In this document: one piece after another, positions 1 to 64,000 of the stretch
Numbering within the stretch: the stretch's first letter is position 1
Layout of the letters: each line of letters starts with the position of its first letter
Program-made: the position numbers and the translations under genes
The notes under the pieces: model-generated
Told to the model about the DNA's origin: nothing
The model's input: only the letters and a program-made list of their open reading frames with translations
Database searches by the model: none
Origin: an uncultured Ruminiclostridium sp.
Lineage (GTDB): Bacteria; Bacillota; Clostridia; Oscillospirales; Ruminococcaceae
NCBI GenBank assembly: GCA_947623915.1
Contig: CANQIB010000001.1
Location: 186,001-250,000, forward strand
Reading direction: 5' to 3'
Length of the DNA stretch: 64,000 bases

Positions 1-1
1 T

Positions 2-988
2 CTCGACGAATTACGCACGAAAATCGACGAGATAGGCGAGCAAAAATTCCGCGCTTCGCAGATATATGACTGGTTACATAACAAAAGAGTCCGCGATTTT
101 TCCGAAATGTCCAATATTTCTGCACAATTAAGAGAGAAATTAAACAAATATTTTTGGATAAATTCAATAAAAATTAAAAAAAGACTTGTATCTGACCTTG
201 ATAATACTGTAAAATATCTATATGGGTTGTATGACGGTGAGAAAATAGAGACCGTACTTATGGAATACAAGCACGGCAACAGCATATGTATATCCACCCA
301 GGTCGGCTGCAAAATGCAATGTAAGTTTTGCGCTTCGACAAAGGCGGGATATGTGCGCGACCTTTTGCCGTCGGAAATGCTTTTGCAAATATACGAGAGC
401 GAAAGGGACAGCGGGCGAAAAATAAATCATGTCGTGCTTATGGGCATAGGCGAACCGCTGGATAATTTTGACAATGTCGTTCAGTTTCTGAAACTCCTTG
501 ACGAGAAGCCGGATATGAGCCTGCGGCACATTTCCGTTTCCACCTGCGGTTTGGCGGACAGGATATACGACCTTGCGGAGCTGAAGCTCGGTATAACACT
601 GTCGGTTTCGCTGCACGCTCCTACCGATGAGATACGCAGCGAGATAATGCCGGTAAACAAACGATACAACATTTCTCAGCTTATGACGGCTTGTAAATAT
701 TATTTTGAAAAGACCGGGCGGCGAATAAGCTATGAATTTGCCCTTATTGACGGAGTGAACGACGATAAAGCTACCGCCGACAGTTTGATAAGGCTTTTAA
801 AAGGGCAGAACTGTCATGTTAATCTCATACCGATAAACGCCATCAAGGACGGAGTGTTTTCGCGCAGCAAGTCTGTGGAGGAATTTAAAGAGATGTTGTC
901 CGACGGGGGGATAAACGCTACGGTAAGGCGCACGCTCGGAGCGGATATAAACGCGGCGTGCGGTCAACTCAGGCGTGACGATCAATAA
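2..988 (+). CDS. rlmN: 23S rRNA (adenine-2503-C2)/tRNA methyltransferase RlmN, 5' end cut by window edge
   Basis: This is a radical SAM methyltransferase that methylates C2 of A2503 in 23S rRNA (and A37 of some tRNAs) in the cytoplasm. The reading frame is open from base 2 without a start codon, and the residues before the first internal ATG (107) already match the RlmN N-terminal region (EIGEQKFRASQIYDWL), so the true start lies left of the window. The CKMQCKFC motif (CX3CX2C) binds the 4Fe-4S cluster. GIGEPLDN and SVSTCG are typical family motifs, and the second catalytic Cys lies in the conserved C-terminal AACGQL. It ends 16 bp before prpC, as in the rlmN-prpC-prkC operon of Bacillus. Confidence 0.95.
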   Translation, partial: LDELRTKIDEIGEQKFRASQIYDWLHNKRVRDFSEMSNISAQLREKLNKYFWINSIKIKKRLVSDLDNTVKYLYGLYDGEKIETVLMEYKHGNSICISTQVGCKMQCKFCASTKAGYVRDLLPSEMLLQIYESERDSGRKINHVVLMGIGEPLDNFDNVVQFLKLLDEKPDMSLRHISVSTCGLADRIYDLAELKLGITLSVSLHAPTDEIRSEIMPVNKRYNISQLMTACKYYFEKTGRRISYEFALIDGVNDDKATADSLIRLLKGQNCHVNLIPINAIKDGVFSRSKSVEEFKEMLSDGGINATVRRTLGADINAACGQLRRDDQ

Positions 989-1004
989 TTAAGGAGAGCC
1001 TTTA

Positions 1005-1736
1005 ATGAAGGTTTATGCAAAAACAGATATAGGGAATATGCGCGACGAAAATCAGGACTGTGTCTGGACGGGCGAGCTTATCGAGGGGGAAGCCGTCGCG
1101 GTCATTCTTTGCGACGGAATGGGCGGAGAAAACGCCGGAGGCTTTGCCAGCGCGGCTACGGTCGATTTTATCAAGGACAGGCTGATCAAAGGTTTTCGCA
1201 GCGATATAACGCGCAACCAGATACGCAATCTGCTTATCACCTCCGTAACGGGGGCAAACAGCGTGATATACGATACCGCCATGTCCGACGAGGACAAAAG
1301 CGGAATGGGCACGACCTGCGTTGCGGGTATAATTTATAACGAACGCGCTTATTTGATAAACGTCGGCGACAGCCGCTGCTACTTCTTTTACGACGACAAT
1401 ATGCAGCAGATAACCAAGGATCACACATATATAAGAAAACTCATCGAAAAAGGCATAATCACTTACGAGGAGAGCAAGACTCATCCCGAAAGGAACAGGA
1501 TCACCAAGGCGGTAGGAGTTTTACCGTTCCTGACGCCGGATTATTTCGAGCTGGACGTCAAAAAGAACGACCTTTTGCTGTTTTGCTCCGACGGACTCAG
1601 CTCATATGCGGAAGATATGGAGATAGCAAAGGTCGTTGCAAAAACGGCGGTGTCACAATGCTGTGACAAGCTGGTGGATTACGTCAATAAACACGGCGGC
1701 AGAGATAACGTTACTGTGGCTGTTGTTTCAATATAA
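1005..1736 (+). CDS. prpC: PP2C-family Ser/Thr protein phosphatase (PrpC/Stp)
   Basis: This cytoplasmic metal-dependent phosphatase reverses phosphorylation by the PASTA kinase encoded next. The 243 residues match the short bacterial PP2C type. Metal-binding and family motifs are visible: DENQD near the N terminus, CDGMGGENAG, GMGTTCVAG, NVGDSRCYF, a C-terminal SDGL and GGRDNVTVAVV at the end. The start is supported by AAGGAGAG upstream of ATG 1005. It sits between rlmN and prkC; the 99-bp gap to prkC holds no clear terminator, so the two are probably co-transcribed. Confidence 0.94.
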   Translation: MKVYAKTDIGNMRDENQDCVWTGELIEGEAVAVILCDGMGGENAGGFASAATVDFIKDRLIKGFRSDITRNQIRNLLITSVTGANSVIYDTAMSDEDKSGMGTTCVAGIIYNERAYLINVGDSRCYFFYDDNMQQITKDHTYIRKLIEKGIITYEESKTHPERNRITKAVGVLPFLTPDYFELDVKKNDLLLFCSDGLSSYAEDMEIAKVVAKTAVSQCCDKLVDYVNKHGGRDNVTVAVVSI

Positions 1737-1835
1737 AATTTATATAAATGCCGAACGGCTTACCGCACGGGCCGGCAAAAGAGATTGCCAGTATTTACGG
1801 CAAACTCGCTATAAGTGCGGAGAAACGGTGGTATT

Positions 1836-4052
1836 ATGGAAAACGACATGGATAATATGATCGGAAAAAGACTTGACGGCAGATACGAGCTTATAGAGCT
1901 TATCGGCGCCGGTGGTATGGCCGACATTTACAAAGCCAGAGATATTACCGAGGATAAGACGGTCGCTGTCAAGATCCTTAAAAATGAATTTGCCGGTAGC
2001 GAAGACTTTTTAAGGCGCTTCAGAAACGAATCCAAAGCCATTGCTCTGCTTTCACACCCGAATATAGTTAAAATATTCGACGTCGGGTTCAGTGATCAGA
2101 TACAGTATATCGTCATGGAATACATAGACGGTATCACTTTGACAGAGTATATCCGCTTGCAGGGAGTCCTCAAATGGAAAGACGCGGTATTTTTCACCAT
2201 TCAGATACTGCGCGCTTTGCAGCACGCACATGACAGAGGTATAGTACATCGCGACATCAAATCCCAAAACGTCATGATGCTCCCCGACGGTACTATCAAG
2301 GTCATGGATTTCGGCATAGCACGGTTCAACCGCGAGACCGACAAGACCATATCCGAAAAGGCGATAGGCTCGGTGCATTATATTTCTCCCGAACAGGCAA
2401 GGGGAGAGATGACCGACGAAAAGAGCGATATATATTCCGTCGGCGTAATGCTGTATGAAATGCTTACAGGTCAAAAGCCGTTTGACGGCGAAACTCCTGT
2501 AGCGATAGCTTTGCAGCATATGCAGACCGCTCCGAAGCCTCCCAGAGAGATAAATTCTTCTATTCCCGAAGGGTTGGAGGAAATAACCCTCAAAGCCATG
2601 CAGAAAGAGCCGTCGCAGCGTTATCAGACTGCCGGCGAGATGATAAACGATATTGAAGAATTCAAAAAAGACCCCAGCATAGTATTTGAGTATAAGTATT
2701 TCACCTCCGACGAGACCACAAAGTATTTTGATAAGGTGACCACAGAGCCCGAAAACGACGAGGAGCTTGTACCCTCCGATGATGAAGAGGGAGAAGAAGA
2801 TATTTACGACGAGGACGACGAGGAAGAGATAGAGGAAAGACGTTCTCCGCTGCTGCCGATACTTTTCGCCGTTGCGTCGGTGTTTGTTATAATGACCGCG
2901 TGGCTCATTTTCACGATAGTTACCGGAAGTATCCCGAATACCAGCGGAAACGACGATGAAATGACTATGCCAGCGTTGGTAAACAAGACGCTTGAAGAGG
3001 TAAGAGAACAGTATCCCGACCTCAAGCTCGACATAGAAAGAGAGTATTCGACGGAGTTCGATGAAGACGTTGTAATGGATCAGGAAACGCCCACGGGTCG
3101 TACCATCAAGAAAAGCTCCATTATAAAAATAACGGTCAGCGACGGACCGCAGGAAGTCGAAATTCGAGATTTCACCAATCTCAGAGGCGAAGACGCCGTT
3201 CAATCTCTGACTAAAGATAAGCTGAAAGCGAAGATAGTAAACGTCGAGGACGACAAGGTAGCGGAGGGGTATGTCATCAAGACGGATCCGCCTGCGCGCA
3301 CCAAGGTCGATCAGGGCACGGAGGTCAAGGTATACGTCAGCCTCGGCAACGCCGACAAGCCCGTAAATGTGCCTAAGTTCCTCGAAATGACTATCGAAGA
3401 GGCTAGAGAAGAAGCGGAAAAGAAGCATCTTAAGCTGGTCGAGGAGCAGCAGCCCTCCAACGAGTACGAGGAAGGTATCGTATTCAAGCAGGAGCCCGCG
3501 CCCAATTCGGTGGTAAATCAGGATTCCGAGGTCCATGTTATCGTAAGTAACGGCGAAAGCATAAACCTTGATTATGAAATATCCGTTGCACTTCCTGCCG
3601 ACGCGGCAAATACCGGCACGTTTAAGTTTGAGTATTACCGTGACGGTATAAAGGTCAAGGAAGAGACCCGCGACATGATAGCGAACGCAGGCACTTCCAT
3701 TTCCTGGAAGGTAAGCGGTTCGGAGGAAACCAGATACAATATTACCGTTACCAACATGAGTGACACCTCCCTGAAAGGCACGCTGATAGAAGTCATTGTA
3801 GATTACAGCGAGGATCCGCCCGTTGAGAATGTTGTCGAAAAGAACGAGAACATATTCACGGAGCTGCGGTATATTCCGCCGGCTACCGAGCCGCCGGTAG
3901 TTGTCGCAACGCCTCCTCCTCAGACGCCGCCGGCAACTACGCCGCCTCCGCCGGTCACTCAGTCGACGCCCGTTGTGACCGATCCGCCCGCTACGCCCTC
4001 CGAATCCGATACTCCGTCCGAGCCGGGCGGAGAATCGCAGGAAGAAGCCTGA
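1836..4052 (+). CDS. prkC: PASTA-domain Ser/Thr protein kinase (PrkC/StkP type)
   Basis: This membrane kinase senses muropeptides or lipid II outside and phosphorylates proteins inside. The kinase domain (about 13-275) shows GAGGMADIY, HRDIKSQN (near residue 137), DFG and SPE. A very acidic linker follows, then a transmembrane helix (about 338-362) and three PASTA repeats (about 375-575). After these comes a beta-rich stretch and a Pro/Thr-rich extracellular tail, which is not part of the basic PrkC plan. I chose ATG 1836 (MENDMDNMIGK); an in-frame GTG at 1815 would add seven residues but has no better ribosome site. It is paired with prpC upstream and followed by rsgA, as in Bacillus. Confidence 0.94.
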   Translation: MENDMDNMIGKRLDGRYELIELIGAGGMADIYKARDITEDKTVAVKILKNEFAGSEDFLRRFRNESKAIALLSHPNIVKIFDVGFSDQIQYIVMEYIDGITLTEYIRLQGVLKWKDAVFFTIQILRALQHAHDRGIVHRDIKSQNVMMLPDGTIKVMDFGIARFNRETDKTISEKAIGSVHYISPEQARGEMTDEKSDIYSVGVMLYEMLTGQKPFDGETPVAIALQHMQTAPKPPREINSSIPEGLEEITLKAMQKEPSQRYQTAGEMINDIEEFKKDPSIVFEYKYFTSDETTKYFDKVTTEPENDEELVPSDDEEGEEDIYDEDDEEEIEERRSPLLPILFAVASVFVIMTAWLIFTIVTGSIPNTSGNDDEMTMPALVNKTLEEVREQYPDLKLDIEREYSTEFDEDVVMDQETPTGRTIKKSSIIKITVSDGPQEVEIRDFTNLRGEDAVQSLTKDKLKAKIVNVEDDKVAEGYVIKTDPPARTKVDQGTEVKVYVSLGNADKPVNVPKFLEMTIEEAREEAEKKHLKLVEEQQPSNEYEEGIVFKQEPAPNSVVNQDSEVHVIVSNGESINLDYEISVALPADAANTGTFKFEYYRDGIKVKEETRDMIANAGTSISWKVSGSEETRYNITVTNMSDTSLKGTLIEVIVDYSEDPPVENVVEKNENIFTELRYIPPATEPPVVVATPPPQTPPATTPPPPVTQSTPVVTDPPATPSESDTPSEPGGESQEEA

Positions 4053-4098
4053 GCCGTCACGTTTGGAAGAATGACTTAACCGAGAGGTATTAACGATT

Positions 4099-4992
4099 TT
4101 GTCTGAAAAAAAATACAAAGGCATAATAACAAAAGCTGTCGGGGGTAACTACGATGTAGTCACCTCCGACGGTGTTATATGCTGCGCGGCACGCGGTATA
4201 TTCCGCAAAAATAAGATCTCGCCCTGCGCCGGCGACAATGTTACGGTAGAGCTTAACGGCTCCGACCGACCTGTTATAACCGAGATAGACGAACGCAAAA
4301 ACCATCTTATACGTCCGCCTTTGTCAAATCTTGACTGCGTTTTGACGGTCATATCTTCGGTAGAGCCTTTGCCTAACCCGTTTGTCACGGATAAGCTCAT
4401 TTCCGTATTTGAAAGTAAAGCTATAGAGCCTATCATCGTCATGACCAAAAATGATATAAAAGCGTGCGAGGAGTTTGCCGAGATTTATAAAAGCGGCGGC
4501 TTTAAGGTGATATTCAGCGATGAAAGCGGAGCGGGAAGCGACGAGATACTTGCGGCGATAAAGGGAAAGCTGTCCGCTTTGATAGGAAATTCCGGCGTAG
4601 GAAAATCCACGCTGATAAACCGAATATTCCCCGAACTGGCTTTGGACACCGCGCAGATAAGCAAAAAGCTGGGCAGAGGCAGACACACCACCCGACAGGT
4701 AGAGCTGTACGAATTGCCGGACGGCGGATATTTGGCGGATACGCCGGGATTTTCCACGGTCGAGATAAGCAGATACGGGTATGTGGATAAGGCGCAGTTA
4801 CAGTATACGTTCAGAGAATTTAAGGAATATATAGGGCATTGCAGATACAACGACTGCGTACATTTGAAAGAGAGCGGCTGTGCCGTGACGGACGCCGTAA
4901 AGCAAGGGAAAATAAACGTTTCGCGTTATAATTCATATGTACGGCTTTTTGAGGAAGCAAAAAAATTAAACGACTGGGAATTTAAGGAATAA
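4099..4992 (+). CDS. rsgA: Ribosome small-subunit-dependent GTPase RsgA (CpgA/YloQ)
   Basis: This circularly permuted GTPase helps late maturation of the 30S subunit. An N-terminal OB-fold comes first, then the G motifs in permuted order: TKND (G4), GNSGVGKSTL (G1) and DTPGF (G3). The C-terminal zinc site is visible as Cys and His residues around GHCRYNDCVHLKESGC. The length of 297 aa is normal. The start is TTG 4099 with GAGAGG about ten bases upstream; no ATG fits. In Bacillus rpe lies between rsgA and thiN; here thiN follows after 6 bp, so rpe is absent from this operon. Confidence 0.95.
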   Translation: MSEKKYKGIITKAVGGNYDVVTSDGVICCAARGIFRKNKISPCAGDNVTVELNGSDRPVITEIDERKNHLIRPPLSNLDCVLTVISSVEPLPNPFVTDKLISVFESKAIEPIIVMTKNDIKACEEFAEIYKSGGFKVIFSDESGAGSDEILAAIKGKLSALIGNSGVGKSTLINRIFPELALDTAQISKKLGRGRHTTRQVELYELPDGGYLADTPGFSTVEISRYGYVDKAQLQYTFREFKEYIGHCRYNDCVHLKESGCAVTDAVKQGKINVSRYNSYVRLFEEAKKLNDWEFKE

Positions 4993-4998
4993 AAGAGG

Positions 4999-5622
4999 GT
5001 GGAAACTATCAAGCGGTGTTTTATAGTTTGCGCAGGTCCTGAGGGCTGCGGCAGCGCATTTATCCCGAAAGACAGCTTTGTGATATGCGCGGACGGCGGA
5101 TACGAAAAGGCAATGGCGGCAGGTATTCGCCCCGACTTGCTGATAGGTGATTTTGACAGCATCGGTGCTATGCCAGACGACGTGAAAGAAATAATAAAAG
5201 CTCCCTCGCATAAGGATCAAACCGATACGCTGCTTGCGGTGATGACGGCGGAAGAAAGAGGATTTACCGATATTACCCTGCTCGGCGCTTGCATGGGTAG
5301 GGTAGACCATACCATAGCCAACCTCCAGACGTTAAAATACATGAGCAAACGGGGATTAAAGGGAAGAATAGCAGGAGAATGTACCGACGCTTTTTTTCTT
5401 AAAGACGGCAGTATAGAGCTTGCCCCCGACAAAAGCCGCTACCTGTCGGTTTTTTCTTTAACGGACAAAAGCGAGATAAGCATACGGGGAGCGGAATATC
5501 CGTTGGAGCATTATATTATGAGCGACAGCGAGCCGATAGGAGTAAGCAACGAATTTTGCGATACGGTATGTAAAATAACCGTATACAGCGGTGAAGTTAT
5601 AGTCCTGACCGTCAAAAAGTAA
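4999..5622 (+). CDS. thiN: Thiamine pyrophosphokinase
   Basis: This enzyme transfers pyrophosphate from ATP to thiamine to give thiamine pyrophosphate. Family motifs are ICADGGYEKA, the substrate-site string PDLLIGDFDSIG, KDQTDT and LGACMGRVDHTIANL. The length of 207 aa is normal. The start is a GTG 7 bp after the rsgA stop; AAGGA within the end of rsgA is the likely ribosome site, giving translational coupling. Gene order rsgA-thiN-spoVM is the conserved Firmicutes arrangement. Confidence 0.94.
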   Translation: METIKRCFIVCAGPEGCGSAFIPKDSFVICADGGYEKAMAAGIRPDLLIGDFDSIGAMPDDVKEIIKAPSHKDQTDTLLAVMTAEERGFTDITLLGACMGRVDHTIANLQTLKYMSKRGLKGRIAGECTDAFFLKDGSIELAPDKSRYLSVFSLTDKSEISIRGAEYPLEHYIMSDSEPIGVSNEFCDTVCKITVYSGEVIVLTVKK

Positions 5623-5684
5623 CATATTTTCCGTCCGCGGAATAAAGTGTAGTAGGCTTTAGGCGATCCGACGGAGGGAAAAAA

Positions 5685-5843
5685 ATGAGGCACCGCAATA
5701 ATCGCAAAAATATCATACCTGCTTTGATTTTGGCGTGTATCGGAGCGCTCATTTGCATAACATACCTTTCCGCCGAGGTAATGCTGCTGGTTTTAGCGGT
5801 AATACTTATCGCCTTGGGCGTGTGGCTGTTATTCTGCGGATAA
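5685..5843 (+). CDS. 52-residue hydrophobic protein, probable two-helix membrane protein
   Basis: I do not recognise the family. The protein starts with a basic segment (MRHRNNRKN) followed by two hydrophobic stretches (about 10-29 and 32-51) separated by a short polar turn, which suggests a hairpin of two membrane helices. A strong ribosome site (GGAGGG) precedes the ATG. It lies between thiN and spoVM in the same direction, so it could be a small spore-membrane protein, but that is only inferred from position. It is too short for most gene-calling cut-offs. Confidence 0.7.
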   Translation: MRHRNNRKNIIPALILACIGALICITYLSAEVMLLVLAVILIALGVWLLFCG

Positions 5844-5861
5844 CGAAAGAGAGGTACATAT

Positions 5862-5945
5862 ATGAAAATAGTTGTCTGGAAAAGCCCAAAATTTTTAGCA
5901 GGTTTTTTACGTTTTTTCTTTAAAATAAAAAAGACCGAAGCGTAA
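5862..5945 (+). CDS. spoVM: Stage V sporulation protein SpoVM (27 aa)
   Basis: SpoVM is a tiny amphipathic helix that marks the convex forespore membrane and recruits SpoIVA for coat and cortex assembly. The encoded peptide MKIVVWKSPKFLAGFLRFFF (then seven more, mostly charged, residues) has the family pattern MKxxxxKxPKFLxGxxR and the usual length of 26-27 residues. A ribosome site (AGAGAGG) precedes ATG 5862. Location downstream of prkC-rsgA-thiN is where spoVM lies in Bacillus. A rho-independent terminator follows directly, closing the operon. Recognition rests on motif, length and synteny together. Confidence 0.88.
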   Translation: MKIVVWKSPKFLAGFLRFFFKIKKTEA

Positions 5946-5954
5946 CGACCTACG

Positions 5955-5993
5955 AAAATATCCGTCCGTGTGTATAAAACGGACGGATATTTT
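5955..5993 (+). terminator. Rho-independent terminator after spoVM
   Basis: A perfect stem (AAAATATCCGTCCG pairing with CGGACGGATATTTT) with a short A/T loop lies 10 bp after the spoVM stop. The U-rich 3' arm supports termination of the rlmN to spoVM operon. Confidence 0.85.
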
Positions 5994-6044
5994 CGATTTA
6001 TGGGGGAAATTTATACTTAACGTAAATTTTTTTAAAAAAGGGGG

Positions 6045-6073
6045 TTGACAAAATCAAAACATTATGGTATACT
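6045..6073 (+). promoter_or_regulatory. Sigma-A promoter of the initiator tRNA
   Basis: TTGACA at 6045-6050 and TATACT at 6068-6073 are separated by exactly 17 nt, and the tRNA begins 27 bp further on. Confidence 0.88.
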
Positions 6074-6100
6074 TGTAAAGCATTCAGAAGAAAGATATAT

Positions 6101-6175
<75 letters not shown>

Positions 6176-6176
6176 T

Positions 6177-6207
6177 AAATCGGCAGGACATACGTCTTGC
6201 CGATTTC
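6177..6207. terminator. Terminator between tRNA-fMet and ylbJ
   Basis: A 13-bp stem (AAATCGGCAGGAC with GTCTTGCCGATTT, one G-U pair) with T-rich sequence after it lies between convergent transcription units and could serve both. Confidence 0.8.
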
Positions 6208-6216
6208 TTTATCTCC

Positions 6217-7269
6217 TCATGTTTTCCTTTTCAACGGCGTTATATAGGACAATAATATGACCGTCATGGAAAGTACGCATATTGTAACTAACGGGTCGTC
6301 TATAAGAACAGACGGAGCATAAAATCCCGAAGTCGAAACGCTTGGCTCAAATCCGAAAATACAGGTGAGCGCAAAGCATATCAAACCCGACAGCGCGGCG
6401 GAAATCATACGGACCGCCGTAAATTTCAAAGCGTTTAATTTAAAATCGCTCAGCGCAAGGACTTGGAAAATAACGCATATACCTCCGAACGATACCAGCG
6501 CCGCGGCGACAGGCAGCGGCAGCGCCGCTCCCGAATTTTTTATGTTCGTTATCTCCCAAACGCTCATTATCACCGTGTTTACTATTTTCCCGTCGGATAA
6601 ATTTATTCCGAGATACCGTATCAATTCCAATACAGTATTGAACATTATCATTGAAAGACATACCGTAAGCAAAGCGCTGCCGGTAGACATAAGGCTCTTT
6701 TTTACCGTTGCCGCCGAAAGATCCGGCGCTCTTTTTTTTATATTTTTTTCGGGTTTAAATTTAAACGTCATAAACGCGCCAATAATAAAATTAGCGGTAA
6801 GGCAGGCTATAAAAACATACATTCCCGCCTGAAAGCTGTTATACACGGTAAAACCTACCACTCCCGCGATGAACGCCGGACCGCTGTTATAACAAAAGAG
6901 CGCACAGCTTTCCGCAATTTCGTTATATTTTTTATTTTGCGCAATCAGAGTGCTTATCAGCTTCACTCCGACAGGATAGCCGCCTATTTGGCTCATTGCA
7001 AAAACGCTGAACATCGCGCTGTCCAGCTTTATGATATGCCGTAATATGTACCATAAAGGCATGAATATAAGATTTCCCAGTCCGCTTTGAGTAAGCAGAG
7101 TGCAAAGCATCATATATCCGAAAAGAGACGGTATAAGTGAATTAAGACATACGTCGGTGCAGGCTATGACCGCTTGGGATACGCCTTTACTGTCGCTTAC
7201 CAGCATTACTGACAGTAAAAGTCCCAGCAGGGCGAAAAGCAGCACTTTTATTTTTTCCTTTTTGTTCAT
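6217..7269 (-). CDS. ylbJ: YlbJ-like sporulation integral membrane protein (nucleoside-recognition/GATE family)
   Basis: This is a polytopic membrane protein of 350 aa with about eight hydrophobic segments. It carries the family-typical SQIGGYPVGVKLI and the CYNSGPAFIAG segment. YlbJ is produced in the mother cell and is needed for heat-resistant spores in Bacillus; its transported substrate is unknown. AAGGAT precedes the ATG. It lies between a tRNA and yqfC, transcribed alone from the opposite strand. The assignment is by recalled family features; a related spore-maturation or gate protein cannot be excluded. Confidence 0.75.
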   Translation of the reverse strand: MNKKEKIKVLLFALLGLLLSVMLVSDSKGVSQAVIACTDVCLNSLIPSLFGYMMLCTLLTQSGLGNLIFMPLWYILRHIIKLDSAMFSVFAMSQIGGYPVGVKLISTLIAQNKKYNEIAESCALFCYNSGPAFIAGVVGFTVYNSFQAGMYVFIACLTANFIIGAFMTFKFKPEKNIKKRAPDLSAATVKKSLMSTGSALLTVCLSMIMFNTVLELIRYLGINLSDGKIVNTVIMSVWEITNIKNSGAALPLPVAAALVSFGGICVIFQVLALSDFKLNALKFTAVRMISAALSGLICFALTCIFGFEPSVSTSGFYAPSVLIDDPLVTICVLSMTVILLSYITPLKRKT

Positions 7270-7334
7270 ATCTTTTATCCTTATTCTTTTTTTGCCGTAC
7301 TTGCATATAGATTATATGAAAGGACGGTGAAAAA

Positions 7335-7592
7335 ATGAACGTAAATAAGCTCGCAATGAAATTTGAAAATTTCAAAAATGTTTTTAAGAATCATTCCTAT
7401 CTCTCTTTTGAGGATAACGGGACCGTTTCGATAGAATATGTGAGAGAAGTTTTATTGCTTGAAGAAAACGTCATAAAGCTGCGGCTTGCTAAAAATACCG
7501 TAAAAATCATCGGACTTGAGCTGTCTATGACTAATTTTTCGTATGACAGCGTAAAAATCTACGGAAAAATAGAATCGGTGGCGTTTGAATAA
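7335..7592 (+). CDS. yqfC: Sporulation protein YqfC
   Basis: This 85-residue protein belongs to the YabP/YqfC family of spore coat/cortex-associated proteins expressed in the mother cell. Recognisable features are the central ITV-like beta segments, VREVLLLEENVIKLRL and KIIGLELSMTNFSYDSVKIYGKIESVAF. A strong ribosome site (AAAGGACGGTG) precedes the ATG. It is followed directly by yqfD and then phoH, the same order as in Bacillus, which confirms the call. Confidence 0.9.
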   Translation: MNVNKLAMKFENFKNVFKNHSYLSFEDNGTVSIEYVREVLLLEENVIKLRLAKNTVKIIGLELSMTNFSYDSVKIYGKIESVAFE

Positions 7593-7620
7593 AAGCCGTC
7601 GAAGAAAGGAAACGGTAAAG

Positions 7621-8832
7621 TTGAAAAAAAGAAGATCTAAAACAAGTTTCGGATATGTCAGATTTTGCTGTTTGGGAGGATTTCAGGAAAAATTTATCAG
7701 CAAGCTGATAGAAAACGACATACGTTTGTTTGACGTAAAACAGGAAAAAGGAAAGCTCACCGCGCTGGCTTATCCGTCGGATTATGAATTTATAGCGCGC
7801 ACGGCGGTAAAATACAAGATACGGATAAGGGTCATACAACGCAAAGGACTGTATTTTTTCCTCAGAAGATACCGAAAGCGTTGGGGCATTATCGCCGGTG
7901 TTTTAAGCTGCTGCGCCATAATTCTTATAATGTCGCAATTCGTATGGGATATTCAAATAAGCGGTAACGAAACGGTGCCGGAAACCGAAATACTAAAAGT
8001 TTTGGAAAAGGAAGGGCTGAGCCCGGGAGTCGGAAAATTCGGCTTTGATACAAGGTCCTGCGAACTGAGCACCGTCAACGCGATAGAAAAATTATCATGG
8101 GTGAGCGTTGAGCGTGAAGGGAGCAGGGTATATGTAAAGGTCGGAGAAAGCAGGAGCGAGGAAGCTCCCGAGATACCGGTAGACACCCCATGTAATATTA
8201 TTGCGGACTGTGACGGACAGCTTATCGGAGCTATAGTACATCGCGGCAAGCTGATGACTGATATCGGCAGCGGGGTGAGAAAGGGACAGCTTTTGGTAAG
8301 CGGTACTGTAAACGACAACGGAGGAAATATCGTATATGTACATTCCGACGGAGAGTTTACCGTTCGTACCGAGCAGACGGAGGAATTTTATCTTCCGTTC
8401 AAAACTACCGTAAAAACGTCGGACGGAGAGCAGATACACAATTCCTATTTCATGATAGGCGCCTTTTCTTTTCCGATACCGTGGGAAAGCGGTTCCGCTC
8501 CGTCAGATGAATACAGCTATTCCGAGGAGATACATAAGCTCAGCTTTTTCGGTTTGGAAACGCCGTTTAAAATTAGACGGGGAACGTATACCGAATATAC
8601 TGAAAAGGACGTTACATATACCAACCGCGATTTGACGGAAATGCTTGAAAGGGAAAAAGAGAACTACGAGAAAAATTTCCTGTCTGATGTAAAGATAACG
8701 GACGAGGAAAAGACCTTTACTCCCGATGAAAACGGCATAAAACTGACCGTTAAATACACCTTGGAAAAGAGCTTCGGCGAAAAAGCGCCTATCAACATAA
8801 CCTACGGCGGTAACGCTCTTACGGGTGAATAG
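7621..8832 (+). CDS. yqfD: Sporulation protein YqfD
   Basis: YqfD is a mother-cell membrane protein needed for efficient sporulation. The protein (403 aa) has a short N-terminal domain, one transmembrane helix at about 88-108 and an extracytoplasmic domain beginning WDIQISGNETVPETEIL, a POTRA-like start. I chose TTG 7621 because AGAAAGGA lies about ten bases before it. An in-frame TTG at 7585 overlaps the yqfC end and lacks a ribosome site. It is coupled to yqfC. Confidence 0.88.
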   Translation: MKKRRSKTSFGYVRFCCLGGFQEKFISKLIENDIRLFDVKQEKGKLTALAYPSDYEFIARTAVKYKIRIRVIQRKGLYFFLRRYRKRWGIIAGVLSCCAIILIMSQFVWDIQISGNETVPETEILKVLEKEGLSPGVGKFGFDTRSCELSTVNAIEKLSWVSVEREGSRVYVKVGESRSEEAPEIPVDTPCNIIADCDGQLIGAIVHRGKLMTDIGSGVRKGQLLVSGTVNDNGGNIVYVHSDGEFTVRTEQTEEFYLPFKTTVKTSDGEQIHNSYFMIGAFSFPIPWESGSAPSDEYSYSEEIHKLSFFGLETPFKIRRGTYTEYTEKDVTYTNRDLTEMLEREKENYEKNFLSDVKITDEEKTFTPDENGIKLTVKYTLEKSFGEKAPINITYGGNALTGE

Positions 8833-8872
8833 GCATGCGGGAGTCCTTTATTAAAAAAATTGTGTTCTATCC

Positions 8873-8901
8873 TTGAAAAGCGGGTCGAAATATGGTATAA
8901 T
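8873..8901 (+). promoter_or_regulatory. Probable promoter of the phoH-mutS2 operon
   Basis: TTGAAA (8873) and TATAAT (8896-8901) have a 17-nt spacer. Transcription from here would include about 220 nt of structured leader before phoH. The -10 part lies inside the first copy of a 42-bp direct repeat. Confidence 0.7.
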
Positions 8902-9089
8902 AACCTCAGTCAATCAATTTGACAAGTCAAATCTCCGCCGCTTACGCGGCAGCTTGCTTACGCAAGCGACTGAGAACATTGTATCATATCATTTTTTGCT
9001 GACGCAAAAGGACGCTTTCGCGTCCCCCGCCGATTTCATCGGCGATGATATGGTATAATAACCTCAGTCAGTAGATTTGACAAGTCAAA
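8890..9089 (+). repeat. Hairpin-rich phoH leader flanked by 42-bp direct repeats
   Basis: Two 42-bp direct repeats (8890-8931 and 9048-9089, 39 of 42 bases equal) each begin ATATGGTATAATAACCTCAG and end with the palindrome TTTGACAAGTCAAA. An inverted, imperfect copy of the first 25 bases lies at 8968-8992. Between them are five compact hairpins with 3-4-base loops: 8937-8950 (loop TTAC), 8952-8967 (TTAC), about 8995-9008 (TGAC), 9010-9025 (TTTC) and 9029-9043 (TTC). It may be a decayed miniature mobile element or an RNA regulatory leader; the sequence alone does not decide. Confidence 0.75.
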
Positions 9090-9127
9090 ATCAACGGTTT
9101 TTTCGGTAAAACACAGGAGAGCGCAAA

Positions 9128-10114
9128 ATGACGGAAAAATCTCTTCTTCTTCCGGATATAGACATAATGCACGATATATTCGGAGATTTTGATGAAAATA
9201 TAAACATCATACAAAAAGAATACAAGGTATCGGTATTCAGCCGCGAGGACGAGATAAAGATAAGAGGCGAGGAGAACGCCGCGGATAAAGCGGCGGAGGT
9301 GCTTAGCTCGCTTATAGAACTTGCGGTCAAAAAAGAACCCGTTACGGAACAGCGTGTTAGATACGCCATCTCGATGGTAAACGACGGCGCGGGCGCTCAG
9401 ATAGGCTCGGTGTCCTCCGACTGCGTTTGCATAACGCATACGGGAAAGCCGGTCAAGCCCAAAACCGTCGGACAGAGCAAATATGTTGAAAGCATAAAGA
9501 AAAACACCATTGTTTTCGGGATAGGACCCGCGGGAACAGGCAAGACCTATTTGGCGGTAGCTTTGGCGGTACGGGCTTTTAAAGCGCATGAGGTGCAAAG
9601 GATAATCCTTACGCGTCCCGCGGTGGAAGCGGGCGAAAAGCTGGGATTTTTGCCCGGAGATCTGCAAAACAAGGTAGACCCGTATCTCAGACCCTTGTAC
9701 GACGCTTTGTTCGACATGATGGGAAGCGAAGCGTTTCAGCGGAATATGGAACGCGGACTTATCGAGGTCGCTCCGTTGGCTTATATGCGCGGACGTACGC
9801 TGGATGACAGCTTTATTATTCTTGACGAGGCACAGAACACAACGCCGGAACAGATGAAAATGTTCCTTACCAGGCTGGGATTTAACAGCAAAATGGTCAT
9901 AACGGGAGATATTACCCAGATAGACCTTCCCGACGCCAGACGCTCAGGTCTTGTCGAAGCCGTAAAGGTGCTTAAAAACGTGGAGGATATAGATATCCTG
10001 CGTTTTTCGGAAAAGGACGTTGTGCGTCACAGACTGGTACAGAGCATAGTTAAGGCGTATGAGGATTACAATGACAAAAAGCGTAACAGAGAGCAGAGAA
10101 GTCAGGCTTTGTGA
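9128..10114 (+). CDS. phoH: PhoH-family ATPase
   Basis: This cytoplasmic P-loop ATPase is linked to RNA metabolism. The 328-aa protein has an N-terminal KH-like region, Walker A GPAGTGKTYLAVALA, the EAGEKLGFLPGDL motif, Walker B FIILDEAQN and MVITGDITQIDLP. CAGGAGA precedes ATG 9128. It is the first gene of a run with ybeY, dgkA, era and recO, as in Bacillus. The intervening membrane hydrolase gene pgpH (yqfF) present there is missing here. Confidence 0.93.
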   Translation: MTEKSLLLPDIDIMHDIFGDFDENINIIQKEYKVSVFSREDEIKIRGEENAADKAAEVLSSLIELAVKKEPVTEQRVRYAISMVNDGAGAQIGSVSSDCVCITHTGKPVKPKTVGQSKYVESIKKNTIVFGIGPAGTGKTYLAVALAVRAFKAHEVQRIILTRPAVEAGEKLGFLPGDLQNKVDPYLRPLYDALFDMMGSEAFQRNMERGLIEVAPLAYMRGRTLDDSFIILDEAQNTTPEQMKMFLTRLGFNSKMVITGDITQIDLPDARRSGLVEAVKVLKNVEDIDILRFSEKDVVRHRLVQSIVKAYEDYNDKKRNREQRSQAL

Positions 10115-10141
10115 AATCAAATAAAAGGACGGTAAAATACA

Positions 10142-10633
10142 ATGATAAAGGTTTTTATGTCTTTCAGAAACGACCAGAAGGTAATAGAGCTGCCCAAAGG
10201 GTTGCGCACCGTTATCCGCAGCTGCGTAAAAGAAACGCTCAAGGAAACGGGATATGACGGGGATTGGGACGTATCTGTAACGTTGGTGGACAACGAACAG
10301 ATAAAACGGCTAAATAAGCAGTTTCGCGGGAAAAACAAAGTCACGGACGTCATCTCTTTCCCTATGGGACAATACGATAAATACGACACAAATCCCGAAA
10401 ACGGCGCGAAAATGCTCGGAGATATACTTATCTCGCTTGAAAAAGCACACGCACAGTCTATCGAATACGGACATTCGCTTGTGCGCGAGGTGGCTTTCTT
10501 GGCAACACATTCGACGCTGCACCTGCTCGGATATACTCATGACGACGACCTCGGCGGAGAAAAGATAATGAACGAGCTTCAGGATCGTATTTTAAACAAC
10601 CTTAATATAAAACGTCCAGAGGCAGAAGATTAA
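10142..10633 (+). CDS. ybeY: Endoribonuclease YbeY (rRNA maturation)
   Basis: YbeY is a zinc-dependent single-strand endoribonuclease involved in 16S rRNA 3'-end maturation and ribosome quality control. The metal-binding signature HSTLHLLGYTHDDD (HX3HX5H) is complete, and NKQFRGKNKVTDVISFP is the conserved central motif. The length is 163 aa. It lies 27 bp after phoH and 5 bp before dgkA, so it is clearly operonic. Confidence 0.95.
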   Translation: MIKVFMSFRNDQKVIELPKGLRTVIRSCVKETLKETGYDGDWDVSVTLVDNEQIKRLNKQFRGKNKVTDVISFPMGQYDKYDTNPENGAKMLGDILISLEKAHAQSIEYGHSLVREVAFLATHSTLHLLGYTHDDDLGGEKIMNELQDRILNNLNIKRPEAED

Positions 10634-10638
10634 AACAA

Positions 10639-11124
10639 ATGGATTTTTTTGTCAGACTTGCACACAGCTTTAAATGCGCCGCTCACGGCATCGCGTACTG
10701 CGTCAGCCATGAAACGAACCTGCGTATCCACATAGTAGCCGTGATAGTCATATTGTTTATTTCGCAGTTTTATGAGCTGTCAAGGGCTGAGATCGTACTG
10801 CTTATACTGATCTGTCTTATCGTGCTTTGCACGGAAATTATCAATACCGCGATAGAAGTTGTGATAGATAAAGTATCTCCGGGATATTCCGCGCTGGCAA
10901 AGATAGGCAAGGATATCGCGGCGGGGGCTGTGCTGCTTTCGGCGGCAGCCGCAGTCATGATCGCGGTCATTATGTTTTGGGATATTGAAAAATTCGCGCT
11001 CATCATAGGCTTTTTGACGCAGGATATTTGGCATATCTCCATGTTAATAGGCTCTTTGTGCGTGTTTTATTTGTTTGTGGCAAAGGGCAAAAAAAGAAAA
11101 ACAAGAGGTACAAAAGGACAATGA
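10639..11124 (+). CDS. dgkA: Undecaprenol/diacylglycerol kinase DgkA family
   Basis: This small integral membrane kinase phosphorylates undecaprenol (or diacylglycerol) with ATP in lipid recycling. The signature LCTEIINTAIEVVIDKVSP and the downstream AKIGKDIAAGAVLL are characteristic, as is the N-terminal ETNLRIH. At 161 aa it is longer than the usual 120-135 because of an added C-terminal hydrophobic segment (about 115-150) and a basic tail. Its stop overlaps the era start by four bases (ATGA). Confidence 0.93.
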   Translation: MDFFVRLAHSFKCAAHGIAYCVSHETNLRIHIVAVIVILFISQFYELSRAEIVLLILICLIVLCTEIINTAIEVVIDKVSPGYSALAKIGKDIAAGAVLLSAAAAVMIAVIMFWDIEKFALIIGFLTQDIWHISMLIGSLCVFYLFVAKGKKRKTRGTKGQ

Positions 11125-12026
11125 ATACAAAATCGGCATTTATTGCGGTAACGGGCAGACCTAACGCGGGAAAATCCTCCCTGGTAAATTTGCTGGTCGG
11201 GGAAAAGGTAGCTATAGTAAGCGAAAAGCCGCAGACGACGCGCACCCGCATAAACGGCGTGCTGACAAAGGACGAAGTACAGTATGTGTTCATTGATACG
11301 CCCGGTATGCACAAAGCCAGAAATAAGCTGTCAGACAACATGGTGCGCACGATAAAGGACAGCGTCGATGACGTTGACGCGATAATTCTTATGACCGACG
11401 CATCCAAAGGGGTCTCGCCGATAGAAAAATCGCTTATCGAGAGTTTCGCGGCACGGAACGCGGACGTTATCCTGCTTATCAATAAGGTCGACCTGCTAAA
11501 AGATAAGACCGTTTTACTCAGCCTGATAGATACTTACCGCGCTATGTTTGATTTTGCTCAAATAATTCCCATAAGCGTAAAAAATCAAATCAACACCGAT
11601 GAGATCATGCCAGTTTTGGAAAAATATGCCAAAGACGGACCGCATTATTTTGACGACGATCTTCCGACCGACCAGACCGAAAGGGTATGGCTGGCGGAAC
11701 TTATCAGAGAAAAGATACTGCGCAATATGCAGGAAGAGATACCCCACGGTACAGCGGTATACATTGAAAGTCTGGAAACGCGAAAGACCCGCGCGGGAAA
11801 GGATATAGTTGATATTGGCGCGGTAATACTTTGCGAAAAAGCCTCGCATAAGGGCATGATAATCGGTCGTCAGGGAGATATGCTCAAAAAGATAGGAACG
11901 CTTGCAAGAGAAGAGATGGAGGATTATTTTGACTGCAAAGTCAACATGAAGCTGTGGGTCAAGGTAAGAGAGGATTGGCGCAATAAAGAATCCGTTATAG
12001 CGGATCTCGGACTTAAAGCGGACTGA
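11121..12026 (+). CDS. era: GTPase Era
   Basis: Era binds 16S rRNA and guides 30S assembly. The 301-aa protein has the G motifs GRPNAGKSSL, DTPGM and NKVD, the switch region SEKPQTTRTRI, and a C-terminal KH domain containing the GMIIGRQGDMLKKIG RNA-binding loop. I start it at ATG 11121 (MNTKSAFIAVTG), which overlaps the dgkA stop and follows AAAAGGA. An upstream in-frame extension to 11028 lies inside dgkA and is not used. Confidence 0.96.
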   Translation: MNTKSAFIAVTGRPNAGKSSLVNLLVGEKVAIVSEKPQTTRTRINGVLTKDEVQYVFIDTPGMHKARNKLSDNMVRTIKDSVDDVDAIILMTDASKGVSPIEKSLIESFAARNADVILLINKVDLLKDKTVLLSLIDTYRAMFDFAQIIPISVKNQINTDEIMPVLEKYAKDGPHYFDDDLPTDQTERVWLAELIREKILRNMQEEIPHGTAVYIESLETRKTRAGKDIVDIGAVILCEKASHKGMIIGRQGDMLKKIGTLAREEMEDYFDCKVNMKLWVKVREDWRNKESVIADLGLKAD

Positions 12027-12052
12027 CCGTCAACGCGCCGAAAGGAATTATA

Positions 12053-12820
12053 ATGCTGGTTACTGTCAAGGGTCTTGTCATAGGCAGACGTGAAGTCGGG
12101 GACAACAACTGTTTTCTTGATATATTTACCGATAAGCTGGGCATGGTAGAGGTAATGGCGCACGGCGTAAAAAAGCTCGGCGGAAAAAATTCCGCCGCCT
12201 CCTCGATGTTCAGCCTTGCCGTTTTCTGTCTGAACAAAAAAAATTCCGGCGGCTATACTCTTAACAGCACCGAGCCGGTATATAATTTTTACGGCATTTC
12301 CAAAAGCATCGAATCCTTTTCTTTGGCGATATATTTTGCCGACATAATAAAATACTGCGCGACCTCGGAGGAGGAACACGGCGAGCTGCTGCGTTTCGTG
12401 TGCATGGCGTTTTATCAGCTTGAAAAGCAAAAGCTGGATCTTGAGTTTATAAGATCGGTGTTTGAATTCAGGTTTATAACTCATATCGGTTTTATGCCGG
12501 ATCTCAGAGCGTGCCAAAACTGCGCTTGCTATTCCGACGAGGTGATGTACTTTCTTCCCAACGAGGGAATGTTCTTTTGCGATGACTGCTACAATACCGT
12601 AGCATATGCCAGAGGAAAAGAGGTATTTGAAATAGACCCGACCGTGCTGCATATACTGAGATATGTTGCCTACAGCGAAAACGAAAAGCTGTTCAAATTT
12701 AAGGTAACGCCGCGGTACGAAAAGCTGTTTTCCGAAATATCGGAATATTATCTTCATGCTCAGCTCGGTCGCACATTTGATACTCTAAAATATTACAAAA
12801 GTCTGAAACTTGATTTTTAA
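12053..12820 (+). CDS. recO: DNA repair protein RecO
   Basis: RecO loads RecA onto SSB-coated single strands with RecR/RecF. The 255-aa protein has the N-terminal OB-fold (TVKGLVIGRREVGDNNCFLDIFTDKLGMVEVMA region) and a C-terminal helical part with a four-Cys zinc site (CQNC and CDDC). It follows era by 26 bp, the conserved order in Firmicutes. Confidence 0.92.
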   Translation: MLVTVKGLVIGRREVGDNNCFLDIFTDKLGMVEVMAHGVKKLGGKNSAASSMFSLAVFCLNKKNSGGYTLNSTEPVYNFYGISKSIESFSLAIYFADIIKYCATSEEEHGELLRFVCMAFYQLEKQKLDLEFIRSVFEFRFITHIGFMPDLRACQNCACYSDEVMYFLPNEGMFFCDDCYNTVAYARGKEVFEIDPTVLHILRYVAYSENEKLFKFKVTPRYEKLFSEISEYYLHAQLGRTFDTLKYYKSLKLDF

Positions 12821-12838
12821 CGTCTAAAGGAACAAAAA

Positions 12839-15217
12839 ATGAGAAAAGAATACAAAAAACTTGAACTTGATAAAATACTTTCTCTTTTATCCGAGCACGC
12901 CGTATGCGACGCTTGCAAGGAAAAGATAATGAAAATAACGCCGTATACCGATATCGACGAGGTAAAAACGGAAATGAAAAAGACCGACGACGCGTTTACG
13001 CTTTCTTCAAAATACGGAACGCCGGTTTTTTATAATATCAAAGATATTTGCTTTTCGGCAAAAAGAGCGGCGCAGGGGGCGTCTTTATCGCTAAGAGAGC
13101 TGCTGGACGCGGCTCTTTTGCTGAGGGCGACAGAACGATTGCTGAGTTGGTACGATCAATGCAGCGGCACGGAAACGCTGCTGTCGGAATATTTTAACAG
13201 GCTGTCTTTTGACAAACGGCTGGAAAACGATATATCGAACGCGATAATTTCCGAAGAGGAGATCTCCGATAACGCAAGCGAGGAGCTTGCAAGGATAAGA
13301 CGCGCTATTCGCAAAAAAAGCCTGTCGGTAAGAGAACAGCTCGACAAGCTGATAAAAAGCTCCGAAAAGCGCAAATACTTGCAGGAAAGTTTAGTCACTA
13401 TGCGTGACGGACGTTTTGTCGTTCCCGTAAAGACCGAATATAAAGGCGAGATAACCGGCTTGGTGCATGATTCCTCCTCCAGCGGCGCGACGCTGTTCAT
13501 CGAACCGATGAGCGTTGTGGAGGCTAACAACGAGATACGGGTATTGCAGTCACGCGAGCAGGAGGAGATAGAACGGATAATCCGCGAGCTGTCCGCCGGA
13601 GTCGGAGCGTTTTCCTCCGAGCTTATCGCAAATTATGACAATATAATTTTGTTGGGAGTGTATTTTGCCAAGGCAAATTACGGGGCGGCGATAAGAGGTT
13701 CGGTGCCGATAATATCCGACCGACCCGAATTTGAGCTTAAAAAAGCCCGCCACCCGCTTATTGATAAGGATAAGGCGGTACCTATAGACCTTTCTTTGGG
13801 AAAAGAATATACCTCGCTTATAGTGACGGGTCCGAACACGGGAGGCAAGACGGTATCGCTTAAAACCGCGGGATTGCTTATACTTATGGCGATGTGCGGA
13901 ATGATGATACCCGCCGCAGAAAACAGCACCGTCGGTATGTTCGGCAGGATATACGTCGATATAGGCGACGAGCAGAGCATAGAGCAGAGCCTGTCTACTT
14001 TTTCGTCGCATATAAACAATATCGTGGGCATATTACGGACGGCGGATGAAAATTCTCTGGTATTGCTGGACGAGCTTGGCTCAGGTACGGACCCTGTAGA
14101 GGGGTCGGCGCTCGCGGTAAGCGTTCTGAAAGAGCTTCAGCGCAGGGGAAGCAGGGTAATGGCGACTACCCATTATCAGGAGGTAAAGCTGTTTGCGCTT
14201 GAAAGCGACGGCGTGGAAAACGCCTGCTGTGAGTTCAACGTTGACACCTTGCAGCCTACCTACCGACTTATTATCGGCGTCCCCGGAAAATCTAACGCGT
14301 TCGCCATTTCGTCAAGGCTCGGAATGAGCGACGATATAATAAACGAGGCGAAGAGTCTTGTAAGCAGCGAGAATTTACGGTTCGAGCGTGCGGTAGAGGC
14401 TTTGGAAAAAGCGCGTGCGGAGTTGGAAAGTGTTAAAGCATCGGCAGAGTCGGACGCCGCAAGAGCCAAAGCGCTTGCGGCAGAGCTTGAAACGCAGCGA
14501 GAACGGCTGGAAAAAGAAAAGGATAAGGAGCTCCAAGCCGTGAAAAACAAGGCGATGAGCATAATAGAGCAGGTGCGCTTTGAGGGCGATCTGCTGCTTG
14601 AGGAGCTTGAAAAGCTAAAAAAAGAAAAAGAGAGCGAAGATTTTTCCGCGAGAGTGAAAGGCGCGAAAGGTCGAATCGGTTCGGCGCTTAATAAGATGTA
14701 CGATACCGCCGACCCCGTCAGAAGCGCAAAGCCGGAGCATTACGTTTTGCCGCGTCCGCTTAAAATAGGCGATACGGTGCGTCTTGCCGACCTTGACAGC
14801 GAGGGAACGCTGATAAGACTTCCCGACGCAAAAAATATTTGTTATGTTCAGGTCGGAACGATGAAAACCAAAACAAAGCTCGAAAATCTTCGTTTGGTGG
14901 AAAAAAAGCAGGAGAACAAAAAGCAGTCCGTTGGCAAAGTGAGCAAAAGGGTGGAAAGCAACTTCACCAGAAAAACCTCAATGGAGCTGGATATTCGCGG
15001 TATGATGGGCGATGAAGGCGTTATGGAGGTGGACAGATTTATAGACAGCTGCCTTATCAGCGGTATCACCGTAATAACGATAATACACGGTAAGGGTACG
15101 GGAGCGCTGAGAAACGCCGTACAGCAGTATCTGCGGCGTAATCCCCATGTAAAAAAATTCCGCGACGGAGTTTACGGAGAGGGCGAAACGGGAGTAACGG
15201 TAGCTGAGCTTGAATAA
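12839..15217 (+). CDS. mutS2: MutS2 endonuclease/ATPase (RqcU)
   Basis: MutS2 binds DNA junctions and collided ribosomes and acts against homologous recombination or in ribosome rescue. The 792-aa protein lacks the mismatch-recognition domain of MutS. It has Walker A GPNTGGKT near residue 330, Walker B LVLLDELGSGTDP and a long charged coiled coil (about 515-600). The C-terminal Smr domain (about 715-790) carries LDIRG and the HGKGTGALR nuclease loop. It is the last gene of this run and is followed by a hairpin-rich region. Confidence 0.95.
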   Translation: MRKEYKKLELDKILSLLSEHAVCDACKEKIMKITPYTDIDEVKTEMKKTDDAFTLSSKYGTPVFYNIKDICFSAKRAAQGASLSLRELLDAALLLRATERLLSWYDQCSGTETLLSEYFNRLSFDKRLENDISNAIISEEEISDNASEELARIRRAIRKKSLSVREQLDKLIKSSEKRKYLQESLVTMRDGRFVVPVKTEYKGEITGLVHDSSSSGATLFIEPMSVVEANNEIRVLQSREQEEIERIIRELSAGVGAFSSELIANYDNIILLGVYFAKANYGAAIRGSVPIISDRPEFELKKARHPLIDKDKAVPIDLSLGKEYTSLIVTGPNTGGKTVSLKTAGLLILMAMCGMMIPAAENSTVGMFGRIYVDIGDEQSIEQSLSTFSSHINNIVGILRTADENSLVLLDELGSGTDPVEGSALAVSVLKELQRRGSRVMATTHYQEVKLFALESDGVENACCEFNVDTLQPTYRLIIGVPGKSNAFAISSRLGMSDDIINEAKSLVSSENLRFERAVEALEKARAELESVKASAESDAARAKALAAELETQRERLEKEKDKELQAVKNKAMSIIEQVRFEGDLLLEELEKLKKEKESEDFSARVKGAKGRIGSALNKMYDTADPVRSAKPEHYVLPRPLKIGDTVRLADLDSEGTLIRLPDAKNICYVQVGTMKTKTKLENLRLVEKKQENKKQSVGKVSKRVESNFTRKTSMELDIRGMMGDEGVMEVDRFIDSCLISGITVITIIHGKGTGALRNAVQQYLRRNPHVKKFRDGVYGEGETGVTVAELE

Positions 15218-15244
15218 TATTTAACGGGAAAGTCCCATATTGAT

Positions 15245-15676
15245 AAAAGCAATTTTGCGTGGCAAAATTGCTTTTCAGTCTGTAGAAAAAGGTCAATATA
15301 ACTTAGGCAAGATTTTCCCCGCCGCGTATAGCGGCGGTGAAAATTTCGTAATCAGCAGGTGGACATAATCCTCCTGCTGATTACCAAGTGCGGCGGCTGC
15401 CGCACCTTGCCACGTTGAATGACGGGGCAAGCCTCTTATTGAAAGCGGAAGGAAAGAGTTGAGTTTAAAACTGTCCGCCGTTCGGCGGAAAGTTCACGGG
15501 GAAAACCATCAGGGTTTTCACCCTCAAGTTTGATAAGAGCCGCGCGAAGCGCGGCAAAAATCGGCAATACCGCTTATGAGGTATTGCCGATTTTTTGGCA
15601 GCTTGTCGGAAAATCCGACCGTAGGGAGGGTTTTTCGACAAGCTGAAAAGCAATTTTGCGTGGCAAAATTGCTTTT
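15245..15676 (+). repeat. Array of ten or more hairpins bounded by identical 31-bp stem-loops
   Basis: The stretch from the mutS2 stop to the next gene (558 bp) holds no credible coding region. It contains successive strong stem-loops: 15245-15275, 15311-15343, 15348-15384, 15388-15405, 15474-15489, 15501-15519, 15539-15555, 15556-15595 (16-bp perfect stem then T6, a good terminator), 15599-15645 and 15646-15676. The first and last are exact 31-base copies in the same direction (AAAAGCAATTTTGC stem, GTG loop); the last ends in a T run. Part of 15599-15645 (CAGCTTGTCGAAAAA type) recurs near 41760. This looks like a mosaic of repeat elements or a structured RNA. Confidence 0.8.
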
Positions 15677-15775
15677 TTTGTGACATTTGTCATGCGGTTT
15701 CATTTTATTTGTAACTTCCAACCGATGCTCAAATATGTTAATATATTATCATCAGGTCAGAAAGGACGGGGAATT

Positions 15776-16720
15776 ATGGCATTTGTAAAAGTAAACGAGC
15801 TTATTAAGAACTACGGCAGCTTTTGCGCGGTAGACGGCTTGAGCTTTGAGGTAGAGGAGGGTGAGATATTCGGATTATTAGGTCCTAACGGAGCGGGGAA
15901 ATCGACCACCATCAACATGATCACCACCTTGGACGAGCAAAACAGCGGCAGCGTATGTATAAACGGTTTCGACACCGTAAAGCAGCGCGGCGAGGTCAGG
16001 AAAATAATAGGCACGGTCCCGCAGGATATAGCGCTTTATCCGTTTCTCACCGCTATCGAGAATGTAAAGTTTTTTGCGTCGCTTTACGGGCTTAAAGGCA
16101 AGGAGCTGGAGCAAAAAGCACGGCGGGCTTTGGAATTTACGGGACTGTCGGAACACGCCGATTCAAAAGCCAAAAAAATGTCGGGAGGTATGCAGCGCCG
16201 CCTTAATATCGCCTGCGGGATAGCGCACGAGCCTAAGCTGATAGTTATGGACGAACCTACCGTCGGAGTGGACGCGCAGTCAAGAGAACATATATTAAAT
16301 TCCATAAAGCTGCTGCGTGATAAGGGAACGACCGTTTTGTATACATCTCATTATATGCACGAGGTAGAGGAGATCTGTGACAGAATGGCGATAATAGACC
16401 ACGGACGCATGGTCGCACAGGGTACGGAAAACGAGCTTGTGTCGATGATAACCGATAACAAAACGATAATCGTTACCACACGCTTTCCGCTCGGATTTGA
16501 CCGCGACGGCTTTGTGGAAACGTTAAAGCTGCTCCCCGATGTGAACAACGTAAAATGCGAGGATAACACAGTTCGTTTGGACGTGCGCCTTACAAGCTCG
16601 GATTTTTCGTACATAATCGACGAAATAAGGAAGTTTTCCTTGCCGCTGAACGCGGTGCAAAGCACCGTACCCGATCTTGACGCGGTATTTTTGGCGCTGA
16701 CAGGTCATGAACTGAGATAA
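15776..16720 (+). CDS. ABC transporter ATPase, drug/peptide export type (LnrL-like)
   Basis: This 314-aa nucleotide-binding subunit of an ABC-2 exporter has Walker A GPNGAGKST near residue 37, the signature LSGG variant MSGGMQRRLNIA near 135, Walker B LIVMDEPTVGVD near 157 and the switch His in TSHYMHEVEE. The start is ATG 15776 with AAAGGACGGGG before it; upstream in-frame codons run into the hairpin array and are not used. It is followed by two permease genes and a NarL-type two-component system. That layout matches Bacillus yfiLMN/yfiJK (LnrLMN/JK, polyene resistance). The substrate here is unknown. Confidence 0.9.
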   Translation: MAFVKVNELIKNYGSFCAVDGLSFEVEEGEIFGLLGPNGAGKSTTINMITTLDEQNSGSVCINGFDTVKQRGEVRKIIGTVPQDIALYPFLTAIENVKFFASLYGLKGKELEQKARRALEFTGLSEHADSKAKKMSGGMQRRLNIACGIAHEPKLIVMDEPTVGVDAQSREHILNSIKLLRDKGTTVLYTSHYMHEVEEICDRMAIIDHGRMVAQGTENELVSMITDNKTIIVTTRFPLGFDRDGFVETLKLLPDVNNVKCEDNTVRLDVRLTSSDFSYIIDEIRKFSLPLNAVQSTVPDLDAVFLALTGHELR

Positions 16721-16733
16721 CGGAGGGGATAAA

Positions 16734-17834
16734 GTGCAGATATTTCTGAAAGAAGTAAAGGAATTTTTTCGCGATCCCGCCGCGGTATTTATGTGTCTTT
16801 TCTTTCCTATGCTGATGGTGCTTATACTGGGATCGTTTTTACAGCAGCTGGATATTTCCGATTACGGTATAGAGAATATAAAGCTGCATTATACCGCTCA
16901 GAATTCCGACGTGTTAAACACAACGGCGTTTGAAATGTTTCTGTCCGAAGCGGATATATTAGAGGCGGAAAAAAGTACGGATACCGAAAGCTCCCGCCGT
17001 ATGGTGCAAAACGGCGAGCTTACCGCTCTGGTGACTTTGAACGGCAGCGATATAGAACTGTACTGCGGCGACAACGGGGTAAGCAATCGCGCGCTAAGCT
17101 CGATATTCAACTCTTATCAGCAGATGTCCGCGATATATAAAAGCATATTGCGGTCCGACCCGTCCGCTTTGCGGAATATCGAGTTTGCGGATATCGGCGG
17201 CTCCGATACCTTTGTTGAACGGGAGGGACTGGGCGTTACCCGCAGCATGATGGATTATTACGCGGTAGCTATCCTTGTGATGATGCTGTTTTTCTCTTCC
17301 ATAGGTTCCAGCGATTCTGTACGCGAGGAAAAGAGCCGACATACCATATTTCGCGTACTGATAGCCCCAAAACGGCGCACACGCGTTTTTGCAGCCACGA
17401 TACTCGGAAAATTGCCGGAGTTTATCGTGATGATATTTGCTACCATGGTTTTTTCCGCTGTCATCTGCGGCGCGAGATACTGCGACGATATCTTGGGCAA
17501 CCTTATGCTGATATTGATGTATTTGACCGTTTCCGCCGCGCTGATAAGCATAGGATACCTTATCGGTCTGTTGATAAACATACCCGGACCGTCGGTTTGC
17601 TTGCCCGTCTGCTGGACGATGCTGTTCTTCTCCGGCTCATTCGCAAAGCCTGTCGTAATAGAGGGGTTAAGCGGTTACCTCCCGCCGTATATCATACAAG
17701 AGGCGTCCTTTAGTCTTACGCTGTTCAATGATTATTCCGGCGCTTTATCGGTAACTCTGTGCAGCTTTGTGATATTTGCGGTGTGTATGTCGGTATCGGC
17801 GCTTATTTTCAGCAAAAAGAACTTTTTAAAGTAG
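16734..17834 (+). CDS. ABC-2 type permease (LnrM-like)
   Basis: This 366-aa permease subunit has one N-terminal membrane helix (about 20-40) and a large extracytoplasmic domain (about 45-175). Five to six C-terminal helices and a final basic end follow. GTG 16734 follows CGGAGGGG. The segment SIGSSDSVREEKSRHTIFRVL (written in part) is the typical ABC-2 cytoplasmic loop. It probably pairs with the next permease and the preceding ATPase to form an exporter of membrane-active compounds. Confidence 0.87.
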   Translation: MQIFLKEVKEFFRDPAAVFMCLFFPMLMVLILGSFLQQLDISDYGIENIKLHYTAQNSDVLNTTAFEMFLSEADILEAEKSTDTESSRRMVQNGELTALVTLNGSDIELYCGDNGVSNRALSSIFNSYQQMSAIYKSILRSDPSALRNIEFADIGGSDTFVEREGLGVTRSMMDYYAVAILVMMLFFSSIGSSDSVREEKSRHTIFRVLIAPKRRTRVFAATILGKLPEFIVMIFATMVFSAVICGARYCDDILGNLMLILMYLTVSAALISIGYLIGLLINIPGPSVCLPVCWTMLFFSGSFAKPVVIEGLSGYLPPYIIQEASFSLTLFNDYSGALSVTLCSFVIFAVCMSVSALIFSKKNFLK

Positions 17835-17846
17835 GGGGAAGATGCT

Positions 17847-18971
17847 GTGAAAATGATATTTGAAATATTCCTCGGTACAGTTTGCAGGCTGAAAATCGGC
17901 TATATTGTCGCGGTAATTTGCGCGGTCGTTTCGTTCGGGATATACGCTGTTTTTTCGGCGAACGATTCTTCCGAGCTTGACGACGGAAGCGCTCCTATCC
18001 GTGCGGCGGTGGTCTGCGAAGAGGACAGCGCGCTTACTAAAGAGTTTTCGGCTTATCTTACCGAAAGACTAGGATTTGAGCAGATAACCGAGAATAGGGA
18101 AAACTTCAATAATATGCTTATAAACAAGGAAATTTCCGCAATAATTGAGATACCCGAAGGGTTAGAACAAAGCCTTTTGGACGGAAAGGACGTTAAAATA
18201 AGATCCGTAACGCTGGACGATTACGAGAACGCGGCATATATAAGCGCATATCTTGATGTGTTCATGCAAAGCATGGATATAGCCGCAAAGGCGTCGGGCG
18301 GAGATAGGGAAAGGTTTGAAAGCATTATCGGCAACGCGTCCTATTCGTCGGTCAATATCGAGCTTGCCGAAATGGCAAAGGCGGATAACGACGTCGGAGC
18401 GTTCGTCCCTATTTCCTGCACGTTAGGTTTTGTACAGCTCTTGGCAAGCGGCGCTATGCTGTTCATTATATTGGGAGTGTTGGACGATAAGCAATACGGC
18501 ACATACAAACGTATGAAATGTTCATCGGTAAAACCTTTTCATTATATCGCGGGTACGGGAACGGCGGCTTTTCTGCAATCTCTTATATGCATTTTACCTA
18601 TGTCCGTTTGGGCTATTATGATCGGCACACCAAATTCCGCCGAGATATTGGCGGGAAATATCCTGTTCGCGCTGTTCTTATCGGGAATTGGAATACTTAT
18701 CGCTCTGCTTGTAAACAGCAAAGCCGCTTTATTTACTTTATCGGGCGGACTTGTGAGCTTGGGAACGGTAGCGGGCGGTTCGTTCTTCCCCATACCCGAA
18801 AACGCGGGTATGATAAAGATAATCTCGCTTGTAATGCCGTATTATTGGCTAAACGATATTGTAAAATGCACGGCTGAGCAGCCGCTGCTGAATATCTGCA
18901 TACTGGCGTTGTTTGCCGTGCTTACATACCTTGCCGTCGCGGTTTTGTTTTCCGTGCGTAAAAGGACGTAA
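17847..18971 (+). CDS. ABC-2 type permease (LnrN-like)
   Basis: This is the second permease subunit, 374 aa, with the same topology as its neighbour: an N-terminal helix, an extracytoplasmic domain and six C-terminal helices with the family-like motif GGSFFPIPE near the end. The start is GTG 17847 (AGGGGGA upstream); ATG 17853 is an alternative. The gap to the upstream gene is only 12 bp, so the three transporter genes form one unit. Confidence 0.87.
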   Translation: MKMIFEIFLGTVCRLKIGYIVAVICAVVSFGIYAVFSANDSSELDDGSAPIRAAVVCEEDSALTKEFSAYLTERLGFEQITENRENFNNMLINKEISAIIEIPEGLEQSLLDGKDVKIRSVTLDDYENAAYISAYLDVFMQSMDIAAKASGGDRERFESIIGNASYSSVNIELAEMAKADNDVGAFVPISCTLGFVQLLASGAMLFIILGVLDDKQYGTYKRMKCSSVKPFHYIAGTGTAAFLQSLICILPMSVWAIMIGTPNSAEILAGNILFALFLSGIGILIALLVNSKAALFTLSGGLVSLGTVAGGSFFPIPENAGMIKIISLVMPYYWLNDIVKCTAEQPLLNICILALFAVLTYLAVAVLFSVRKRT

Positions 18972-18981
18972 AGGCGCGCAG

Positions 18982-19010
18982 TTGACAAAGCTGCCGCGGT
19001 ATGATAAAAT
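18982..19010 (+). promoter_or_regulatory. Promoter of the two-component system
   Basis: TTGACA (18982) and TAAAAT (19005-19010) are 17 nt apart, just after the second permease gene. A GC-rich inverted repeat (GCCCGC/GCGGGC) lies in the leader before the kinase gene. Confidence 0.8.
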
Positions 19011-19109
19011 CTAAAGAGAAAAGATGAGATATTCGCCCGCTTTTACCGCTTTGCGCGGGTGCGGGCGGTCTTTTATCAAAGCCATATCTCAGCTAAAGCG
19101 AGGTGGACT

Positions 19110-20258
19110 ATGCCGACGTCACTTTTATATCTGATATTCAAAATGATTGCGCTTATCCTGCCTATGGTGTATGCTTTTGTTACCGGCTCGGCGGACGGCG
19201 GGTATACGGTCGTGACTGTTCTGGGGTTTACCTGCATTTTTTTGCTTAATTTTTTACTGATAGAGCGTTTCAAAAACAACATTTTATTTTCCGTGACGTC
19301 GGTCATTACAGCGGCGGCGATGATAGCTTTATGCCGTCCTGAGCTTTTCCCTCTGACGGTACTGATTTTAGTCGAGACGGCGGACATGATTACCGAGCGC
19401 GCGCACGAAAAGGAGCTGATGTTTTACGCCCTTTCGGCGCTGATTTTCGGAGTTTTGCTGTTTTCCGTCAGACCGCAGGCGGAATACGCGGCGGTGGGAG
19501 CTGCCACGGAAGCGGTTTTCCTGCTGCTCAGAGCCTTGAATAAAAAGATAGCGGACGACGCTTTGATAATAAGAAAACAGCGCGAGGAGCTTGCCGTGCT
19601 GAGAAGGCGTATCACAAATTCCGACGCATATTCCAAAACGCTGAAGGAATCCGCTTCGCTAAAGGAGCGCAGCCGTTTTGCAGAACGTATACACGATAAG
19701 TTGGGGCATAACATTTCCGGCAGCATAATTTTGTTGGAGGCGGCGCGGCTAAACCTGAAAAAAGACCCGAAAAAAGCGGAGGAGTGCATAAACACCGCAG
19801 TCGATACCCTGCGGCGCGGGGTGGACGATATAAGACAGTCGCTCAGACAGGAGCGCCCGAACAGTACAACGGTCGGCATTTCCGAGCTTAAAGCCATGAT
19901 GGACCGTTACAAAATGGATTACGATATAGCCACTTCTTTTGAGATGAACGGCTCCGCCGAATCTGTTTCTCCGGCTGTGATGTCCTGCATCCGCGATAAT
20001 ATGGCGGAGGCTATGACTAATACGCTGAAACACTCGGACGCGGATAAATTTTCATTTGTACTCAATATTATGAACAAAGCAATACGCGCCGAGCTTTGGG
20101 ACAACGGCAGACCGAATGAGGTCTTTGCAAAGGGCATGGGGCTGACCGCCATCGAGGAGCGCACCGAGCGGCTTGGCGGTAAGTGTGTTTTTTCCGCTCG
20201 CGCAGACGGATTTCATGTGGTTATGATATTTAATATCGAACAGAATAAGGAGAGCTGA
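19110..20258 (+). CDS. Sensor histidine kinase, NarL/HisKA_3 type (LnrJ-like)
   Basis: This 382-aa membrane kinase has five or six N-terminal helices (about 1-135), a coiled coil, and a HisKA_3 dimerisation domain with RIHDKLGHN (phospho-His near residue 194). The HATPase domain has the N-box NMAEAMTNTLKHS and a G-box MGLTAIEER. I start at ATG 19110 because GCGAGGTGG precedes it; the in-frame 19059 start lacks a ribosome site. With the regulator that follows it probably controls the adjacent exporter, as in Bacillus LnrJK. Confidence 0.9.
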   Translation: MPTSLLYLIFKMIALILPMVYAFVTGSADGGYTVVTVLGFTCIFLLNFLLIERFKNNILFSVTSVITAAAMIALCRPELFPLTVLILVETADMITERAHEKELMFYALSALIFGVLLFSVRPQAEYAAVGAATEAVFLLLRALNKKIADDALIIRKQREELAVLRRRITNSDAYSKTLKESASLKERSRFAERIHDKLGHNISGSIILLEAARLNLKKDPKKAEECINTAVDTLRRGVDDIRQSLRQERPNSTTVGISELKAMMDRYKMDYDIATSFEMNGSAESVSPAVMSCIRDNMAEAMTNTLKHSDADKFSFVLNIMNKAIRAELWDNGRPNEVFAKGMGLTAIEERTERLGGKCVFSARADGFHVVMIFNIEQNKES

Positions 20259-20295
20259 GCGTTTACATTGGTAATACGAAAGCAAAAAGGAAACG

Positions 20296-20913
20296 ATGGA
20301 TATAATTTTAGCAGATGACGATATGCTCATCAGGGAGGGCTTGAAGATAATTTTAAGCTCACAGCGGGATTTTAATGTTGTCGGTACGGCGGAAAATGGA
20401 AACGACGCGGTTCGGCTTTGCGAAAGGAACAATGTCGATATTGCGATGTTGGATATCCGTATGCCTATATCCGACGGGCTGACCGCCGCCGAACAAATGA
20501 TAAAACGAGGTCTGTGCCGTCCGCTTATGCTGTCTACCTTTGACGAGCGCGAGTTTATCCACCGCGCGCTGAAAATCGGCGTAAGCGGGTATATCCTTAA
20601 AAGTACTCCGACCGAAGGGATATTCAGCGCGATAAGAACGGTTTACAACGGCGGAACGGTGTTTGAGCAGGATATACTGCGCTATATACGCGAAAAACTT
20701 GCCATCGAGTATGGGAGCGCCGCGGTTTTTGACCTTTTGACCGAACGGGAGCTTGAGATAGTGCGGCTTATAGCGGACGGGCTGTCTAATCAGCAGATAG
20801 CAAGCAAGTTATATCTTTCAAACGGTACCGTAAGAAATTATATCAGCCTTATCCTTGAAAAGACAGGGTTGGAACACAGAACGCAAATAGCGGTAAATTA
20901 TTTGAAAAAATAA
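20296..20913 (+). CDS. Response regulator, NarL/FixJ family (LnrK-like)
   Basis: This 205-aa regulator has a receiver domain with acidic pocket ADDD and phospho-acceptor Asp near residue 53 (MLDIRMPISDG), and the conserved K in LKST. A LuxR-type helix-turn-helix follows (LTERELEIVRLIADGLSNQQ onward). AAAAGGA precedes ATG 20296. It is the partner of the kinase 37 bp upstream and a probable activator of the three-gene exporter operon. Confidence 0.93.
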   Translation: MDIILADDDMLIREGLKIILSSQRDFNVVGTAENGNDAVRLCERNNVDIAMLDIRMPISDGLTAAEQMIKRGLCRPLMLSTFDEREFIHRALKIGVSGYILKSTPTEGIFSAIRTVYNGGTVFEQDILRYIREKLAIEYGSAAVFDLLTERELEIVRLIADGLSNQQIASKLYLSNGTVRNYISLILEKTGLEHRTQIAVNYLKK

Positions 20914-20940
20914 ACTTCCGTTTATTCGGAAGTTTATTTT
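20909..20940. terminator. Bidirectional terminator
   Basis: A perfect 12-bp stem (AATAAACTTCCG / CGGAAGTTTATT) with loop TTTATT is flanked by A and T runs and lies between the response regulator and the convergent HAD-fusion gene. Confidence 0.9.
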
Positions 20941-20941
20941 T

Positions 20942-22513
20942 TTACATGGTAATTCTGTATAAGTATTCCTTTTTGTTTTTGCCCGCAAAGTCTATGAGCC
21001 CGACCGTTTTCATTATCTCTATAAAAAGCGAGCTGTCGCAATTTTTCAGCACAGCGGCAAGCTGTTTTCGGGTAAACACCTCCGGCAATCCGTCGGGAAT
21101 GAACCTGCGGTAGCTTTCGCTGCCCTCAAGATATATTATTTTTTCCAACGCGGTGGGAACGGACATCTTGCGGTCTTTTTTCCGCCGTTTCATGTCTTTT
21201 TGGGTAAAACGGTAATTATCTACCGTAAGCAGCGCCATACATACCGTAAGATTAGGGTCGTTTAAAAACTGCTTTATTCTGTAAAGCTCCATAAAGAAAT
21301 CGGTAAGGTCGTTATGCGTGACTTTTTTTCCGATTTTAAGCAATTCTCCCGTCGAAGCGTCCGTGTAATTCAGTCGCGTGGTCTTATGAAAAGGGTATAC
21401 CACCGTAACGTGGGAGGCTTGTAAAAAGCTGTCCAGTTTGTTTACCAGTTTTTTGAAATTTCCCGTCTGTATCTCAAATATACCGTTTTCCGTCACAAGG
21501 TCGGCGTAATAATTGCCTATCTTTATTTCTTTGTCGTATTCCGTATCGGCAAAATAACTTTTCAGCACCGAATGTATCCGTTTTTCATTTAATGTTCCTA
21601 TTCCGACGTTATCAGGAACATAAGATGTCGCACAGCGGGCAAATTTTTCGGTATCCGGCAATGAGTTTTCGTCTTGCTTATCGTATTGCCACAGCTTGCA
21701 TCTGTCGTTTGCGATAAATACAGGCACGCCGCTTTGCTCGTTGCTGCGGATAATGCCGCTGGCGGCGGCTTTAAGCTCGTCGGAGGCGTTTGCGACGGCA
21801 TAGCCGCGGTCGGCGGCTTGCAGCATAGGTATATCGTTCACATTGTCACCGAAAGCTATTACCTCGTCCGCGCCGAGCATGGATTTAAGCTCTCGAACGG
21901 CATTCGCTTTGGATACGTCTTCGCGGTATATTTCATACCAGTATTCGTCTTTATTGTATGTATCCTGCTGATAATTTCTTGTAAACCCGTTTTTACCGAA
22001 AAATATTTCGTCCAGCTCCTCGGGAGCGGCGGTCGGAGCAATAAGAGTGATATAGAAAACGTCGCCGTAAAAAAGCTCGTCGAGCGAATTACATTCTCTT
22101 AATCTTACATCGTTTTTTCTCTCGTCTAAAAATCGTTTGATACCTTTATTTACACGGGAGGAGAGCCAGCTTTTCTTTTCCTTTCCGTCTATGCAGGAGT
22201 CTACCAGCAGCGCTTCGGCGTGTTCGGTAAAATATTTTTTCGCGGTAGATACGGAATCTTCGCTTAAAAAATGACTTACCAGCCTTTCCCCGGTTTTAGG
22301 ATCCATTATAAACGCTCCGTTAAAGGTTATCACCGGAGCTTTTAAATTCAGTTCTGCGGTTTTCAAAGCGGAAGTGTATATCGAGCGGGCGGTAGCGTAG
22401 GTTATGACCGCTCCGTTTTTTATCTCGCGGTTCAGTATATCGCGGGATAAAATGCTGATTTGAGCCTTATGGTCGAGCAAAGTACCGTCCAAGTCGGTGA
22501 CGTACAGCTTCAT
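20942..22513 (-). CDS. Cof-type HAD phosphatase fused to a PD-(D/E)XK-nuclease-like domain
   Basis: Residues 1 to about 275 are a Cof/YwpJ-type HAD hydrolase with motif I DLDGT (7-11) and the motif IV region GDNVNDIPM (222-230), normally a sugar-phosphate or flavin phosphatase. Residues about 300-523 form a second domain that I recall as a stand-alone Firmicutes protein of unknown role. ADLVTENGIFEIQTGNF (337-353) resembles a nuclease core with D338, E347 and Q349. The rest has a helical end that could bind nucleic acid. The nuclease reading is inference from motif shape. A single ORF with normal codon use covers both, so this looks like a true fusion. Promoter at 22574-22602 on the minus strand. 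Confidence 0.75.
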   Translation of the reverse strand: MKLYVTDLDGTLLDHKAQISILSRDILNREIKNGAVITYATARSIYTSALKTAELNLKAPVITFNGAFIMDPKTGERLVSHFLSEDSVSTAKKYFTEHAEALLVDSCIDGKEKKSWLSSRVNKGIKRFLDERKNDVRLRECNSLDELFYGDVFYITLIAPTAAPEELDEIFFGKNGFTRNYQQDTYNKDEYWYEIYREDVSKANAVRELKSMLGADEVIAFGDNVNDIPMLQAADRGYAVANASDELKAAASGIIRSNEQSGVPVFIANDRCKLWQYDKQDENSLPDTEKFARCATSYVPDNVGIGTLNEKRIHSVLKSYFADTEYDKEIKIGNYYADLVTENGIFEIQTGNFKKLVNKLDSFLQASHVTVVYPFHKTTRLNYTDASTGELLKIGKKVTHNDLTDFFMELYRIKQFLNDPNLTVCMALLTVDNYRFTQKDMKRRKKDRKMSVPTALEKIIYLEGSESYRRFIPDGLPEVFTRKQLAAVLKNCDSSLFIEIMKTVGLIDFAGKNKKEYLYRITM

Positions 22514-22573
22514 TTGTGTTCCTCCTCAAATTCCGTAGGTTTTTTGCGTAAAATGGGGACTTTTGACGTTTTA

Positions 22574-22602
22574 ATTATACCAAAACTACATAATAAAATC
22601 AA
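22574..22602 (-). promoter_or_regulatory. Promoter of the HAD-fusion gene
   Basis: On the minus strand TTGATT and TATAAT are separated by 17 nt; AGGAGG precedes the ATG. Confidence 0.75.
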
Positions 22603-22687
22603 GCTGTTTGGTAAAAATGCACAAATTTTTATCCGAAAAATTTATATCATTTAAATTGCTTTTTTTGATAAAAAATTTTGAAACCAC

Positions 22688-22716
22688 TTGATAAACCATG
22701 AAAAATTTAGTATAAT
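22688..22716 (+). promoter_or_regulatory. Promoter of gap
   Basis: TTGATA (22688) and TATAAT (22711) are 17 nt apart. A small hairpin (TACGGGCA/TGTCCGTA) lies in the leader, then AGGAGG. Confidence 0.85.
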
Positions 22717-22774
22717 AAAAAGGTAAAAAATACGGGCAGTTCTGTCCGTAAAAAATATTAGGAGGAATATTCCA

Positions 22775-23812
22775 ATGTCAGTTAAAGTTGCAATTAACGG
22801 ATTTGGCCGTATCGGCCGTCTTGCGTTCAGACAGATGTTTGGCGCAGAGGGTTATGAGATCGTTGCTATCAACGACCTGACCAAGCCTTCGATGCTTGCG
22901 CATCTGCTCAAGTATGATACCGCACAGGGCGGTTACTGCGGCAAGATAGGCGATAATCTTCATGAGGTTTCTGCCGATGATGAGGCAGGCACTATCACCG
23001 TAGACGGCAAAACTCTTAAAATTTACGCTATGGCAAAGGCTGCAGAGCTTCCCTGGGGAGAGCTTGACGTTGACGTCGTTCTCGAATGCACAGGTTTCTA
23101 CTGCTCCAAGGAGAAATCCCAGGCTCATATCGACGCAGGCGCTAAGAAAGTCGTTATCTCCGCACCCGCGGGCAACGACCTCAAAACAATCGTTTACAGC
23201 GTAAACGAGAACACTCTTACTCCCGATGATACCATTATCTCGGCTGCTTCCTGCACCACAAACTGCCTTGCTCCCATGGCTAAGGCTCTTAACGATTACG
23301 CTCCTATCCAGAGCGGTATAATGAGCACGATCCACGCTTACACCGGCGACCAGATGATCCTTGACGGTCCTCACAGAAAGGGCGACCTGAGAAGAGCAAG
23401 AGCGGGCGCGGCTAACATAGTGCCCAACTCCACCGGCGCTGCAAAGGCTATCGGACTGGTTATCCCCGAACTCAACGGCAAGCTGATAGGCTCCGCACAG
23501 AGAGTACCGGTACCCACCGGCTCCACCACTATCCTTACCGCTGTTGTTAAGGGCAGCGACATCACCAAAGAGGGCATCAATGCCGCTATGAAGGCAGCAG
23601 CTTCCGAGTCTTACGGCTACAACGAGGATCCCATCGTTTCTTCCGACGTTATCGGTATGAAGTTCGGTTCTCTCTTTGACGCTACACAGACCATGGTTTC
23701 TCATATCGCAGACGATCTGTACGAGGTACAGGTAGTTTCGTGGTATGACAACGAGAACTCTTATACTTCTCAGATGGTAAGGACCATCAAGTATTTCGCA
23801 GAGCTCAAGTAA
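22775..23812 (+). CDS. gap: Glyceraldehyde-3-phosphate dehydrogenase
   Basis: This glycolytic NAD-dependent dehydrogenase converts glyceraldehyde-3-phosphate to 1,3-bisphosphoglycerate. It has the N-terminal [16 protein letters not shown] fold, active-site [12 protein letters not shown] (Cys near residue 159), HAYTGDQ and SWYDNE. The length is 345 aa. Codon choice (for example many GCT, AAG and CTC) is more biased than in neighbours, fitting high expression. A strong AGGAGG site and an own promoter and terminator make it monocistronic. Confidence 0.98.
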
Positions 23813-23840
23813 TTTAACAAGTAATTTAAAAGGTTACAGA

Positions 23841-23879
23841 AAAATCTCCCGCTTTTTTGCAAAAGTGGGAGATTTTTTT
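23841..23879 (+). terminator. Terminator of gap
   Basis: AAAATCTCCCGCTTTT pairs with AAAAGTGGGAGATTTT (one G-U pair) around a short loop, followed by a T7 run. Confidence 0.92.
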
Positions 23880-23971
23880 CGCCATGATTTTTCTTTTTTT
23901 GTAAAATTTTTTTCTTTGGCTGAATTATACGCCGGATCATGCAAAAACTGAAAATGAAAGGCGGAGATGCG

Positions 23972-26260
23972 ATGAACTGGAACAATTTTACCGAAAAAGC
24001 GAACGAAGCGCTTAATCACGGTCTTGAATATGCGGTAAAGGCCGGACATAACTATATCGGCAGCGAGCATATCCTTTACGGGCTGTCAAAGACCAAAGCG
24101 AGCGCGGCATATTCCGTGCTTAAATTAGGCGGTATCACGGAAGAAAAGGTAGCAAAGCGTCTTGAAATGATACCGGGGAGGACGAACGTATCTTCGCTTT
24201 CGGCGGCTGATCTCACGCCGAGAAGCAAAAGGATACTTGAAAACGCTATCATACTTTCAAAAACATCGGGTAAAAAGCTGGCGGGAACGGAGCATCTTTT
24301 AAAGGCTATAATAGCCGATACCGATTGCTACGCCTGCATTTTTTTAAAACAGTCGGGAATGGATCTTTATTCGATATATACCGATAAGCGCAGGGCGGGA
24401 GAACGAGAAGAAACGTCTTCAAGACCAAAACGCTTTCAGCTTTCGCCGCTGCTCCAAAAGTACGGAAAAGACCTTACGGCGTGCGCCAAGGAGCTTGATC
24501 CCTGCCTTTGCAGGGAAAAAGAAACGGAGCGAGTTATAGAGATACTTTTGCGGCGGTTAAAGAACAATCCCTGCCTGATAGGCGAACCAGGAGTCGGAAA
24601 AACCGCCGTGGTAGAGGGGCTTGCGCAAAGAATAGTCAGCGCGGAGGTGCCGGACGAGCTTAAAAACAAGCACATATATATGCTGGATCTCAGCCTTTTG
24701 CTTGCCGGAGCGAAGTACCGAGGAGATTTTGAGGAAAGGCTCAGCAGCGTCCTAGGAGAAATATCGCAGTCTGACGACATCATAATTTTTATTGACGAGA
24801 TACACAACATTATCGGGGCGGGAGCCGCGGAGGGAGCTATAGACGCGGCGAATATCATGAAGCCCATGCTTTCCCGCGCGCAGATACACCTTATAGGGGC
24901 GACGACTTTATCGGAATATAAAAAATTCATCGAAAAGGACAGCGCGCTGGAAAGACGGCTGCAGCCGGTAGTGATAAACGAGCCGGACGAGCAGTCGGCT
25001 TTTAAGATACTGAGCGGTTTAAAGGACAGGTACGAGCTGCACCACGGAATGTATATTTCACAGGAGGCGGTATTTGCCTCGGTACGCCTTTCAAAAAGAT
25101 ATATACACGACAGGTTTTTGCCGGATAAGGCGTTGGATCTGATAGACGAGGCGGCGTCGGCAAAAAGGCTGAAAGCGGCGTCCCGCGCCGACCGTACCGC
25201 ATTGACGCTGCTGTCGGAGGATATTTACCGCACCGTTTCGGGTATCACGGGTATCCCGCTCGGAAAAATAGAACAGGAACAGGCAAAAAAGCTGTCTGGG
25301 CTTGAAAATGAGCTTAAAAATACGGTCATAGGACAGGATAAGGCGGTACAGACGGTGGCGTCGGCGGTAAGGCGAAATCGCGCGGGGCTTTGCGACGGCA
25401 CAAGACCGATAGGCTCGTTTATTTTCATAGGTGAAAGCGGAGTAGGAAAAAGCCATTGCTGCAAAGCTCTGGCGCGGTGTGTGTTCGGCAGCGAAAAGGC
25501 TATGATAAAGCTGGATATGTCGGAATATTCCGAACCTCATTCGGTATCTAAGCTGATAGGCGCGCCGGTAGGATACGCCGGACACGAGGAGGGAGGTATT
25601 CTCACCGAAAAGGTCAGGAAAAAGCCGTTTTGCGTGGTGGTATTCGACGAAATAGAAAAAGCAAATCCCGATATTTTTAATTTGCTGCTTCAAATTCTGG
25701 AGGACGGGATCTTGACGGATTCTTCGGGACGGCAAACGGATTTTTCAAACACCGTGATAATCTTAAACGGAAATATCGCGGCGGAAACCATTTCCCGCAA
25801 AAAAACGCCAATAGGCTTTACCGGCGGGGAAACCGACAATGGAGAAATGATAAGGATTGAATTGAAAAAATATTTTCGAGCGGAGCTTTTAAGCAGGATA
25901 GACGAAATAGTACCTTTTAAACCGCTGGAAAAAGACGACTATTTCAAAATATGCGGTCTGCTGCTATCCGAGCTGGAGCAAAAATGTCAAAGGCAGGGGA
26001 TAGGCTTCGGCTGGACGGAAAGGCTTGTCCGCCATATTTGCGACGCGGCGCAAAAAATCGGCGGAGGGGCAAGACCGCTGAGAAAGCTGCTTACGTCGGA
26101 AATAGAAAACGCCGTTTCTATGGGGATAATCGAAGGGCGATTTTGCGCAAACGACAAGCTGACCGCCGATTTTTGCGGCGGCAAAACCACCGTCTGCCGC
26201 AATACCGCGGAGCCGTTCGTATTTACGCCCACGCTGACGGGTTCGTCGGCGGTCGTGTGA
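23972..26260 (+). CDS. ClpC-like AAA+ unfoldase lacking the middle (UVR) region
   Basis: This is a two-ring Clp/HSP100 ATPase of 762 aa. It has a double Clp N-domain (about 1-145), a first AAA module with Walker A GEPGVGKT (about 203) and IDEIHNIIGAG, and a second with GESGVGKS (about 487) and VVFDEIEKANPDIF. Between the modules only about 30 residues replace the coiled-coil M-domain and UVR motif of ClpC, which bind adaptors such as McsB and MecA. The protein is correspondingly shorter than ClpC (about 810-820). No ClpP-loop tripeptide could be confirmed by eye. ATG 23972 has GGCGGAG upstream; the 23939 start is unlikely. Confidence 0.85.
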   Translation: MNWNNFTEKANEALNHGLEYAVKAGHNYIGSEHILYGLSKTKASAAYSVLKLGGITEEKVAKRLEMIPGRTNVSSLSAADLTPRSKRILENAIILSKTSGKKLAGTEHLLKAIIADTDCYACIFLKQSGMDLYSIYTDKRRAGEREETSSRPKRFQLSPLLQKYGKDLTACAKELDPCLCREKETERVIEILLRRLKNNPCLIGEPGVGKTAVVEGLAQRIVSAEVPDELKNKHIYMLDLSLLLAGAKYRGDFEERLSSVLGEISQSDDIIIFIDEIHNIIGAGAAEGAIDAANIMKPMLSRAQIHLIGATTLSEYKKFIEKDSALERRLQPVVINEPDEQSAFKILSGLKDRYELHHGMYISQEAVFASVRLSKRYIHDRFLPDKALDLIDEAASAKRLKAASRADRTALTLLSEDIYRTVSGITGIPLGKIEQEQAKKLSGLENELKNTVIGQDKAVQTVASAVRRNRAGLCDGTRPIGSFIFIGESGVGKSHCCKALARCVFGSEKAMIKLDMSEYSEPHSVSKLIGAPVGYAGHEEGGILTEKVRKKPFCVVVFDEIEKANPDIFNLLLQILEDGILTDSSGRQTDFSNTVIILNGNIAAETISRKKTPIGFTGGETDNGEMIRIELKKYFRAELLSRIDEIVPFKPLEKDDYFKICGLLLSELEQKCQRQGIGFGWTERLVRHICDAAQKIGGGARPLRKLLTSEIENAVSMGIIEGRFCANDKLTADFCGGKTTVCRNTAEPFVFTPTLTGSSAVV

Positions 26261-26282
26261 GTTACAAAAAATCCGTTTATAA

Positions 26283-26311
26283 AATACGCTTTCGGGCAAA
26301 GCCGAAAGCGT
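26283..26311. terminator. Terminator between convergent genes
   Basis: A stem (ATACGCTTTCGG / CCGAAAGCGTAT) with loop GCAAAG lies between the Clp gene and the opposing small gene and can serve both strands. Confidence 0.85.
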
Positions 26312-26329
26312 ATAATATATTTGTTCATA

Positions 26330-26566
26330 TTATCCGAATAACCTGAAATTGTTGTAATCTATGCTTTGAATGAAAAATATCGCAACGACGGCGATAACGG
26401 TTATTGCCACGGCAATTATCCATACGGCGCGTTTATCTTTCTTGGTCCATTTTCGTTCGGGAGCGGGGCTTTCGTTTACCTTGAACGAAATGCGTTCGCC
26501 CTCCTGTCTGCCGACCGTCATGTCGTCGTTGTTATCTTCGGCGGTTTTTATCTCATTGTCGTCCAT
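26330..26566 (-). CDS. 78-residue single-pass membrane protein of unknown function
   Basis: I do not recognise the family. The N-terminal half is acidic and polar and the middle is basic (ERKWTKKDKR). One strong hydrophobic helix (about 49-68) and a short tail (DYNNFRLFG) follow, so the N-terminus is probably cytoplasmic. The start lies 3 bp after the Nudix gene stop, so it is translated from the same message. Confidence 0.7.
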   Translation of the reverse strand: MDDNEIKTAEDNNDDMTVGRQEGERISFKVNESPAPERKWTKKDKRAVWIIAVAITVIAVVAIFFIQSIDYNNFRLFG

Positions 26567-26569
26567 TTT

Positions 26570-27097
26570 TCAGCAGTCCTTTTCTTTTATTGCGGTTTCG
26601 GCTTTTTGCATTATCAGCAGCTCGCGCTTGACCGTAAAATTTATCTGATAATCCTTTTGTTCGCTGTCAAAACGGGTGAACATCTCCATAGCCTTTGAGC
26701 TTTCTATCCATTCCAGCTTAAAGCCGAGACGTTTTTGCGCGTTTTCAAGAACATCGTCGTCACATTTATCGTCTGTTATTCTTGCGGCAAAGCAATGCGA
26801 TACCGTACACAGCTTTTTTTTCAGCTTATGCTCCTCTATCCAACCGAGATACGCGATTATCTCGGCGTTATATCCCGTCTGTTCGTTTATCTCTCTTATA
26901 AACGCCTGCTCAGGAGTTTCGGTGATCTCTATTCTGCCTCCGGGGAGCTTGTAATATTCCGTATTTTCAATTTTCATGAGTGCCAGATTGCCGTTGTGAT
27001 CATACAGCACGCCTCTTATGTTGTATCCTGTCTGGTCGTCCACATATTGAGGCTCGCCGCCGTAGAAATCGCTGTCAGTTATTTTGGCAATAAGCAA
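26570..27097 (-). CDS. Nudix hydrolase
   Basis: A Nudix hydrolase cleaves nucleoside diphosphates linked to another group. The Nudix box is present as GGRIEITETPEQAFIREINE followed by QTGY. It fits GX5EX7REUXEEXGU except that the last Glu of the REXXEE core is Gln, which may weaken metal binding. I start at TTG 27097 because GGAGGG lies six bases before it. An ATG at 27133 in the same frame has no ribosome site and would place the GGAGGG inside the gene. Substrate unknown. Confidence 0.8.
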   Translation of the reverse strand: MLIAKITDSDFYGGEPQYVDDQTGYNIRGVLYDHNGNLALMKIENTEYYKLPGGRIEITETPEQAFIREINEQTGYNAEIIAYLGWIEEHKLKKKLCTVSHCFAARITDDKCDDDVLENAQKRLGFKLEWIESSKAMEMFTRFDSEQKDYQINFTVKRELLIMQKAETAIKEKDC

Positions 27098-27346
27098 AAT
27101 TATCCCTCCAAAGATCCCTTTTGTTTCTTTCATATAATAACATAAACCCGTTTATATTTCAACAGCAATTTGACCGTAATCTTTATAGAAAATGCCTACT
27201 GATAAGGCAGCAAAATTGTTTAAATTGCATAATGAAAGTTTTACCGTAATAATGTATAATTATTTACGGATCTGTTTCTTTTTATCAAAAATCTACGGTA
27301 GGCGTTCGGGAAAAATTAACGAACGTCCGATGGAGCGATAGTATCT

Positions 27347-28114
27347 ATGAGTGAAACGAACGTTGAAAAGCCGCGCTACAGACGCGCGGGATTTATGGAC
27401 GAGGTGCGCGGATTTTGCATACTGTGCATGGTGTTTTATCATGCGATGTTCGATCTGAATTACACCTACGGCGTCCATATCCCGATAATGTTTGACGGGT
27501 GGTTCGGGATAATAAGGGATATTTTTGCCGGTATGTTCATGTTCATATCGGGAATGGCGTGCAGATATTCCCGCAACAACGCCAAAAGGGGAATAGAGTG
27601 CTTTTTCATCGGCATGGTCATAACCTTTATATTTGCGTTTTTTGCGCCGGATGCGCCTATACTGTTCGGCATACTTCATTTTATGGGCGTATCAATGATG
27701 ATATATGCGGTCACGGAAAAATATCTGCTAAAGATACCCGTAAAAATAGCCGTACCGGCTTGCATAATACTGTTTTTGCTGACAAGAGGAATATCTTCGG
27801 GTTATCTCGGTCCTATAAAAGAATTTAGTATAGCGCTTCCGCGATTTATATATGACGCGGGGCTGCTGTTTCCTCTCGGATTTATCAAAAACGGTTTTCA
27901 ATCTCTTGATTATTTTCCTTTGCTGCCGTGGTTCTTTGTATTTATCGCAGGTTCGTATATCGGAAAATACGCCGTGGAGGACCGTATGCCGGATTTCTTC
28001 TACAAAACACACTGTAAGCCGCTGGCGGTCTGCGGAAAGTACACATTATGGATATATGTTCTGCACCAGCCGTTATTGTTGGGACTGTTCCTGCTGATAT
28101 TCGGGCATATCTGA
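27347..28114 (+). CDS. DUF1624 / heparan-alpha-glucosaminide N-acetyltransferase-like membrane protein
   Basis: This 255-aa polytopic membrane protein has seven or so helices. It shows the DUF1624 features: N-terminal DEVRGFCILCMVFYHAMFDL, then AGMFMFISGMACRYSRNNAKRG and a C-terminal YVLHQPLLLGL with the conserved HQP. Proteins of this group are predicted to transfer acyl groups across the membrane to surface sugars. No ribosome site better than CGATGGAGCG is seen. It is monocistronic and transcribed away from the Nudix gene. Confidence 0.82.
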   Translation: MSETNVEKPRYRRAGFMDEVRGFCILCMVFYHAMFDLNYTYGVHIPIMFDGWFGIIRDIFAGMFMFISGMACRYSRNNAKRGIECFFIGMVITFIFAFFAPDAPILFGILHFMGVSMMIYAVTEKYLLKIPVKIAVPACIILFLLTRGISSGYLGPIKEFSIALPRFIYDAGLLFPLGFIKNGFQSLDYFPLLPWFFVFIAGSYIGKYAVEDRMPDFFYKTHCKPLAVCGKYTLWIYVLHQPLLLGLFLLIFGHI

Positions 28115-28139
28115 ATTTTCAATTTTTTGTCAAAAACAC

Positions 28140-28168
28140 TTGACAAATTTCCTTTTGTCTGTTATAAT
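28140..28168 (+). promoter_or_regulatory. Promoter of rpsF-ssb-rpsR
   Basis: Consensus TTGACA and TATAAT with a 17-nt spacer lie about 80 bp before rpsF. Confidence 0.92.
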
Positions 28169-28248
28169 TATTAGGCTTGGGCGCTATGCTCAAAATATCC
28201 TTGCTCACATTATAAATGCGGGCGTAATCCAAAAGGAGGTGCAAACTG

Positions 28249-28542
28249 ATGGCAAAGCTCAGCGAAAAGTACGAGGCTGTTGTCGTTCTTTCTCTTAAAA
28301 ACGGCGAGGAAGCGGTAAAGGCGCTCGTAGAGAAATTCTCCGATCTTATCAAAGAGCACGGAACATTGGTTAATGTTGATGAATGGGGCAACCGTAAGTT
28401 GGCTTACGAGATAAACTACGAGACCGACGGTTATTATGTAGTTTACAGCTTTGATTCAAAGCCTGATTTCCCCATGGAATTCGAGCGTATAATCAACATT
28501 ACCGACGGCGTTCTCCGTTCATTGGTAACGGTACGCAAGTGA
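28249..28542 (+). CDS. rpsF: Ribosomal protein bS6
   Basis: bS6 is a 30S platform protein that binds 16S rRNA together with bS18. The 97-residue length, N-terminal YEAVVVLS, central VDEWGNRKLAYEINYETDGYY-like segment and C-terminal VLRSLVTVRK are typical. AAAGGAGGTG precedes the ATG. The order rpsF-ssb-rpsR is universal in Firmicutes. Confidence 0.96.
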   Translation: MAKLSEKYEAVVVLSLKNGEEAVKALVEKFSDLIKEHGTLVNVDEWGNRKLAYEINYETDGYYVVYSFDSKPDFPMEFERIINITDGVLRSLVTVRK

Positions 28543-28567
28543 CACGCTTATTCAAGGAGGCAGGCAA

Positions 28568-29029
28568 ATGTATAACAGAGTTATTATGATGGGACGTATA
28601 GCAAACGATCTTGAGCTGAAAACCACTCAGTCCGGCGTTTCCGTGCTGTCGTTCCGTATAGCTGTCGACCGCAGATATCAGACAAAGGGCGAAGAAAGAA
28701 AGTCCGATTTCTTTAATGTAGTTGCATGGCGTTACGAGGCGGAATTTATTTCAAGATTTTTCGCAAAGGGACGCATGATACTGATAGAAGGCGAACTTCA
28801 GACCCGTTCCTATACCGATAAAAACGGAAATACGGCTTATACGACCGAAATAATAGCGGATCGTGCCTGCTTTACAGGAGAAAAGGCAAACGGCGGTCAG
28901 CCGTCGCCTTATCAGAATTATCCGTCACCGGCTCATCCGGCCGAGTCCTCGAATACCGCTCCCGCGGTAAGTCAGGGTGCTCCCGCGGACTTCACCGAAT
29001 CGGACGACGATGACGATTATCCGTTTTAA
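28568..29029 (+). CDS. ssb: Single-stranded DNA-binding protein
   Basis: SSB coats single-stranded DNA in replication and repair. The 153-aa protein has an N-terminal OB-fold (MYNRVIMMGRIANDLELKTT onward; FFNVVAWR) and a Pro/Ser/Ala-rich flexible linker. The acidic tip ESDDDDDYPF recruits partner proteins. AGGAGG lies before the ATG. Confidence 0.97.
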   Translation: MYNRVIMMGRIANDLELKTTQSGVSVLSFRIAVDRRYQTKGEERKSDFFNVVAWRYEAEFISRFFAKGRMILIEGELQTRSYTDKNGNTAYTTEIIADRACFTGEKANGGQPSPYQNYPSPAHPAESSNTAPAVSQGAPADFTESDDDDDYPF

Positions 29030-29053
29030 GATCAATTAAGGAGGATTTGACAA

Positions 29054-29311
29054 ATGCCTGAAAAGGAAAAAACCGAAAGACCCGCAGCCCGTCCCGTTAA
29101 ACGTGCAAAGAAAAAGGTTTGCGCATTCTGTGCGGACAGAGCGGAGTTTATTGATTATAAGGACGTTGCAAAGCTCAAAAAGTGCATGACGGAACGTTAT
29201 AAGATCCTGCCCCGCAGGGTAACGGGCTGCTGCGCATATCATCAGAGAGAGCTTACCACCGCGATCAAAAAGGCAAGACAGATCGCGCTTATTCCTTATG
29301 TTTCCGACTAA
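29054..29311 (+). CDS. rpsR: Ribosomal protein bS18
   Basis: bS18 is a 30S subunit protein, partner of bS6. The 85-aa protein has [47 protein letters not shown]. The N-terminal CAFCAD keeps the two-Cys (zinc) form often seen in Firmicutes. It is the last gene of the operon and is followed by a terminator. Confidence 0.97.
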
Positions 29312-29329
29312 ATCGGCACATTAAAAATT

Positions 29330-29356
29330 CGGTGCATATCATGCGCCGTTTTTTTA
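29330..29356 (+). terminator. Terminator of rpsF-ssb-rpsR
   Basis: Stem CGGTGCAT / ATGCGCCG followed by T8. Confidence 0.9.
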
Positions 29357-29408
29357 TTTAAAGCTCAAAGGCGGGTTTTGACCGCTTTATGTAATTACAA
29401 AAAAAGTA

Positions 29409-29437
29409 TTGATTATTTTTCCAAAATGAAGTATAAT
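29409..29437 (+). promoter_or_regulatory. Promoter of the SGNH-hydrolase operon
   Basis: TTGATT (29409) and TATAAT (29432) are 17 nt apart. Confidence 0.8.
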
Positions 29438-29465
29438 AAACAAAGCGAAAGAGAGGTGTTGTTTT

Positions 29466-30368
29466 TTGGAAACTCAGGAAAAAAATAAAAAAGATGCCTC
29501 GGGTAAAAATTTAAAAAAAGAAAACAGATTTTCCATAAGAGCTTCGACCGTATTTCTAAATCTCATAGTGGTTTTGGTAATATGTATGGCGTGCTATTTT
29601 ACATATAATGTCATTACGGGAAACGCGCCGGAGGTATCCTCGGAGCCTCCGTTCACGCCGGTGACCGAATATGTGTCACAGCCTCAGACAGAGCCGGAGG
29701 AATTGTCGCAACCGGCGGAAAGCTCGGATAACGACTCGGAGGGTACGGACAGCTCGACCGACGTATCATCGGAAGACAATTCGTCGCAGACCGTTGCGTC
29801 CGGCGAATATGACAGGGATTTCTTCTCCGACACGCTTTTTATCGGCGACTCGATAAGCACGGGTCTGAGCCTTTACGGATTTTTGGACGCCGACAACGTT
29901 TTCGCGGTTCAGGGACTTGCGCCGTCAACGCTGTTCAGTACCGAAATAGACGGCAAGACCTGTGAAGACGCGATAGCGTCCTTAAAGCCCAAAAAGATAG
30001 TGGTGATGCTCGGTACAAACGGATTCGGATACGGAGATACAAAGGATATCGCCGATTCCATGAACAACACCCTGGGATTGCTTAAAGATATGTTCAACGG
30101 AAAGCTGGCGGTTATCTCCGCGCCTCCCATTACCGCCGAGGCAGAGGCGAGCGACGAAAATATGATAACGCTGGACATTGTAAAAGAATACAACAGTTTG
30201 GTTAAACAATATGCCGAGGATAACGGAATAACATACATCGATCTCTACAGCGTTCTTATCGACGAAAGCGGTTATTTCGATCCCGATTATGCCGAATATG
30301 ACGGTATCCACTTTATGGGAGAGACTTATAAAGTCATGCTTTCGGTCGTTCAGTCAAAATTACAATAA
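29466..30368 (+). CDS. Membrane-anchored SGNH/GDSL-family hydrolase
   Basis: This 300-aa protein has a basic N-terminus and one membrane helix (about 32-52). An acidic Ser/Glu-rich linker (about 55-110) and an extracellular SGNH hydrolase domain follow. Catalytic blocks are LFIGDSISTGL (Ser in GDS), GTNGFGYGD and DGIHFMGE (Asp-His pair). Such enzymes remove acyl groups from surface glycans or peptidoglycan; it may counteract acyltransferases like the DUF1624 protein upstream. The start is TTG 29466 with GAGAGG before it. Confidence 0.85.
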   Translation: METQEKNKKDASGKNLKKENRFSIRASTVFLNLIVVLVICMACYFTYNVITGNAPEVSSEPPFTPVTEYVSQPQTEPEELSQPAESSDNDSEGTDSSTDVSSEDNSSQTVASGEYDRDFFSDTLFIGDSISTGLSLYGFLDADNVFAVQGLAPSTLFSTEIDGKTCEDAIASLKPKKIVVMLGTNGFGYGDTKDIADSMNNTLGLLKDMFNGKLAVISAPPITAEAEASDENMITLDIVKEYNSLVKQYAEDNGITYIDLYSVLIDESGYFDPDYAEYDGIHFMGETYKVMLSVVQSKLQ

Positions 30369-30387
30369 AAAGAAAGGTTGAAAAATC

Positions 30388-30912
30388 ATGAAGTCCAAAT
30401 TAAAATATTTTGCCGCCGTGCTTGCGGCGTTGTCTTTAGTTTCCTTAACGGCGTGCGGCAGCGGCACGGCAAACAATGACGATTCGTCAGCGGCGGAAAA
30501 TGTTTCCGCAAGCGGAGAGAACACTACGGCTGCCGGAGCTGCCGAAATAACCGCAAAGATACAGGAAGACGTTAAATTCCCCTCAATGGCGGATATTTCC
30601 GAAAGGATAACCGATTATTACGATATAGATACCGCCAAGGTCGAAAGCGTAAGCGCATTTATATGCGGTTCGGGGGCTGCTCCCGATGAGATAGCGGTAT
30701 TCAAAATGGCATCTGCCGATGATGCGAGCGCGGCTAAAAGCGTGCTTGAGGAACGTGTAGAAAAACAAAAAACCTCATTTGAAGATTATAAACCCGATGA
30801 AATGTATAAATTTGACAGCAGCAATGTCGTTGTCAAAGGGCAATATGCCGCAGTTATCATAACCGCCGACAATTCGACTGCGGTTTCGATATTCAATAAC
30901 ATGGCGCAATAA
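30388..30912 (+). CDS. DUF4358-type lipoprotein
   Basis: This 174-aa protein has a lipoprotein signal peptide (lipobox LTAC, Cys near residue 23), a Ser/Asn/Ala-rich linker and a C-terminal domain that I assign to DUF4358 by pattern (DEIAVFKMASADDA, then an ITADNS segment). Function is unknown. A second gene of similar type lies at 39905. It is co-oriented and tightly spaced with the SGNH hydrolase. Confidence 0.75.
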   Translation: MKSKLKYFAAVLAALSLVSLTACGSGTANNDDSSAAENVSASGENTTAAGAAEITAKIQEDVKFPSMADISERITDYYDIDTAKVESVSAFICGSGAAPDEIAVFKMASADDASAAKSVLEERVEKQKTSFEDYKPDEMYKFDSSNVVVKGQYAAVIITADNSTAVSIFNNMAQ

Positions 30913-30936
30913 AAAGAAAGCGAGGGAAAACTTATT

Positions 30937-31281
30937 ATGGCAATCGAATGTTTCGTTATAACTCTGATCTTTGCTGCGATAGTGTTTTCCTTTGCTCACG
31001 CCAACAGGATCAGATGGGTGCTTGCCACCGTTCCGCTCGGAATACTTCCGTTGGCAAACTCCGTTGCAAATTTCATCTGCACCAAGCTGCTCAAAATTGA
31101 AATGTCCGATACGACGGCGCTTGCGGTGATACTTATCTCCGCAATGGCGTCATGTATCTGGATAGGCGCGGCGTCTTGTATGCTTAATTCCAAGAAAATG
31201 AAGATACCGTATATGGTAGTGGGATTTTTGTTTAATATCATTCTAAGTATAATACTGGTGAACCACTACTTGGCGGTTTGA
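30937..31281 (+). CDS. Small membrane protein of unknown function
   Basis: This 114-residue protein has four predicted helices (about 3-20, 28-47, 62-84 and 92-111) and few charges. I do not recognise the family. It lies 24 bp after the DUF4358 gene and is probably part of that operon. Confidence 0.75.
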   Translation: MAIECFVITLIFAAIVFSFAHANRIRWVLATVPLGILPLANSVANFICTKLLKIEMSDTTALAVILISAMASCIWIGAASCMLNSKKMKIPYMVVGFLFNIILSIILVNHYLAV

Positions 31282-31303
31282 CCGTCTGACGAAAGGATAT
31301 CTT

Positions 31304-31886
31304 ATGACTGTTTATGAAAAAGCGCGCGGTTTGGTGGAAATATTCCGAAAACGGCAACATTTTTGAATACAATCCGACTGCCGCGCTTGCGGGAACTATA
31401 GTCAAATACGCCGAAAAAGACAGTCCCCTTTACAATAAAGGCTGTAAGATAGTCAGCGAGGCTGTAAATTGGTTTATAAAATACGCTCCTGTTGAACGGC
31501 ATATCATACGGTGCTTTATCACCATGTATGAGGATTGCAGGGACGCCGGTTTTGTTTCGTTTGACGGTGAAACGCTTTTAAAAAAGATAGACGAAACGGT
31601 TGACAGATCCATCTGCCGTGACGTTTCACGCTGGTGGGAGTATATCCCTACGCTGTCAACGTTTATATCGTCACGCTCCGACCGCTTCTATAACGAGAGC
31701 TTGGAGGAGCTTTCCCGCGCCGAATGCGGCTTTATAAAATCCAACCAGCAGCCCGACGGCTCATTTTACGTCCCGTGGACTTGGGGAAACGACTGCAAAG
31801 AGTGGTATGTCGCCGAAAACTGGTGCAAAGCGATCATCGCCAACGATAATTTAAAATTCCTGCGGGAATTTGACACTTCCGAATAA
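31304..31886 (+). pseudogene. Remnant of a clostridial prenyltransferase-like (terpenoid-toroid) protein
   Basis: The ribosome site GAAAGGA serves ATG 31304, whose frame starts MTVYEKA, matching the N-terminus of a clostridial family of about 300 aa (MxVYEKAR, from memory). That frame stops after 20 codons. A second frame from ATG 31314 gives 190 aa matching only the C-terminal two-thirds (RAVWWKY, YNPTAALAG, QQPDGSFYVPWTW, EWYVAENWCK). The middle part with the family's DGGFGxALE motif is missing. The two pieces are joined out of frame, so an internal deletion of roughly 100-140 codons is inferred. The 190-aa frame could still be translated but lacks a good ribosome site. Confidence 0.6.
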
Positions 31887-31895
31887 ATAATCGCC

Positions 31896-31925
31896 GCTCC
31901 CGATGTTTAAACGGGAGCGCTTTTT
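31896..31925 (+). terminator. Terminator after the SGNH/lipoprotein operon
   Basis: Stem GCTCCCG / CGGGAGC with an A/T-rich loop, followed by GCTTTTT. Confidence 0.85.
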
Positions 31926-32001
31926 GCGGCAGTTAAAAAAATTTGTCGTTTTCACTAAATTTTATCTCTGTTTTTATTTCAATATAACTAATAAAAAACT
32001 A

Positions 32002-32030
32002 TTGACAAAATTGCCGAAACACTATATAAT
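32002..32030 (+). promoter_or_regulatory. Promoter of nrdD
   Basis: Consensus TTGACA and TATAAT with a 17-nt spacer. Confidence 0.9.
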
Positions 32031-32095
32031 ATTTATTGAGTTTTGCAGATACACAACATATTGTGGTCATTCTTTATTACAGAGAGGAAATTGAA

Positions 32096-34360
32096 ATGCT
32101 TACAAGGATCCAAAAAAGAGATGGACGCACCGTACCGTTCAATATTGAAAAAATCGCCGATGCGATATATAAAGCGGCGCGTGCGGTGGGAGGAAATGAT
32201 TACAACGAGGCAAGCGCGCTTGCCGAAAAGGTATGCGAATACCTGGAGCAGACCATTCCGCAGGGTGAATTTCCTACGGTGGAAGTGGTACAGGACGCGG
32301 TCGAAAAAACACTTGTCGAAAACGGACACGCCAAGACCGCGAAAGCGTACATATTATACAGGGCGGACCGTACCCGCGTAAGAGAAATGAATACGGGTCT
32401 GATGAAGATATACGAGGACCTTACCTTTAAAGCGGCGCGTGACTGCGATATCAAGCGCGAAAACGCGAATATCGACGGCGATACCGCGATGGGAACGATG
32501 CTTAAATACGGTTCCGAGGGCGCAAAGCAGTTCAATGAAATGTATGTACTCGCTCCCGAACATTCCAAGGCGCACTTAGAGGGAGATATCCATATACATG
32601 ACCTTGACTTTTTGACGCTCACCACCACCTGCTGTCAGATAGACCTTATAAAGTTGTTTAAAAACGGATTTTCCACCGGTCACGGCATACTCAGAGAACC
32701 CAACGAGATAGGCAGTTATTCCGCTCTCGCGTGCATAGCGATACAGTCCAACCAGAACGACCAGCACGGCGGACAGTCCATACCGAATTTTGACTATGCG
32801 ATGGCGGGCGGCGTAAAAAAGACCTATAAACACAGATATACTCAAAACATAATACGCGCCATTGAGCTTATCGGCGGTGTAGACGACGCCATAACCGTAG
32901 AGCCCAAGGTAAAGGCGTATATGAAAAAGCTGGAGGACGAGCAGCAGCTTACCCCCATAATTGCCAACGATAACGGTTTTTCCGCCGCAGAAAAGCCCTA
33001 TATAAAGGAAATATGCCCCGATATTACAGACGATGTGATAGAGCGTATACAGAAATTTGCGTTAAAGCACGCTTACACCGAGACCGATAGAGCTACTTAT
33101 CAGGCTATGGAGGCGCTGGTACATAACCTCAATACCATGAACAGTCGTGCGGGCGCGCAAACTCCGTTCTCCTCCATAAACTACGGCACAGATACCTCGC
33201 CGGAAGGCAGAATGGTCATCAAAAATATACTGCTTGCCAACGAGGCAGGACTCGGAAACGGCGAAACGCCTATTTTCCCGATACATATATTCAAGGTAAA
33301 GGACGGCATAAACTATAACGAGGGAGAACCGAACTACGATCTGTTCAAGCTGGCGTGCAGAGTTTCGGCTAAGCGCCTTTTCCCGAATTTCTCGTTCATT
33401 GACGCTCCGTACAATCTTCAATACTATAAGCCCGGCGATTACAATACGGAAATCGCTTACATGGGCTGCCGCACGCGAGTAATAGGAAACGTTCACGACC
33501 GTTCCAGAGAGATAGTCACCGGCAGGGGAAATCTTTCCTTTACTTCCATAAATCTGCCCAGACTCGGCATACTTGCGGGCGGAGATATAGTTAAATTCTT
33601 TGAACTGCTTGAAGACAAGATGAATCTTGTTATTGACCAGTTGCTGTACAGATTTAAGATACAGTCGCAGAAAAAGGTCAAGAATTTCCCGTTCCTTATG
33701 GGGCAGGGAATATGGATAGATTCCGACAGGCTCAGCCCGAACGACACCGTGGGCGAAATACTGAAGCACGGCACGCTTTCCATGGGCTTTATAGGACTTG
33801 CGGAGTGCCTTAAATCGCTTATAGGCGTACATCACGGAGAAAGTGAAGAGGCGCAGCGTCTGGGACTTAGGATAATTACCCGTATGCGTGCAAGAATGGA
33901 CGAGGAAAGCAAGAAAACGGGGCTTAACTTCTCGCTGCTTGCAACTCCCGCAGAGGGACTTTCGGGACGGTTCGTTCGTATCGACCGCAAGAGATTCGGC
34001 AAGATAGAGGGCGTTACCGACAGAGATTATTATACCAACTCTTTCCATATCCCCGTTTATTTCCCGATAAACGCATTCAAAAAGATAAAGCTGGAAGCTC
34101 CGTATCATGAGCTTACCAACGCCGGACATATAAGCTATGTTGAATTAGACGGCGACCCGCTTGAAAATCTTGAAGCGTTCGAGCAGATAATAAGATGTAT
34201 GAAAGAGTCGGGTATCGGTTACGGCTCGATAAATCATCCGGTTGACAGAGATCCGTGCTGCGGATTTACCGGCATAATCGGCGACGTTTGTCCTAAATGC
34301 GGAAGAAGCGACCACGGCGACAATACCAGATGTGAGCGCATACCGAGGATCAAAGTTTGA
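32096..34360 (+). CDS. nrdD: Anaerobic (class III) ribonucleoside-triphosphate reductase missing the glycyl-radical C-terminus
   Basis: NrdD reduces ribonucleotides to deoxyribonucleotides in anaerobes using a glycyl radical. The 754-aa protein begins with an ATP-cone (RIQKRDGRTVPFNIEKIADA) and has the catalytic core with CCQIDL, SNQNDQHGGQSIPNFDY, YMGCRTR and GSINHPVDRDP. The zinc-site Cys (CCGF, CPKCG) are present. It then ends RCERIPRIKV, exactly where relatives continue with the radical loop RITGYLVG and about 25 more residues. No frame downstream restores that loop before the terminator at 34387. No activase gene nrdG is adjacent. ATG 32096 follows AGAGAGG. Confidence 0.9.
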   Translation: MLTRIQKRDGRTVPFNIEKIADAIYKAARAVGGNDYNEASALAEKVCEYLEQTIPQGEFPTVEVVQDAVEKTLVENGHAKTAKAYILYRADRTRVREMNTGLMKIYEDLTFKAARDCDIKRENANIDGDTAMGTMLKYGSEGAKQFNEMYVLAPEHSKAHLEGDIHIHDLDFLTLTTTCCQIDLIKLFKNGFSTGHGILREPNEIGSYSALACIAIQSNQNDQHGGQSIPNFDYAMAGGVKKTYKHRYTQNIIRAIELIGGVDDAITVEPKVKAYMKKLEDEQQLTPIIANDNGFSAAEKPYIKEICPDITDDVIERIQKFALKHAYTETDRATYQAMEALVHNLNTMNSRAGAQTPFSSINYGTDTSPEGRMVIKNILLANEAGLGNGETPIFPIHIFKVKDGINYNEGEPNYDLFKLACRVSAKRLFPNFSFIDAPYNLQYYKPGDYNTEIAYMGCRTRVIGNVHDRSREIVTGRGNLSFTSINLPRLGILAGGDIVKFFELLEDKMNLVIDQLLYRFKIQSQKKVKNFPFLMGQGIWIDSDRLSPNDTVGEILKHGTLSMGFIGLAECLKSLIGVHHGESEEAQRLGLRIITRMRARMDEESKKTGLNFSLLATPAEGLSGRFVRIDRKRFGKIEGVTDRDYYTNSFHIPVYFPINAFKKIKLEAPYHELTNAGHISYVELDGDPLENLEAFEQIIRCMKESGIGYGSINHPVDRDPCCGFTGIIGDVCPKCGRSDHGDNTRCERIPRIKV

Positions 34361-34386
34361 CGGCAAACGTAAAATTTAATATTCCT

Positions 34387-34416
34387 AAAACGGCAGGTGT
34401 TTATCTGCCGTTTTTA
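34387..34416 (+). terminator. Terminator of nrdD
   Basis: Stem AAACGGCAG / CTGCCGTTT followed by T-rich sequence. Confidence 0.85.
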
Positions 34417-34514
34417 TTTGTCAAAACAAAAAGGTCTTTTTACATATTACGGCGATTTTACGAAATAATATCATCAAAGGAGCTTTGAACAAATAACGAA
34501 AAGGGAGCAAAACA

Positions 34515-36737
34515 ATGAGCTATTATACCGATGATATTGATTTTTTGAGCGCGGATATAGACGTCAGGGACTATATAATAAAAAATTATACGCCTTACGA
34601 CGGGAACGGGGATTTTCTGGCAAAGCCGACGGAGGCAACCTTAAAGCTGTGGGATAAGGTCAAAGCGCTTATGCATACCGAAAGGGAACGGGGCGGAGTA
34701 TACGATATAGACGCCGATACAGTATCGGGGATAACCGCATACAAAGCGGGATATATCGACAAGGACCTTGAGAAAATAGTCGGCTTACAGACCGACTGTC
34801 CGCTTAAAAGAGCGATAATGCCTTTCGGCGGAATGCGCTCGGTGCGTAATTCTCTTGAATCGTACGGAAGAAAGACCGACGACGAGGTCGAAAAGATATT
34901 TAAATACCATAAAACGCATAATGACGGGGTATTTGACGTATATACCGAGCAAATGAGGAAAGTGCGGCATTCCGGCATAATCACGGGACTGCCGGATTCT
35001 TACGGCAGGGGAAGGATAATAGGCGATTACCGCAGGGTAGCGCTGTACGGAGTTGATTTTCTGATAGCTCAAAAGCGGCGAAGCAAGGCGATGCTGGAGG
35101 GCATACCCTGCGATGAGGAATATATCCGTCATTCCGAGGAGTTGAGCGAACAGATAAGGGCGCTCAACGAGCTGAAAGAAATGGCGAAGTCATACGGATT
35201 TGACATTTCCTTGGGCGCAAAGGATACAAAAGAGGCATTTCAATGGATATACTTTGCCTATCTTGCGGCGGTAAAGGAACAAAACGGCGCTGCTATGTCG
35301 ATAGGCAGGATCTCGACCTTTCTGGATATATATGCGCACCGAGATCTTGAAAACAAAAGATATACCGAAGAAGAAATTCAGGAATTTACCGACCATTTCA
35401 TAATGAAGCTGAGAATGGTGCGGTTTTTGCGCACGCAGTCATATAATGAACTTTTTTCCGGCGATCCCGCATGGGTGACAGAGTCTATCGGAGGTATGGC
35501 GCTCGACGGCAGACCGCTGGTCACAAAAATGAGCTTTCGCTTTTTGCATACGCTGCATGATCTGGGTCCCGCTCCCGAACCTAATCTTACTGTATTGTAC
35601 AGCAAAGATCTCCCGAAAAACTTCAAAGATTTCTGCGCCGATATTTCGGTGAAAACCTCCTCGATACAATATGAAAACGACGATATAATGAGAGATATAC
35701 ACGGAGATGATTATTCCATCGCTTGCTGTGTATCGGCAATGCGCACCGGCAAGCAAATGCAGTTTTTCGGAGCGAGGGCAAACCTTGCCAAAGCCTTGCT
35801 TTATGCCATAAACGGCGGCAAGGACGAAAAAAGCGGCGAGCAGATCGCTCCGCCGTTCGCTCCGATAAACGATGATATACTCGATTACGAGAAAGTCATG
35901 TATAATTTCGACCATATCCTTGAATGGCTGGCGGGGCTGTATATCAATATGCTTAATATCATTCATTATATGCACGATAAATATTGCTATGAACGTTTGG
36001 AAATGGCGCTTCACGATGACATTGTAAAGCGAACCATGGCATGCGGTATAGCAGGACTTTCTGTAGTTACGGACAGCTTGAGCGCGATAAGATACGCAAA
36101 GGTCCACGCTATAAGAAACGAGCAGGGAATAGTGGTGGATTTTCAGACGGAGGGAGATTTTCCGAAATTCGGAAACGACGACCGACGCGCGGACGCTATC
36201 GCCGTAATGATAGTAAAAGCGTTTATGCAAAAGCTCAAAAAGCATAAGACCTACCGCAACGCCGAGCCTACTCTGTCAATCCTTACCATTACCTCAAATG
36301 TTGTTTACGGTAAAAAGACCGGCGCGACACCCGACGGAAGAAAAGCGGGAGAGCCTTTTGCTCCCGGCGCAAATCCCATGCACGGGCGGGACATAAAGGG
36401 CTGCGTTGCGGCAATGCGGTCGGTGGCAAAGCTGCCGTACAGATATTCGGTTGACGGCATATCGTACACTTTCTCGATAATACCCGACGCTTTGGGAAAA
36501 GAGGACGCCGACAGGAGAGAAAACCTTGTATCTTTGCTGGACGGTTACTTTGCACAAGCGGGGCATCATATCAACGTAAATGTAATAAACCGTGAAACTC
36601 TGCTCGACGCGATGGATCACCCTGAAAAATATCCGCAGCTGACAATACGGGTATCGGGATATGCCGTTAATTTCATACGCCTTAGCAGAGAACAGCAGCT
36701 AGATGTGATAAATCGCACCTTCCATGAAAAATTCTGA
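34515..36737 (+). CDS. pflB: Pyruvate formate-lyase (formate acetyltransferase)
   Basis: This glycyl-radical enzyme converts pyruvate plus CoA to acetyl-CoA and formate in fermentation. The 740-aa protein has the adjacent catalytic Cys pair in SIACCVSAM (near residue 402), [20 protein letters not shown], and [12 protein letters not shown]. The radical loop RVSGYAVNF (Gly near residue 714) is complete. It is separated from nrdD by a terminator and overlaps pflA by 14 bp. AAGGGAGC precedes the ATG. Confidence 0.96.
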
Positions 36738-37458
36738 CGGCGTAGCGGGATATATCCATTCGGTGGAAACTTTCGGCGCGGTAGACGGTCCTGGGATACG
36801 CTATATCGTTTTTGTTCAGGGGTGTCCGCTAAGATGTATATACTGCCACAATCCCGACAGTTGGAAGATTAAAAACGGAAAACCGGCAAATTCGGCGGAT
36901 ATAGCCGAGGATATAAAGGAATACCTGCCGTTCATCAAAAACGGAGGTGTAACGGTATCGGGCGGAGAACCGCTTTTTCAGCCGGAGTTTACCGCCGATA
37001 TTTTCAGACGCTGCAAGGCCATGGGATTGCATACCGCGTTGGACACCTCAGGAGCTGCCGAGTTTTCCGACGCGCTGAAGGTTTTAAAATACACCGACCT
37101 TGTTCTTTTGGATATAAAGGCATATGACGCGGGACTGTATACCCGTATTACCGGCGCTGCGGAAGATAAGGGCAAAAATCTGCTCGACCTTTGTGAAGCG
37201 GCGGCGGTAAAGGTTTGGATACGGCATGTCGTTATACCCGAATATACCTCAGACGAAAAGCAGCTTAATATGTTGGCTGAATACCTTTCGCGTTATTCGT
37301 GTATAGAAAAGGTCGAACCCTTGGCATTCCACAAGATGGGTGAATACAAATGGGAAAACGCGGAAAGGAAATATCTGCTTTCCGATACCGCTCCCGCGGA
37401 CGAAAAAACAATGGAACGAGTAAGAGAAATTTTCCGTTCAAAGGGCTTGAAATTGTGA
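36724..37458 (+). CDS. pflA: Pyruvate formate-lyase activating enzyme
   Basis: This radical SAM activase abstracts H from the PFL glycine. The 244-aa protein has CPLRCIYC (CX3CX2C cluster motif), [28 protein letters not shown] and LDTSGAA. The gene starts inside the end of pflB, so the two are translationally coupled. It is the only glycyl-radical activase in the window. The adjacent nrdD has none of its own. Confidence 0.96.
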
Positions 37459-37475
37459 TACTTTTGGTATATACT
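37447..37475 (+). promoter_or_regulatory. Promoter of the 37.5-40.4 kb operon
   Basis: TTGAAA (inside the end of pflA) and TATACT at 37470 are 17 nt apart, 35 bp before the next gene. Confidence 0.7.
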
Positions 37476-37509
37476 ATTAGAGAAGAATCATTCGGACGGG
37501 CGGTGTGAT

Positions 37510-38010
37510 ATGGGCAGCAGAGGTGAAAAGGCAAAACAGCTTTTCTTAAAAGGGTATAATTGCGCGCAGGCGGTGCTGATAGCCTTTTCCGATATGACGG
37601 GGCTGGACGAAAAGACTTCGGCGCTGATAGCATCGGGATTCGGCGGAGGAATAGGAAGAATGAGAGAGGTATGCGGTACATTATGCGGCGCTTTTATGGC
37701 GGCAGGCATAATAAACGGATACGATAAGCCCGCCGATTTTGACAATAAAGCAAGGACATATAAAATGATACAGGAGCTGGCGGCACGATTTAAGGAGAAA
37801 AACGGAAGTATTATCTGTAAGGAACTGCTTGGTCTTAAAAGCGCGGAAAACACATATATACCCGAAAAACGCACGGCGGAATATTATAAAAAACGTCCAT
37901 GTCCTGAGCTTGCGAAGCAGGCTGCGGATATACTCGAAGAATATCTTGAACATTTGACGGTCGATGACACGGCCGTACATAATAACAGTCAGAAAGGGCA
38001 GAAGTTATGA
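37510..38010 (+). CDS. C_GCAxxG_C_C family (putative redox) protein
   Basis: This 166-aa protein carries the family signature: YNCAQAVL near the N-terminus, GFGGGIGRMREVCGTLCGAFMAAG, and a further Cys in IICKELLG and RPCPELAKQAA. The family is thought to bind metal or perform redox chemistry and is common in anaerobes; the exact function is unknown. GGACGGGCGGTG lies upstream. Its stop overlaps the start of the SDR gene (ATGA). Confidence 0.85.
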   Translation: MGSRGEKAKQLFLKGYNCAQAVLIAFSDMTGLDEKTSALIASGFGGGIGRMREVCGTLCGAFMAAGIINGYDKPADFDNKARTYKMIQELAARFKEKNGSIICKELLGLKSAENTYIPEKRTAEYYKKRPCPELAKQAADILEEYLEHLTVDDTAVHNNSQKGQKL

Positions 38011-38783
38011 TTGCTTTAATTACCGGCGCAAGCTCCGGCATAGGAAGAGAGCTTGCCAAAAACATGGCGTCGAGAGGGGTACACCTTATACTGGTCGCAA
38101 GGCGTACCGAAAGGCTTTTACAGCTCAAAAAAGAGATACAGTTCAACTGTCCCGCAGTCAAAGTCAAGACGATAACCGCCGACCTTTCAAAGGAAAGTCA
38201 ATGTATCGAGCTTTACGAAAAGACCAAGATATATAACGTTGATTTTCTTTTCAACAACGCGGGTTTCGGTCTGTACGGCGATTTTATTCATACTGAGCTT
38301 TCCGATGAGCTGAACATGATAAATGTAAATATAAAAGCCGTACATATACTGACCAAGCTGTTTTTAAGGGATTTTTCGGCTCGCGGCTTCGGTTATATTA
38401 TGAATACGGCGTCGGTAGCGGGATTTATGGCAGGCCCGTTGTTTGCCACATATTACGCAACTAAAAACTATGTTCTTCAGCTTACCAAGGCAATATATGA
38501 AGAGCTGCGCAGCAGCGGCAGCAACGTAGTTATCAGCGCGCTTTGTCCCGGGCCGGTAGATACGGAATTTAACGAGGTAGCCGGTATCAAAAAATTTGCC
38601 ATGCCGTCGGCGTCCGACGCTTATGTGGCGGATTACGCCATAGAAAGAATGTTGTGCGGCGATTTGGTGATAATACCCGGCGTAACGACCAAAGCGGCGG
38701 CAGCGGGTTCGCGTTTTGCTCCTACCAAGCTGCTGCTTAGGACTGTAAGGAATATCCAGGAGCAAAAGAACGGCAAGGAATAA
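38007..38783 (+). CDS. Short-chain dehydrogenase/reductase
   Basis: This NAD(P)-dependent oxidoreductase of 258 aa has the Rossmann motif TGASSGIG (7-14), FNNAGFG, the catalytic Ser in NTASVAG, and YYATK (catalytic Tyr/Lys). It resembles the YqjQ/DltE-like SDR subgroup; the substrate is unknown. It is translationally coupled with the gene before it and abuts the GH26 gene (1-bp step). Confidence 0.9.
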   Translation: MIALITGASSGIGRELAKNMASRGVHLILVARRTERLLQLKKEIQFNCPAVKVKTITADLSKESQCIELYEKTKIYNVDFLFNNAGFGLYGDFIHTELSDELNMINVNIKAVHILTKLFLRDFSARGFGYIMNTASVAGFMAGPLFATYYATKNYVLQLTKAIYEELRSSGSNVVISALCPGPVDTEFNEVAGIKKFAMPSASDAYVADYAIERMLCGDLVIIPGVTTKAAAAGSRFAPTKLLLRTVRNIQEQKNGKE

Positions 38784-39908
38784 ATGGAATATATAACGGA
38801 TTTTGACCGCTTATTTAAACAGCTCGACCGCAAGCCTGAGCCGGACAGACTTGTATCCCGCAATTCCGGCGAAAATACCGTAAAGCTGTTTGAATATCTC
38901 AAAAGCATTTACGGAAAAAAGTTTCTCTCCGGTCAGCAGTATTTGCAGCCTGACGAGCTGGAGGATCTGGTATACTACCGCGTTACAGGAAAAATTCCGG
39001 CGGTGCGCGGCTATGACTTTATGGGAGTAAGCACCTGCCGCAGACCCGACGATCAGGCGGACAGAGCCATAAAATGGGCGATAACCTGCGGCGGGATAGT
39101 TACGATGTGCTGGCATTGGTATGCGCCGGACGATATGAACGACTATTCCAAAGGCTCGGCGTTTTATTACAAAACTACCGATTACAACAGCAAGACAGGT
39201 TTTGACCTGCTGCGCGCAGTTGAATACGGCACGCCGGAATATCGCTTTGTTATTAAGGAAATAGACGGTGTCGCTGCGCAGCTAAAGCGTATGGCGGCGC
39301 TGGATATACCCGTACTGTGGCGACCTTTGCATGAGGCCAACGGAAACTGGTTCTGGTGGGGAAATCACGGCGAGGACTATGTTGAAGCGTATAAAAAGCT
39401 GTGGTATATTTTATTCGACCGTTTGGAAAACTACCATAAACTTAATAATCTTATATGGGTGTGGAACGGTCAGGACAAAAGTATGCAGGTAAATCCCAAT
39501 ACATATGACATTTACGGTGACGACGTATATTCCGAGCTGCCCGACGACCATTCCTCGCTTAAAGAAAGATTTGAATATGCGCAGGAATATAATCACGGCA
39601 AGCTCACGGCTTTGTCGGAATGTGGCTATATCCCCGATCCCGACGAAATGAAAAAAGACGGTGTAAAATGGCTGTGGTGGCTGCCGTGGTGGGGAGGCTT
39701 CGTTTATAAGCGCGAGGGCTGGCGTCCGATATTCAAGGACGGCTTTCCCGTAATAAACGACGAAAAAATGAGCGAAAACTTTTTAAAAAAGGTTTTTTCA
39801 CATAAAGATGTTATCTCGCTCCAAGATCTGCCGTGGTGGGACGAAAAAAAGTACAGGCTGCCGGATACTCTTACCGAAAATCTTAAACATCCAAAGGAGA
39901 ATATATGA
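38784..39908 (+). CDS. Glycoside hydrolase family 26 (beta-mannanase-like), cytosolic
   Basis: This 374-aa protein is a single GH26 catalytic domain. VRGYDFMG is the early strand, WRPLHEANGNWFWWG holds the acid/base Glu (near residue 183), and LSECGYIPD holds the nucleophile Glu (near 279). WLWWLPWWGGF lines the substrate cleft. There is no signal peptide or carbohydrate-binding module, so it probably cleaves imported manno-oligosaccharides rather than polymer. It is in an operon with a redox-type protein, an SDR and a lipoprotein; its stop overlaps the next start (ATGA). Confidence 0.88.
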   Translation: MEYITDFDRLFKQLDRKPEPDRLVSRNSGENTVKLFEYLKSIYGKKFLSGQQYLQPDELEDLVYYRVTGKIPAVRGYDFMGVSTCRRPDDQADRAIKWAITCGGIVTMCWHWYAPDDMNDYSKGSAFYYKTTDYNSKTGFDLLRAVEYGTPEYRFVIKEIDGVAAQLKRMAALDIPVLWRPLHEANGNWFWWGNHGEDYVEAYKKLWYILFDRLENYHKLNNLIWVWNGQDKSMQVNPNTYDIYGDDVYSELPDDHSSLKERFEYAQEYNHGKLTALSECGYIPDPDEMKKDGVKWLWWLPWWGGFVYKREGWRPIFKDGFPVINDEKMSENFLKKVFSHKDVISLQDLPWWDEKKYRLPDTLTENLKHPKENI

Positions 39909-40408
39909 AAAAAACAGCAGCGTTATTTGCCGCAATTCTTCTGACGGCGATGCTTTGCGGCTGTTCGGACAACAACGTATCTCAAACGTTGTCGGAAAAC
40001 GTTAATGTATCGTCCGACAGCAGCCAAAATGCCGTGTCCTGCAAGGATATTGCCGAAAAAATAATCAGCTGGGGAGATTATGCCTCTTTAGATGAAGTTT
40101 CCGACGATTCCGTGCTTAGCAGCATAATTGACGTAAACACGCCTGATATAGAAGAATACAGCATTTATCACAGCCTTATCAGCGTGAATCTGGAGGAAAT
40201 AATAATCATACGTTCGAGCGATACCAAAGCAACGCTTGAAAAGCTGGAAGAGAGGAAAAACACCTTGATCGACCAGTTGGCGTTTTATCCCGAACAGGTA
40301 GAATCCGCCAAAGCGACAAAGATAGGCAGCAAGGGAGATATTTGTTATCTTCTGACCAACGCAAAAGCCGCCGATATAGAGAAAAAGCTGCTTGAGATAC
40401 TGCCGTAA
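39905..40408 (+). CDS. DUF4358-like lipoprotein
   Basis: This 167-aa protein has a lipoprotein signal (lipobox LCGC, Cys near residue 20), a Ser/Asn-rich linker and a domain resembling the 30388 protein (DIAEKI, EEIIIIRSSDTKATLEKLEE). The function is unknown. It is the last gene of the GH26 operon. Its terminator hairpin (left arm 40412-40423) has been split by an IS element. Confidence 0.7.
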   Translation: MKKTAALFAAILLTAMLCGCSDNNVSQTLSENVNVSSDSSQNAVSCKDIAEKIISWGDYASLDEVSDDSVLSSIIDVNTPDIEEYSIYHSLISVNLEEIIIIRSSDTKATLEKLEERKNTLIDQLAFYPEQVESAKATKIGSKGDICYLLTNAKAADIEKKLLEILP

Positions 40409-40411
40409 TAA

Positions 40412-40423
40412 AAAGCTCCCTCA
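40412..40423 (+). terminator. Left arm of a terminator split by an IS element
   Basis: AAAGCTCCCTCA here is the exact reverse complement of TGAGGGAGCTTT at 41748-41759 on the other side of the IS. Removing the IS and one TGA copy rebuilds a perfect 12-bp stem with loop CCGTGA. This is presumably the original terminator of the operon ending at 40408. Confidence 0.85.
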
Positions 40424-40504
40424 CCGTGATGAACTGAACCAGTAAAAAAGAACAGTGACAAAAAAGACCTCCTATGGTATAATAGAAACATAGGAGGTTT
40501 TGTT

Positions 40505-40840
40505 ATGGCAAGAAGTTACAGACACATACAGATGTATGGAAAAGAAATTTTTGAAATGAAAGAGAAAGGGCTAACGCATAAAGAAATAGCCGAGAAACTT
40601 GGATTTACCAAAGAACAAGTGAAAGGTTTCGTTAAGCGGGAACATGGGAAAGAACGTAAAATAGCTGCGGGACTTGCTTTGAAGAAAAAAGGGCGTCCAC
40701 CCAAGGACGATAAATTCTCAAATACCGATAAAGTCAACGAATTGAAGTATATAATCGCACGCAAAGACGCAAAAATCAAGGCTCTCGAAATGGAAAACGA
40801 ACTTATGCGGGATTTTCTCTCTCTTACAGGAAGGAAGTGA
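40505..40840 (+). CDS. IS3-family transposase OrfA
   Basis: This 111-aa DNA-binding subunit has a helix-turn-helix (LTHKEIAEKLGFTKEQVKGF) and a C-terminal leucine-zipper-like helix (ALEMENELMRDFLSL). AGGAGG precedes the ATG and a TATAAT box lies about 25 bp before that. The OrfB frame starts at an overlapping GTGA. A -1 frameshift giving OrfAB is usual in the family; no clear slippery heptamer is visible here. Confidence 0.93.
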   Translation: MARSYRHIQMYGKEIFEMKEKGLTHKEIAEKLGFTKEQVKGFVKREHGKERKIAAGLALKKKGRPPKDDKFSNTDKVNELKYIIARKDAKIKALEMENELMRDFLSLTGRK

Positions 40841-41691
40841 GACCGGAGGTAAAGTATAGGGTCATCTATTGTCACAAGGATAAATACAGCATAAGCGAAA
40901 TGTGCAGATTCTTTGAAGTATCCCGAAGTGGATATTACGGCTTTGTCAAACGCATGGATAAGCCTGCCAAAGATCTGGAGCTTTCAGAGTACATTCGGGA
41001 ATGTCAGATAGAAACAAAGCAAACATACGGGTATCGTCGCGTTGCAATATGGCTTGAGCGAAAAGGTATCCATCACAACCCAAAGACAATATTGCGTGTG
41101 ATGAATAAATACAGCTTGCTTTCAGTTGTCAGACGCAGGAGGTACTGTAATTACAGCCAAGTCCTGCATAGATATGACAATCTGCTTAACCGAGATTTTC
41201 ATGCTGACAGACCAAATCAGAAGTGGGTCACAGACATTTCATACATAAAAACTTCTCAAGGATTTTTGTATCTTTCGGTTATCAGAGACCTTTATGACCG
41301 CAGCATTGTGGCTTACAAGACATCTACAAATCAGAACATAAACCTTGTATTGAACACGATAAGAGCGGCTAAAAGGAAAGAAAAGGTCACCGCAGAGTTG
41401 CAGCTCCACAGTGACCAAGGCTTTCAATACACTTCCCAAGGGTATTTTAAGCTAACTCAATCATACAACATTACGCCGTCAATGTCAAGACGTGGGAACC
41501 CATATGATAATGCTTTAGCGGAAAATTTCTTTTCTATCCTCAAAACGGAGTGTATTTACAGGACTAAAATCAAGACATTTGATTACGCGAGACAATTAAT
41601 TGATGACTATATTTACTTTTACAATCACCAGCGTATTCAGCTTAAAACAAAACTGACTCCGCTTGAATTGCGAAGCCAGTTCGTTTCTTAA
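40837..41691 (+). CDS. IS3-family transposase OrfB (DDE integrase)
   Basis: This 284-aa catalytic subunit has an rve/DDE domain: first Asp in WVTDISYIKT, second in LHSDQGFQYTS, and the Glu in NALAENFFSILKTE; the HTH_21 segment YGYRRVAIWL comes first. It is full length, so the element may be active. The start GTG 40837 overlaps the orfA stop by four bases. Confidence 0.95.
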   Translation: MRPEVKYRVIYCHKDKYSISEMCRFFEVSRSGYYGFVKRMDKPAKDLELSEYIRECQIETKQTYGYRRVAIWLERKGIHHNPKTILRVMNKYSLLSVVRRRRYCNYSQVLHRYDNLLNRDFHADRPNQKWVTDISYIKTSQGFLYLSVIRDLYDRSIVAYKTSTNQNINLVLNTIRAAKRKEKVTAELQLHSDQGFQYTSQGYFKLTQSYNITPSMSRRGNPYDNALAENFFSILKTECIYRTKIKTFDYARQLIDDYIYFYNHQRIQLKTKLTPLELRSQFVS

Positions 41692-41747
41692 TTTAATTTC
41701 CCATAGGGGTCTTTTGTGCTGTTCGCACAAATTGGTTCGGTTCATGA

Positions 41748-41759
41748 TGAGGGAGCTTT
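41748..41759 (+). terminator. Right arm of the IS-split terminator
   Basis: TGAGGGAGCTTT pairs with 40412-40423 across the IS. Downstream, CAGCTTGTCGAAAAAA resembles part of the hairpin array at 15599-15645. Confidence 0.75.
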
Positions 41760-41853
41760 CAGCTTGTCGAAAAAAATCGACAATAAGCGCATTGAATTTT
41801 TTTACATCTCACACTTCTTCATCAAGGTAGGAGAATTTTCAACTATAGACATA

Positions 41854-41882
41854 TTGACAGAATTTTATTATGGTGATATAAT
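41854..41882 (+). promoter_or_regulatory. Promoter of thrS
   Basis: TTGACA and TATAAT with a 17-nt spacer. The transcribed leader is only about 45 nt with one small hairpin (ACCGCT/AGGCGGT), too short for a T-box. Confidence 0.9.
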
Positions 41883-41932
41883 TTATAGTATATATTAAAC
41901 CGCTCTCGTAAGGCGGTAAGGAGGTAATAAAA

Positions 41933-43846
41933 ATGATAAATCTGACGCTTAAAGACGGCAGTATCATGCAGGTCGAAAGCGGGCTGTCGGTTATCGCGAT
42001 AGCCGCGCAGATAAGCAAGGGACTTGCCAAGGCGGCGTGTGCCGCAAGGATCAACGGAGAGGTAAAGGATCTTCGTACGGTAATAAACGATGACTGCACA
42101 CTTGAGATCCTTACATTTGACGATGACGACGGACGCAGAGCGTTCCGGCACACCGCGTCACATATAATGGCGCAGGCGGTAAAGAGGCTTTATCCCGATG
42201 TAAAGCTCGCGATAGGTCCTGCCATAGATAACGGTTTTTACTATGATTTTGACCGAGAAACTCCGTTTACAAACGAGGAACTCGAAAAAATCGAAGCGGA
42301 AATGAAGAATATAGTCAAAGAGGACATCAAGCTGGAACACTTCGAGCTGCCGCCCGACGAGGCTATCGACTATCTGGAAAAGCAGAACGAGCCGTACAAG
42401 GTAGAGCTTTGCAAAGAACACGCGGATAAAAACGAGCCTATTTCGTTCTACCGTCAGGGTGATTTCACCGACCTTTGCGCAGGACCGCATCTTATGTCCA
42501 CAGCTCCCGTAAAGGCTTTCAAGCTGACGAGCTGCACCGGCGCATACTGGAGAGGCGACGAAAAGAACAAAATGCTTTCCAGAATATACGCCACGGCATT
42601 CCCCAAAGCGTCGGAGCTTGAAACATATCTTGAGCGAATAGAAGAGGCAAAAAAACGCGACCACAGAAAGCTCGGCAGGGAACTGGAGCTGTTTGCAGTT
42701 ATGGACGAAGGCCCGGGATTCCCGTTCTTTCTTCCCAAGGGCATGATACTTAAAAATACGCTGATAGATTATTGGCGTCAGATACACACGCGCGAGGGAT
42801 ATGTAGAAATATCCACACCTATAATGCTAAACCGTACTCTGTGGGAAACTTCGGGGCATTGGTATCATTATAAAGACAATATGTACACTACCGTTATAGA
42901 CGATACCGATTTTGCGATAAAGCCGATGAACTGTCCCGGAGGGCTGCTGGTCTACAAGAGCAAGCCGCGTTCCTACCGCGATCTTCCCATAAGAATGGGA
43001 GAGCTCGGTCTTGTACATCGCCATGAAAAATCCGGCACGCTCCACGGACTGATGAGAGTGCGCTGCTTTACGCAGGACGACGCGCATATCTTCATGACTC
43101 AGGAACAGATAACCGATGAGATAAAAGGCGTGGTAAGGCTTATAGACGAGGTGTACACGCTTTTCGGATTTAAATACCATGTTGAACTGTCCACACAGCC
43201 GGAGGACAGCATGGGCAGTAAAGAGGATTGGGATACCGCAACCGACGGACTTAAAAAGGCGCTGGAAGAATTAGGATTGGAATATGTGATAAACGAGGGC
43301 GACGGCGCGTTCTACGGTCCTAAAATCGACTTCCATCTTGAGGATTCGCTCGGCAGAACATGGCAATGCGGTACGATACAGCTTGACTTCCAGCTTCCGC
43401 TGAGATTTGAGATAGAATACACCGGCGCGGACGGTGAAAAACACCGTCCGATAATGATACATCGCGTGGTATTCGGCTCGATAGAGCGCTTTATCGGTAT
43501 CCTGACAGAGCATTTTGCCGGAGCGTTCCCGATATGGCTCGCTCCCGTTCAGGTCGTGCTGATGCCTATTGCTGACAGACATCACGAATTTACGCTGAAA
43601 GTAGCCGAGCAGCTCAAAAAACTCGGTATACGCGTCGATACCGACCTGCGCAACGAGAAGATAGGATTTAAGATACGCGAAGCTCAGATGCAAAAAGTAC
43701 CGTATATGGCGGTAATAGGCGATAAGGAGGTAGAATCCGAAAGCCTGTCTGTACGCTGCCGCAAAAGAGGCGATCTGGGCTCTATGAAGGTAGATGAGTT
43801 TGCGTCAATGGCTAAAAAAGAAATCGACGAAAAAACTATCATCTGA
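41933..43846 (+). CDS. thrS: Threonyl-tRNA synthetase
   Basis: ThrRS charges tRNA-Thr. The 637-aa protein has an N-terminal TGS domain (1-60), an editing domain with HTASH, and a class II catalytic core with MNCPGG, the motif-2 region GLVHRHEKSGTLHGL and the zinc ligands. A C-terminal anticodon domain (APVQVVLMPI onward) follows. AAGGAGG precedes the ATG. It is monocistronic with own promoter and terminator. Confidence 0.97.
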   Translation: MINLTLKDGSIMQVESGLSVIAIAAQISKGLAKAACAARINGEVKDLRTVINDDCTLEILTFDDDDGRRAFRHTASHIMAQAVKRLYPDVKLAIGPAIDNGFYYDFDRETPFTNEELEKIEAEMKNIVKEDIKLEHFELPPDEAIDYLEKQNEPYKVELCKEHADKNEPISFYRQGDFTDLCAGPHLMSTAPVKAFKLTSCTGAYWRGDEKNKMLSRIYATAFPKASELETYLERIEEAKKRDHRKLGRELELFAVMDEGPGFPFFLPKGMILKNTLIDYWRQIHTREGYVEISTPIMLNRTLWETSGHWYHYKDNMYTTVIDDTDFAIKPMNCPGGLLVYKSKPRSYRDLPIRMGELGLVHRHEKSGTLHGLMRVRCFTQDDAHIFMTQEQITDEIKGVVRLIDEVYTLFGFKYHVELSTQPEDSMGSKEDWDTATDGLKKALEELGLEYVINEGDGAFYGPKIDFHLEDSLGRTWQCGTIQLDFQLPLRFEIEYTGADGEKHRPIMIHRVVFGSIERFIGILTEHFAGAFPIWLAPVQVVLMPIADRHHEFTLKVAEQLKKLGIRVDTDLRNEKIGFKIREAQMQKVPYMAVIGDKEVESESLSVRCRKRGDLGSMKVDEFASMAKKEIDEKTII

Positions 43847-43861
43847 CAAGTAAATTTGATA

Positions 43862-43896
43862 AAAACCCCGCTTGGCTAAACGCCGAGCGGGGTTTT
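43862..43896. terminator. Terminator of thrS
   Basis: AAAACCCCGCTTGGC pairs with GCCGAGCGGGGTTTT (one G-U pair). It may also serve the convergent solute-binding-protein gene. Confidence 0.92.
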
Positions 43897-43920
43897 GTGT
43901 TATCAGACCTATGATAAATT

Positions 43921-45336
43921 TTAGGAGTTGCTATCCTTTATCATCTCGTTGTAAACATCGACCTGTGCCTGAATAGCGGGGCCGTTTGCCTCTCTCATCT
44001 GCGTCCAGCTTTGATCCTCGCCGTCATCGTTGGGGAATGATACGTCGTGGAGCATTTTAGATATTATGTCGGCGGTAGCCTCATCCAAGCCGTAAGGCTC
44101 ATCGACTATAGCGTTGAAGTTCTCAACTTCCTGGAAGCTGATAAGAAATTCAAACTGTTCTTCGGTATAACCCTTATCCTTCATTATGCTTTCAACGGTC
44201 GTTTCTTTAAGCACGGGATCGGTCTTGCTCAGACGGCAGCAGTTGATAAATACGGCTGCCTGCTTTGCATATTTGGAGCCGGAGGGTACCAGATATCCGA
44301 ATGTGCTCATGCCCATATAGTAGTTATCGGCGTCGGGGTCTTTGGGGAAGGGAACAAAGAATATATCCAAAGAGTTGTCTTTTTGCATTCTGTGGGCATA
44401 GTTGGTGATTATCCATTCCTGCATTCCCTGGAAAGCGGAAAGTCCGTTTACGATAGGCTCTTCCGAAACGTCGATGTAGCTGCCCTCGGCATATTTGCAC
44501 AAGCCCTCTCTTTTAAGATCCTGATAGAAAGCTGCGGCTCTCTCAATGTTGGCGTCTTGGAAGTTGGACTGTAAAGTTCCGTCCTCGGAAATAGATATAA
44601 GGGGAGTGCCGGTGGTATCGAATATCGCGGTTCCGAGCTGTCCGTAAAGTCCCGTTCTGTCTGAGCCTGAATCCACAAAGTCCTGCAGACATTCTTTGAA
44701 AGCATCCCAGTCCCAATCGCCCTGGTCGTAAAGGTCCTTGGGGTCTTCGATGTTAAGTTCCGCAAACAGACCCCTGTTGTATATCAGCCATTGTGTGGAA
44801 ACGTTGTACGACCACGGATAGTAATAATTGTGTCCTGCCCATTTGTACTTGTCGATATACGTCTGAAGTCCTGCCCATTGCGGAGCGCTCATGTCCATGT
44901 AATCCTCCAAAGGAGTATACATATTCTTGGACATCATGAGCGGGAAGGTGTTGTTCTGGTAATCCACCAAGTCGGGAGATTCGCCGGTCGCTATCAAGTT
45001 GGTAAGTCTCGGCGCAATGGCGTCCGGACTGACGACCTTAACGTTTATCGAACAGCCGTAGTTTTCCTGGAAATACTTATACGCAGGTTTAACATCTCCG
45101 GCGATCGTAATGTCATAATTGCCCAGATACTGAAGCTCGACAGGTTCGATATCCTCTTTCTCAACAAGACCGCTAAGCTCTATATCGCTTACATCGACGG
45201 GATTACGCAAATCATCGTCTACGGAAGAATCGCTCGACTGTGTATCGTCAGTTGAGCTTCCGCCCGTTGAACACGCGGAAAGAGATAAAAGCGTGCTTAC
45301 CGCGAGCAAAGAGGCGAGAATTTTTTTAGTTTTCAT
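43921..45336 (-). CDS. Extracellular solute-binding lipoprotein (family 1), copy A
   Basis: This 471-aa sugar-type ABC substrate-binding protein has a lipoprotein signal peptide (lipobox LSAC, Cys at 22), a short Ser/Asp-rich linker and a periplasmic-binding fold. YDITIAGDVKPAYKYFQENYGC and SPDLVDYQNNTFPLMMSKNM are visible at the start of the fold. It is a close paralogue of the gene at 45575 (long identical stretches such as YKYFQENYGC, EDYMDMSAPQWAGL). No permease or ATPase gene is near, so it must work with a transporter encoded elsewhere or act as a binding or sensing protein. Confidence 0.9.
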   Translation of the reverse strand: MKTKKILASLLAVSTLLSLSACSTGGSSTDDTQSSDSSVDDDLRNPVDVSDIELSGLVEKEDIEPVELQYLGNYDITIAGDVKPAYKYFQENYGCSINVKVVSPDAIAPRLTNLIATGESPDLVDYQNNTFPLMMSKNMYTPLEDYMDMSAPQWAGLQTYIDKYKWAGHNYYYPWSYNVSTQWLIYNRGLFAELNIEDPKDLYDQGDWDWDAFKECLQDFVDSGSDRTGLYGQLGTAIFDTTGTPLISISEDGTLQSNFQDANIERAAAFYQDLKREGLCKYAEGSYIDVSEEPIVNGLSAFQGMQEWIITNYAHRMQKDNSLDIFFVPFPKDPDADNYYMGMSTFGYLVPSGSKYAKQAAVFINCCRLSKTDPVLKETTVESIMKDKGYTEEQFEFLISFQEVENFNAIVDEPYGLDEATADIISKMLHDVSFPNDDGEDQSWTQMREANGPAIQAQVDVYNEMIKDSNS

Positions 45337-45401
45337 TTGGTAATAATTCCTCCTAATTTTTAATGGGGAAGATCACAACGATAAATCCCATTGTTACTAA
45401 T

Positions 45402-45438
45402 ATTTTATCACAATATTTCCGTATGTTCAATGAACATA
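45402..45438 (-). promoter_or_regulatory. Promoter with palindromic operator of solute-binding protein A
   Basis: On the minus strand TTGAAC (45425-45430) and TAAAAT (45402-45407) are 17 nt apart. A perfect palindrome TATGTTCA-A-TGAACATA (45422-45438) covers the -35 box, a likely repressor or activator site. Confidence 0.7.
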
Positions 45439-45574
45439 TTTATCAAAAATCGTACTAAATATTCATCTATATTGCACAAACGAAAAGGTAAAGGCTGTTT
45501 TGACGGTCCGAAACAAATAAATATACAAAAAGGGGAGGGGCAAAAGTTTGCTCCTCCCGCATTTGTTTATCTTT

Positions 45575-47023
45575 TTATTCTTCGCTTTCATCGGGCGCTA
45601 TGCCGTTGCTGTTCTTTACAAGGTCGTTGTAATAATCGACCTGCGAACTGATAACAGGGCTGTTTTCTTCTCTCATCTGAGTCCAGCTCTTGCCGTTCAG
45701 CTCTTCATCGGCAGATACGAAAACAACATTGTCTATCATCTGTCTGAGAATAGTTGCGGATTCGGTATCCATTCCGAAAGGCTCATCAACGACGCCGTTG
45801 AAATCGTCGATGTTTTCAAAGCCGACAAGGAAATCGTACTGTTCTTCGGTGTATTCCTTATCGTTCATAATGCTTTCCTTGGTAGCTTCCTTGAGGGATT
45901 CGTCGGTCTTGCTCAAACGGCAGCAGTTGATAAATACCGTAGCCTGTTTAACGTGTTTCGCACCTGCGGGAACAAGATAGCCGAAGGAATCCATAGTCAT
46001 ATAATATTCATCGGCGCTCGGATCTCTGGGGAACGGAACAAAGAAAATATCAAGAGAGCTGTCCTTGGTCATCAGTTTGGAGTAGTCGGTGATTATCCAT
46101 TTACCCATTGCCTGGAATGCCGACAAACCGTTGGTGATGGGGTCTTTATCAACGTTGATATAAGTTTCGGGGGTTATGGTAAGACCCTCTCTCTTAAGAT
46201 CCTGCATGAAGTTTGCGGCTCTTTCAATATTCGGGTCAACAAGGTTGGACTGGAGCATACCCTCATCGTTTATAGAGATGAGCGGCACGCCGGTCGTATC
46301 GAAGAACGATGTGAAAGTATAGCCGTATAAACCGTTTCTGTCGTCAGAAGAATCAACAAACTTTTGCAGACATTCCTTGAATGAATCCCAGTCCCAATCC
46401 CCGCTGTCGTAAAGATCTTTGGGATCGTCGATGTTTAATTCGCTGAACAGTCCGCGGTTATAAATAAGGAAATAAGGCGAAGCGGTAAAAATCCACGGAT
46501 AGTAATAGTTATGTCCGCCCCATTTGTATTTTTCTATATATTTTTCAAGTCCCGCCCATTGAGGAGCACTCATGTCCATATATTCCTCAAGAGGAGTGAG
46601 CATTGATTTTGACATCATCAAAGGAAATACGTTTTCGGTATAATCTATAAGATCTGGCGCTTCATCCGATGCTATCATGTTAGTAAGTCTGGGAGCGATA
46701 GCGTCCGGGCTTACCACTTTGGGAACGATGGTGCAGCCGTAATTTTCCTGGAAATATTTATATGCCGGTTTTATATCTCCCGCAACGGTAAGATCGTAAT
46801 TTGAGAGATACGACAGCTCTGCCGGCTCAACGTCTTCCTTTTCTATCAATCCGCTAAGCTCGATATCGCTTACATCGACCGGATTGCGCTTATCGTCGTC
46901 AACTGTCGTCTGATTACTTGCTTCGCTGTCCTGCGACGTTGTCGTGTCGTTGACAGAACAAGCCGAAAGGGAAATAAGCGTACTTACGGCAAGCGCAGCC
47001 GCTAAGATCCTTTTTGTTTTCAT
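45575..47023 (-). CDS. Extracellular solute-binding lipoprotein (family 1), copy B
   Basis: This 482-aa paralogue of the 43921 gene has a signal peptide with lipobox LSAC (MKTKRILAAALAVSTLISLS then AC). I start at 47023, which has GGAGG ten bases before it; an in-frame ATG at 47041 would include that ribosome site. The two genes are in tandem on the minus strand, each with its own promoter. They probably arose by duplication and are diverging in ligand. No transporter subunits adjoin them. Confidence 0.9.
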   Translation of the reverse strand: MKTKRILAAALAVSTLISLSACSVNDTTTSQDSEASNQTTVDDDKRNPVDVSDIELSGLIEKEDVEPAELSYLSNYDLTVAGDIKPAYKYFQENYGCTIVPKVVSPDAIAPRLTNMIASDEAPDLIDYTENVFPLMMSKSMLTPLEEYMDMSAPQWAGLEKYIEKYKWGGHNYYYPWIFTASPYFLIYNRGLFSELNIDDPKDLYDSGDWDWDSFKECLQKFVDSSDDRNGLYGYTFTSFFDTTGVPLISINDEGMLQSNLVDPNIERAANFMQDLKREGLTITPETYINVDKDPITNGLSAFQAMGKWIITDYSKLMTKDSSLDIFFVPFPRDPSADEYYMTMDSFGYLVPAGAKHVKQATVFINCCRLSKTDESLKEATKESIMNDKEYTEEQYDFLVGFENIDDFNGVVDEPFGMDTESATILRQMIDNVVFVSADEELNGKSWTQMREENSPVISSQVDYYNDLVKNSNGIAPDESEE

Positions 47024-47171
47024 TTTTTCAAATACCTCCATTTTCGTGTCAAAAAATTACAAAGACAGATATGCCCGCCGCAAATCGAAAATCGAACGAA
47101 AAAGCCGTCGACGCCGATATATATGCAGTTTGGCACATGACCGTAAAGCAGGGGAATACCCCTACAAAATT

Positions 47172-47200
47172 ATTTTACCATAAATAAAAATTTATTTCAA
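47172..47200 (-). promoter_or_regulatory. Promoter of solute-binding protein B
   Basis: On the minus strand TTGAAA and TAAAAT have a 17-nt spacer. The leader is about 145 nt with a small GGGG/CCCC hairpin. No copy of the palindrome of copy A is seen. Confidence 0.65.
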
Positions 47201-47275
47201 TCGTCAATTTGGTTAAATTAAAATGCAATTTTAGTTTATCATGCACAAAAGAAAATTGATAAAAGTTGTGTAATT

Positions 47276-48328
47276 TTACTTATTTTTATCTATAGACTTT
47301 ACCTCTACAGCCGATGAAATAGGATTTTTATTTACCGCGTCGCGCATTTGTTTATTTACGACATGGGTATATATTTGTGTGGTGTTAAGGTTCTCGTGAC
47401 CTAAAACTTCCTTTAAAACACGGACGTCAACGCCGTTTTGATACATAAGCGTCGCGGCGGTATGCCTTAATTTATGAACGGAGATACCTTTGCCGGAAAG
47501 TCCGCATAAACGCAGTCGCGCCTCGATTATCTGTTCAACACGCCGATTTGATATTCTTTTACCAAATTTGCTTACAAAAAGCGCGTTTTCGCCCTTTATA
47601 TCGGGGCGTAATTGCGTATAATTTTTCCATGCCGCCACACATTGATCGTTTAAGTAGACGATACGTTCTTTATTTCCTTTACCAAGCACTTTAACAGAGT
47701 AGAAAACGTTTGTGGTATTATTTTCAGGATCAAATTCGGTATTTTGGATAACGTCGTTCAAATCTATCGCTACCAATTCGCTCAAACGCATACCGCAATT
47801 AAGGAAAAACACGGTCATGCAAAAGTCGCGGTGATCCTGCCAATCTTTCATATCAGAAAAGCCGAGTCTAAGCAACTGTTCGCTTTCATTTAATGTCAAA
47901 TGCTTCGGTAAAGCGTTTTTCGGCGACGGCAGTTCCAAATTAAGCATGGGACTTGCTTTAAACCAATTCTTTTTATTTGTGAGGTATTTATAGAACTGGC
48001 GGAGAGCTACGGCTTTTCTGGCGCGGGCTTTGTCTTGATTTGCGCGTTCGTTTATCGTATAATACAAAAATCCCAAAGCGTCGTTTAATGTGGCGTTTTT
48101 GATAAGCGATTCGTCGATGACGGAAATATCTATTTCGTCAAACTCCGTATCCTTTGGAACCTGACCGTATGTTACCATCATATACTTGAAAAACAGCTTT
48201 AGATCGCTGTAATAGTTTATAACGGTAAGCTGTGAACGATTTTTTATCGCGCTGAGGTAATTAAGATATTCTTTTAAACATTCCGGCGCATCAGATATGT
48301 TATACGTTTTTCCGTTGTTACCAGCCAT
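47276..48328 (-). CDS. Tyrosine recombinase (XerC/XerD-like)
   Basis: This site-specific recombinase of 350 aa has an N-terminal SAM-like core-binding domain (about 10-120) and a catalytic domain with the residues R181 (CGMRLSEL), H285 and R288 (HKLRH), H311 (LGHENL) and Y320 (TQIYTHV) all present. The size and lack of neighbouring phage genes fit a chromosomal Xer-type resolvase. An integrase of a lost element is possible. A promoter lies at 48405-48433. Confidence 0.87.
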   Translation of the reverse strand: MAGNNGKTYNISDAPECLKEYLNYLSAIKNRSQLTVINYYSDLKLFFKYMMVTYGQVPKDTEFDEIDISVIDESLIKNATLNDALGFLYYTINERANQDKARARKAVALRQFYKYLTNKKNWFKASPMLNLELPSPKNALPKHLTLNESEQLLRLGFSDMKDWQDHRDFCMTVFFLNCGMRLSELVAIDLNDVIQNTEFDPENNTTNVFYSVKVLGKGNKERIVYLNDQCVAAWKNYTQLRPDIKGENALFVSKFGKRISNRRVEQIIEARLRLCGLSGKGISVHKLRHTAATLMYQNGVDVRVLKEVLGHENLNTTQIYTHVVNKQMRDAVNKNPISSAVEVKSIDKNK

Positions 48329-48404
48329 ATTATCCCTTTCTCCGCTCCTCTCAATTACGCAAAATATTTATTTTACGCAATTACCTGTATCTTTTCCCCT
48401 CTCT

Positions 48405-48433
48405 AATATATCATTTATCAAAAAGTTTGTCAA
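48405..48433 (-). promoter_or_regulatory. Promoter of the tyrosine recombinase
   Basis: On the minus strand TTGACA and TATATT have a 17-nt spacer. In the leader the 8-mer TTGCGTAA occurs twice, 17-18 bp apart (about 48355-48382), a possible autoregulatory site. Confidence 0.75.
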
Positions 48434-48481
48434 GCAAGCGTTCGATGTGTGACTTTAAACAGTTTTGATAAGCAAAAAATA

Positions 48482-48519
48482 AAAAACCTTGACATTAGCG
48501 TTTTAAGGTCAAGGTTTTT
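48482..48519. terminator. Terminator after radC
   Basis: AAAAACCTTGAC pairs with GTCAAGGTTTTT around a 14-nt loop, just 3' of radC. Confidence 0.88.
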
Positions 48520-48525
48520 GTATGT

Positions 48526-49257
48526 TTAGCGCCAAATATCCGGCAAGGTTTTATTTTCCGCCATCGAATATGTTCCGTCCATGCCGACAATGATATGATC
48601 CGCAAGATAAACGCCGGATTTATCCAGTACGTTGAAAATGTTTCTTGTGACCTGTCGGTCCTCCTGTGACGGGATCTCTGTACCTCTCGGATGATTGTGA
48701 GTAATAATAACTACCGTACAACGTTTATCGGCAATTTTATTTATAAGCGCAAATGTATCAACAAACACCGAGTTGGTGCTTCCTACGCCCAAAAGCTCCT
48801 GTGTCAAAAACCGAAATTCATTGTCCAGAAAGATAACCCTTACTTCTTCACGGTCAACGGTTTTAAACAGACCCGTGCAGTATTCCTTTATTCTATCGGT
48901 GTCATTGAACTTTTCTCCGATTTTTACTTTTTCTTTATTTATTCTGTCTACAACCGCTTTCACAGAAATTATAAGCTGGACCGTTGCGTTTCCCACGCCT
49001 TTTACTTCCAGCAATTCCCTTTCGCTTGCGCGAATAACTCCGCTAAGCGAGCCGAATTTATTTATCAAAGCGTGCGCGATCGGATTAGTATTGACACGCT
49101 TATTTGAATTGAAAAGCAATATTTCCAACAGCTCGTGTGATTCCAACACGTCGGCGCCGCTGTTTCTCAGCTTGTTCAAGATTTTTTGTCTGTGCCCGGA
49201 ATGAACATTTTCGTTAGCTTGACTTGATTTACTATTTTTGCTGCCGGGATCGTTCAT
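48526..49257 (-). CDS. radC: RadC/JAB-domain protein
   Basis: This 243-aa protein has an N-terminal helix-hairpin-helix region (RASERELLEVKGVGNATVQLI) and a C-terminal JAB1/MPN-like metalloprotease fold with the JAMM motif THNHPRGTEIPSQED. Its true role is unclear despite the repair name. GGGAGGA precedes the ATG. It is encoded next to a tyrosine recombinase, as often seen for radC in mobile and chromosomal contexts. Confidence 0.93.
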   Translation of the reverse strand: MNDPGSKNSKSSQANENVHSGHRQKILNKLRNSGADVLESHELLEILLFNSNKRVNTNPIAHALINKFGSLSGVIRASERELLEVKGVGNATVQLIISVKAVVDRINKEKVKIGEKFNDTDRIKEYCTGLFKTVDREEVRVIFLDNEFRFLTQELLGVGSTNSVFVDTFALINKIADKRCTVVIITHNHPRGTEIPSQEDRQVTRNIFNVLDKSGVYLADHIIVGMDGTYSMAENKTLPDIWR

Positions 49258-49316
49258 TTTTTTAATTCCTCCCTGATAATAAATCTTCTGTTAATTGAAT
49301 ATTTTTGAGCTTACTC

Positions 49317-50144
49317 TCAATCGCTGCCGTAAGTTTTCACAGTGACCGTATCTATATAAACGTCCTGCACAGGCTTGCTAAGCTCGCCTTGCGCATTAAG
49401 CTCGACCTCCACCGATGAGATCTTATCAAGCACGTCAAAGCCGTCTACAGTTTGTCCGAACACGGTATAATTCCCGTCAAGCGACATAGAGCCGCCTGCT
49501 TCGTTATATTTTTCGGCAGCGCCGTCCGGCAGATTTTCTATAAAATCCTTTGTATTTGCGTAATATGACGCGTAATACATATAGTAATCATATTCCATCG
49601 TGCCTTCATCATATGATTTGGCGGCGTCCTCGTACATTTTTATCTTATTTTCTATCGTAGGAATGCTGAATGTATCGGCGCTTTGCGGAGTTTTTGAGTT
49701 GACTATATAAAACTGAGTGGTATTTTTTCCCATGGCGTTGGCATAGCACAGCGCTCCGTAAAAATGGCGCATATTGTAGTTGGTTTCAATGCCGAATTCT
49801 TCATACTCCGAATCGTTTTCCGCCATTCCGCCCTGTATCATAAAATCGTCTATTATACGGTGAAACGTCTTTCCGTCATAGAAATGAGCATCGGCGAGCT
49901 TTACGAAATTATCCACACCCTTTGGAGCGGCGTCGGGATAGAGCTTAACGGTAATATCGCCGTAATCCTTGACCGAGATCACCGCGTACAGATCGCCGTT
50001 TTGGAGCGAAACATCGCCTATATTCCCTTCTACCTCGGTATTGGGAGAACCGGTGGAAGACACGGACGTGTTATCGGACGAGCAGCCTGCCGAGCATATT
50101 GCCGCAGTCAGCGCCAGTATCCCCGCAGTTATTATCTTTTTCAT
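49317..50144 (-). CDS. Peptidyl-prolyl cis-trans isomerase (cyclophilin) lipoprotein
   Basis: This 275-aa surface foldase has a lipoprotein signal (lipobox SAGC near residue 21), a linker, then a cyclophilin-type domain (DYGDITVKLYPDAAPKGVDN, FHRIIDDFMIQGG, YTVFGQTVDGFDVLDKI). It has an insert of about 45 residues (KMYEDAAKSY to ENLPDGAAE). I start at 50144 (AAGGAG upstream); a longer in-frame ORF to 50315 includes the promoter region and is not used. It assists folding of exported proteins. Confidence 0.92.
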   Translation of the reverse strand: MKKIITAGILALTAAICSAGCSSDNTSVSSTGSPNTEVEGNIGDVSLQNGDLYAVISVKDYGDITVKLYPDAAPKGVDNFVKLADAHFYDGKTFHRIIDDFMIQGGMAENDSEYEEFGIETNYNMRHFYGALCYANAMGKNTTQFYIVNSKTPQSADTFSIPTIENKIKMYEDAAKSYDEGTMEYDYYMYYASYYANTKDFIENLPDGAAEKYNEAGGSMSLDGNYTVFGQTVDGFDVLDKISSVEVELNAQGELSKPVQDVYIDTVTVKTYGSD

Positions 50145-50181
50145 AATAAGCAACTCCTTATCATTTATCAATACATGGACT

Positions 50182-50210
50182 ATTTTATCAGAAAAACATC
50201 GGAATGTCAA
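50182..50210 (-). promoter_or_regulatory. Promoter of the cyclophilin gene
   Basis: On the minus strand TTGACA and TAAAAT have a 17-nt spacer. Confidence 0.85.
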
Positions 50211-50298
50211 GAACACGGTAACAGATTTTCGGCTGAGGCATATTATGTATTGTGAGCAACAACAAGTGCTTGCTAAAAAAACACGGAGGTTTTCTCTT

Positions 50299-50433
50299 AT
50301 GTGCAACTCTAACAACTACTGGTGGATCATCATCCTTATTCTCCTGTTCAGCTCCAACAACGGCTGTGGCTGCAACAGCATAGGAAACTGCGGCTGCAAC
50401 AATAACAACGACTGCGGCTGCGGCTGCAACTGA
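50299..50433 (+). CDS. 44-residue Cys/Asn/Gly-rich miniprotein with one membrane helix
   Basis: The protein starts MCNSNNYW and has a short hydrophobic helix (WWIIILILLF, about 8-17). The tail is made almost only of Cys, Gly and Asn (GCGC and NCGC units), with ten Cys in all. CGGAGG before the ATG and a GC-rich hairpin after the stop support a real gene. Layout resembles tiny YjcZ/spore-coat type proteins of Firmicutes, but I do not recognise the family. Cys clusters suggest metal binding or disulfide cross-linking. Confidence 0.7.
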   Translation: MCNSNNYWWIIILILLFSSNNGCGCNSIGNCGCNNNNDCGCGCN

Positions 50434-50440
50434 TCCTCTT

Positions 50441-50464
50441 GCCCCGGCACAGCCGGGGCATTTC
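50441..50464 (+). terminator. Hairpin after the Cys-rich miniprotein
   Basis: GCCCCGGC / GCCGGGGC with loop ACA; only a weak T stretch follows. Confidence 0.65.
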
Positions 50465-50651
50465 CCCTGCCTGCGTATGTACAAGCCGTTTGTATAAAAT
50501 CGACAATAAAGCACAATACGGTTTATACTTAATTATTAAAAAGTAATCTAGCAAAACAGCGTCAAAAAGTAGTATAATAGTACACAGACATATAAAAGAA
50601 AACAAAGGTCGAAAGGAGAAACGCTCCCGCTTTAGGAGCGCGATAAGGAAA

Positions 50652-52478
50652 TTGAAAAGAGAAGATCTCAGAAATATTGCTATCATAGCGCACGTCGACC
50701 ACGGAAAAACCACGCTTGTAGACGAAATGCTCAAGCAAGGCGGTGTGTTTAGGGACAATCAGGAAGTAGCCGACCGTGTAATGGACAACAACGAGCTTGA
50801 GCGTGAGCGCGGGATAACCATTCTTGCCAAAAACGCTGCGGTAAAATACAAGGATATAAAAATCAACATCGTGGATACTCCCGGTCACGCCGATTTTTCG
50901 GGTGAGGTAGAACGTATACTTAAAATGGTGAACGGCGTTCTCCTTTTGGTAGACAGCTTTGAGGGGACAATGCCGCAGACAAGGTTCGTGCTTCAAAAAG
51001 CGTTGGAGCTGAAATTGCCTATAATTACGGTAGTAAATAAGACCGACCGTCCCGACGCAAGAAATCACGAAGTTGTGGACGAGGTGCTGGAGCTGCTGTT
51101 GGATCTTGACGCGACCGAGGAGCAGCTCGAAAGTCCGGTCATCTTCTGCTCCGGCAGGAACGGCGTCGCCTCGTATTCTCCCGACAGCATGGGAGAGGAT
51201 TTCAGACCGCTGTTCGATTCTATCGTCGAGCATATTCCCTGCCCCGAAGGCGATCCCGACGGAGAGCTTCAGGTGTTGGTGTCATCGATAGACTATAACG
51301 ATTATGTGGGACGTATAGCCATAGGAAGAATTGAACGCGGTGTTATCAGACAAAATCAGGAAGTAACGGTCTGCGATTACAACGGTACGGTAAAGCCGTT
51401 TAAATCCAAGATAGTAAGTCTGTACACCTTTGACGGAATGGAGCGGCAGCCGGTCACGGAAGCGACAATAGGCGATATTGTGTGCTTTTCGGGAATAGAG
51501 GGCGTTACCATCGGTCAGACGATATGCTCGGCAGACGCTCCCGACCCGCTCCCCTTCGTAAAAATAACCGAGCCTACCGTGGAAATGACATTTTCTGTAA
51601 ACGACAGTCCCTTTGCGGGACGTGAGGGCAAATTCGTGACCTCGCGCCAAATACGCGAAAGACTGCACAGAGAGCTGCTGAAAGACGTTTCGCTCAGAGT
51701 TACCGACAGCGAGGACACCGACTCGTTCAACGTTGCGGGACGCGGAGAGATGCACCTTTCGATACTTATCGAAACGATGCGGCGCGAAGGTTATGAGCTG
51801 TCCGTAAGCACGCCGAGGGTGCTTTTTAAAGAAATAGACGGCGTTCGCTGTGAACCGATAGAACGACTGGTCATCGACGTGCCGGAAAGCTGCGTGGGCT
51901 CAGTCATGGAAAAAATGGGCGTTCGTAAAGCGGAGCTTGTAAAGATGTCGCCTATCGGCAGCAGAACAAGGCTGGAATTTCTGATACCGTCAAGGGGACT
52001 TTTCGGCTACAGGAGCGAATTCCTTACGGATACAAAGGGCGAGGGAGTCATGAACTCGGTATTTGACAGCTATAAGCCGTATATAGGCGAGATACCCACC
52101 CGCGCAGAGGGCGCGCTTATAGCTTTTGAATCGGGCACCGCGGTAACTTACGGCTTGTTTAATGCGCAGGAAAGAGGAACTTTGTTTATAGACGCCGGAG
52201 TAGAAGTATACGAGGGTATGATAGTTGGCGTATCACCCAAAGCCGGCGATATATGCGTCAACGTCTGCAAGAAAAAGCATTTGACTAATACCCGCGCCTC
52301 CGGCAGCGACGACGCGCTTAAACTGATACCGTACCGAAGAATGAGCCTTGAAGAAAGCCTCGAATTTATAAACGACGACGAGCTTGTGGAGGTCACTCCC
52401 AAAAATATCCGTATCCGTAAAAAGATACTAAACAATGAGCTTAGAGCAAAAGATGAGGCGAGAAGAAAAAAGAACTGA
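50652..52478 (+). CDS. typA: GTPase TypA/BipA
   Basis: This translational GTPase is involved in 50S assembly and stress or cold adaptation. The 608-aa protein has G motifs AHVDHGKTT, DTPGHADF and NKTD, EF-G-like domains, and the BipA-specific C-terminal domain (GLFGYRSEFLTDTKGEG onward). The start is TTG 50652 with AAGGAAA before it. A hairpin (CGCTCC/GGAGCG at about 50622-50641) sits just ahead of the ribosome site and could modulate initiation. TATAAT at 50573 is a likely -10 box without a good -35. Confidence 0.95.
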   Translation: MKREDLRNIAIIAHVDHGKTTLVDEMLKQGGVFRDNQEVADRVMDNNELERERGITILAKNAAVKYKDIKINIVDTPGHADFSGEVERILKMVNGVLLLVDSFEGTMPQTRFVLQKALELKLPIITVVNKTDRPDARNHEVVDEVLELLLDLDATEEQLESPVIFCSGRNGVASYSPDSMGEDFRPLFDSIVEHIPCPEGDPDGELQVLVSSIDYNDYVGRIAIGRIERGVIRQNQEVTVCDYNGTVKPFKSKIVSLYTFDGMERQPVTEATIGDIVCFSGIEGVTIGQTICSADAPDPLPFVKITEPTVEMTFSVNDSPFAGREGKFVTSRQIRERLHRELLKDVSLRVTDSEDTDSFNVAGRGEMHLSILIETMRREGYELSVSTPRVLFKEIDGVRCEPIERLVIDVPESCVGSVMEKMGVRKAELVKMSPIGSRTRLEFLIPSRGLFGYRSEFLTDTKGEGVMNSVFDSYKPYIGEIPTRAEGALIAFESGTAVTYGLFNAQERGTLFIDAGVEVYEGMIVGVSPKAGDICVNVCKKKHLTNTRASGSDDALKLIPYRRMSLEESLEFINDDELVEVTPKNIRIRKKILNNELRAKDEARRKKN

Positions 52479-52502
52479 CACTAAAAATAGATATACAACT
52501 TG

Positions 52503-52531
52503 CACCCCCGAAGCGTTTTGTTTCGGGGGTG
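52503..52531. terminator. Bidirectional terminator between typA and birA
   Basis: CACCCCCGAA / TTCGGGGGTG with loop GCGTTTTGT. Confidence 0.85.
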
Positions 52532-53287
52532 TTAAATATATTCACCGTTTAATGCGCGTATATGGACCTCTCCGGCGTTTACGACAAGCTCTCCGCTCTC
52601 GTTTTCACAGATCAATGCGCCGTTCATATTTACAGATTTTGCAAACGCACGAACGTTTTTGCCGTTCAGCGTAAAGCTGACTTCCCTGCCAAGCGTCACG
52701 CACCTTTTGCGGTATTCTTCAATGACCTCAGCCCTATCCGCTTTAATAAGCTCGTCGCAGTTTTTGAGCACTTCCCTCGCGGCTGTCAATTTATCGGTCG
52801 TTTTACCGCAAAGAGAATAAACGGAGGCGGCGTGCGTCAGACCGTTTTGCTCAAAAAAAGACGCGGTTTGATTGAGATTAAGTCCCATACCGCAAATGAC
52901 ATAGGGGGAATTTTGCATTTCGGAACGTTTTATTACGCTTTCGCATAAAATACCACAGGTCTTGCGGTCGCGGCAAATTATGTCGTTTGTCCATTTTATG
53001 CCGAACTCAAGTCCGCACATACTTTCAAAAGCGCGGCTTACGGCAACGGCGCTTATAACCGTCATGAAAACGGGATCGCACAGGCTTTTATATAAAACCG
53101 AAAGAGCTAACATACCTCGGTCAGCCGCCCAACTGTTTCCCCGTCTTCCCCGTCCCGCCGTCTGCATATCGGCGATGACCGCCGTACCGTCCGCAAGGTC
53201 GTTCACATTTTCTTTTATATATGAATTGGTAGACGCAAGCTCGTCAAAGAAAAGCAAAGTATGTCCGCAACACTCAAGCCTGCGCAT
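52532..53287 (-). CDS. birA: Biotin-[acetyl-CoA-carboxylase] ligase (no HTH)
   Basis: This enzyme attaches biotin to carboxyl-carrier proteins. The 251-aa catalytic protein has the biotin/ATP loop AGRGRRGNSW (44-53), LASTNSYIKE and the catalytic KWTNDI. It lacks the N-terminal DNA-binding domain of bifunctional BirA. Its start overlaps the end of the phosphodiesterase gene by 14 bp, so they form an operon. Confidence 0.92.
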   Translation of the reverse strand: MRRLECCGHTLLFFDELASTNSYIKENVNDLADGTAVIADMQTAGRGRRGNSWAADRGMLALSVLYKSLCDPVFMTVISAVAVSRAFESMCGLEFGIKWTNDIICRDRKTCGILCESVIKRSEMQNSPYVICGMGLNLNQTASFFEQNGLTHAASVYSLCGKTTDKLTAAREVLKNCDELIKADRAEVIEEYRKRCVTLGREVSFTLNGKNVRAFAKSVNMNGALICENESGELVVNAGEVHIRALNGEYI

Positions 53288-53768
53288 TGTACTCGATAGC
53301 GACTATATTCATGGTTATCTTATTATCCTCCGATATAGTCAATACTCCGTAAGTCGGCGGTCTTTTATCTCTCGGAGAATCTATACTTCCCGGATTCATT
53401 ATATATATCCCGTCGATAAACTCCGTGCGATAAAGGTGTGTGTGTCCGTATAGGGCTATCTGGCACCCGTTTTGTTTTGCGGTATCTATCAGCAATTCAA
53501 GACCGCGATGAACATCTTGTTCATGCCCGTGTACGCATAATATTTTTATGCCGTTGGCGTTCGCTATCCTTATCGTCTTGTTATCGGCGTAATCGCAGTT
53601 CCCTTTTACAAAAAGAAAACTCTTTTCGGGATGCAGGTTGCGAACATCGTTAAACTCATGTTCACCATCACCCAAATGTATGAACGCGTCGGCGTCAAGA
53701 TTTTTCTCAACAACATATTTGAGCTTATGATAATCTCTGTGAGAATCAGAAACAACTACAATTTTCAT
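53274..53768 (-). CDS. YfcE/MJ0936-type metallophosphoesterase
   Basis: This 164-aa phosphodiesterase has the metal-site motifs SDSHRD, HLGDGEHEF, GNCD, CVHGHEQD and LYGHTH. It likely hydrolyses small phosphodiesters; the natural substrate is not known. It has its own promoter and is coupled to birA. Confidence 0.92.
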   Translation of the reverse strand: MKIVVVSDSHRDYHKLKYVVEKNLDADAFIHLGDGEHEFNDVRNLHPEKSFLFVKGNCDYADNKTIRIANANGIKILCVHGHEQDVHRGLELLIDTAKQNGCQIALYGHTHLYRTEFIDGIYIMNPGSIDSPRDKRPPTYGVLTISEDNKITMNIVAIEYNAQA

Positions 53769-53798
53769 AAACCGAAACCCTCCGTATATGTCAAATAT

Positions 53799-53827
53799 AG
53801 TATAGCATTTTTGTCATGTCCTGTCAA
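53799..53827 (-). promoter_or_regulatory. Promoter of the phosphodiesterase-birA operon
   Basis: On the minus strand TTGACA and TATACT with a 17-nt spacer. Confidence 0.88.
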
Positions 53828-53844
53828 GCAGATAAAAGCGTACA

Positions 53845-53869
53845 TTTTCCGCAAACACAATGCGGAAAA
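53845..53869 (+). other. Hairpin upstream of the small-protein cluster
   Basis: TTTTCCGCA / TGCGGAAAA with loop AACACAA. A TATAAT lies at about 53894 in the sequence before the first small gene, without a clear -35. Confidence 0.55.
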
Positions 53870-53913
53870 ATTCATAAACGCCGAATTACATAATATAATT
53901 TAAGGAGGAAGCT

Positions 53914-54138
53914 ATGAGCAATATCAATTCTTTACTTGAAACGGTAAGCGCAAGATTAGGCACTACGCCTGAAAAGCTGCGGGAGGCGCTCAATTCCGGC
54001 GATCTCTCAAAGGCGATAGGCAATATGTCCGAAAAAGACGCGCAAAAGCTCAACGCCGTGCTGAAAAATCCTGAGCTGGTCAAAAAGGTCATGAACTCCA
54101 AACGGGCTCAGGAGATAAGGAAATCTATGGAAAAATAG
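53914..54138 (+). CDS. 74-residue helical protein of unknown function
   Basis: I do not recognise a named family. The protein is predicted fully helical and polar (SARLGTTPEKLREALNSGDL, then KDAQKLNAVLKNPELVKKVM), resembling small clostridial proteins seen in the same kind of cluster. AAGGAGG precedes the ATG. It is first of four tightly spaced small genes. Confidence 0.8.
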   Translation: MSNINSLLETVSARLGTTPEKLREALNSGDLSKAIGNMSEKDAQKLNAVLKNPELVKKVMNSKRAQEIRKSMEK

Positions 54139-54155
54139 TTTTGTCGGAGGGCGGA

Positions 54156-54473
54156 ATGAACAACATAGACGATGTAATGAATATTCTTATGTCCGCCAAC
54201 AAAAGCGCCGACGGAAACGAAAAGTCCGACAGTACCGACGGCAATAACGACGATGAGCTTTTCGGCGGAATAGACATAGAATCCGTGCTGAAAATAGGAG
54301 AGATAATGTCAAAGCTGAATGAACCCGACAAAAACACTCAGCTCCTTATTGCGCTGAAACCGCATTTGCGGGAAGAAAATCAAGTGAAAATAGATACTGC
54401 CGTCAAGTTGTTTAAGCTCATCTCGCTGTTGCCGTATCTCAGGGACAGCGGACTGTTTGAAAAACTGTTTTAA
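54156..54473 (+). CDS. 105-residue protein, second gene of the small-protein cluster
   Basis: It has an acidic, Asp/Asn-rich N-terminal half and a conserved-looking helical end (LLIALKPHLREENQVKIDTA and then LFKLISLLPYLRDSG). I recall such an end in uncharacterised clostridial proteins. ATG 54156 has GGAGGG before it; the in-frame TTG 54141 contains that site. No function can be assigned. Confidence 0.8.
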   Translation: MNNIDDVMNILMSANKSADGNEKSDSTDGNNDDELFGGIDIESVLKIGEIMSKLNEPDKNTQLLIALKPHLREENQVKIDTAVKLFKLISLLPYLRDSGLFEKLF

Positions 54474-54489
54474 AAGCGAGGAGTAAGTC

Positions 54490-55101
54490 ATGGAGTGGAA
54501 AAATACCAATATTTCAAAGAACGATTTTGAAAAAAAGCAAAAGGAGTATATGCGGGAGGCTATGGAAATGCTGAAAAGAGCAAAGCCTGCCGATGAGCCG
54601 GTCTCGGTGTCGGACACCGAGAGCGTTCCCGCCGAAAAGCCCGTGATTGCCGAAATGGCCGACGTTTCGGAAATATCAAAAACCGATGACGTCGCGGAAG
54701 TTTCCGAAGTTACGGAAAACGAGTCCGAGCCGGTATCGAAAATTGAGGAAACGGTACAGCAGACAGAGAAAAACAGCCCCGAACCTGCGGTTATGACCGA
54801 ATCGACCTCCGTGCGGGAGCAAGAGCCGGTTTCAAGTGCCGTCGCCGCTGAACCTGACGCTCCGCAGGCAAAAGAAGTCATGGCTGTAAGCGACAGCACC
54901 GAGGCGAACGAGAGCGACGATAAAGGCGGCGAAGAAGAATTTAACGCAGATGATTATAAAAGCATTTTCGGCGGCGATAACGATATGACGAACGAGCCGG
55001 AACAGCCCGACTTTGAATCCTACATAAACGACCACAATAATTCTGCCGACAGCGCCTGCAAAGACTGCCGCGACAGCAGACAGCACGAGGAGGACGGCTG
55101 A
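54490..55101 (+). CDS. 203-residue very acidic low-complexity protein
   Basis: A charged helical N-terminus (NDFEKKQKEYMREAMEMLKR) is followed by about 150 residues rich in Glu, Ser, Val, Pro and Thr, probably disordered. It ends with CKDCRDS, a possible metal-binding pair. No signal peptide is present. It lies 16 bp after the 105-aa gene. Confidence 0.75.
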   Translation: MEWKNTNISKNDFEKKQKEYMREAMEMLKRAKPADEPVSVSDTESVPAEKPVIAEMADVSEISKTDDVAEVSEVTENESEPVSKIEETVQQTEKNSPEPAVMTESTSVREQEPVSSAVAAEPDAPQAKEVMAVSDSTEANESDDKGGEEEFNADDYKSIFGGDNDMTNEPEQPDFESYINDHNNSADSACKDCRDSRQHEEDG

Positions 55102-55116
55102 GAGGATCGAAACGTT

Positions 55117-55248
55117 ATGGATATTATCAGAAGAATCGCCAACGACGACGATCTTCTTATCGTCGCGGCGGTAGCGTTTATTTTATGGCGCGAAAAGTCA
55201 GATATAAACCTTATATTGGTACTGGCGTATGTGTTCCTGTTAAAATAA
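55117..55248 (+). CDS. 43-residue membrane miniprotein
   Basis: The sequence starts MDIIRRIANDDDLLIVAAVA and continues with two hydrophobic stretches split by a charged turn (WREKSD), so it is probably a helical hairpin in the membrane. AGAGGA precedes the ATG. It is the fourth member of the cluster, 15 bp after the acidic gene. It is too short for standard gene calling. Confidence 0.7.
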   Translation: MDIIRRIANDDDLLIVAAVAFILWREKSDINLILVLAYVFLLK

Positions 55249-55262
55249 ATCGACGCATAATA

Positions 55263-55291
55263 TTGCATTTTTCGCCTGTTGGGTGTATAAT
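55263..55291 (+). promoter_or_regulatory. Promoter of the GH13 gene
   Basis: TTGCAT and TATAAT with a 17-nt spacer. Confidence 0.75.
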
Positions 55292-55322
55292 GGAAAAAAA
55301 TAACCGAAGGAGTTTTTCCGTT

Positions 55323-56870
55323 ATGGCTGACTGGCTGAAAAATGCAATTTTTTATCAAATCTATCCGCAATCCTTTATGGATTCAAACAAAGACGGTATC
55401 GGCGATTTTAAAGGGATAATACAAAAACTGGACTATATCAAAGACACAGGATTTAACGCCATTTGGTTAAATCCCTGCTTTGACTCCCCTTTCGGCGATG
55501 CGGGCTACGATGTAAGAGATTATAAAAAAACCGCCGAAAGATACGGCAGTAACGAGGAGCTTAAAGAGCTTTTCAAACAATGTCATGACCGAGGTATACA
55601 TATTCTGCTCGATCTCGTCCCCGGGCATACTTCCGTTGAGCATGAATGGTTCAAAAAGTCGATGCAGCCTCAAAAGAACGAATTTACCGACCGCTATATA
55701 TGGACGGACAGCGTATGGGAGCAGCCTGACGGATTAAACTGCATAAGAGGCATTTCCGACCGTGACGGCAGCGCTGCGGTAAATTTCTTTTCTATGCAGC
55801 CCGCGCTCAATTACGGATATGCTGTACCCACAAAGCCTTATCAGCAAAAGCCTGACGCTCCCGCGCCTACGGCGACCAGAGAAGCGATAAAAGATATAAT
55901 GAAATTCTGGCTGGATATGGGCTGCGACGGGTTCAGAGTAGATATGGCGGGTTCTTTGGTAAAATGCGATCCCGAATACAAGGAAACGATAAAGCTGTGG
56001 CAGGATATAACGGGATATTTAAAAACATACTACCCCGACGCCGCGATGGTATCAGAATGGGGCGAGCCGCAGTATTCCCTCGCGGGAGGATTCGATATGG
56101 ACTTTTTGCTGCATTTCGGGCCGGAAGGCTATACCTCGCTGTTCAGGAGCGAAAAACCTTATTTTTCCAAAAAAGGCGAAGGCACGCCGACAAAGTTTTC
56201 CGAGCTATATGACGTTTCCTACGCAAGCGCCAAAAAGCACGGCGGACTTGTCTGCATACCCTCAGGCAACCACGATATGGACAGAATAGCACGGTACAGA
56301 GATTTTGACGAGCTGAAATGCTGCTTTGCGTTTTTGCTGACAATGCCCGGAGCGCCGTTTATATATTACGGCGACGAAATAGGTATGGAATATATGGAGG
56401 GACTTGTTTCAAAGGAAGGCGGATTCGGACGCACCGGCTCGCGCACTCCCATGCAATGGAACAGCGGCAAAAACAGCGGATTTTCCGATGCGGACAGCTC
56501 TATGCTGTATCTTCCGACAAGTGCTGCTCCCGACCGTCCGAATGTTGAGGCTCAGCTAAACGACCCCGATTCCCTGCTTAACGAAGTTAAAAAGCTCATA
56601 GCATTAAGGCAGGCAAATCCGGCTTTGCAAAGCTACGGAGATTTCGAGTTCGTTTATTGTCGGGATAACCGCTATCCTCTGATATATAAACGCAGCAGCG
56701 AAACGCAGGAAATTTTGGTTTGCGTAAACCCCTCCGGCAAGGAAGCCGACGCGGTACTGTCGGACGAAGTACGCGGTAAGATCATATATTCTCTCGGAGG
56801 GTCTGCGGTCGTAAACGGTAAAACCGTCAAAATGCCTCCCTGCTCCGCTTGCTGTATTTTGATGTCATAA
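55323..56870 (+). CDS. Alpha-amylase family (GH13) glucosidase, cytosolic
   Basis: This 515-aa GH13 enzyme is of the oligo-1,6-glucosidase or alpha-glucosidase type. It has YQIYPQSF, GYDVRDY, the nucleophile Asp in GFRVDMAGS (near residue 203), the acid Glu in VSEWGEP (near 245) and the third Asp in GNHDMDR (near 317). There is no signal peptide, so it acts on imported malto- or isomalto-oligosaccharides. I start at ATG 55323 (GAAGGAG before it); upstream in-frame codons overlap the promoter. Confidence 0.92.
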   Translation: MADWLKNAIFYQIYPQSFMDSNKDGIGDFKGIIQKLDYIKDTGFNAIWLNPCFDSPFGDAGYDVRDYKKTAERYGSNEELKELFKQCHDRGIHILLDLVPGHTSVEHEWFKKSMQPQKNEFTDRYIWTDSVWEQPDGLNCIRGISDRDGSAAVNFFSMQPALNYGYAVPTKPYQQKPDAPAPTATREAIKDIMKFWLDMGCDGFRVDMAGSLVKCDPEYKETIKLWQDITGYLKTYYPDAAMVSEWGEPQYSLAGGFDMDFLLHFGPEGYTSLFRSEKPYFSKKGEGTPTKFSELYDVSYASAKKHGGLVCIPSGNHDMDRIARYRDFDELKCCFAFLLTMPGAPFIYYGDEIGMEYMEGLVSKEGGFGRTGSRTPMQWNSGKNSGFSDADSSMLYLPTSAAPDRPNVEAQLNDPDSLLNEVKKLIALRQANPALQSYGDFEFVYCRDNRYPLIYKRSSETQEILVCVNPSGKEADAVLSDEVRGKIIYSLGGSAVVNGKTVKMPPCSACCILMS

Positions 56871-56876
56871 AGAATA

Positions 56877-56934
56877 TTTTCCGATTATTTGAAAATAATA
56901 GCTAAAGATAGTTATCGCTATCAATAATCGGAAA
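56877..56934 (+). other. Inverted repeat between GH13 and the Asn-rich miniprotein
   Basis: TTTCCGATTATT (56878-56889) and AATAATCGGAAA (56923-56934) can form a long stem enclosing about 33 nt, which holds a second smaller hairpin (AAAGATAG/CTATC). The 3' arm ends in the ribosome site region of the next gene, so the stem could act as terminator or mask translation. Confidence 0.65.
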
Positions 56935-56945
56935 GGATGGATAAA

Positions 56946-57077
56946 ATGTCTAATCAGAAGTCCAAGAACCGTGCAAACGGCAGCAATCAGAACAATCAGA
57001 ACGCTAAGAACAGCAATCAAAGCGAAAACAAGCAGGAAAACAAATCCTCCAAAAACTCTAAATCCGAAAATAACTAA
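56946..57077 (+). CDS. 43-residue Asn/Lys/Ser/Gln-rich miniprotein
   Basis: The protein starts MSNQKSKNRANGSNQNNQNA and has only such residues, without hydrophobic or aromatic side chains. It is hydrophilic and basic, like some minor small acid-soluble spore proteins, but no SASP germination-protease motif is seen, so that is only a guess. GGAAAGGATGG precedes the ATG and a strong terminator follows, which supports expression. Confidence 0.7.
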   Translation: MSNQKSKNRANGSNQNNQNAKNSNQSENKQENKSSKNSKSENN

Positions 57078-57082
57078 AAAAG

Positions 57083-57121
57083 ACCGAGCGATCCCTCTTT
57101 TGCGGGCTCGCTCGGTTTTTT
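57083..57121 (+). terminator. Terminator after the Asn-rich miniprotein
   Basis: ACCGAGCGA / TCGCTCGGT stem followed by T6. Confidence 0.9.
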
Positions 57122-57151
57122 GAGCCTATTGCGATTTTAACGACTTGCGGT

Positions 57152-58816
57152 TTAATTTGTTTTTTCGTAAAACGAAAGCAGCTTATCGGCAAATTCTTTT
57201 GATTCTTCTATCGTTATGGAATTATGAAATTCCAAGGTGTTTTCAAATCCCGCGGAGCAGCTTTTTATCAGACCGCTTACTTTTATATTGCTGCCATCGG
57301 GAATGAGGTCCATGTAAAAGCCGCCGTCTCCCGCCTCTTTTAAGCGTGCCGTGTCCGAAAGAGAGCCGTTTTTCAATCTATCGGCAAACCAAACGGTTTC
57401 TTCGTTGTTAAGGCTTATCGGAAGCTCGGCGGTCAGCTTTCCGAAAACGGCAGACAGCATAACAACGGTATTTTCCGAATTGTGATTTGCACCGTGACTT
57501 GTTATTTCAAGGATAAATCCGTCTTTTTTGATAGACGCGGTCTTTTCGGGGCGAGGTTTAACGGTATATTTAGTTCTGGGAGCGGTCCTGCGCTTTACCG
57601 CACGGTATCTCTTCTTTACGATACGGCGGTTTTTACCGCGTTTAAGCGCGTAATTCTTCTGAGCGTCATGATATACGTTCAGCAGATCGTTTGCCAAACG
57701 TACTGCGCCGGAGGTCATAACGGATTCCCTTGTACGCCGCCCGAACTCCGCAAGCTCCTCCTCGGACATATCCCTTATTTTGCATAAATACCGATACATT
57801 TCTTCGGAGTTTGAGTAATTGTAGCCGTTTATCCCGTCCTTTACCTGCCCCTCGTTCAGCGGGTCTCTAAGGCTCAGTACAGGAAGGTGCATCGCCATGC
57901 CCTCCAGCATGGATATAGAACAGGTATCGGATAAGGACGCGGTTATATATGCGTCACAGCTGGCGTAATGCGGTTTCAAGTCCTCATGCTCTACCCTGCC
58001 GGCAAATTTTACGGTATCGGTTATACCTAATTCTTCGGTTTCTTTAATGTGCTGTTCATATAACGGACCTTCTCCGATGATATACAGCTTTATCCTGTCT
58101 TCGGGGCGCACATGCTCCGCCCAGTATTTCAGCAGCAGTGAAACGTTTTTCTCCTTTCCGAGCCTGCCGCAAAAGCAAAATACCGTGTCATCGTCCCGAA
58201 ATCCCAGACTGTGTCTGAAATTTGCTCTTTCTTCTCGGTCATAATCCGTCGGATCGAATTTGTCAAGCTCGACGGAATTCGGTATTACATATATTTTTTT
58301 CTTTACGCCGCATTTTTTAAAGTATTCCGACACCTTCAGCGACGGTCCGGTTATCGCGCTGGCGGTGGACGCTAACATCTTCGCGTAAAAATGCGTCGCC
58401 GAGGTCACCAGTTTGCCTAAAGCCGCCTTTTTTGCAACATAATACACATAATCGTCATACATTGTGTGCAAAGTATAAACAAGCGGCAGGTTAAGCTGTT
58501 TTGCTATCAAAATGCCGGAAATTCCGACACCGAATTCGTTATGTATATGTATGATATCCGGCGCAAAGCTCTTTATTTTCTCCAGCCGCTCTATGCTTAT
58601 AGGCGGAGCGATATCGTAATTGTATATCTTTTTGACCTTGACTGCCGGACAGTACATCACGTCCTTGGAAATGACATGGTTATTGAAGCGCGAATCCGCC
58701 GTGACGACCAACACGGTATGTCCGAGCGCCTCAAGTCCGTCTTTGAGCGTTTTCACATGAGTAACTACACCGTTAATAGTCGGAAGATATGTTTCTGTGA
58801 ACAAAGCTATCCTCAT
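57152..58816 (-). CDS. GT4 glycosyltransferase (glucosyl-diacylglycerol synthase-like) with C-terminal extension
   Basis: Residues 1 to about 385 are a GT-B glycosyltransferase: TETYLPTINGVVTH, HIHNEFGVG, FCGRLGKEKN and the E-X7-E type site SISMLEGMAMHLPVL. It resembles clostridial 1,2-diacylglycerol 3-glucosyltransferases that make glycolipid anchors. A strongly basic linker (about 390-430, KRGKNRRIVKKRYRAVKRR) may bind the membrane. About 125 residues of an unrecognised beta-rich domain follow. The total of 554 aa is longer than the usual 380-410. Confidence 0.85.
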   Translation of the reverse strand: MRIALFTETYLPTINGVVTHVKTLKDGLEALGHTVLVVTADSRFNNHVISKDVMYCPAVKVKKIYNYDIAPPISIERLEKIKSFAPDIIHIHNEFGVGISGILIAKQLNLPLVYTLHTMYDDYVYYVAKKAALGKLVTSATHFYAKMLASTASAITGPSLKVSEYFKKCGVKKKIYVIPNSVELDKFDPTDYDREERANFRHSLGFRDDDTVFCFCGRLGKEKNVSLLLKYWAEHVRPEDRIKLYIIGEGPLYEQHIKETEELGITDTVKFAGRVEHEDLKPHYASCDAYITASLSDTCSISMLEGMAMHLPVLSLRDPLNEGQVKDGINGYNYSNSEEMYRYLCKIRDMSEEELAEFGRRTRESVMTSGAVRLANDLLNVYHDAQKNYALKRGKNRRIVKKRYRAVKRRTAPRTKYTVKPRPEKTASIKKDGFILEITSHGANHNSENTVVMLSAVFGKLTAELPISLNNEETVWFADRLKNGSLSDTARLKEAGDGGFYMDLIPDGSNIKVSGLIKSCSAGFENTLEFHNSITIEESKEFADKLLSFYEKTN

Positions 58817-58991
58817 AATTTTTCCTCTCCTTGAAAATTTTAAGGCTGCGGCAACAAACCGAATATCAACGCTATCCTATGTCAGCCGATAAACGACTGA
58901 CAACTGTGCTTGGATATAATTTTACACGATTTTCATAAAAATAGCAAGTACCGCCGCGAAAAAAATTAAACATATTATTTTTATTTTTTTC

Positions 58992-59020
58992 TTGACATTT
59001 CTCCTTATTTAGTGTATAAT
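58992..59020 (+). promoter_or_regulatory. Promoter of the tRNA-Leu/tRNA-Ser pair
   Basis: Consensus TTGACA and TATAAT with a 17-nt spacer, 20 bp before tRNA-Leu. Confidence 0.92.
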
Positions 59021-59039
59021 ATATTTCGTCACATCACAG

Positions 59040-59126
59040 GCCGCTGTGGTGGAACAGGCAGACACAAGGGACTTAAAATCCCTCGGTAGCGATACCGTAT
59101 CGGTTCAAGTCCGATCAGCGGCACCA
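59040..59126 (+). tRNA. tRNA-Leu (TAA)
   Basis: 87 nt with encoded CCA. Acceptor GCCGCTG pairs with CAGCGGC, the anticodon is TAA in loop ACTTAAAAT, there is a long class II variable arm, and the T-loop is TTCAAGT. Confidence 0.95.
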
Positions 59127-59149
59127 AGTCAATAAATTTTATTCGCCAT

Positions 59150-59239
59150 GCAGAAATACCCAAGTGGTGAAGGGGCTCCCCTGCTAAGGGAGTAGGTCGG
59201 GAAACCGGCGCGAGGGTTCAAATCCCTCTTTCTGCGCCA
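59150..59239 (+). tRNA. tRNA-Ser (GCT)
   Basis: 90 nt with encoded CCA. Acceptor GCAGAAA pairs with TTTCTGC, the anticodon is GCT in loop CTGCTAA, there is a long variable arm, and the discriminator is G as usual for serine. Confidence 0.95.
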
Positions 59240-59243
59240 TATT

Positions 59244-59278
59244 TTGCCGCAAGCGTAACAACGTTTGCGGCAATTTTT
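59244..59278 (+). terminator. Terminator of the tRNA pair
   Basis: TTGCCGCAA / TTGCGGCAA stem followed by T5. Confidence 0.88.
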
Positions 59279-59326
59279 GTAGCTTTAACATTCGGTTTGA
59301 CCCGATAAGATCTTAATTTTCGGCTT

Positions 59327-60277
59327 TTACGTTTTGTCGGAGCTTTTTTGTACTATCCCCGTTTCGATAGGGTCGTAATGTATGACCAAATGGACGTTCA
59401 TCTTTTCCAGCGCGTCGCTTTCGATACTGTCGATGGCGTCACGGCAGGCAAGCAAGCCCTCCGCAACGCTGAATTCAACGTGTACCGAGGCATAGCATTG
59501 TCCCGGCCCGTAATCGTGGATAAGCAGCTCGTGGATACCCAAGACCTTTTCGTGAGATAAGATAAGCTCGGAGATCTTATCTATAAGCTCCTTATCCGCC
59601 TGCTGTCCCAAAAGCGGAGAAACCGTCGATTTTGCGATCTTTATGCCGGAAAAGATAATAAACAGCGCGACAATAAGTCCGACATATCCGTCTATATTTA
59701 TATTTGTGAAATAATTCACCAGACAGCCTACACAAACAAACACGGTTGTTATAACGTCGTTTCGGCTGTCTATGGCGGAAGCCCTGAGCGTTACCGAGCC
59801 TATCCTCTTTCCCAAACCCCTGAAAAATATAAAAAGCCACAGCTTTATAATTATAGACAAGAGCAACACGATACAAGCACTTAAAGATATGCTTAAAGGC
59901 GCGGGAGAAAGTATCTTCTCTACTGATGTCCTGACCAGCTCCGCACCCGCAAGCAATATCAGCACCGATACCGCCAAGCCCGCTATATACTCTATTCGGG
60001 CATGACCGTAAGGGTGATCCTTATCCGCGGGTCGCTGCGCCAGCTTGAAGCCTAACAGCGTTATCACGGAAGAGCATGCGTCCGAAAGGTTATTCACCGC
60101 ATCGGAAATTATCGCCATAGAGCCCGCCAAAATACCTACCGTCATTTTCCAGACGGTAAGCAGAAAATTGCATACTATGCCGGTTATGCCCGCAAAACGC
60201 CCTATGGCGGAATGTACTTTCGGGTCGCCGGCATCTTTATAATTTTTTACAAATATTTTCAAAAGCAGTTCTGTCAT
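59327..60277 (-). CDS. Cation diffusion facilitator (CDF) efflux transporter
   Basis: This is a proton-coupled exporter of divalent metals (zinc, manganese, cobalt or iron type). The 316-aa protein has six helices with metal-site motifs SDAVNNLSD and DSRNDV and a C-terminal cytoplasmic metallochaperone-like domain (GIHELLIHDYGPGQCYASVHVE). The DxxxD pattern in the second site is common in manganese/iron CDFs, but the metal cannot be fixed from sequence alone. I start at 60277 (GGAGG eight bases upstream). Confidence 0.92.
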   Translation of the reverse strand: MTELLLKIFVKNYKDAGDPKVHSAIGRFAGITGIVCNFLLTVWKMTVGILAGSMAIISDAVNNLSDACSSVITLLGFKLAQRPADKDHPYGHARIEYIAGLAVSVLILLAGAELVRTSVEKILSPAPLSISLSACIVLLLSIIIKLWLFIFFRGLGKRIGSVTLRASAIDSRNDVITTVFVCVGCLVNYFTNINIDGYVGLIVALFIIFSGIKIAKSTVSPLLGQQADKELIDKISELILSHEKVLGIHELLIHDYGPGQCYASVHVEFSVAEGLLACRDAIDSIESDALEKMNVHLVIHYDPIETGIVQKSSDKT

Positions 60278-60479
60278 ATCATGTGCCTCCGCCAAAAAAG
60301 GCAGCTTTGGTATCAAAGATAAACGGCCGCGTCAAAGGCGCGTACATTAAAAATTTATCTAGCTCGATTATATAAATATATGAACCGCGAAAGCTAAATG
60401 ATACAGCGGATAATATTACGCTCACGGCAGTACGCTCTGAGCTTTATAAAAGCGGTTCAAATTTTCTATATTAAAAATT

Positions 60480-60507
60480 CGTCGCAAGCGATATGCAGCT
60501 TGCGACG
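60480..60507 (-). terminator. Terminator of a disrupted tRNA gene (minus strand)
   Basis: CGTCGCAAGC / GCTTGCGACG stem with T-rich sequence on its minus-strand 3' side. It lies directly after the tRNA 3' fragment and was presumably that tRNA's terminator. The rest of 60278-60479 shows no gene. Confidence 0.75.
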
Positions 60508-60510
60508 ATT

Positions 60511-60536
60511 TGGTGCGGGTGACAGGACTTGAACCT
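60511..60536 (-). other. Probable prophage attachment site: 3' end of a tRNA gene
   Basis: Read on the minus strand this is the 3' part of a tRNA: T-loop TTCAAGT in GGTTCAAGTCC, then the acceptor 3' strand CACCCGC, A and CCA. The 5' side does not continue as a tRNA (no anticodon arm, T-stem pairing breaks down). Prophage genes begin directly to the right. This fits an attachment core left by integration into a tRNA 3' end. The intact tRNA (5' end GCGGGTG) is expected at the other prophage end. Confidence 0.75.
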
Positions 60537-60642
60537 AAGCGCAAACCGCTTTTCAATAGGGCTTATCTAGATTTTGACACCCTATCTGACACCCTATTTT
60601 GCGATTTAGATATACAAATACAAGCAAAATGCTATTCATATA

Positions 60643-60671
60643 TAAAGCCTGCTGACTGCGCGGTCGGCTTT
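60643..60671 (-). terminator. Terminator of the phage late operon
   Basis: AAAGCC / GGCTTT-based hairpin just 3' of the endolysin gene. The remaining 60537-60691 sequence holds a short direct repeat (GACACCCTAT twice) and no gene. Confidence 0.6.
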
Positions 60672-60691
60672 ACTATTTCATTCGCCGATTG

Positions 60692-61606
60692 TTATACCTT
60701 GCTGAGATCTGCCGCCCTCATCCCTGCGGTCACCTGGCCGTTAAGCCCGATAACGATGTAGTCTTTGTCTGCGCTTGTGCCGACCTGTTGAACATCAAAC
60801 ACCGCATCGTATACCCAGCTTGCCAGGCGCGTGCCGGAATAGGTCAGCGCACCGTTGCGCACTCTCACCTTGTCGCCGACTTTTAGCGCGGCGGTCTGCG
60901 TGGGAGCAGGATTTGAGGGCTTGTCCACCTTGCAGTCGGCGGCGTTTACCCAGCCGGTGCAGTCAGCACAGCCTTTCGGCGTGGTTATCCTGATACGCCC
61001 GTTGATAATGCCGTCGCTGTGTATGTAGTACGTTCCGGTAACGGTATTTGCCTTTTTCGAGGACGTAGACGCAGCATACAGCGGTGCTTTGGAAAGTGCT
61101 ACCTTATCGCCCTTGCGCAAATCGGCAGGATCTGCGGGCGCAGACGGCGTGGGCGCGTGGTCTGATGTGCCGAAGCCCTTAGCGCCTGTCAGATACGGCA
61201 ACGGATCTACATACTCGCCGTTTACGCAAACATCAAAATGCAAATGCACGCCGTAGCTATCGCCCGTTTCACCCATTATACCCAGCTTGTCGCCCGCCTT
61301 TACGGTCTGTCCCGCCTTGACGCAAACCGAGCCGGTTTTTAGGTGCAGATAGCGCGTATATGTACCGTTCGGGTGCTTTATGCGGACATAATTGCCCGCC
61401 GTGTTATATGTATGATCTACACCGATAACGTCATTGCGGCAGCTCTCTACCGTGCCGTCAGCCACCGCGACGATAATACATTTTCCCGCGTCATCGATGA
61501 AATCCATACCCTTATGGGTTTTGTAGTTGGGGTTACGGGTCTTGTAGTCAGCGGTAAGCTGCTCCTTTTTGCTTGCCAGGACGTGGCGTGTGTAATTATT
61601 CGACAT
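60692..61606 (-). CDS. Phage endolysin, M23 metallopeptidase with SH3-like repeats
   Basis: This 304-aa lysis enzyme cuts peptidoglycan cross-bridges. The M23 (LytM) domain (about 15-150) has the zinc-site motif HKGMDFID and HLHFDV. Two SH3-like wall-binding repeats follow (KGDKVALSKAPLYAAS and VGDKVRVRNGALTYSG regions), separated by Pro-rich linkers. I start at 61606 because GGAGGAAAAG lies before it. It overlaps the end of the holin gene by 11 bp. Confidence 0.88.
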   Translation of the reverse strand: MSNNYTRHVLASKKEQLTADYKTRNPNYKTHKGMDFIDDAGKCIIVAVADGTVESCRNDVIGVDHTYNTAGNYVRIKHPNGTYTRYLHLKTGSVCVKAGQTVKAGDKLGIMGETGDSYGVHLHFDVCVNGEYVDPLPYLTGAKGFGTSDHAPTPSAPADPADLRKGDKVALSKAPLYAASTSSKKANTVTGTYYIHSDGIINGRIRITTPKGCADCTGWVNAADCKVDKPSNPAPTQTAALKVGDKVRVRNGALTYSGTRLASWVYDAVFDVQQVGTSADKDYIVIGLNGQVTAGMRAADLSKV

Positions 61607-61823
61607 CTTTCTTTTCCTCCTCTTGGGTGTTGATGTTTCCCGCGTCGGCAAAGCCTTCGGCGAGGGTATACGCTACCACCGACGCGGCGGTCATTATGGC
61701 GCCGGATACGGTATTAGCTATGTTTTGGTTTCCGCTGATGATAACGATTATACCGCTTATCAGCCCCGCGACCGCCAGCCACCATTTGCGGCTGGTCAGC
61801 TTTCTTTTCCAATCAATTTTCAT
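61596..61823 (-). CDS. Phage holin
   Basis: This 75-aa protein starts MKIDWKRKLTSRKWWLAVAG. It has two hydrophobic helices and a charged C-terminal tail, the typical small clostridial phage holin layout. It would form membrane lesions that release the endolysin encoded next. Confidence 0.82.
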   Translation of the reverse strand: MKIDWKRKLTSRKWWLAVAGLISGIIVIISGNQNIANTVSGAIMTAASVVAYTLAEGFADAGNINTQEEEKKDVE

Positions 61824-62151
61824 TTTCTGTACCTCCTTTTTTGCCTTTTACGGGCAATTCCATACATTCCTTGTACAAATCGGTCATAGTGCCGTTGCCG
61901 CCTAATTCGTGATACGACGTGTATACCTTTTCTAACGACTCCTTGGCGTAGATAGGAATTTCGCGGCGTTCGGTATATTTGTCGTGATTTCGGATAATCT
62001 CGGCGCGCAATAGGCACAAAACGCCGTTTGATAATGCCGTGCGCTTGCTGCTGCGTTTGGCGTAGATCGTGCCAATTACGCCGATTATTGTACCCACAAC
62101 GCCCATAGTGGACGTAATTATCGCGACAATTATCGTGCTGTCCATCATCAT
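61813..62151 (-). CDS. Phage membrane protein upstream of holin
   Basis: This 112-aa protein has an N-terminal helix (about 4-28), a basic segment and a soluble C-terminal part (RAEIIRNHDKYTERREIPIY). Proteins of this shape often lie in the lysis module of clostridial phages; its role (antiholin or accessory) is not known. Three consecutive Met codons follow GGAGGTGAA, so the exact start is uncertain. Confidence 0.75.
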   Translation of the reverse strand: MMMDSTIIVAIITSTMGVVGTIIGVIGTIYAKRSSKRTALSNGVLCLLRAEIIRNHDKYTERREIPIYAKESLEKVYTSYHELGGNGTMTDLYKECMELPVKGKKGGTENEN

Positions 62152-62510
62152 TTCACCTCCTTTAACCGTGCCCGCAGGGTTGCTGCCTGCTGTTCAAGCA
62201 CCGCGAGCCGCGCCCTGTCCTCATCGGTCGCCGCACCCGCTAAAATCGCCCGTATAGGGCGTACCGTCGCGCTGTCTATCGCGGAAAGCTGTGCTTTGAC
62301 AGACTCCTCACTTTCAAGCGGAATTATATCCGTAAGTCTGCCGTTTTCATCTTCTACGGGCTCCCATGCAGATGTTTGCCGTATTTTTTCGGCAAGTTCG
62401 GAATTGTCATCGACCACCCATTTCGGGTGGTTGCTTGCCGTTCCCTCTGTATAATCAGTATCGGGGAAAGCACCTTGCATTTGCCAATTATGGTTTTCGA
62501 ATATCAGCAT
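62148..62510 (-). CDS. Small phage tail-region protein
   Basis: This 120-aa protein has NHPKWVVDDNSELAEKIRQT and a C-terminal helix likely to form a coiled coil (VLEQQAATLRARLKEVK). I start at 62510 with AAAGGAG before it. Its position after the tail fibre suggests a fibre-associated or assembly protein; I do not recognise the family. Confidence 0.72.
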   Translation of the reverse strand: MLIFENHNWQMQGAFPDTDYTEGTASNHPKWVVDDNSELAEKIRQTSAWEPVEDENGRLTDIIPLESEESVKAQLSAIDSATVRPIRAILAGAATDEDRARLAVLEQQAATLRARLKEVK

Positions 62511-62521
62511 TTTTTCTCCTT

Positions 62522-63592
62522 TCACCACATAAGGAATAAGTACCGTGTATTATTCGTTTGGCATCTTATCCTGCATGTTCTTGCCGAGCTGTTATACAAA
62601 TACCAAGCTACCGCTGTCGAAGATGCAGAAGTGCCCTGCCACAAAATAGCCCGTTCGGATGACATCGTGCTACCGACCGAGCCGTAAAATTCTGTTCCCC
62701 AGTTGGTGGTACCGTCTGACTGCCCAACCCATACTATCACAAGAAAGCCTTTTACATTTGTAGGAATATTTACAGTGGCGGATGAGCCTTTTGCAACATA
62801 GCCGGTTGTGGCTGTTTTTACTACTCCACTTATATCCTGAATATTCTGCCAAGTCGCGTCACCTCGCAAAAACTTTCCCTGTGCGCCTTTTGCCGGTAAC
62901 GGGACTAAGCCTGCTTTTCCGTCGGCAGAGCTGGTTGCGCCGCCCATATTTCCGTATGTAGTATCTGTAAACTTTGCATTTGCCGGCACATTTGAAGCTA
63001 TGGTATACCCACTTGCTTTCAGCTGTCCCGCCGTACCTTCGTATATGGGAACCTGCCCTGATACCGGGGCATTCGGTGTTACAGCTTTCTGCACAGCAGC
63101 ATTTGTCACGGTTACAGTACCGTTTGTGTGGGAAAATGTAGTCCCGCCTACCGAAACCTTAGTAGTTAAACCATCGGCGCCTTTTGCGCCCGTTGCACCC
63201 GTCGCGCCTTGCTTACCCTGTGGACCTGTAGGACCCGCAGGACCCGTCGCGCCTTGCTTACCCTGTGGACCTGTAGGACCCGCAGGACCCGTCGCGCCTT
63301 GCTTACCCTGTGGACCTGTAGGACCCGCAGGACCCGTCGCACCCGTTGCGCCAGTTGTGCCTTTCGTGCCGTTGCGAATCGTGAGCGTTGAATTATTTCC
63401 CGCGCTGTCGGTGAAGGTATACACATTTTCTCCGCCGTCTGCGGTAGATGACGCGGTTTGTTTTCCGCCCGTAAGCACAACGGGAAAGTCGGTAATATCA
63501 GCCTTTTTGTGCTTATGGGAAAGCAGCGCGAACTTCCCCAGCGCCCATCGGACAAGCTGTCCGACGGCGTTTTCGCCTAAATATGTTTTCAT
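62522..63592 (-). CDS. Phage tail fibre with collagen-like Gly-X-Y repeats
   Basis: This 356-aa protein has a short N-terminal anchoring part, then a Gly-X-Y collagen-like region (about 78-150, units [15 protein letters not shown]), which should form a trimeric shaft. A C-terminal head follows (about 220-356), probably for receptor binding ([25 protein letters not shown]). GGGAGG precedes the ATG. Three perfect tandem 45-bp repeats lie inside. Confidence 0.88.
63201..63335 (-). repeat. Three perfect tandem 45-bp repeats in the tail-fibre gene
   Basis: Units start at 63201, 63246 and 63291 and each encodes 15 residues of Gly-X-Y collagen repeat. Perfect identity suggests recent slippage or expansion in multiples that keep the frame. 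Confidence 0.95.
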
Positions 63593-63593
63593 A

Positions 63594-64000
63594 TCAGCCT
63601 CCCGCAGAAGTTATCAGCTTGGAAATTTCTTCATTCGTCAAAGCGACAACGTCGGTTTCTTTAAGATAGCCCGTAAGGTCTACGCCCGTGCTGCCGATAA
63701 GCTCCCACTTGTCGTTTATCCGCATATATTCATCATATAGATCGCTGCTTTCCTTATCTTCTTTCGGGATAAGATAGATGATGCCTTTTTCGCCGCTCTC
63801 CGGCAGGGACTCTTCGATACGCACGTCTATGCCGCTTATTCCCGCGACAGCGTCGCGAACATATTCATATACCGCCCTTGCGCCCGCGGCGGTGGTGTTG
63901 AGCGAGCTTTCACTTATCGTTTCGGTTATCTCGGTCGCGGTCGCGCCCTGCTGTATTCCGTCCAGCTTTTTCTTATCCTCGGCGGACAGAAATCCTGCCG
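63594..64000 (-). CDS. Phage tail/baseplate-associated protein, 5' end beyond window
   Basis: The minus-strand frame is open from the right edge (last full codon ends at 63998) to the stop at 63594. An internal GTG at 63824 is not the real start because coding-like sequence continues upstream. The visible part has [19 protein letters not shown], a motif common in tail-fibre proteins, then [11 protein letters not shown] and [13 protein letters not shown], and ends [15 protein letters not shown]. It is followed 1 bp later by the collagen-like fibre gene. Confidence 0.8.

Follow-up and report, generated by a model that had tools for sequence, protein, structure and literature searches.

The window analysed here, a stretch of 64,000 nucleotides, carries an nrdD gene for the large chain of a class III ribonucleotide reductase (RNR) which ends before the glycyl-radical loop, and this raises the question of how such a chain could obtain its radical. 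To our knowledge, the radical glycine lies within the catalytic chain in the known class III RNRs. In the present study, we conclude that the window nrdD is very probably one half of a split class III RNR, with a separate 100-aa protein providing the loop in trans. Thus, an enzyme that normally consists of a single chain seems to function in this bacterium as a pair of proteins.

The nrdD gene (32096-34360, plus strand, 754 aa) is preceded on the same strand by a promoter at 32002-32030, read from the sequence, with TTGACA at 32002-32007 and TATAAT at 32025-32030 separated by 17 bp, which we take to be the -35 and -10 boxes of a sigma70-type promoter; the -10 box lies inside a half-conserved palindrome (CACTATATAATATT), likewise found by reading the sequence. 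The encoded protein begins with an ATP-cone domain at residues 4-93 (32105-32374, plus strand; PF03477, 81.9 bits) and matches the Pfam profile PF13597 (NRDD) with 638.5 bits over positions 1-539 of 562. Its closest solved relative is 8p23 (581.6 bits), matched at residues 6-254 and 281-708 of 743, and phage T4 NrdD (1h78) gives 274.4 bits; 8p23 is the NrdD of Prevotella copri. In a structure-relative alignment, the codon of Cys458 (33467-33469, plus strand), within MGCRTRV, falls on MGCRS of T4 NrdD, and Cys458 is presumably the finger-loop radical cysteine. The cysteine cluster CCGFTGIIGDVCPKCG (C721, C722, C732 and C735; 34256-34303, plus strand) shows that the zinc-site region is retained, and the cysteines of TTTCCQIDL are also kept; with Cys458 these are the other NrdD marks checked. 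An NrdD model built from 18 sequences had a mean pLDDT of 68 and was set aside.

The original prediction that nrdD stops just ahead of its RITGYL loop was confirmed. The otherwise complete core ends in ERIPRIKV (34334-34357, plus strand), the stub of the ERIRRI|TGYL junction which closely related full NrdDs pass as ...FERIRRITGYL, and a TGA stop (34358-34360, plus strand) stands where the glycyl-radical loop would be. The window NrdD thus ends ...CGFTGIIGDVCPKCGRSDHGDNTRCERIPRIKV, and a full-length close relative from the genus (L004) reads ...CGRSDHGDNTRFERIRRITGYLVGTVDRFNNGKRAEERDRVKH... at this place. Right after the gene, a terminator-like hairpin (acggcag..ctgccgt) with a T-run was read from the sequence at 34388-34419 on the plus strand. 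The RxTGY loop was looked for at the C-terminus of the chain and was absent, and a search for R[IV][TSC]GY in all six frames of the whole 64-kb window gave its sole match in the neighbouring pyruvate formate-lyase (PFL) at 36648, which bears out the claim that no frame after the stop restores the loop. Readthrough or frameshifting into a loop was rejected, no loop being present in the frames past the nrdD stop or elsewhere in the window. Directly behind nrdD, positions 34515-37458 hold a complete pflB with its own glycyl-radical loop and a gene for a pflA-like activase.

A scrap reading DGKRK after the stop had been taken as a hint of a deletion of about 40 bp. It can be read in another frame as claimed; as the leftover of a deletion it did not hold, for it is absent from the sister genes. 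A sister NrdD which also ends ...ERIPRIKV (L100, from G030) is followed by unrelated DNA past the stop, and the same was seen in L083, L084 and L082. A recent 40-bp deletion with a DGKRK remnant is therefore not supported, and we regard the scrap as a matter of chance and the truncation as old.

The loop was found elsewhere in the same genome (G000; 2.25 Mb in 25 contigs, 99.94% complete). An NRDD search gave two matches, the window nrdD and a loop-only place on contig 19, where a 106-codon open frame matches NRDD positions 533-562 with 28.7 bits (cut-off 26.2). The genome search for a small RxTGYL ORF that the original prediction had proposed thus turned up a 100-aa protein on another contig, encoded at L002:1339-1641 (G000:C19:16427-16729). 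A radical-domain protein acting in trans, as YfiD does for PFL, had been named there in passing, and it gains support from this separate ORF and from its co-occurrence with truncated NrdD in the genus, the family and viral loci described below. The protein (MVQVNVINGTLEQNEIDAYVRHAIDANPGKLINTIDLELDGDFVNMTYHFGEIPFDRIRRITGYLVGTLDRFNNAKKAEVEDRVKHSIVPESEEDIYISA) consists of about 54 new residues followed at its end by the loop FDRIRRITGYLVGTLDRFNNAKKAEVEDRVKH, in which the glycine of the glycyl-radical motif is Gly63 (RITG63YL). For the first 54 or so residues, searches of Pfam, NCBIfam and PHROGs gave nothing convincing. When a profile of the small protein was placed on 8p23, it covered residues 705-738 of 743, and the window NrdD reaches 708; the two matches take up complementary stretches, so that together the two chains account for the parts of the known enzyme. 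The small gene has a dN/dS of 0.03-0.10 among the four closest species.

AlphaFold predicted an N-terminal beta-alpha-beta-beta module (pLDDT 81-85) and a loop that is disordered when modelled alone (pLDDT about 50), a predicted arrangement which would be expected of a part that becomes ordered on its partner. Foldseek with the small protein gave nothing at E <= 0.001, and the top weak matches were ribosome hibernation factors. In one further genome of the genus (L063, G029:C10:50900-52300), the loop-protein module is part of an ORF of 206 residues whose N-terminal stretch resembles AcrIC5 (PF22147, 25.3 bits, cut-off 27), and this ORF is perhaps a mobile-element copy.

The comparison of strains, also proposed originally, was made over 60 genomes of the genus including the present one, and a near-complete NrdD ending at profile positions 533-540 was found in 26 of them, with the same stop position. 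In this count G024, with fragments only, was not scored as truncated, and pieces at contig edges in G007, G039 and G042 were not taken as whole genes. The loop protein is also present in 25 of these 26 genomes, the exception (G016) being 76% complete. A further eight genomes (G007, G014, G019, G026, G031, G047, G052 and G057), four of them at 80-86% completeness, encode the loop protein but no truncated NrdD; since these are 8 of the 34 genomes with either part, the loop protein is not always the partner of a truncated NrdD. Neither part was found in 18 genomes (fragments only in G024 and G039), and the remaining 8 of the 60 have no NRDD match. For the association of the two parts in the 52 genomes that have an NRDD match, a Fisher test, which ignores kinship, gives p 1.1e-6, but a kinship-free comparison has only 2 independent pairs and its sign test is not significant (p about 1); kinship explains much of the association in the genus. 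As a separate observation, a second NrdD type ending ARRTCGYIGTQ (loci L014, L020 and L023-L029) occurs beside the truncated type-1 NrdD, for example in G002, G033, G038 and G050.

Four of the loop-protein-only genomes (G014, G019, G026 and G031) encode the small protein beside a full-length NrdD, and Ruminococcus flavefaciens FD-1, Sporobacter termitidis and Anaerotignum sp. MSJ-24 likewise have the loop protein and a full NrdD. These cases would fit a small protein that serves only for the repair of oxygen-cleaved NrdD, with the truncated NrdD getting its radical in some other way. Against this stands the hand tally of the genomes of at least 95% completeness in which a truncated NrdD is the sole NrdD: the loop protein is present in 14 of 14 and holds the only NrdD-type loop found there. 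In those 14 genomes repair and supply would therefore be the same act, and a role in repair alone is quite unlikely, though it survives better than the other alternatives to a loop supplied in trans.

A slighter chance is left to the view that the window nrdD is a decaying pseudogene and that the cell depends on a different RNR or scavenges deoxynucleosides. The loss of an essential residue looks at first sight like decay, and two genomes of the genus (G022, 99% complete, and G046, 96%) have neither an NRDD nor a PF02867 match, so that they contain no recognisable RNR. However, the window nrdD compared with its truncated sisters L083, L084 and L100 has a dN/dS of 0.025-0.027 at dS above 1; strong purifying selection acts on the truncated gene, and the NrdD motifs checked are kept. 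The suggestion that another RNR serves the cell remained unsupported, PF02867 (the large subunit of class I and II RNRs) having no match in the own genome or in any of the 60 genus genomes. In addition, the search for nrdG found one gene, on another contig of the own genome (G000:C4, 148.5 bits, cut-off 126.1), in agreement with the remark that nrdG is not adjacent to nrdD. The recurrence in the genus, the co-occurrence of the loop protein, the lack of PF02867 and the purifying selection together make both decay and an assembly error very unlikely.

It is less probable still that the small protein serves the PFL and not NrdD. The pflB and pflA-like genes do stand directly behind the window nrdD, and PFL is the enzyme that YfiD serves. 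However, the small protein matches the loop of PF13597, the only Pfam profile above its cut-off (30.2 bits, cut-off 26.2), and PF01228 (Gly_radical, the PFL type) was not listed for it up to E 1. Furthermore, the window PFL retains its own loop, and viral contigs pair the small protein with nrdD, in one case also with nrdG. The weakest alternative, an assembly or sequencing error hiding a loop really present in nrdD, can be dismissed as having next to no probability: although the window comes from a draft assembly of 25 contigs, the same NrdD end recurs in 26 of the 60 genus genomes, TGYL is missing from all 20 additional truncated genes retrieved from the genus, whose stops fall 1-10 residues past the junction stub, and Ruminococcus albus 8 and KH2T6 have, beside the loop protein and one full NrdD, one NrdD matching only 1-532 of 562.

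Returning to the two-part enzyme, a palindrome (CACAACATATTGTG) was found by pattern search upstream of nrdD at 32052-32065 (plus strand), and the separate loop gene has the identical 14-mer in its own upstream region (G000:C19:16328-16341). The palindrome resembles the consensus of the NrdR box. The pattern CACNAYATNTWGTG has 3 places in the 2.25-Mb genome, and the reversed control pattern has 0 on the forward and 1 on the reverse strand. The third place (G000:C18:29739-29752; L106:1501-1514) is about 100 bp upstream of a minus-strand ORF resembling a sigma factor. With up to 2 mismatches to CACWAYATRTWGTG, the 250 bp upstream of loop genes contained the palindrome in 17 of 21 cases in the genus and in 51 of 79 in a wider named set, as against first-order random means of 0.2 and 0.9, respectively, and 0 of 78 in the 250 bp downstream. 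The wider set is the fairer test, because genus sequences served to define the pattern and the wider set shares few genomes with the genus set. The putative NrdR-type box common to nrdD and the loop gene looks like common control. In the own genome no nrdR gene was found by TIGR00244, and PF03477 (ATP-cone) matches nowhere but in nrdD; the NrdR-type boxes are thus retained in G000 though no NrdR gene was found in it.

The pairing extends beyond the genus. In a search of 197 genomes of the family, the matches listed include 28 genomes with a truncated NrdD, four of them from the own genus, and all 28 also have a separate loop ORF in a frame of up to 147 codons. Two gene layouts were seen among 20 truncated genes from other genera, the loop ORF being directly downstream in 12 and far away in 8. 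The far-away ORFs are of the type of about 90-100 aa, and the adjacent ones mostly have about 50-75 residues, such as that of L111 (MKNNNTNTQMIGEGVGFERIRRITGYLVGTLDRFNDAKRAEEHDRVKHNVSK). A stretch resembling a ribosome-binding site was seen by eye ahead of the first ATG in 8 of the 9 adjacent loci examined, and L340, L341 and L342, from three genomes that do not belong to the family, also show the adjacent layout. The profile of the small protein has no match in 52 of the 197 family genomes, and the 12 of these with an NrdD among the matches listed have a full one (1-562). In a sample of the phylum it matches 161 of 398 genomes; among the matches listed, most lie in long frames and are the loops of full NrdDs.

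Viral contigs gave 462 matches to a pattern, 397 of which encode relatives of the loop protein, and the best 80 of the 397 were kept. Among the 20 longest of these 80 contigs, which may be fragments, 19 have no other NRDD match and 1 has a truncated NrdD, and this suggests that phages carry the loop part alone. The 62-kb contig L240, the only one of 160 loci with nrdD or nrdG in its flanks by tblastn, encodes a truncated nrdD (4166-6004), the loop protein (6004-6294) and an nrdG ORF (6209-6757) in overlapping order, as well as a MazG-like and a virion protein (PHROGs). Relatives of its NrdD were collected from 34 viral loci with short flanks (3 kb). In 13 loci the NrdD lacks the loop and its stop codon lies within the contig; every one of the 13 contains a loop ORF in the 3-kb flank, at distances from overlapping to about 2.3 kb. 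The loop is in the chain in 18 loci, and none of the 18 has a separate loop ORF in the locus. The remaining loci are L334, with only a C-terminal part with the loop, and L307 and L333, which are cut by the contig end. The difference between truncated and full forms gives a Fisher p of 4.8e-9, with fewer independent cases than counted because several contigs are near-copies.

One natural pair shows how close the two forms can be. The split L301 and the fused L303 and L304 are colinear over about 1 kb (nrdD end, loop and nrdG) save for one stretch: between zinc site and loop, an insertion of 185 columns brings in a stop, a new start and the N-terminal module; one indel therefore separates the split and fused forms. 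A family tree of 80 NrdD bodies without their tails, built by a quick method, requires no fewer than 13 switches between the full and the truncated form. This tree left out the copies L031 and L093, L127 and L128 (without an extracted ORF), and L014, L020, L021, L023-L030, L034, L039, L052, L055 and L059, which are of the other NrdD type or were unparsed. A careful method on a genus tree of 37 rows, without L007, required 2 changes, and there a full clade (L003-L006 and L008) is nested among truncated ones. These counts are compatible with loop loss and loop regain alike.

As regards the mechanism, the analogy with YfiD and PFL suggests that the small protein would bind the truncated NrdD and place its loop in the empty slot beside Cys458. 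NrdG may then put the radical on Gly63 within the complex, and the radical would pass from Gly63 to Cys458 and back, as in a one-chain NrdD. The N-terminal beta-alpha-beta-beta module could be the docking or control part. The small protein probably originated as a replaceable spare part, like YfiD for PFL, and became obligatory once NrdD had no loop of its own; the genomes with a full NrdD and the small protein may represent the spare-part state, and those with a truncated NrdD the state in which the part is indispensable. Our best reading of the sequences is that the small protein is a glycyl-radical subunit on which class III RNR obligately depends in trans, and that it evolved from a spare part similar to YfiD. 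A broader proposal is put forward tentatively, and we hold it to be slightly more doubtful than probable: phages without an nrdD of their own may carry the loop protein, as a mobile and exchangeable class III radical subunit, to act on the NrdD of the host; exchange with bacteria, together with simple indels where the zinc site borders on the loop, may repeatedly have made a one-chain RNR into a two-chain one, and perhaps back; and the amount of the radical subunit, under its own NrdR-type box, could set RNR activity.

Compared with known enzymes, the window NrdD has the catalytic core, finger-loop cysteine and zinc cysteines of 8p23 and T4 NrdD, and it shares the ATP-cone with 8p23. Unlike these two, in which the loop ends the same chain, the present system has its loop on a second protein, which also contains an additional N-terminal module. 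By its core the window gene belongs to class III RNR, departing from it in the loop, and it is set apart within the class because the same-chain loop that defines the class was looked for and was absent. In class I RNR, NrdA and NrdB, the radical is housed on a different chain from the active site. The present system resembles NrdA/NrdB in this separation; the radical subunits are unrelated, and the radical here would be glycyl and not metal/tyrosyl.

The nearest parallel is the spare part of PFL. Like YfiD/GrcA and Y06I of phage T4, as treated in the available part of PMC8683613, the small protein is autonomous, has its loop near the C-terminus after some 55-60 further N-terminal residues and is also phage-borne. 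It differs from YfiD and Y06I in having the NRDD loop instead of Gly_radical and NrdD instead of PFL as its partner. YfiD is a repair part, and the small protein appears obligatory where NrdD is truncated. Furthermore, the N-terminal part of YfiD is described as disordered in the portion of PMC8683613 at hand, and that of the small protein is predicted to be folded (pLDDT 81-85). According to a table in that paper, a PFL that lacks its glycine attains a normal kcat when YfiD is supplied; the paper also reports that YfiD activation needs a PFL variant to be present (PMC8683613). By this likeness the small protein would similarly restore a partner without its own glycine, and may work like GrcA/YfiD but outside the PFL-type family.

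A split class II RNR, NrdJa/NrdJb, is named in the accessible part of PMC9669993. It is similar in that an RNR is spread over two chains, and different in that the cut is in class II. The cut between NrdJa and NrdJb is not known to move a radical-bearing residue. Phage nrdD genes are split by introns, inteins or homing endonucleases, or are fragmented, as stated in the part of PMC3653736 consulted. Unlike such pieces, the present case separates one defined domain, which is translated from a start of its own, carries a new module and may be encoded at a distant place. Searches of the open literature gave no description of a split NrdD of this kind or of a spare part for NrdD, and a trans NrdD loop is not mentioned in the available parts of PMC9531940, PMC9669993, PMC11528403, PMC4390871, PMC3653736, PMC11226230, PMC12288474 and PMC8683613.

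In 2021, YfiD and Y06I were the only validated spare parts, and others for glycyl radical enzymes were 'tempting to speculate' about (PMC8683613, in the part available). The spare-part question for glycyl radical enzymes now gains a concrete and testable protein family with natural full and split pairs as controls, one of which differs by the single 185-column indel in the aligned stretch. For this bacterium, the only recognisable RNR of the cell appears to keep its radical glycine on a separate, independently transcribed protein. The finding also offers a reason for the shortened nrdD genes and the small loop-only ORFs in Ruminococcus-like bacteria.
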